Shown here piece by piece: positions 1 to 23,208 of a DNA stretch of 23,208 bases (position 1 is its first letter; the number at the start of each line of letters is the position of its first letter). The DNA lies in the IMG/VR virus record IMGVR_UViG_3300046010_003830, positions 1-23,208 of that record; one strand, given 5' to 3'. The DNA is from a virus. The notes beneath the pieces are model-generated. The model did no database searches. It was not told the DNA's origin and worked only from the letters and a program-made list of their open reading frames with translations. The translations under genes were made by a program, and so were the position numbers.

Positions 1-2
1 GA

Positions 3-491
3 ACGTTTCAAATGGTTGATCCCGCGTTCCTGAACCAGCTCAGAACAAATGAAGTCGCCGTTGGCAACTTCAGGATGTTCGGTGCCATTGTGCGCGGCGA
101 GTCCATTCGCAAGATGAAGGGCCCGGGCTCGTACCGGCTGGAGCTTTATCCGTTCCAGACAGCCAACGAAAACAACAAGCTGACGCTGTTCTATCGGGCC
201 GGGTGGAAGACCTTGGCCGGTAGCGAGAACACATACATTCCGGTTCCTGACTACTGCGAGTCTCTGTACAAACAGCTGGTTCGCACGTTCGCCAAGGGAT
301 ACGAAGAAGACGATGTTGCGTCTCTGCATGTGCGATTAGCCGAGCTAGAGCAAAGCCCGCTTTTGCGTCATGCCAAGATGCGCGACGGGGGCATGCAAAA
401 CACGCTTGGTCAAATGGCCGGTGGCGCAGTGCAGCAGCAAGAGCGCGCGTACACTCAGTACCTCAAGTCTTCAGTGCTGGGGCCGTCATGA
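3..491 (+). CDS. Head-tail adaptor-like protein, 5' end cut by window
   Basis: The reading frame is open to the left edge, and no Shine-Dalgarno site precedes the ATG at 12, so the gene very likely begins outside the window. What remains (about 160 residues) has the layout of the second half of podovirus adaptor proteins (T7 gp11 or P22 gp4 type, which form the ring under the portal). It shows a beta section ending in LTLFYRAGW, then YIPVPDYCESLYKQLVRTFAKGYEEDD, quoted here only as its parts YIPVPDY and VRTFAKGYEEDD, followed by a helical tail rich in Gln and Ala. The assignment rests on this pattern and on the position directly upstream of the nozzle gene; no enzyme motif is seen. The stop overlaps the next start as ATGA, which suggests translational coupling. 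It could also be another small neck protein. Confidence 0.6.
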   Translation, partial: TFQMVDPAFLNQLRTNEVAVGNFRMFGAIVRGESIRKMKGPGSYRLELYPFQTANENNKLTLFYRAGWKTLAGSENTYIPVPDYCESLYKQLVRTFAKGYEEDDVASLHVRLAELEQSPLLRHAKMRDGGMQNTLGQMAGGAVQQQERAYTQYLKSSVLGPS

Positions 492-1192
492 TCAAGGGGT
501 ACGGCATCACTCAAAGCGACACTGGCAATCTGCGCTGGTGCTTCTTTCAGTACTACAAGGACGCAACGTACACCAACACGATTGCGGCTGGAGCGATTGT
601 TAGCCCTAACGGCGCCGGTGGCTTTACGTCGGTCAAGGGCACGTTTAAGGCCAACAACATGCTGTACACGTTTGGCACGGGCGAGCTAAACCTTGACGGC
701 ATCACCGCAACGACCGCGTCGCGCGTGTACATGGGGAGCCCCATTGTTGAGTACGGCGCCGACAAGGTCCGTATGGAGTTTACGGTCGGCGGCCAAAGGT
801 ACGTCAAAGTGTACGGGGTTAGCTCGATTGTTGATGACGTGCTGACGCTGGACCTGCAATCACAGACCGACATCGGCACCTTGATTGCAGACGACATCAA
901 CGTGGACTCGGTCGAGTTCTTGTCTCAGGAAACCGTTGCCACGGACGACATCCTTATTGAGTCAATTCAGTTCTACGGAAACGACACCGGGTCACCCGCT
1001 CAGATTTCGATTCTAAACAGCGCTGGAACGGCGATTTATTACAGGGTTTTCGAACCAAGCGGCTCTAACACCAAATCGTACTCTTTGGGGTTTGAAGGCC
1101 TCAAAGTCAAAGGCGGTATGCAGATCAGCGTCATTGTCGCACTTTCGCCAAACGGGCGCGTAAGCGGCAGCTTCGTGTACAAAAAACTATGA
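488..1192 (+). CDS. Beta-rich virion-associated protein with paralogous C-terminal domain
   Basis: This gene encodes 234 residues beginning MIKGYGITQSD. I do not recognise the family. The sequence alternates hydrophobic and polar residues with many Gly, Thr and Val, as in beta-sandwich structural proteins. Residues about 155-234 (from DILIESIQFYGND to the end, SFVYKKL) resemble most of the protein encoded just downstream, which ends VLVVYKKIL. Both share an [IV]LI.SI start, a small turn rich in Gly/Thr, then G.K[VI].[SG]G near the end. The ATG overlaps the preceding stop (ATGA) and its own stop overlaps the next ATG in the same way. Position between adaptor and nozzle suggests a neck or tail accessory protein; this is inference. 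There is no signal peptide or membrane segment. Confidence 0.6.
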   Translation: MIKGYGITQSDTGNLRWCFFQYYKDATYTNTIAAGAIVSPNGAGGFTSVKGTFKANNMLYTFGTGELNLDGITATTASRVYMGSPIVEYGADKVRMEFTVGGQRYVKVYGVSSIVDDVLTLDLQSQTDIGTLIADDINVDSVEFLSQETVATDDILIESIQFYGNDTGSPAQISILNSAGTAIYYRVFEPSGSNTKSYSLGFEGLKVKGGMQISVIVALSPNGRVSGSFVYKKL

Positions 1193-1530
1193 ACACTCAG
1201 AGCTTCCTAGGCGGTCTAGACTTTCACCCCGTAGGCGTCAACACTACGTCGTACCCGCTTGGCGCCGGAGGTGCTACCGGAACGGCTGGCAGCAGCGCGC
1301 TTAAGGACGCGCAGTTGGTGCTGATTCAGTCGATCACGATCCGGACCAACGCAACCGGCGTTGTGACAATCAAGGACCACGCCGGTAACACGCTGTTTGA
1401 CATCACGCCCTCGGGTCAGGTCACAACGATTGACTTTGGCGTGCATGGTCTAAAGATCAACTCGGGCTACTGCATCACAACTGCCGCTACCGCGCCCAGC
1501 GTTTTGGTGGTCTACAAGAAGATCCTGTGA
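1189..1530 (+). CDS. Small beta-sandwich virion protein, paralogue of upstream C-terminal domain
   Basis: This gene encodes 113 residues beginning MNTQSFLGGLDFHPVG. After a Gly/Thr/Ala-rich N-terminal arm (about residues 10-38) there is a single compact domain of about 70 residues: LVLIQSITIRTNATG, then VTIKDHAGNTLFDI, then GLKINSGYCI, ending VYKKIL. That domain lines up by eye with the last 80 residues of the preceding gene product, so the two probably arose by duplication. The size and the flexible arm fit a decoration or tail-ring subunit, but no function is known to me. The start overlaps the upstream stop (ATGA). The following gene begins one base after this stop. Confidence 0.55.
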   Translation: MNTQSFLGGLDFHPVGVNTTSYPLGAGGATGTAGSSALKDAQLVLIQSITIRTNATGVVTIKDHAGNTLFDITPSGQVTTIDFGVHGLKINSGYCITTAATAPSVLVVYKKIL

Positions 1531-1531
1531 C

Positions 1532-4500
1532 ATGCCGGACATTGACGTCAACTTTCCGCTAAAGGGCATTGACGAAAGCTCCGCGTACTCGAAGCAGCCG
1601 TCTTCTTCGACACGCGAAGCCGTCAACGTCACCGGTGCCGACCCGATTACGGGCCGCACGCGCGGGGCGCAGAGGTCTGGGTTGAGCAAGTACAACTCAG
1701 CCCCTATCCAACTTGACGTCAAGGTTGCCGACATTGCGTCTGTTTCGTACGACAACCCCGCGCTCTTGTACGAGCCAGAGCCCCTTAAGCTTCAAGAACT
1801 GGAGTGGGTTAAATCGCTGCCAAACAAGGGCAGCGTCTACATTGTCCGCGTCGATGAGCTGAACAACGTCTACTGCGCCGAAGATGGTTCGGCGTTGGTT
1901 AAGCTGAACTCAGACGGCGCCAAGCTGTGGTCCGTCAGCGTGCCGGTCGCGGACAAGCTTCACCAAGTCAAGGCTATGGCTCTTGACGGCACGCAGTATG
2001 TGTTCTGCGCTGTTACGTCTGGCGGCTCGCAGACAAGCGCCAAGCTGTTCGCGTACGAGCAGGTGGACGGTGAAACGCCGTCGCTCCTGTACGAAGAGAA
2101 GGTTGGCATGTTCGTGTCCGACATCGTCACAGACGGCGATGTGCTGTACGCGGCGTGCAACGACGTAGACAAGAACTACTCCGAGATCCGTGTGTACGGG
2201 TCTATCCGGTCAAGCGGCGTAGAGCTTTTGAAGACGTGGGTCGTCCCCTACCCGGTCAACGGGCTCACCAAATCCCCGACAGACGGGAACATCTACACGA
2301 CTCACCCGCAGAACGGCGCGCGCAACGTCAACCAGCAAGGCTCGGGCAGCACGGGCGCTTCGGTTGACTGGACTCCCAAGCAACTAGCGAACTGGGACAA
2401 GCGGGCTTGGTGCTGGCTTGACGCATCAGACGTTGATGGCGACGAGACGTACAACGAGCTGTACGAGAACGCCGAAGAAGTGCTGGTCTGGTACGACAAG
2501 ACCGAAAACAACCGCAACCTGTACCGCAACGTCACAGCAAGCACGTCCACCACAACCGAGTACAGCGGCAGACTGCTCAAGCGCTCGGTTGCCAACCGAG
2601 ACGCGATTGCGTTTAACGGCACTAACGAGTCGATGGAAAGCGGCGGAAGCGCAAGTGCGGCAGCCGATCTCCGCAACTCACCGCTCCGGTCGCAAAACCT
2701 TTCGATTGTCCCGTCAAACACCGGCTCTCGTTGGGCCATGTTCATGGTGTTCCGGGCCCCGGAAGAATCCGTCATGCGCGTGGTGTGGGGCCAAGACGAA
2801 ACCGCTACGCACAACTACAACAACTTCAAGGGCTTGTTTGTCAACAGGCACCCGGCAGCCGGGGACGACGGCACGTCATGGAGCGGCGTTATGCCAGCCA
2901 CGGCCCCAGCGTCTGTCCACAGGGTTCAGCCGGGCTCTATCTGCTACAGCGTTAAATCTGGAGGAACTCCGCTTTGCGCGCACGGCAGCGTAAATGGAAG
3001 GCCAGCGTCCGCATCCAGCCTAAGCGACTACTTTGTCGTTACAATTGTCCAGCAAGACCGGGTAAATCAAAGCGACGAGTGCTTGGTCCGAGTCAATGGC
3101 AGGCCCGTTGATTCATGGAACATGGTTAGTTCAGGAGGTGGTGTACTTGCTGGAAACACAGCATCCACCCAGCCCGTCTACCTTGGATGGAGCCCGCAAG
3201 CGTTTATTGCCAACACGTCTGGCCGGTTCAAGGGCTTGATGTGCGAGATCATCGTCCTTTCCGATTGGGCGGAGTCTAGCGACAACCCGTTTGAAGCATC
3301 GACCGAAGGCAACTTCCTGACCTACAAAAAGGGCAGCACAGGCAAAGCGTTCCCGCGCGTGGGTTACCCGGACGCGCCTGCGTACCCGAATCAGTACAGC
3401 GTTGAACTCAACGGAGAGTCTTACGACGACGAGATTGAGCTTCTAGAGGGCTACCTCGCGCACAAGTGGGGATGCGCTCACTTGCTACCCATTGGCCGCC
3501 AAGTGTCTTTGTATGTGGACTGCGGCGGCGGAGCACCGCCGCCTGTTGTGACAGCTGGCTCTAACATCAAGATCGACAACCGGTGGGCCAACAGCGGTTC
3601 ACAAGTTGTGCAGTACAATTTTGTCGGCACAGCGTCTACTGATTTTGACATTGACGTAACACCGGCTCTGTCAAATTACGATTTGGTGCAGACAATCCGC
3701 AACAAGGTCAATTCAGCCGGGGTTGCGCAGCTAGACTCTGGCGTTGCCCTGCCCCTTGCGTTTTGCGTTGAGAGGTTAGGGGCCTCAATTCAATACTTTG
3801 CCGTGATGAACCTGCTTTCAAAGTCAAACTTGAACAGCGAGGTTCATCAGGTCGGAAACAACTTCACCGTGCCTGCCGTTGGATGGCAGTGGATTATTGA
3901 CGAGCGCGTTGTGCCCGGCACAAACTTCGCTTCGAGCAACAGCGTTACATACACATCAAGCTCGGCTATCTACACAAACCAAGTCGGGGCCAATTTGTCA
4001 AATGTTTGCGACGACATGCTTTGCACCGCGATCAACGGCGCGACGGTGTACGTTGCCTACACAACGTCTGTGTCTGGGCTTGTTGTGTCTACCACCACAT
4101 GGCTGGACGCATCGACCGGCCTTGCGGCTACTCCGCCTGACGGGTCACGAATCCAGATTGAGTCCCTGACTTGGATGGACGTTGCTAAAGAGGACAACGT
4201 CACTGGCGCAAGCGCTGTCATGGAAGGCGGCCTGTACTGCGGCGCATACGCAAAGCCGCACAACTTCTACCTCTATAGCCCGTACAAGCAGTACACGCTC
4301 GACATTGGCGATCTTGGCCTGACGTTTGGGCCCAGCATTACGCTTAACAGGCAGACGTACGGTGGCGCTCCGCGCGCTGACCAGAAAGCGCTCTTGACGG
4401 ACTACGAGGTCTTTACGACTAAGAAGTCTGCGCTGTGCAAATGGGACAAAGACGTTGGATCGCTCAAGTGGGCTGCTTATAGCGGCAAGCACGGAGAAAG

Positions 4501-6739
4501 CTTCGTGGCTTTTGGTGGCTTTGGCTACGGCATTGCAGCGTCTTCGTCTGGCAAGATCCTGACGATTGGCGCTAGAGAATACGGAACATCAATTACGTCC
4601 GCGCCTAACCAGCCAGCTCCTCCGGCCAATTACAGCCAAGGAGGTGTTGTTTCTGAATTAACTACAGTAAGAATTACAACCGACAACGGAGAAACATACG
4701 GAACGTCTATTACTTGCACCATGCCGCAAGCGGTTGCGCAGGTTTCAGATCCGGATTACGAGTATTTTAAGCCCTCGGCTGACGAGTTTGGAAATTTTTA
4801 CGTTCCGTACTTTGAATACAATCAGTTTTTTTTGGCAAGCGCCATGGTTTACAAAGACACAGGCGAGCTATTGCACTGGGTACGCAGACGGGATTCGCAG
4901 GCATTCTTGTACAACGGCATGGGCTACGCGGTTGCTCCAACGCAATCCAACCCCAAGTACGAAGACGGCTACCAAGGCAAAATTGCCGAGGCCATGTTCT
5001 TTGGCGCTAGGGTTGAGAACCTTGCGACCCTTGATTGGACCGGGTCTCAACCGGTAGACGGCGACACTGTCTCTATCAAGGTTGGCCTGAAGGACGCGGA
5101 GGTGCTGACGTTTAGAAACTCAGCTGGCCCGTACCCTGAAGTTTCGATTGTGTCGGGTAACGCGATGCTGTCGTACGCGAACTTAGTTCAGGCGGTGACG
5201 AGCAGCAGCCCAAACGCAACAATCAAGTACGTTGACGAGAGCGTTCCGCCGTCATTAGACGACAACGCATTTGTACTTGCGCGCAGCCCCGTTCCCGAAG
5301 GTAACGCCAACAGCGCCGTTGTTGTCACTACAAGCATTACGGCCCCGTTCGTTGTCGGCCAAAGCCAAGTCAAAACCGAGACACTGTCCAAGATCAGGCT
5401 TGTATCGTCTAGTCCAAAGCTTGAGTCGTACCGCCGCATTGCCAACGTAGCTGTAAGCAACGGGTCACTGTATCGGTTTGATGACGACTCTACCGTGACC
5501 CCGGTGCAGGGCATTGGCTTTGGAGCCATCACCAGCCTGTACTACAACTCGTGCGTGCTGTTCCAGAAGCTGTATCTGACAGACGGCAACCGCATCTTGG
5601 TGTATGACCCCAAGGCTGACTCAGCTCAGTTCTTGCAGTCAACAACGTCGGGCGAGCCTCCGCGCCGGTGCAAGCTTCTGGCTTCTTGGAGAGGCCGTCT
5701 GGTTGCTGCAAGAAGCGCAGACAACCCGCACAACTGGTTCATGTCGGCACTTGGCGACGCAACCGACTGGAACTACTTCCCCAACACAATTACGGCAACG
5801 CAGGCCGTTGCTGGAACAATTAGCCGGGCAGGCGTCGCGCCCGATGTCATCACTGCTCTAGTTCCCTACAGCGACGACCTGTTGCTGATCGGTGGTGACC
5901 ACAGCATCTATCGGATGACCGGAGATCCCATGGCCGGTGGCCAGATGGACCTTGTCACCGACGTCATTGGTATGGCGTTCGGCCAGAGCTGGGACAAGGA
6001 CCCCAATGGCGTCCTGTACTTCCTTAGCTCTCGCGGAACGCTGTACGGCATGCAGCCCGGCAAGCGCGGGATGACAGACATCAGCGGGCAAAAGTTCACG
6101 TCGCGTCTGTCAAAGATCGACTTCAGCCAGTACTACACCAAGCTGGTCTGGAACGACTCGGAACAGATGCTGCACATCTTCTTGCTCCCGTATGGGCCCG
6201 GGGGCTCGCTGGTAACGCACTTCAGGTTCGAGCGCGATACCGGCGCGTTCTGGGAAGATCAGTTCGCGTACGGCACCGGGGGCTCGGCCTCGACCAACCG
6301 GCAGCCGACAGCTGTGTGCATCCTTGACGGCGACAAGCCCCAAGACAGAACGCTGTTGTTTGGGTGCGAAGACGGCTATGTGCGCAGATGGGATAGCAGC
6401 GCGTTCGACGACGACGGCCAAGCAATCGACAGCCGAGTTGTCATGGGTCCGTTTAGCGCGGGCGCTGCAGAAATCCGGCTAACCAAGTTCCAAGCCACGC
6501 TCGCCAAGGAACAAGCCGGGTGCAACGTGCAGATCTACATGAGCGACACCCCGGACAAGATGGGCAACATTGTCTGGTCTGGCGACCTTCGAGCCGGGCT
6601 AAACCCTCGCGTGTTCACGCGCGCGCGGGGCCGGTACCTGTGGATTCGCATGCGTAGCTCCAAGGCCGCAAGCCGCTGGGCGTTTGAGTCGATCACCCTT
6701 ACAGCCACGCAAGCTGGCCGCACGAGGAATCGCCCGTGA
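1532..6739 (+). CDS. Giant tail nozzle-like protein with inserted concanavalin/LamG-like domain
   Basis: This gene encodes 1735 residues. The N-terminus (FPLKGIDESSAY, then GRTRGAQRSGLSKY, residues about 7-55) and the last 450 residues look like the beta-propeller tail nozzle proteins of podoviruses (T7 gp12 or P22 gp10 role). Clues in the C-terminal part are LYLTDGNRILVYDP, RGRLVAARS, LLLIGGDHSIYRMTGDP, GVLYFLSSRGTLYGM and a final RGRYLWIRMR with W-A-F-E. Inserted between are propeller-like repeats (about 100-270), a concanavalin/LamG-like domain (about 290-655, from WLDASDVDG to EIELLEGYLAHKWG), and a phage structural module beginning VDGDTVSI (about 1170-1275). T7 gp12 is about 800 residues, so this is an expanded form. 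The inserted lectin-like fold may bind glycans, which is inference. The start follows the previous stop by one base, and the stop overlaps the next GTG. A T8 run lies at 4826-4833, in frame. Confidence 0.7.
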   Translation: MPDIDVNFPLKGIDESSAYSKQPSSSTREAVNVTGADPITGRTRGAQRSGLSKYNSAPIQLDVKVADIASVSYDNPALLYEPEPLKLQELEWVKSLPNKGSVYIVRVDELNNVYCAEDGSALVKLNSDGAKLWSVSVPVADKLHQVKAMALDGTQYVFCAVTSGGSQTSAKLFAYEQVDGETPSLLYEEKVGMFVSDIVTDGDVLYAACNDVDKNYSEIRVYGSIRSSGVELLKTWVVPYPVNGLTKSPTDGNIYTTHPQNGARNVNQQGSGSTGASVDWTPKQLANWDKRAWCWLDASDVDGDETYNELYENAEEVLVWYDKTENNRNLYRNVTASTSTTTEYSGRLLKRSVANRDAIAFNGTNESMESGGSASAAADLRNSPLRSQNLSIVPSNTGSRWAMFMVFRAPEESVMRVVWGQDETATHNYNNFKGLFVNRHPAAGDDGTSWSGVMPATAPASVHRVQPGSICYSVKSGGTPLCAHGSVNGRPASASSLSDYFVVTIVQQDRVNQSDECLVRVNGRPVDSWNMVSSGGGVLAGNTASTQPVYLGWSPQAFIANTSGRFKGLMCEIIVLSDWAESSDNPFEASTEGNFLTYKKGSTGKAFPRVGYPDAPAYPNQYSVELNGESYDDEIELLEGYLAHKWGCAHLLPIGRQVSLYVDCGGGAPPPVVTAGSNIKIDNRWANSGSQVVQYNFVGTASTDFDIDVTPALSNYDLVQTIRNKVNSAGVAQLDSGVALPLAFCVERLGASIQYFAVMNLLSKSNLNSEVHQVGNNFTVPAVGWQWIIDERVVPGTNFASSNSVTYTSSSAIYTNQVGANLSNVCDDMLCTAINGATVYVAYTTSVSGLVVSTTTWLDASTGLAATPPDGSRIQIESLTWMDVAKEDNVTGASAVMEGGLYCGAYAKPHNFYLYSPYKQYTLDIGDLGLTFGPSITLNRQTYGGAPRADQKALLTDYEVFTTKKSALCKWDKDVGSLKWAAYSGKHGESFVAFGGFGYGIAASSSGKILTIGAREYGTSITSAPNQPAPPANYSQGGVVSELTTVRITTDNGETYGTSITCTMPQAVAQVSDPDYEYFKPSADEFGNFYVPYFEYNQFFLASAMVYKDTGELLHWVRRRDSQAFLYNGMGYAVAPTQSNPKYEDGYQGKIAEAMFFGARVENLATLDWTGSQPVDGDTVSIKVGLKDAEVLTFRNSAGPYPEVSIVSGNAMLSYANLVQAVTSSSPNATIKYVDESVPPSLDDNAFVLARSPVPEGNANSAVVVTTSITAPFVVGQSQVKTETLSKIRLVSSSPKLESYRRIANVAVSNGSLYRFDDDSTVTPVQGIGFGAITSLYYNSCVLFQKLYLTDGNRILVYDPKADSAQFLQSTTSGEPPRRCKLLASWRGRLVAARSADNPHNWFMSALGDATDWNYFPNTITATQAVAGTISRAGVAPDVITALVPYSDDLLLIGGDHSIYRMTGDPMAGGQMDLVTDVIGMAFGQSWDKDPNGVLYFLSSRGTLYGMQPGKRGMTDISGQKFTSRLSKIDFSQYYTKLVWNDSEQMLHIFLLPYGPGGSLVTHFRFERDTGAFWEDQFAYGTGGSASTNRQPTAVCILDGDKPQDRTLLFGCEDGYVRRWDSSAFDDDGQAIDSRVVMGPFSAGAAEIRLTKFQATLAKEQAGCNVQIYMSDTPDKMGNIVWSGDLRAGLNPRVFTRARGRYLWIRMRSSKAASRWAFESITLTATQAGRTRNRP
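2409..3480 (+). other. Concanavalin/LamG-like domain inside the nozzle protein
   Basis: This covers residues about 293-650 of the 1735-residue protein. Visible hallmarks of the concanavalin A-like lectin/glucanase fold are the opening WLDASDVDGDETY, a VWYDKTENNRN strand, AIAFNGTNESME, FMVFRAPEE, a closing CEIIVLSDW, and the typical exit EIELLEGYLAHKWG. The last pattern is common at the end of such domains in phage and bacterial surface proteins. A ligand cannot be predicted. Confidence 0.6.
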
Positions 6740-7683
6740 CCAACCAGCGCGGCGGTCGTCAAAGTCAGTCGTCAAGGTCGATCTCGCTTGGCGGGTCCGA
6801 CCCGAGAAACCACAGACAGCCTCAAGCGGCGTCTACTGACAATGACTTAGCTGCCCCGCTGACATTGGACCGCAATGGACGCATTACGCTAAGTCTGGGC
6901 GATGCGTTTGACGTAGACAGCGACGGCCGCATGTACCTTCGCCTAGGCCCGGGCTTGACGGTGGCACCGGGCTCGCCACTTCGAGTTCAAATCGACATTG
7001 CCGACGAAAGCCTAGAGATCACCAAGGAAGGAAAGATCCGGGCAACGCCATCGGCAAGCCAAGTCAAGATGGATGCCCGGAAGGTGGGCGGACTAACGCT
7101 TGCCGAAGTCATTGACAGAGAAGCTGAACTGCAGTTCCGCAAGGGCGCAGCAGACGGCTACTGTGAGCTTGACTCGTCTGCGATGGTCCCGGCTTCACGA
7201 GTTCCGTTTAGCGCGATTCCGCTAGATCTGCCGCTGAACTCTGTCATTGACCCGACGTACAGCCACATCGTCTTGCGGTTTGATGACAACGGGACAAGCG
7301 CTGCTGTTAACCACCTGACCAATGTCAACAGCGATACCGGCGCGCCTGTAATCATCAGCGCGGACGGGACAGACACCGACATCGGTATCGACATCACGGC
7401 CAAGGGACTTGGCCTTGTCCGAGCCAACGGTAGCCGTGTCGAGACCTACAGCAACAAGAACATCGCTGGCGGGTACGCAGGGTTGGACGGATCGTCCAAG
7501 GTTGCGCCTGCCCAGCTACCTGTATTCACTAGCGTTGCCGTTGGCGCAGCTCCTGCGTCTGGAGGCGGCACAACCAACTTCCTACGCGCAGACGGTACTT
7601 GGGCCGCGCCCGGCGGTGGCGGCGGTGGTAGCGGACTAGACCAGCCTGCGGTCATGGCCCGTATGGCGTTTGGAGGATTCTGA
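6736..7683 (+). CDS. Short tail fibre protein
   Basis: This gene encodes 315 residues from a GTG start (GTGA overlap with the nozzle stop). A GAGGAA site at 6724-6729 supports the start. The polar, basic N-terminus (about residues 1-35) is followed by short repeated strands such as LTLDRNGRITLSLGDAF and MYLRLGPGLTV. Two copies of a tail-fibre repeat are visible: KGAADGYCELDSSAMVPASR (about 137) and KNIAGGYAGLDGSSKVAPAQ (about 241). Near the C-terminus are TNFLRADGTWAAP and a Gly-rich hinge (GGGGGGSG), a combination common in phage fibres just before a receptor-binding tip. The product ends soon after the hinge, so the tip may be supplied by the next gene. Receptor binding is inferred from these repeats and from the location. 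Confidence 0.65.
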   Translation: MTNQRGGRQSQSSRSISLGGSDPRNHRQPQAASTDNDLAAPLTLDRNGRITLSLGDAFDVDSDGRMYLRLGPGLTVAPGSPLRVQIDIADESLEITKEGKIRATPSASQVKMDARKVGGLTLAEVIDREAELQFRKGAADGYCELDSSAMVPASRVPFSAIPLDLPLNSVIDPTYSHIVLRFDDNGTSAAVNHLTNVNSDTGAPVIISADGTDTDIGIDITAKGLGLVRANGSRVETYSNKNIAGGYAGLDGSSKVAPAQLPVFTSVAVGAAPASGGGTTNFLRADGTWAAPGGGGGGSGLDQPAVMARMAFGGF

Positions 7684-8870
7684 TGGCAATCACACTTGAC
7701 GCTACGACCAAGACACTAGACCTCACGACTAGCTCGACCGCTGACATTGACTGGGCCGTGTCGTATGTGGACATGACGACCAGCGCGTTCACGCCTGCTG
7801 ACAGTCAGGGCACGATCAACACAGTCGGTACGACCCAGATTGTCGCTGCTCCCGCATCGTCAACCCAGCGCGGCGTTAAGTCAATCTCGATCTTCAATCG
7901 TCACGCCAGCACTAGCAACACCGTAACTGTCAAAAAGGATGTCAGCGGCACTGAGTACTGCTTGTTCAAGGCGGTACTCATGGCAGGCGAATCGCTGCAA
8001 TGGACTGACGGCTGCGAGTGGTCGGTGTTTGACGCAACTGGCGACAAAAAGGTCAACAGCCCTGTCAATGTGGGTGTGACCGGTCGAGTCATCCCGATCA
8101 ACAAGGTAGGCACGGCGACCGAAGGTACAGCCTACTGGTACAGCTTTGGCAAGGACGCTGGCTTCACGGGCGCGTGGTCGCCCGGCACTCCCGGCCTCAA
8201 CGGTCGAGCGACTGACGGCACGACCTCTGCGGATAACGGAAGCCTCACTCTGTGGACACCTACCGGCTCTCTGTACATCACCGAGACGGCAGCGACCACA
8301 ACCACGCTCTGCACCATCATGCTGGCGGATGTTGTGTGGGTAAACACAGGCATCGTGGTGACAACGACCACGGCGCAAGCCATCACTTCGCCTACCTTTC
8401 CTGCCCGTGACCTGAACGGCAGCACGGATGGCGAGGGCTATGTCATCGGCCTGCTGACCACTACGGCCAATACGAACGCAGCAGCGATTAGCGGCAGCAC
8501 AGTGACCTACACCAACAGCGCAGGCACAGGAAGCCGCACAGCCACGCTGCTGGCTGTTGCAGGCGACCAGATCCCTCCGACCCCTGTGATCGGCAATGTG
8601 GTGTGGTTCCAGCTCGCGGCAGGCGACAAGGGCGTGCGCTCGATCCAGAGCGTGACGCTGGGCACATCCCTTGGCGGCGGCGCGGTGTCGCTGTGCGTAG
8701 CCCGACCGCTGACCCTGCTGAGTTGCAGCCAAGTCAACGTTGCCTTGGTGTCCAAGTACAGCGACCCCGGTATCCGCATCTACACGGGGTCGGTCATCAT
8801 CCCCTTCATCAAGAACACTAGCTCCTCGGCGGTCACGCTGACGGGCCATGTGGTGGTGGCAGAGCGATGA
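7683..8870 (+). CDS. Beta-rich phage structural protein, probable fibre/spike component
   Basis: This gene encodes 395 residues beginning MAITLDATTKTLDLTTSSTA. The first 120 residues look like a phage structural domain (DIDWAVSYVDMT, then VKSISIFNRHAST, TVTVKKDVSGTEYCLF, LMAGESLQW). The remainder is Thr, Ser, Ala and Gly rich with regular beta strands and ends in a strand-rich section (RIYTGSVIIPFIKNTSSSAV). No catalytic motif is seen. A GGAGG site lies about 10 bases before the ATG, which shares one base with the previous stop (TGATG). The gene is placed directly after a fibre protein that ends in a glycine hinge, which suggests a partner in the adhesion apparatus. By eye it uses CTG and GTG more than the neighbouring genes, which hints at a separate origin. 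Confidence 0.55.
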   Translation: MAITLDATTKTLDLTTSSTADIDWAVSYVDMTTSAFTPADSQGTINTVGTTQIVAAPASSTQRGVKSISIFNRHASTSNTVTVKKDVSGTEYCLFKAVLMAGESLQWTDGCEWSVFDATGDKKVNSPVNVGVTGRVIPINKVGTATEGTAYWYSFGKDAGFTGAWSPGTPGLNGRATDGTTSADNGSLTLWTPTGSLYITETAATTTTLCTIMLADVVWVNTGIVVTTTTAQAITSPTFPARDLNGSTDGEGYVIGLLTTTANTNAAAISGSTVTYTNSAGTGSRTATLLAVAGDQIPPTPVIGNVVWFQLAAGDKGVRSIQSVTLGTSLGGGAVSLCVARPLTLLSCSQVNVALVSKYSDPGIRIYTGSVIIPFIKNTSSSAVTLTGHVVVAER

Positions 8871-9250
8871 CCGCCTATGACTTCGGTGACGGTGCTGGTC
8901 CTGTTCCGGCACATCAGCACGCCAACGGCGGGGGCTGGGTAGCTGACACCGTGGTCTGCGACGACACCGTCTACATCGGGCCGGACGCGCTTGTGTACGG
9001 AAACGCATGGGTGGTAGACAGGGCATGGGTGTACGGAAACAGCCATGTTTGCGGCAATGCCTATGTTGGCCACGAGGCACAGGTTTTTGACATGGCTGTG
9101 GTCGAAGGCAACGCTAGAATCGACGGTGAGAGCCGCGTGTACGAATCAGCCATCGTTCGAGGGGACGCACAGCTTTACGGCTGCTCGTTTGTCCATGGAA
9201 CGGCGGTAGTGGAAGGCAGCGAAGTGCTATACGACGAGGAAAGGACGTAG
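8867..9250 (+). CDS. Left-handed beta-helix (hexapeptide repeat) protein
   Basis: This gene encodes 127 residues. After AHQHANGGGWVADT (about residues 15-28) come about 16 hexads with a small or aliphatic residue at a fixed place, for example VYGNAW, VVDRAW, VYGNSH, VCGNAY, VEGNAR, VRGDAQ and VEGSEV. This is the pattern of a left-handed parallel beta-helix with about five turns, as in hexapeptide acyltransferases and polymer-forming proteins. The HxHxNGGG lead-in with such repeats is a combination I associate with small phage tail-region proteins. No catalytic His of an acyltransferase can be assigned. The ATGA overlap ties it to the upstream fibre gene, so a structural or surface-binding role is more likely than enzyme action. 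A trimeric helix is inference. Confidence 0.6.
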   Translation: MTAYDFGDGAGPVPAHQHANGGGWVADTVVCDDTVYIGPDALVYGNAWVVDRAWVYGNSHVCGNAYVGHEAQVFDMAVVEGNARIDGESRVYESAIVRGDAQLYGCSFVHGTAVVEGSEVLYDEERT

Positions 9251-9254
9251 CCGT

Positions 9255-9986
9255 ATGTGGCCCGCAGTTATCGCAGGTGGTTTAGGTCTTGCTGGCTCAA
9301 TCTTTGGCGCAAGCGAAGCTAGAAGGGCGCAAAAGGAGTACGACAAGGCGATGGCCAAAAAGGCCGCCGAGTTCGCCAAGCTTCAGGTCCAGCTTCAAAA
9401 CATGCAGGACTACCAGTTCGCGCGCGCGGAGCTGGCTGCAAAGCGTGGCGAGCGGTACGTTGACAAAGGGTTTGGCGAAGCAATTCGTTCGGTTGAGCGC
9501 CAGCTAGCCACTACTCAGCGCGACATTGAGTCTCAGGGCCGTCAAGCGTCTGCGGCTGCTAGCCAGAGCATGATGGACAGGGGCCTGTACGGCACTACGG
9601 TCCAAGACCAAGCCCAGCGCGCGACGCGCGCCGACACTCAGCGGGCCGTAGCTCAGGCGTCTTCAGCAGCCGCCGGGCAGAAGTCTCAGCTGGCCGTAGC
9701 GCGCGGGCAAGCCAAGGCCCAGCAACTGGCAATGCTAGCCCAGATGTACCCCGCGCTCGCGCAGATGAAGACCGGGACACAGGTAGACATGCTGAAGCTT
9801 ATGCAGTCGTCCGGTGGCCAACGGCCTCAGTCCTCGGGCATTGGTTCGGCCCTAGCCGGGCTTGGCGGTCAACTCCTTAGCGGCTGGGCTATGGGCGGGT
9901 TCCAAGGCATGGGCGGCGGCGGCGGATTTAATGGACTAGGTACTTCCCCGTCAGGTGAAGTGTTCCAAGGTCCCCCGGCTTTCTAA
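9255..9986 (+). CDS. Internal virion (ejection) protein, small
   Basis: This gene encodes 243 residues. The N-terminus (WPAVIAGGLGLAGSIFGASE) is a Gly/Ala amphipathic or membrane-like helix, followed by a long charged helix with heptad character (about 20-115), an Ala/Gln-rich helix (about 115-185) and a Gly-rich tail (GGGGGF). This layout and its place as the first of three genes ending in a giant protein match the gp14 position in T7-like ejection blocks. The known role of that class is to form an outer-membrane part of the DNA ejection channel. Direct homology to T7 gp14 is not visible. An AGGAAAGGA site lies just before the ATG at 9255, four bases after the previous stop. Confidence 0.5.
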   Translation: MWPAVIAGGLGLAGSIFGASEARRAQKEYDKAMAKKAAEFAKLQVQLQNMQDYQFARAELAAKRGERYVDKGFGEAIRSVERQLATTQRDIESQGRQASAAASQSMMDRGLYGTTVQDQAQRATRADTQRAVAQASSAAAGQKSQLAVARGQAKAQQLAMLAQMYPALAQMKTGTQVDMLKLMQSSGGQRPQSSGIGSALAGLGGQLLSGWAMGGFQGMGGGGGFNGLGTSPSGEVFQGPPAF

Positions 9987-10003
9987 GGCAAGGCGATATA
10001 CAC

Positions 10004-11947
10004 ATGCCCATCATCTTTGACGCATCAGTTTTTGACCAGACTGGCCCGGACCCGGATCAGGAAATGGCCAATGCTATCGGCTCTTTTGCCGCTGGTATTG
10101 GTCAGGGCCTGAAGGAGGGGATGGACTTTGAACGGCAGAAGCAAGCCGACAAAGACAAGATGGAGCTTGAGGCCAAGCTGTCGCTAGAAAAAGCGGCGTT
10201 TGAGCAAGAGTTTCAAGAGCGCGAAGCCGATAAGAATCGCGCCCAAGCGCAGACTCAGTTCAACTTGACGTTTGGGATTGAGGAGAAGAAGGCTAACGCA
10301 GCGATTGCGGCGGACGAAGCAACTAGGACATTAAGGGAGAAAGAAGCTGAAGCGCTAGAGGCAGAGACAAAGCGGCTTGAAGAAGAACGCAAGAAGCAAG
10401 AAGAGTTAGAGAAAGCTCAAAGCGAGTGGCGGTCGCAGTACGGGGGTCTTGTCCCGTCCCCGATTCAGCCGTCGTGGGTCTCTGAGGGGACGTACTCGCA
10501 AGAGCAGTACGCCGAGATCCAAAAGCGGCGCGACGCATTTATGAAGGGGTACACCGCCCCTGACGGTACGTTTGTGCCGCCGAGCGCACAGGACATCGCT
10601 ACGTTTGATGACGGCATTGAAAGGCAGTACAGGCTAGACCGCGAAGCCCGCCAGAACGAACGCGCCGCTACCGGTATGCGTACGTTCTTCAACCGGTCAT
10701 TGTTCAACGGGCCACAGGGTGACAAACGCAGAGAGCAAATGCAGCCGTATGTGGAAGCGGTCCAAAACGGCCAGATGACTCCGTTTGAAGCTCACCAGAT
10801 CATGGAGGAGCAGTACAGGGATTTTGAAGAGACGGACTACGTTACTCGGCAAAACCAGACGTATACGGACCGAATTTCTATCCAGCGCAAAGAGCTAGAA
10901 GAGCTTGATGCCAAGCACGGCACTGACCCGACCTTTAAAGCATGGCTGACAGAGCGTCGGCGCAAGCTTGACGAAGCGAGTGCGATTATCACAAGAGCGC
11001 AAACGCGAGAAGACTTCAACGGCGTTGGCGACTTGCTGGACAGCCGGGGCTCGTCTGCGGTGACCAAGGTTATGCCTGACGGCACTACGCAGACAAAGCC
11101 TTCGGAGAAGGAATCGTACAACTTCGTCAAGGACGTCCAGAGCGCGCTGCAGGCCACCTCTCAGTTCTCAAACATGAGCGACGAGGAGCTTTCTATCTTA
11201 GGGGCTTCTAGTCCTGTACCTAACCTTAGTCCGCTTGAGCGCGGCAAGCAAATCAGGGACGGCATTGTTGCGCGCACTTGGGCAAGCCTTGTTCCCCCGA
11301 GCGAGTCTTCGCGGGCTAACGCAGATGAGGCTCGCGCTGGCGTAGACGCGGCGTTGGGTGGCGAAGAAACGTTGCCTCCAGCTGCGGCTCCGGCAACACC
11401 GGCGGCGCCAGCCCCGGCAGCTCCAACGCCTACTGCGCCCAAGCCAGAGGGTAGCCCGGCGGAGCGAGCAGTCCGTGAGTCTGCTGCTACGTCTAAGGCC
11501 ACGCCAGATCAACGCAAGGCCGCCGAAGATTTAGTCAAGGGATCTGCGGTCAAGTTTGAAGAACAAAAGGCTGCGGTTGGCAAAGCCGGAAGCCTTGCCG
11601 ATCAAACCGCCTCGGCCATGAAGGCGGCTACGAGCGGTTATTCTCAGCCGTCTAGCTTGTCTGGGTTTGCCAATCTGGAAGGCATCAAGGGCCAGCTGTC
11701 AAAGGCAAAGACAACCAAGGACTTGGAAAAGGTACTTGGGGAGGCAACGAAGCAGTTCGATGCACTGAAAGAGCTGCGTGGCAAGATCGACTCTCGCATG
11801 AAGCCCACGCCGGGAGAAGCTTCGGCTGAGAGCGATGTTAACGACTACAAGCTGATTGAGTCGGTCATGAATCCGCTTGGCGAGTTTATCAACGCGCTTG
11901 ACGACGCAATCGACATGGGAGTGGAGCCGAAGGACCTTGGGTTGTAA
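10004..11947 (+). CDS. Internal virion (ejection) protein with coiled coil
   Basis: This gene encodes 647 residues. Residues about 35-145 form a strongly charged, Glu/Lys/Ala-rich coiled coil (EALEAETKRLEEERKKQEEL). A middle helical region follows, then a Pro/Ala-rich flexible linker (about 455-485, with PAAPAPAAPTPTAPKPEG) and a final helical domain (about 490-647). No enzymatic motif was found. The order small-medium-giant and the helical composition suggest the gp15-type internal core role, but the family is not recognised. An AAGGCAAGGCGA site precedes the ATG by about ten bases, and the gap from the upstream stop is 17 bases. Confidence 0.45.
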   Translation: MPIIFDASVFDQTGPDPDQEMANAIGSFAAGIGQGLKEGMDFERQKQADKDKMELEAKLSLEKAAFEQEFQEREADKNRAQAQTQFNLTFGIEEKKANAAIAADEATRTLREKEAEALEAETKRLEEERKKQEELEKAQSEWRSQYGGLVPSPIQPSWVSEGTYSQEQYAEIQKRRDAFMKGYTAPDGTFVPPSAQDIATFDDGIERQYRLDREARQNERAATGMRTFFNRSLFNGPQGDKRREQMQPYVEAVQNGQMTPFEAHQIMEEQYRDFEETDYVTRQNQTYTDRISIQRKELEELDAKHGTDPTFKAWLTERRRKLDEASAIITRAQTREDFNGVGDLLDSRGSSAVTKVMPDGTTQTKPSEKESYNFVKDVQSALQATSQFSNMSDEELSILGASSPVPNLSPLERGKQIRDGIVARTWASLVPPSESSRANADEARAGVDAALGGEETLPPAAAPATPAAPAPAAPTPTAPKPEGSPAERAVRESAATSKATPDQRKAAEDLVKGSAVKFEEQKAAVGKAGSLADQTASAMKAATSGYSQPSSLSGFANLEGIKGQLSKAKTTKDLEKVLGEATKQFDALKELRGKIDSRMKPTPGEASAESDVNDYKLIESVMNPLGEFINALDDAIDMGVEPKDLGL

Positions 11948-11959
11948 GGAAAGCACTAC

Positions 11960-14900
11960 ATGATTAACGAGAGCTACTCTGGTCTTCGCACGCTTAACGA
12001 CGCCTTTTCGGACAAGGGTAAAGAGTTTGGCAATACCATTGTCCAAGGCTACAAGCAGCTGATGTTGTCTGGCGCTACGGCAGACGACCTTCGGCTGTAC
12101 GCGGTAGCGACAGGGTACGCTCCCATTCGGGTTGATGAGTTTGGCGCGTCTCAAGACCTGACCGACTACTTCTCTCAGCGCGCGCCCCGGGGCTTTCTTG
12201 AGGGCGCTCAAGACTTTGGCGCGGGGGCTGTTAAAAGCATTGTGACGGAAAGCGCGGCTTTGTTGCCGTCAATGCTTGGCGCGGCTAAAGACATTGTTGG
12301 CATTGGTGGCGAGGAGTCGTACAAGACCGCCGAGCGCTGGAGGCAGGCGTCAGAGGCTTACACTCCCTCGTACTCAAACGAATACCGTATCTCGCGCGAG
12401 TCGCGCCAGCGCAGCGCGTTCTTTGACTTTAAGCCACAAGACGTGGGTCAAGGGTCTGGAAGCACGCTGCAGTTTGCGTCAACCGGCGGGGGCCTAGCGC
12501 TTACCAAGTACGGCCTCAAGACGGCGGGAAAAGCCCTAGCTAAGACAACCGCTGGAGCGTCCGCTGTTTCTCGTGCCGGAAAAGTTGCTTCTAGGTTACC
12601 GGCAGGCTTGCGCACCGCGAGCGACGCAATTAGCCGTGGCGCTAGGTTTGCCGCTGGCTCGACCGGCGTTCAGGCGGCATCGCTACAGATGGCCGGTAGC
12701 GCGGGCAAGGAAGCGTACGAGACGCAGGTAGCTCAGGCCGAGGAAGCTGGCCAGCAGTACGATCCCGAGCAAGCACGCAAGGAGCGTCGTTTGCCGATTG
12801 CGATGGGCCTTGTGTCCGGCCAGTTTGAGCGCACAACCGACGCGCTGATTGGCAAGCTTGCGCCGGGCCTTGCGGGCAAGGTAACCGCGCCTGTTTCCGG
12901 CAAGCGCATCCCTTTGCCGAAGGCCAAGGACTTGCCCGGCTTCTTTACCACTGGGGCCGTGGAGATTGGCAAGGAGTACCTTGGTGAGCAAGGCGAGGCG
13001 CTAGCGGGCTCAGTAGGCAAGGCGTCGTACCTCAAGGACGACTCGACAATCATGAGCCGGTTTGCTGAAAGCCAAGCAAGCCTGTTTAACACGGTTCCGC
13101 TTGCCACGTCGCCGTTGGCTGCTATGGCAGCGTTTAAGGCTAAGGCAACAAAGGGCCGTCTGTCCGAGCTAGAGAAGATCTTTAACGGCGATAAGTCCTT
13201 CTTCCGTGTTGGCGACCGCTCGATGCAACCGCTCGAGCAGCAGACGGTGAAGTACGCGGACATGACTCCTGAGCAGCAAGCCGAGATGCGGCAGGAGTTG
13301 ATGGACACGGGCGTGGCTTGGGACCTGACAACGGCAAGCACCGAAGCCCTAGACGAAGCCGCTAAGAACTTGGCGTCTACGGGCGTGCGCGTGGTCTTTG
13401 TCAAGCCGTCAGACAATGCGACGGATATTTCCAGCGCGACAGGCGTAGCTGAAGACAAGATCACCACCGGCGAGTCCAACGGCCATGTTGGCTGGTACGA
13501 CGAAAAGACTGGCACGGTGTACGTCAACGCGGCGGTGTCGCCGGAAATGCAGTTTGCCGTAGTCAAGTCGCACGAGGTAGTGCATGACCTTCGGCGTTCG
13601 TTTCGTGGCGACATTGACGCCTTGCGCCAGTACTTCATTGACACGTTTGGCGACGAATACCTGAAGTTTGAAGAGCAGAACTTTGGACCCTCGAGCGCTT
13701 ACGCTGATCAAGCGCGCAAGGACAACCCTAAGTTTTCGGTCGCTCAAGTTGACGACCTGCTCACGGAAGAAGCGCTGACCAACTTCATGACCAACCGCAT
13801 GTCGGGGTATTTGGCTACCAGCCTTATGTCCGACGCGGACATGATCAAACTGTACGAGCGGTCCCCGGGCATCTTTGCCGACATGGTTGACGTCATCACG
13901 TCTTGGGGCAATCAAATGCTCAAGCGCGGAACTGCGTCTCCGTTCCAAGAGCAAATCATCAACAGGCTGTTTGACTCGGCCAAGGCGTTTGAGGCGCAGT
14001 TTAGCCAAGAGATCAATCGCAAGGTCGGCGGCGCAACCGAGTCAGGCAAGGGCGGCGTCGTCAAGGCGATGGGCGCTGTCACCAAGTTCAACGAGACGAT
14101 CTCGGACTTGCTTGACCGTCGGCGCGATCTGATGTCAAAGGCTTCCGGCATGCTTGACTCCGGCACAAGCGAAGCCGACGTCGAGCAAGCCATTGCTACT
14201 GAGACGGGATCTCGGGGCCTTGCCCAAGACATCATGAAGCGCTTGCAGCTATCGCGCGGTACAGCTGCGGCGACGGGCACGGCAGGCGCAACAGGTACGG
14301 CAGGCGCTGCGGGCTCTACGTCAACGACCACTACCCCGACAACGACCACCCCGACCGCTGCTGCACCCAAGCCAATCCCGGCTGGCGCTAAGGACACGTC
14401 TGGGTTTAAGCTTCCCACGACCGTCAAGAACGGCCAGCAGAAGTACGGTAGCAACAACATTGACTTTGAAAGTGACTTTGACCGAGCCGCTTACATTGTT
14501 GCGACCGAGGGAAGCGGCAGGAAGTCCACAGCCGCCGCTACCCAGCTAAAGGCTGACCTGAAGAAAGCCGGGTACAACCTAAACGACGTCACCCGTCACG
14601 GCAATGCCGTGCGCACGGAGGTCAAGGCTCAGGCAAAGGGCAAGGCCAATCAGCGCGTGATGATTGGGGCCACGCCGTTTGTGCCTGTTCCGCAGAAGCC
14701 CAAGGGCAAGGCGACGCCCAAGCCCGCTGCAACGACTACGCCTGCGCCTACAGAGCCCGCTGCGCCTACTGCGCCGGTAGAAGCGACTACGCCTACGCCT
14801 ACGCCCGAAGCCGCGCTTGAAGCCGAGGGAGCCGCCGAGGCCGAGCCTGAGCTTACCGAGGAAGGTGAAGAGGGCGAGGAAGGCGAAGAAGCCGACGCCT

Positions 14901-17900
14901 CAACCCCGCCGCCCGCCAACACAGATGTGCCTATGCCGGAGGCAACTCCTGAGCAAAAGACCAAGGCCGTTGAATTGCGCGAGACTATTGACGGGTTGAC
15001 GGCAATGCTGGCGCCCGAAGCAGCAGAACTGCGTAGCGCCCTGTCAATGACCAACCCGGAGTTGTCCGGCAAGACAGACGAACAGATCGTTGAGATCCTT
15101 CGTGGCCAGATTGCTCAAGCGCAATCAGACCTAGACGACATCCCGGGAGGCGCAAAGCTGCGCGCCTTTATCCCCAACGACAACGACACAGGCGATTCGA
15201 CGCTTGGGTCGGTCCCGGGGTTCAGGCGCATTGTTGACGCTATGAAGAAGCGCGTTGCCCGGGAGATGAAACCGGGCAAGGCAATGGCAGGCGCTATTGG
15301 ATACCAAGGCACCGGCGAGCGCCGCAGGATTGTCACCGACGTTCAAGACATCAACGTTCAGGCTGACTACGAGCAGCTGTTCAATAGCAAGACCGGCTTA
15401 AACGTAGTGTCTAAGCTGGTCGAGATCGTCAAGAGCTCCAAGGACTTCCGGTTCATCAACCGTGGCGAGCTAAAAGGCAAGTCGGACCGCGAGGTGCTCG
15501 AAATCGCCATCGAGCGCATGGCGGACAACCTTGAAGACCTGTTCCTGCTTATGGACCCGCAGGCCCGCGAGGCCGCAAAGCTGTGGTACCGGGGCGCGAA
15601 CATCATCGGCGGCTACTGGTCTAAACGCTACGGGATCTCGCTAGAGAAGGCCGCTGCCATGATTGCGGTGTTTAGCCCCCAGAAAGACTGGGACCAAAAC
15701 ATCAGCTTGACAGAGCGCGTGCTTGACATGTTTGTCGCTATGGATCGTGCCGTCATTGACGACCAAGTCTTCAAGGATGGGTTTAACGCCAAGATTGCGG
15801 AGATCCAAGAATCTATCGACACGATTAGGAACCGCGAAGCAAGGTACCGCAAGAAGCTGAGTAAGGCGTCCCCGGAAGAGCGCGCCGAGATGCAAAAGGC
15901 CAGAAAGGCCAAGCGCGCGCGGGACGAAGCCGAAGTCAATGCCGCGCTTAAGACCATCAAGAAACTAGAGCGCGTGCGTGACTCGGTTAAGGGCAAGAGC
16001 ATTGGCGACCTTGTCCGCGAATATGTAAGGCTCACAAAGCCTAGCGCTGAGTTTGTCGAGCGGGCCACAGGGTGGACTGCAGAGCAAATGGCGCAAAACC
16101 AGCAAGAGATCATTACCGCAAGAGAAAACGTACGGTATTCGGTCAAAGCTTTTGACGAAGCCAAGAACAGCCGTGAGTACACGCGCGCACGCCCGGATGG
16201 CATGCTGTACACGCCGACCGGCGACAGCGTTGCTTGGGGCAGCACAAACATTGTCGAAAAGGCACTAAAGATCTGGCTGGCTGATGAGTCAGACCTTGAG
16301 ACAGTGTCTATCCAGCTGGGCTCGCAGAACAAGGTGCGCAGCTTCTACTCTGACATTGCTGACCCAACCAACGAGCTGACGGTCACGGTTGACACGCACG
16401 CTATCGCGGCTGCGCTGATGCAGCCTCTGTCCGGCGAAGACACCGTCGTCAAGCAGACCTTGTCAAAAGCCCCGGGCAGCGATGCGCTTGGCACGTCAGG
16501 CCTATACGCCCTGATTCGCGAGGCGTACATTAGATCGGCAAAGCGCCACGGCGTGCTGCCCAAACAAATGCAGTCAATCGTCTGGGAGCAGATCCGCTCT
16601 CTGTTTGACTTGCCGAAAGGTACGCGGTATGGAGCCTCAGGATCGGAAGCTAAAGCAAGCAAACGTGCAATCACAGAAGCCATTGACCGCGCAGCCGTCG
16701 TTGGCCGCGAACAAACCTTTGCCACAATCCGCGAAGCCGCTGGTGGAGCACGCCTACCGGAATGGGTACTGGCATCAACTGAGCCTAGAACTTCATTCTA
16801 TTCTGCGGGACGGACATCGACCTACAGTGGACCTTTGGTTGCAAGAGGCCTATCCAAATTTAAGCCGCAAGCAGAGATCGAACGTGGAGCTGATGAACGA
16901 GGCGGTCGAGGAGGTGCAAAACTACGAGCGTTTGTTCCGAACGAAAACATCAGCTTCTTCACCAAGTACCCGAATGAGCTGAAGCCGTCGAACAAGGCCC
17001 TGCAGGATGCGCTAGAGCCTTGGCTGGCTGAGAACCCTCAACTGCTTGAGCAGTTCGAGGACCCAGACATCAATCTGGTTAACGTGGACCCGGAGATTGA
17101 GCGGTTCCTTGAAGGTTCTGCGTTTACGTCCCCGGACGGAAAGCCCGTGCCGCTTGTCCACTCCACGGCCATTCGCCGGGCTGCCTACTCTTCAGGCTTT
17201 GCAAGCACGCCCAGTGAAGGCGTGGCGAACTTTGCACCGTACGCGCACCTAGGTACGCCGACTGCCGCTATTGACAGAACGGTTAACCCGTTCCTCCGTC
17301 ACCCCACGCAGACTGACATCTTCTCGCTGCCGTCGGTGCAGGGCCTGTCTAACGACGAAAAGATGAAGGTTCTTTGGCGCGCAGACAAAGCTTTCAAGCT
17401 GACGCTGCAGATCAAGAATCTATTCAAGAATGCGTCTGACCTAGCCGAGCAGATCAACGTTGGCGCTCTTGCTTTGACGCCCACCGGGTCTATTGAGAGC
17501 ATGCTGGTGGCGGCTGTCTCTAAGTCGCCGTCTATCAAAACCTCCCAACCTCAACCGGCGTTTGTCGCTCCTGAGCCGTCGCCCGTTCAAAACCCTGAGG
17601 GCCTGCTAGCGTCTTTGCGTGAGGCGTACAGGCTCAACATCGTTAAGTACCTCAACGCGCGCAGCGAGCTTCGCGCCCTTGCCGAGGAGAACTCCCAGCA
17701 CTTTGCCGTAACCGAAACAGCGCGTCCTCGGATGGTGCTGTTCACGAACGGATCCTTCGCGTCGGTCGTTGACTACCCTATGGTGGTCTCTGCCAAGTCC
17801 CCTGTAGTGACGTCGGACAGCGTAGCCAATACGTTTGACCCGAAGAGCTTTTCGGATGTCACCTACAACTACTCTGTGCATGCCGGTCACTTTGCGGTCG

Positions 17901-20900
17901 CGTTCAACATCCTGAAGGAAAAGTACGCGGGCGCGGCCTTAGCGCCAAAGATTGCAGAAGCGCGCGCGATCATGAGCCGCATCTCGGCCGTGGACGCATT
18001 CGAGGTTCGTCCGTCTTACACCCGCGTCACAACGTCTGCGCTAGTTGACGAGGCCGGGGACCCGAAGTTCACGAAGACGATTTCGTATGACTTTGACGGC
18101 CATCCGCGCTCGTTTGAGCTAAAGATGGACCTGCAGTCGTACGAGACGGTTTCGCCGGTGGCCATGGAGTTCATGATGTCTTGGGTCAATGCCAAGGACA
18201 TCATCAAGTACTACGAGCTATCGGTCCCGGACGTTTACAACGCTGTGGTAGCTAGTGGCTACAGCCCCAGCACCGACGGGCCGGTTGAATGGGCTAAGGC
18301 GTTTACGGCCTTCGCGGCTGCGGCGTACTCGGAGCCTGAGTCCGAAGCAAGCCAGATGGTTGACGCGCGCCGCCTAGTCAAGAAGGCGATGAACGGCTAC
18401 CACCACTTTGCCGCTTCACACGCGCTGTTGAGCGCAGGCATTGACGGGATCATGTACGTCAACGAGGTCGAAGACATCAAGAGCATGAGCTTCATGACCT
18501 TGTCTTCTGGCTCGGTCCGTCCGGTGCTAGCGACCGGGGCTGACCCCATGGCAAACCCGGCCAAGATGCGCGCGTTCTTCCCGGACCCGCGCCCGTGGTT
18601 TAGCAATGGCCGCGACAAGAACAATCCTCTGGACTTCAGCCAGATGGACGACCCCTCGATGGGCTTCTTCATCAAGAGACTTGGTGACAAGCTCATGGCC
18701 CCTCGGAATGTGCAGAAGGCCATTGAAGCAGCCAAGGCCGCTGGCGTTCCGAACCCGGTGACGGGCCGGTTGACCCGGTTCCGCGAGACGATGGATTTCA
18801 GCGCGCGCGCCGACATGCACAAGGCGCAGCTCGCCAAGATGCTTCAGTACTCGGACGAGATCATCTCTCGTATCCAGAAGGCCTTGGCTGATGGCGACAT
18901 CCCGCTTACAGCTACTTCGGCTACTTCGTCTGGTGCTGCGCCGACCGGCATTCCGTCTGCCGAGGAGTACTTGTACGCCAAGCACGCCAAGCGCCGAAAC
19001 GCTGTCTTGTTGGTTGACGACCTGATGGCGGACGACGTGTACGCAGCAGCGCTGGCAGCCGGTAACTCGGTCGCTGCGGCTGCTAGAGCGGCACAGATGG
19101 TCGCGCGCAACCCGAACCTGATGTCGCAGTCAGGTATGACCAACGCTCAGGCCGACGACATCCTGAGCCGGGCAGCGGCAAGCGGCAAGCAAAAGCACTA
19201 CGACGAGATCTCTGCTGCGTCGCGCGACCTGCAATCCCGCAAGCTCAAGCTAGCCGTCCAGTACGGTCTATTGAGCGAAGAAGCGTCCCGTGACTGGCAA
19301 AGCAAGTACGGGCCCGACTACATCCCGCTCAAGACAACCAAGAACGATCCGTCCGAGACAACCTTTGGCGGTAGCTCGTTTTCGATCAAGGGCCGCGAAT
19401 CAGAACGGGCCAAGGGCCGGACGTCGCTTGCCGACGACTTGCTTGGATTTGCCATTGTGGACTACGGCGCGGTCGCTTCGCGCGCTGTGCGGAACCGCGT
19501 TGGTCAAGCGTTCTTGACGCTGCTGAAGGCCAACCCGAACCCGTCATGGGAGTTCTACAAGAACCGAGACGCAATCCCCGTCAAGGACCTTGAGCGCGTC
19601 ATCACGGCTAAGTTCAAGGGCAAGGAAGTCCACGTCGTCATTCGCAATGCCGAGATCGTCAAGGCACTGCGTGACATGGACTCGCAAAGCCTGTCAACGT
19701 TTACGGCGTGGACGGCTTCACTGACGCGCTTGTACACCCGGCTGAACACGCAGTACAGCCCGGCGTTTATCCCGACCAACTTCCTGCGGGACGCTGGCTT
19801 GGGCTTGTTCTTTACTTGGGTTGACCGGGGCACAGAGACGCTGAAGGTGATGTCTAAGTACATGCCGTCAGCAACTAGGACGTGCTTCCAGATGGCGTTT
19901 GGTCGTAAGCCGACCAATCCCCAGATGGCCAAGTTCTACAACGAAATGGACAACGAGGGCGGGTTCACTGAGTACGCCCAGTACCAGAGCGTTGAAAGCG
20001 CAATGGCCGAGTTGCAGCTAGAGATGGACATTCTGTTTGGCCGTACCAAGCCCGGCACGGTCCTGCGCGCTGTCAAAGACATCACGCCTGACATCGCCAA
20101 GCGCCTAGCACTCAAGATCGGCAGGGTGCTGGTCGGCTTTGGCCAAGTGTCAGAGCGCAGCGTGCGCCTTGCGAGCTACGCAGCGGCCCGTACGCAGAAT
20201 GGCATGTCGCCCCTCAAGAGCGCCGAGGAAGCCAAGAACCTCACGATCAACTTTGAGCGCGGTGGAACGGCGTCTCCGACGCTCAACACCATGTACACGT
20301 TCTTCAACGCGCGCATGCAGTCAGCGCTAAACATCAACCGGCGCATGCCGTGGGCCGCAGATCGCACCCCCGAGCAGAACCGGCGCATGATTGGCGGCCT
20401 GACGGCCATGATGATGTTTGGTTACATGAACCACTTCATTGCCCGCATGGCCGCCGACGATGACGACGAAGGCGAAAACAAGATGAAGAACATTCCCAAG
20501 CACGAGCTGCAAGGGAACATCGTTGCGCCTAGTAAGCTCGGACAAAACGGTCGAATCAACATCCCGCTCCCGTACGGACTGAACGTGCCGTACTACGCTG
20601 GTGTCGTGCTCGACCGGATCATTGCCGGGTACGAGACGCCGACTGAGGGCATGGGCAACTTTATGGAAGTGGCGCTGACGAACATCAGTCCCATGGACGG
20701 GGCAAGCTTGGCCCAGTTTGTTTCGCCTACGTTTGCAGACCCAATTGTGCAGGTTGTAGAAAACGCCGACTTCCGTGGCCAGAAGATCTACCCGGACCAA
20801 AACCCGTACGATCGCACGCCGGTCCCGGACAGCCAGCTCTCGTTCAAGACTGTAAACCCGGCGATCAAGGCAGCGGCCGAATACCTGAACGAGCTAGCCG

Positions 20901-21385
20901 GGGGAAGCGAGCGCAAGAAGGCAGCCATCAAGATCCTAGACATCTCGCCCGAAAGCATTGAGCACGTCCTGCGCTTTGTGGCTGGGGGCGCGGGAGACTA
21001 CCTGTTCAGTAGCGTGGACGGGTTCATGAAGCTGTTTGGCGAAGGTCCGTCTACGGTGCGCGAGGTTCCGCTGGCAGGACCGATTGTCGGTCGGTTCTTC
21101 CGCGAAACGCCCGCCGCCAACCGGACCATGTCTGAGTTCTACGAGAACATCCAGAAGATGGCCGAATGGCGAGACGACTTCGAGGACCCAAAGACCAAGA
21201 ACGAAGCGTCTAGAAGCAAGCTGCGGTCCATGGACAGCCTTACGACCGACACCGAAAAGGAAATCCGGGGCCTACGCAAAATGGCTAAAGAAGCTACTGA
21301 TCCGAATGCGCAGGAGCGGTACACTAAGAAAATGCTGCTCCGCATGCAGCAGTACAACATCAGGTTCAATCGCCGGACAAAGTAG
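11960..21385 (+). CDS. Giant polyvalent ejection protein: zincin, SPQ module, ART-like, LPD38-like
   Basis: This gene encodes 3141 residues. Modules seen in order: a Gly/Ala-rich helical N-terminus (about 1-400); a zincin with HEVVH at 538-542 and a possible third ligand E603 or E604; Thr/Pro linker (767-800); a small domain with FESDFDRAAYIVATE (about 815-900); Pro then Glu-rich linker (907-992); a module with SPQKDWDQN (1239-1247), a coiled coil insert (about 1270-1345), KVRSFYSDI (1458) and TVDTHA (H1480); an ADP-ribosyltransferase-like module from FLEGS (1716) and HSTA (1734) to GIDGIMYVNEVED (2160-2172); and a C-terminal region with NFLRDAGLG and FFNARMQSALN typical of LPD38 (about 2330-3060). 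Polyvalent proteins of this kind are known in phages and conjugative elements and are thought to act on the host after injection. The T7 gp16 position is matched, but no transglycosylase motif is seen. TAAGGAAA supports the start. Confidence 0.8.
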   Translation: MINESYSGLRTLNDAFSDKGKEFGNTIVQGYKQLMLSGATADDLRLYAVATGYAPIRVDEFGASQDLTDYFSQRAPRGFLEGAQDFGAGAVKSIVTESAALLPSMLGAAKDIVGIGGEESYKTAERWRQASEAYTPSYSNEYRISRESRQRSAFFDFKPQDVGQGSGSTLQFASTGGGLALTKYGLKTAGKALAKTTAGASAVSRAGKVASRLPAGLRTASDAISRGARFAAGSTGVQAASLQMAGSAGKEAYETQVAQAEEAGQQYDPEQARKERRLPIAMGLVSGQFERTTDALIGKLAPGLAGKVTAPVSGKRIPLPKAKDLPGFFTTGAVEIGKEYLGEQGEALAGSVGKASYLKDDSTIMSRFAESQASLFNTVPLATSPLAAMAAFKAKATKGRLSELEKIFNGDKSFFRVGDRSMQPLEQQTVKYADMTPEQQAEMRQELMDTGVAWDLTTASTEALDEAAKNLASTGVRVVFVKPSDNATDISSATGVAEDKITTGESNGHVGWYDEKTGTVYVNAAVSPEMQFAVVKSHEVVHDLRRSFRGDIDALRQYFIDTFGDEYLKFEEQNFGPSSAYADQARKDNPKFSVAQVDDLLTEEALTNFMTNRMSGYLATSLMSDADMIKLYERSPGIFADMVDVITSWGNQMLKRGTASPFQEQIINRLFDSAKAFEAQFSQEINRKVGGATESGKGGVVKAMGAVTKFNETISDLLDRRRDLMSKASGMLDSGTSEADVEQAIATETGSRGLAQDIMKRLQLSRGTAAATGTAGATGTAGAAGSTSTTTTPTTTTPTAAAPKPIPAGAKDTSGFKLPTTVKNGQQKYGSNNIDFESDFDRAAYIVATEGSGRKSTAAATQLKADLKKAGYNLNDVTRHGNAVRTEVKAQAKGKANQRVMIGATPFVPVPQKPKGKATPKPAATTTPAPTEPAAPTAPVEATTPTPTPEAALEAEGAAEAEPELTEEGEEGEEGEEADASTPPPANTDVPMPEATPEQKTKAVELRETIDGLTAMLAPEAAELRSALSMTNPELSGKTDEQIVEILRGQIAQAQSDLDDIPGGAKLRAFIPNDNDTGDSTLGSVPGFRRIVDAMKKRVAREMKPGKAMAGAIGYQGTGERRRIVTDVQDINVQADYEQLFNSKTGLNVVSKLVEIVKSSKDFRFINRGELKGKSDREVLEIAIERMADNLEDLFLLMDPQAREAAKLWYRGANIIGGYWSKRYGISLEKAAAMIAVFSPQKDWDQNISLTERVLDMFVAMDRAVIDDQVFKDGFNAKIAEIQESIDTIRNREARYRKKLSKASPEERAEMQKARKAKRARDEAEVNAALKTIKKLERVRDSVKGKSIGDLVREYVRLTKPSAEFVERATGWTAEQMAQNQQEIITARENVRYSVKAFDEAKNSREYTRARPDGMLYTPTGDSVAWGSTNIVEKALKIWLADESDLETVSIQLGSQNKVRSFYSDIADPTNELTVTVDTHAIAAALMQPLSGEDTVVKQTLSKAPGSDALGTSGLYALIREAYIRSAKRHGVLPKQMQSIVWEQIRSLFDLPKGTRYGASGSEAKASKRAITEAIDRAAVVGREQTFATIREAAGGARLPEWVLASTEPRTSFYSAGRTSTYSGPLVARGLSKFKPQAEIERGADERGGRGGAKLRAFVPNENISFFTKYPNELKPSNKALQDALEPWLAENPQLLEQFEDPDINLVNVDPEIERFLEGSAFTSPDGKPVPLVHSTAIRRAAYSSGFASTPSEGVANFAPYAHLGTPTAAIDRTVNPFLRHPTQTDIFSLPSVQGLSNDEKMKVLWRADKAFKLTLQIKNLFKNASDLAEQINVGALALTPTGSIESMLVAAVSKSPSIKTSQPQPAFVAPEPSPVQNPEGLLASLREAYRLNIVKYLNARSELRALAEENSQHFAVTETARPRMVLFTNGSFASVVDYPMVVSAKSPVVTSDSVANTFDPKSFSDVTYNYSVHAGHFAVAFNILKEKYAGAALAPKIAEARAIMSRISAVDAFEVRPSYTRVTTSALVDEAGDPKFTKTISYDFDGHPRSFELKMDLQSYETVSPVAMEFMMSWVNAKDIIKYYELSVPDVYNAVVASGYSPSTDGPVEWAKAFTAFAAAAYSEPESEASQMVDARRLVKKAMNGYHHFAASHALLSAGIDGIMYVNEVEDIKSMSFMTLSSGSVRPVLATGADPMANPAKMRAFFPDPRPWFSNGRDKNNPLDFSQMDDPSMGFFIKRLGDKLMAPRNVQKAIEAAKAAGVPNPVTGRLTRFRETMDFSARADMHKAQLAKMLQYSDEIISRIQKALADGDIPLTATSATSSGAAPTGIPSAEEYLYAKHAKRRNAVLLVDDLMADDVYAAALAAGNSVAAAARAAQMVARNPNLMSQSGMTNAQADDILSRAAASGKQKHYDEISAASRDLQSRKLKLAVQYGLLSEEASRDWQSKYGPDYIPLKTTKNDPSETTFGGSSFSIKGRESERAKGRTSLADDLLGFAIVDYGAVASRAVRNRVGQAFLTLLKANPNPSWEFYKNRDAIPVKDLERVITAKFKGKEVHVVIRNAEIVKALRDMDSQSLSTFTAWTASLTRLYTRLNTQYSPAFIPTNFLRDAGLGLFFTWVDRGTETLKVMSKYMPSATRTCFQMAFGRKPTNPQMAKFYNEMDNEGGFTEYAQYQSVESAMAELQLEMDILFGRTKPGTVLRAVKDITPDIAKRLALKIGRVLVGFGQVSERSVRLASYAAARTQNGMSPLKSAEEAKNLTINFERGGTASPTLNTMYTFFNARMQSALNINRRMPWAADRTPEQNRRMIGGLTAMMMFGYMNHFIARMAADDDDEGENKMKNIPKHELQGNIVAPSKLGQNGRINIPLPYGLNVPYYAGVVLDRIIAGYETPTEGMGNFMEVALTNISPMDGASLAQFVSPTFADPIVQVVENADFRGQKIYPDQNPYDRTPVPDSQLSFKTVNPAIKAAAEYLNELAGGSERKKAAIKILDISPESIEHVLRFVAGGAGDYLFSSVDGFMKLFGEGPSTVREVPLAGPIVGRFFRETPAANRTMSEFYENIQKMAEWRDDFEDPKTKNEASRSKLRSMDSLTTDTEKEIRGLRKMAKEATDPNAQERYTKKMLLRMQQYNIRFNRRTK
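14273..14353 (+). repeat. Short tandem repeats encoding a Thr/Gly/Ala/Pro linker
   Basis: Two 18-base units (14273-14290 and 14291-14308, three mismatches) each encode TGTAGA. Two 15-base units (14324-14338 and 14339-14353) each encode TTTTP. They lie between the zincin and the next domain of the giant protein and look like a flexible spacer that grew by slippage. Confidence 0.8.
14861..14890 (+). repeat. Nine-base repeats encoding an acidic EGE tract
   Basis: Three degenerate nine-base units encode EGE EGE EGE followed by E, at residues about 968-977 of the giant protein. They end a Pro/Thr/Ala-rich linker that starts near residue 907. Low complexity and strong charge fit an exposed spacer. 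Confidence 0.8.
15152..15175 (+). repeat. First copy of the AK[LM]RAF[IVF]P protein motif
   Basis: This encodes AKLRAFIP (residues 1065-1072 of the giant protein), preceded by GG and followed by NDND. It marks the border between the linker region and the SPQ/TVDTHA module. Codons differ from the second copy, so the likeness is kept at the protein level. Confidence 0.75.
16629..16982 (+). CDS. Possible overprinted gene in +1 frame inside the giant gene
   Basis: An ATG at 16629 with AAAGG at 16616-16620 opens a 117-codon frame shifted +1 from the giant gene. It begins MEPQDRKLKQ, has a Gln/Lys/Pro-rich first third, then a helical, natural-looking part (AYRNGYWHQLSLELHSIL, PTVDLWLQEAYPNLS, NVELMNEAVEEVQNYERLF). 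Counted by hand over 16742-16912 (57 codons), GC by codon position in the giant gene's frame is 36, 37 and 19; in the +1 frame this becomes high, low, high, the normal coding pattern. A control stretch near 13562 gives 25, 10 and 28 of 41 in the giant frame, as expected. The giant frame here is rich in Gly, Arg, Ser and Thr. Either this is a real overlapping gene, or the giant frame has two compensating shifts. It may also be chance. No function is recognised. Confidence 0.35.
   Translation: MEPQDRKLKQANVQSQKPLTAQPSLAANKPLPQSAKPLVEHAYRNGYWHQLSLELHSILRDGHRPTVDLWLQEAYPNLSRKQRSNVELMNEAVEEVQNYERLFRTKTSASSPSTRMS
16916..16939 (+). repeat. Second copy of the AK[LM]RAF[IVF]P protein motif
   Basis: This encodes AKLRAFVP (residues 1653-1660), preceded by GG and followed by NEN. 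It lies between the SPQ/TVDTHA module and the ADP-ribosyltransferase-like module. The return to the normal codon pattern of the giant frame happens at about this point. Confidence 0.75.
18560..18583 (+). repeat. Third copy of the AK[LM]RAF[IVF]P protein motif
   Basis: This encodes AKMRAFFP (residues 2201-2208), followed by DPRPW. It separates the ADP-ribosyltransferase-like module from the C-terminal LPD38-like region. Confidence 0.7.
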
Positions 21386-21399
21386 CAACAGCGAGAGCT

Positions 21400-21639
21400 A
21401 TGTCATCTCAAGGCCACATCGACCGCAATACGTTGATCCCCTTGGGGGTCACTGCAGCCATCGTGACGACCTTCATCGGGGCAACATGGTGGCTGCAGGG
21501 CAGACTGGCCGACATTGACCGCAAGCTAGAACGGATCGAGTACAAGACAGACGCTAGCTGGAATCAGGTGTCCATGGAGAACTGGGCCCTGAAGCTGGCT
21601 AGGGAGAACCCCAGCCTAAACGTCCCAGAAGTGCGATGA
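21400..21639 (+). CDS. Small membrane-anchored protein
   Basis: This gene encodes 79 residues. After HIDRNT there is one membrane segment (about 12-32, LIPLGVTAAIVTTFIGATWW), then a charged helix (LADIDRKLERIEYKTDASW) and a polar tail with NPSLNVPEV. A single N-terminal membrane anchor followed by a coiled stretch is seen in several small phage proteins near lysis genes, including some spanin and holin accessory proteins, but I cannot assign one. It starts 14 bases after the giant gene, with GCGAGAG as a weak ribosome site. Its stop overlaps the next ATG (ATGA). Confidence 0.6.
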   Translation: MSSQGHIDRNTLIPLGVTAAIVTTFIGATWWLQGRLADIDRKLERIEYKTDASWNQVSMENWALKLARENPSLNVPEVR

Positions 21640-21803
21640 GCGTCCCTACATGGTGGTATCCGGCGGATGTCACCAAGCAAATCCAAGATGCAGTTGACCG
21701 TCTTCGCGGTAAACTGAATGACAACAAGCGGCGCGTCCGCGCCAAGCACAGGAGATTGAAGAAACATGCAAGCCGTACTCGCCCTACTCGCCAAGATCGC
21801 TAA
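21636..21803 (+). CDS. 55-residue basic protein of unknown function
   Basis: The ATG overlaps the upstream stop (ATGA), and the frame runs 55 codons to TAA at 21801-21803, overlapping the next gene by 38 bases. The product begins MSVPTWWYPADVTKQIQDAV and ends in a very basic tail (RRVRAKHRRLKKHASRTR). The coupled start and the fill of an otherwise empty 126-base gap support it as real. The first half is amphipathic with two Trp, which might sit at a membrane surface. The basic tail could bind nucleic acid or phospholipid. No family is recognised. Confidence 0.5.
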   Translation: MSVPTWWYPADVTKQIQDAVDRLRGKLNDNKRRVRAKHRRLKKHASRTRPTRQDR

Positions 21804-21981
21804 CAGCAGCACGTTCTGGGTCAGCGTTCTTCTCCCGCTGCTGAAGCTTCTGCTGCAGCAAATCGGCATTGACGTCCCGTGGGAAGCCGTGATGGCTGGC
21901 CAAGGCGCGTACGGTGTGAAGGAGGCTGCGGCCAAGCTCCAGCCTGTTGTCGCCGCCAAGGTGGCCGCTGCTAAGGAGTGA
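21766..21981 (+). CDS. Small hydrophobic protein, possible holin
   Basis: This gene encodes 71 residues. A hydrophobic helix lies at about 14-34 (STFWVSVLLPLLKLLLQQIG), then IDVPWEAVMAGQGAYGVKEA and an Ala/Lys-rich end (KVAAAKE). A small protein with one or two hydrophobic stretches and a charged tail in the last part of a late operon fits a holin or other lysis accessory protein. The evidence is only size, hydrophobicity and place; no endolysin gene is visible in the window to support it. AGGAGA at 21750-21755 gives a good ribosome site. The start overlaps the upstream 55-codon gene in another frame. Confidence 0.5.
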   Translation: MQAVLALLAKIANSSTFWVSVLLPLLKLLLQQIGIDVPWEAVMAGQGAYGVKEAAAKLQPVVAAKVAAAKE

Positions 21982-21987
21982 CTGGCT

Positions 21988-22404
21988 ATGCCCTCCGTAT
22001 CAGCATTGCCGGGTAGTGGCCCGATCTACGGAACGGGCACTAGCGATTACTCTAAGAACCAGAACGTCACCAAGGAGTTTAAGAGCTACGGCGGTACCTT
22101 GGGCTATGGCTATGCCGGTGACCAAGAGCTGAATGCGTACGCCAAAAGTCTGCCAAAGCCTTCTCCAGCGGCCAATGCTTTTGGATTAGTGATGCCCAGC
22201 CTTGCAAAGCTGCAGGCCAATAGTCTGGCTTTTGCCAAAAACAAGCAGGGGTTCTACAACTTGATCAAGAACAACCCCAATCTGGCGCGCCAGTATCAGG
22301 GTGGCTTAAAGGGCTACCTTGGCAAGTCGATGTACCAAATGCTGATTGGCAATATGCCCCAGACGTCTTTGTACAACAATCTTGCTAAAGGCCTTTTCTT
22401 CTGA
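21988..22404 (+). CDS. Hypothetical late phage protein
   Basis: This gene encodes 138 residues, not recognised. The N-terminal third is rich in Gly, Ser and Tyr (LPGSGPIYGTGTSDYSKN, then SYGGTLGYGYAGD) and probably unstructured. The rest is helical with many Asn, Lys and Leu (FAKNKQGFYNLIKNNPNLAR, then GKSMYQMLIG) and ends NLAKGLFF. There is no signal peptide or catalytic motif. AAGGAG at 21973-21978 is a strong site nine bases before the ATG. The position after the small membrane genes leaves open a structural or a lysis-related role. Confidence 0.55.
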   Translation: MPSVSALPGSGPIYGTGTSDYSKNQNVTKEFKSYGGTLGYGYAGDQELNAYAKSLPKPSPAANAFGLVMPSLAKLQANSLAFAKNKQGFYNLIKNNPNLARQYQGGLKGYLGKSMYQMLIGNMPQTSLYNNLAKGLFF

Positions 22405-22422
22405 CAGCAACCCAAGCAAGCA

Positions 22423-22433
22423 AAGGAGGTGAT
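22423..22433 (+). promoter_or_regulatory. Exceptionally strong Shine-Dalgarno site
   Basis: AAGGAGGTGAT is an 11-base exact complement of the 3' end of proteobacterial 16S rRNA. The GGAGG core ends eight bases before the ATG at 22438. Other genes in the window have four- to six-base matches. Confidence 0.8.
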
Positions 22434-22437
22434 TGAA

Positions 22438-22485
22438 ATGAAGTGCGGAACGAAAAAGGGTTCGGGCAAAAAGCGCCCGCGCTGA
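22438..22485 (+). CDS. 15-residue basic peptide gene
   Basis: The ATG is followed by 14 more codons and TGA, giving MKCGTKKGSGKKRPR. Seven of 15 residues are Lys or Arg, with one Cys. Such a short frame would usually be ignored, but the 11-base Shine-Dalgarno site at ideal spacing argues for heavy translation. Tiny Lys/Gly-rich genes at the ends of late operons occur in other phages, in my recollection, without known function. It could bind nucleic acid or act through translation itself rather than as a product. The terminator hairpins start two bases after its stop. Confidence 0.5.
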   Translation: MKCGTKKGSGKKRPR

Positions 22486-22486
22486 T

Positions 22487-22506
22487 AGGCTGACAGCTCT
22501 CAGCCT
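22487..22506. other. Hairpin after the late operon
   Basis: AGGCTGA (22487-22493) and TCAGCCT (22500-22506) form a perfect seven-base stem with a six-base loop. No T-run follows. A smaller stem, GCCTG/CAGGC, lies at 22524-22536. Together with the next hairpin they fill the space between the convergent genes. Confidence 0.55.
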
Positions 22507-22536
22507 CTGCCAGTCAGGCACCAGCCTGCGGCAGGC

Positions 22537-22570
22537 AACGCCAGCACCGTCACAGGGCTGGCGTTTGTCT
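22537..22570 (+). terminator. Probable transcription terminator between convergent units
   Basis: AACGCCAGC (22537-22545) and GCTGGCGTT (22557-22565) make a perfect nine-base stem with an 11-base loop, followed on the + strand by the T-rich TGTCTTT. On the other strand no T-run follows, so termination is best supported for the late operon. The - strand gene stops at 22571, so the hairpin may serve both directions. Confidence 0.6.
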
Positions 22571-22936
22571 TTAGCGCTGAGTCCATTCCAATGTTTTGGC
22601 GTCGTAGTGCATCCACACAGCTCGAACTTCCCAGCGCTTGGACTTGTTCTTTGCCCAGCCGTGGACCAGCAGCAACCCGCCAGCCGAAGACCAAAGAGCC
22701 GCTTCGGCCGACTCTTTGATCTTGTTGATCCGTGCAGACATGTTGCTCTTGCTCGTAGTCTGGACCCCAACAATGTTGGTTGCGTTGGACTCCAAGACCT
22801 TGATCGCAACAATGTCGATGATTCCGAATAGGTCCTGCCTCACGCGGGCGTGGGGGTTCCATCGCTCTACGACTTGGGCTGTGTAGCCTTCGTCCCGCAA
22901 GAGCTTCAGGCTTCGCTGCGTGGGGCTGGATGCCAT
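22571..22936 (-). CDS. Nuclease-fold-like protein (PD-(D/E)XK pattern, altered site)
   Basis: This gene encodes 121 residues from the ATG at 22936, chosen because it follows the upstream stop as TGA-T-ATG. An in-frame ATG at 22996 would add 20 residues inside the upstream gene and is less likely. The pattern RQDLFGIIDIVAI (about 32-44), then VGVQTTSKSN (about 55-64), then SARINKI and a later GLLLVHGW strand resembles small phage proteins of the PD-(D/E)XK nuclease fold (Holliday resolvase or VRR-NUC type). The D of GIID can be the metal ligand, but the usual E-x-K appears as Q-T-T, with a Lys two residues on. Activity is therefore uncertain. It could be a DNA-binding remnant of the fold. Confidence 0.55.
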   Translation of the reverse strand: MASSPTQRSLKLLRDEGYTAQVVERWNPHARVRQDLFGIIDIVAIKVLESNATNIVGVQTTSKSNMSARINKIKESAEAALWSSAGGLLLVHGWAKNKSKRWEVRAVWMHYDAKTLEWTQR

Positions 22937-22937
22937 A

Positions 22938-23186
22938 TCAGGGCCCGGGGAAGAATGTGTGGGGCTTGATGATTGTGATGGCCTGCTCGCAGGCATCGTG
23001 CATCTTGCCCTTCATGGCAACGTTTGCCTTGATCTTGACGGACTCCAGCTTCTCGACAACAGCCTGCATCATCGCACGCATGCGGGCTTCCTCGCGCGCA
23101 TCGACTAGTTGCAACTGCTGCACAAGATCCTTACGACGTTCTTCGGCACTGCGCACACGGCGCTTAGGTTTGATTTGGGGTTCCAT
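22938..23186 (-). CDS. Small helical basic protein of unknown function
   Basis: This gene encodes 82 residues beginning MEPQIKPKRRVRSAEERRKD. The N-terminus is strongly basic, followed by a long helix (QLQLVDAREEARMRAMMQAV) and a second helical part with KGKMHDACEQAIT. There is no membrane segment or known motif. The stop lies one base before the start of the nuclease-like gene, so the two are probably cotranscribed and coupled. No clear Shine-Dalgarno site precedes the ATG at 23186, and only 22 bases of upstream sequence are in the window, so a farther start cannot be ruled out. DNA binding is possible but not shown. Confidence 0.5.
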   Translation of the reverse strand: MEPQIKPKRRVRSAEERRKDLVQQLQLVDAREEARMRAMMQAVVEKLESVKIKANVAMKGKMHDACEQAITIIKPHTFFPGP

Positions 23187-23208
23187 GGGGCCGAACTCTA
23201 CCGCAATC

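Follow-up and report, generated by a model that had tools for sequence, protein, structure and literature searches.

The window analysed here is the whole of a 23,208-base virus record (IMGVR_UViG_3300046010_003830, positions 1 to 23,208). Towards its right-hand end lies a tiny gene of 15 codons (start ATG at 22438, stop TGA at 22483-22485), which stands behind a long Shine-Dalgarno (SD) site and in front of two hairpins and an intrinsic terminator (Table 1). It is the last gene before the terminator of the window's rightward cluster, in a late/head location. The encoded peptide has a computed mass of 1.66 kDa, a pI of 11.2 and a charge of about +6.5.

Table 1. Positions of the tiny gene and adjoining features in the window
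Feature	Position	Strand	Remark
Gene directly upstream, 138 aa	21988-22404	+	A different gene, for an 82-aa DUF6321-like protein, replaces it in L010/L011
Shine-Dalgarno site AAAGGAGGTGAT	22422-22433	+	12-base match to 16S 3' end
15-codon putative microprotein gene MKCGTKKGSGKKRPR + TGA	22438-22485	+	Frame conserved in relatives
Hairpin AGGCTGA-CAGCTC-TCAGCCT directly after stop	22487-22506	+	
Second GC-rich hairpin	22507-22535	+	
Intrinsic terminator AACGCCAGC..GCTGGCGTT TGTCTTT	22537-22572	+	End of rightward gene cluster
Convergent downstream gene, 141 aa	22571-22996	-	Relatives at same place in L010/L011

In order to rank the ribosome sites of the window, we computed the pairing energy between the 20 bases upstream of each ATG and the 16S 3' tail. 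The ATG at 22438 ranked first among the 580 ATGs of the window with -20.7 kcal/mol; the next-best ATG reached -14.5 kcal/mol, and the other plausible gene starts lay between -0.6 and -11.1 kcal/mol. The initial annotation, made from the letters of this DNA, had called this the strongest ribosome site in the window and had assigned it to a peptide of 15 residues, and both statements were borne out. It had also given the site a length of 11 bases; the site is real, but the match covers 12 bases of a 16S tail ending in TTTCT once the leading A at 22422 is included. The sequence AAGGAGGTGAT occurs a single time in the window (22423-22433, plus strand), with an expectation of 0 from 100 dinucleotide shuffles. 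A GTG within the SD, in frame with the gene, was considered as an alternative start; its own pairing is weak (-8.4 kcal/mol), so that the ATG at 22438 is preferred.

The hairpin that had been described two bases past the end of the gene was likewise found, at a distance of one to two bases after the stop. Folding of 22485-22575 gave z = -5.6, and in the terminator a TTTGTCTTT tail follows a GC-rich stem. Scanning the window for Rfam families and tRNAs returned no match. As a side observation, a single frame of 3141 codons (11960-21385) takes up 40% of the window and would encode a very large phage protein.

Relatives of the locus and the wider CGTKKG family

L001/L003 and L002 are near-identical relatives. 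A comparison of the window with L001 shows SD, gene, hairpins and terminator (about 22420-22575) almost unchanged as a block, and on both sides of it, where the upstream gene ends and the downstream region starts, identity falls to 38-65%. The diverged stretches around this SD-gene-terminator island (22361-22419 and 22576-22900) look as if the neighbours had been exchanged on both sides. Two more distant relatives, L010 and L011, in which a neighbouring 71-aa gene is 71% identical, show the same SD, here AAGGAGGTGATT, then MKKCGTKKGGKKMPR, a terminator equivalent to that of the window and the convergent gene; another hairpin (CTGATC..GATCAG) stands at the position equivalent to the hairpin at 22487. 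In L004-L009 the 71-aa gene is present and the tiny gene is absent from the stretches examined, which indicates that the tiny gene is dispensable. A frame broken in relatives had been named beforehand as the finding that would speak against the gene; apart from L004-L009, which are without it, the frame is intact in every relative that keeps the gene.

Pattern scans of IMG/VR extended the conserved frame from L001/L002 and L010/L011 to about 35 more phage contigs with the core CGTKKG. The pattern MKKCGxKKGxK, with two codons open, matched 31 viral contigs, two of them those of L010/L011; in the remaining 29 the encoded sequence is exactly MKKCGTKKGGKKK, with a stop directly behind it. The MKKCGTKKGGKKK genes belong to an AT-rich podophage clade, and some have an N-terminal extension, e.g. 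MKKKPVKSEKKSMKQSMKH. With CGTKKGxKK, 36 viral stretches were matched, all but one of them (35) short basic frames of this kind, and L044 and L048 (ending in MAKCGTKKGGKKK), L046 (MGKKKSCGTKKGTKKKPK, GTG start) and L047 (MSKKCGTKKGGKKK) were added. KCGTKKG further added L095 (MRNKCGTKKGKGGKGK) and L102 (MPKCGTKKGGKGGKGGGY); its other new matches look like chance, with the exception of L086, which has no ATG near the core and is a doubtful member. Viral matches L045, L085, L087-L094, L096-L101 and L103-L107 look like chance frames, and all that a relaxed search with the SD pattern yielded in addition to family members was three unrelated frames (L060-L062). When CGTKKGxKK was applied to 257 Gb of bacterial and archaeal contigs, 22 matches were obtained, mostly in unrelated frames; one of the 22 (L073) lies within a MAG on a contig that belongs to the AT-rich phage clade, and two are alphaproteobacterial chromosomal genes.

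Members of the family have stand-alone frames of 13-18 codons, or up to 32 with the N-terminal extension, each with a start and a stop, one invariant Cys, the core C-G-T-K-K-G and a Lys/Gly-rich tail; the variation found in them is solely synonymous, the core being largely the search criterion. Nearly all have a charge of about +6.5 and a pI above 10. They occur in separate lineages, namely the window clade, L010/L011, the AT-rich clade, L046, L047, L095 and L102, and the phages that carry them range in GC content from 0.32 to 0.58. The profile scans for protein families start at 20 residues, a length for which the 15-aa peptide is too short, and the neighbours were scanned instead. No match was found by blastn of the window's 3' end against phage records or by tblastn of the 32-aa form, and blastn of a 70-base stretch of L010 gave weak, chance-like matches. 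The tiny gene is also absent, in the stretches examined, from isolates with the DUF6321-like neighbour (CRP-3, CRP-738, HTVC106P, SIO1 and others) and from isolates with a related capsid protein (HTVC027P, CRP-902, DSL-LC04, GB2A and others). A full-text literature search with the core strings found no paper. The CGTKKG phage microproteins appear to be a so far undescribed family of tiny basic phage proteins, itself a known kind of protein.

The genome scan with CGTKKGxKK also led to microgenes of 10-27 codons across one alphaproteobacterial order, which encode MPGCGCGTKK(K), MAENQDCGCGTKKGSKK, MADCGCGCGTKKGGKPKDSKK and others (loci L108-L114 and L125-L148; genomes G001, G002 and G012-G050). 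These chromosomal microgenes are present in more than 20 of 43 genomes. Each has a very strong SD (-12 to -24 kcal/mol), and an intrinsic terminator lies a short way past the stop; a promoter-like element, TTGACAAG, was found in 11/11 upstream regions inspected. Eleven MPGCGCGT alleles vary at third codon positions only. In core and in design, promoter-SD-MPGCGCGTKK-terminator, they are the same as the phage gene, the common core being the search criterion. It is conceivable, though in our view rather unlikely, that the two groups form two arms of a single undescribed class of C-G-T-K-K peptides that are extremely short and very strongly translated, have passed between phages and hosts and share a Cys/Lys-based activity.

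Selection on the peptide and RNA-level readings

The 13-residue form occurs in the AT-rich clade as 13 distinct alleles, which have no variable first codon position, no variable second position and nine variable third positions, although the search patterns demanded most of the core, so that identity at those codons is partly by construction. At the sense codons that the pattern left free (T6, G10, K12 and K13), first and second positions are again invariant and three third positions vary. Most contigs of the family belong to one clade. When the sequences of the AT-rich clade are compared ungapped, the frame has a median nucleotide identity of 90%, against 42% for the 40 upstream bases and 45% for the 60 downstream bases. 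Synonymous-only variation between diverged flanks indicates that the peptide is under purifying selection, and the tiny gene is almost certainly a conserved, translated microprotein gene.

The ribosome site has a different distribution. Its pairing ranks first in its own locus in the window, L001, L010, L011 and L013 and is good in L025, L047 and L095, but it is weak or missing, with the peptide kept, in L014, L017, L018, L020, L021, L033 and L037 (about +1.5 to -3 kcal/mol). In L018, L040 and L043 the ATG of the tiny gene lies a few bases past the stop of the upstream gene, a spacing that would permit coupled translation. The conservation that the initial annotation wished to see in related phages thus holds for the frame wherever the gene is kept, and for the site in the window clade and L010/L011, but fails for the site in many AT-rich relatives.

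The same annotation had offered two explanations for such strong initiation, an abundant basic peptide or a ribosome-sequestering or RNA-stability function. As far as sequence can tell, the first is favoured, through the purely synonymous changes and the strong SD of the window clade and L010/L011. In the second, the function would lie in the RNA only: the 12-base SD would sequester ribosomes or shield the 3' end of a late mRNA, and the peptide would be incidental. The window's strongest SD, with hairpins and a terminator adjoining, would speak for such a function, and minigenes with a strong SD can protect mRNA or be toxic (PMC8708949). However, the frame changes synonymously only, the flanking RNA is not conserved, a gene of 15 codons is unlike a drop-off minigene, and many relatives with a weak or absent SD keep the peptide unchanged, which means that a role of the SD alone does not explain the family. 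This RNA-only explanation is largely refuted, and we consider it highly improbable. A leader peptide or attenuator, in which translation of the short frame controls the hairpins behind it, is suggested by a short frame directly 5' of stem-loops; yet the terminator is followed by no same-strand gene that could be regulated, the next gene being convergent, and many peptide-bearing relatives are without such hairpins behind the gene, which makes this explanation hardly credible.

Gene neighbourhoods and proposed function

The tiny gene usually lies among late or structural genes. In the AT-rich clade it is found between head genes and a protein matching the DNA-ejection family phrog_598, and the capsid protein has relatives in HTVC027P, CRP-902 and further phages whose capsids are Mu gpT-like. 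The order in L047 is portal, phrog_2423 gene, tiny gene and major head protein; in L095 the tiny gene stands just before the terminase subunits, and in L046 it comes after tail-region genes. A DUF6321-type gene is directly upstream in six AT-rich contigs and in L010 and L011, ending a few tens of bases before the tiny gene (L010, L011, L017, L022, L023, L026, L036 and L037). L102 is an exception to the late/head location, with the tiny gene apart from head genes and near a putative MoxR-type ATPase module. The contexts in L102 and L046 indicate that a packaging role is not implied everywhere.

Two further observations concern the neighbours. Different short Lys-rich genes (DUF6321, phrog_16028, phrog_2423 and a CWKGYEPTPGKKAYSDGSC-type) lie side by side in the late regions of L014, L021, L027, L031, L037, L047 and L086, and some of their motifs have further matches in PHROG proteins that are much longer, at the ends of these. 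In L021 (2475-3331), a frame with Cys/His-rich, HNH-like features is inserted between DUF6321-like pieces, an arrangement that would fit the splitting of this gene by a homing endonuclease.

We propose that the tiny gene would be transcribed as the last gene of the late rightward operon and that, in the window clade, its strong SD would bring about a high translation rate and many peptide copies. A peptide of 13-18 residues with a net charge near +6.5 is unlikely to form a stable fold alone, and most likely would act late in infection, through electrostatic binding to nucleic acid or to some other acidic partner. Binding to DNA, RNA or another acidic surface is the simplest reading. Possible tasks would be to neutralise the charge of DNA or to assist packaging, assembly or ejection, and the single Cys may serve as a conserved contact, a disulfide partner or a metal ligand. 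A helper in packaging, assembly or ejection would fit most of the neighbourhoods. Taken by itself, the assignment as a nucleic-acid-binding late or assembly peptide is possible and is put forward tentatively; as a compromise between this and the much firmer assignment as a conserved translated microprotein gene, we would give the two together about even chances.

The main rival is a host-directed effector, that is, a tiny late inhibitor or modulator that would bind a host protein, the ribosome or a membrane instead of DNA. Phage small proteins that act on host factors are known (review PMC11323111), the invariant Cys-Gly-Thr-Lys-Lys-Gly resembles a specific recognition motif more than generic positive charge, and in L102 the gene lies outside a head module. 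Set against this are the usual late/structural position, the very basic, Gly-rich composition and the GC spread of the phages, which implies that their hosts are probably very different; on balance we think a host effector unlikely. The role of the peptide might also be centred on its Cys: it would be a small ligand of the metal, redox or thiol type, and the lysines would serve only to anchor it on nucleic acid or membrane. All phage members share exactly one invariant Cys, though it was part of the search pattern, and in the chromosomal look-alikes TKK is preceded by two to three CG repeats; but a lone Cys is a poor metal site, and in phage members the Lys content is more striking than the Cys content. 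A Cys-centred role appears improbable.

In summary, the CGTKKG sequence has been kept by selection in several phage lineages despite its tiny size. Gene callers usually apply a length cut-off that excludes genes of 13-15 codons, and such a family is easily missed. The peptide is very small, can be synthesised and has a clear core, which makes the role of the many tiny basic phage genes directly testable.

Comparison with known systems

Fremin et al. 2022 (Cell Rep 39:110984) reportedly predicted families of conserved phage small genes by comparative genomics. The CGTKKG gene is like these as a conserved phage small gene, and its family may already stand in that catalogue. DUF6321 (PF19846), phrog_16028 (47 aa) and phrog_2423 (45 aa) are also short, very basic and encoded in late/head regions, repeatedly adjoining the tiny gene. 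However, they are three to six times longer, share no visible sequence with it and are catalogued families, whereas frames as short as the CGTKKG gene are not usually reported by gene callers.

Toxic or regulatory minigenes (lambda bar type, axe-txe mg2) consist of a very short frame with a strong SD (PMC8708949), and in both respects the tiny gene is similar. Such minigenes have about 2-6 codons and act via peptidyl-tRNA drop-off or through cis effects on a downstream gene. In contrast, the tiny gene has 15 codons where a drop-off minigene has two to about six sense codons, its peptide is conserved, with variation at third positions only, where that of a drop-off minigene is free to vary, and it has no downstream gene. 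Protein J of the Microviridae (phiX174) forms a coat on DNA and directs its entry into the capsid (PMC13386984); like the CGTKKG peptide, it is tiny, very basic and encoded among structural genes. Although protein J belongs to ssDNA phages and the likeness is an analogy at the level of function, at best one of working alike, we infer that protein J of phiX174 would be a functional analogue of the CGTKKG peptide.
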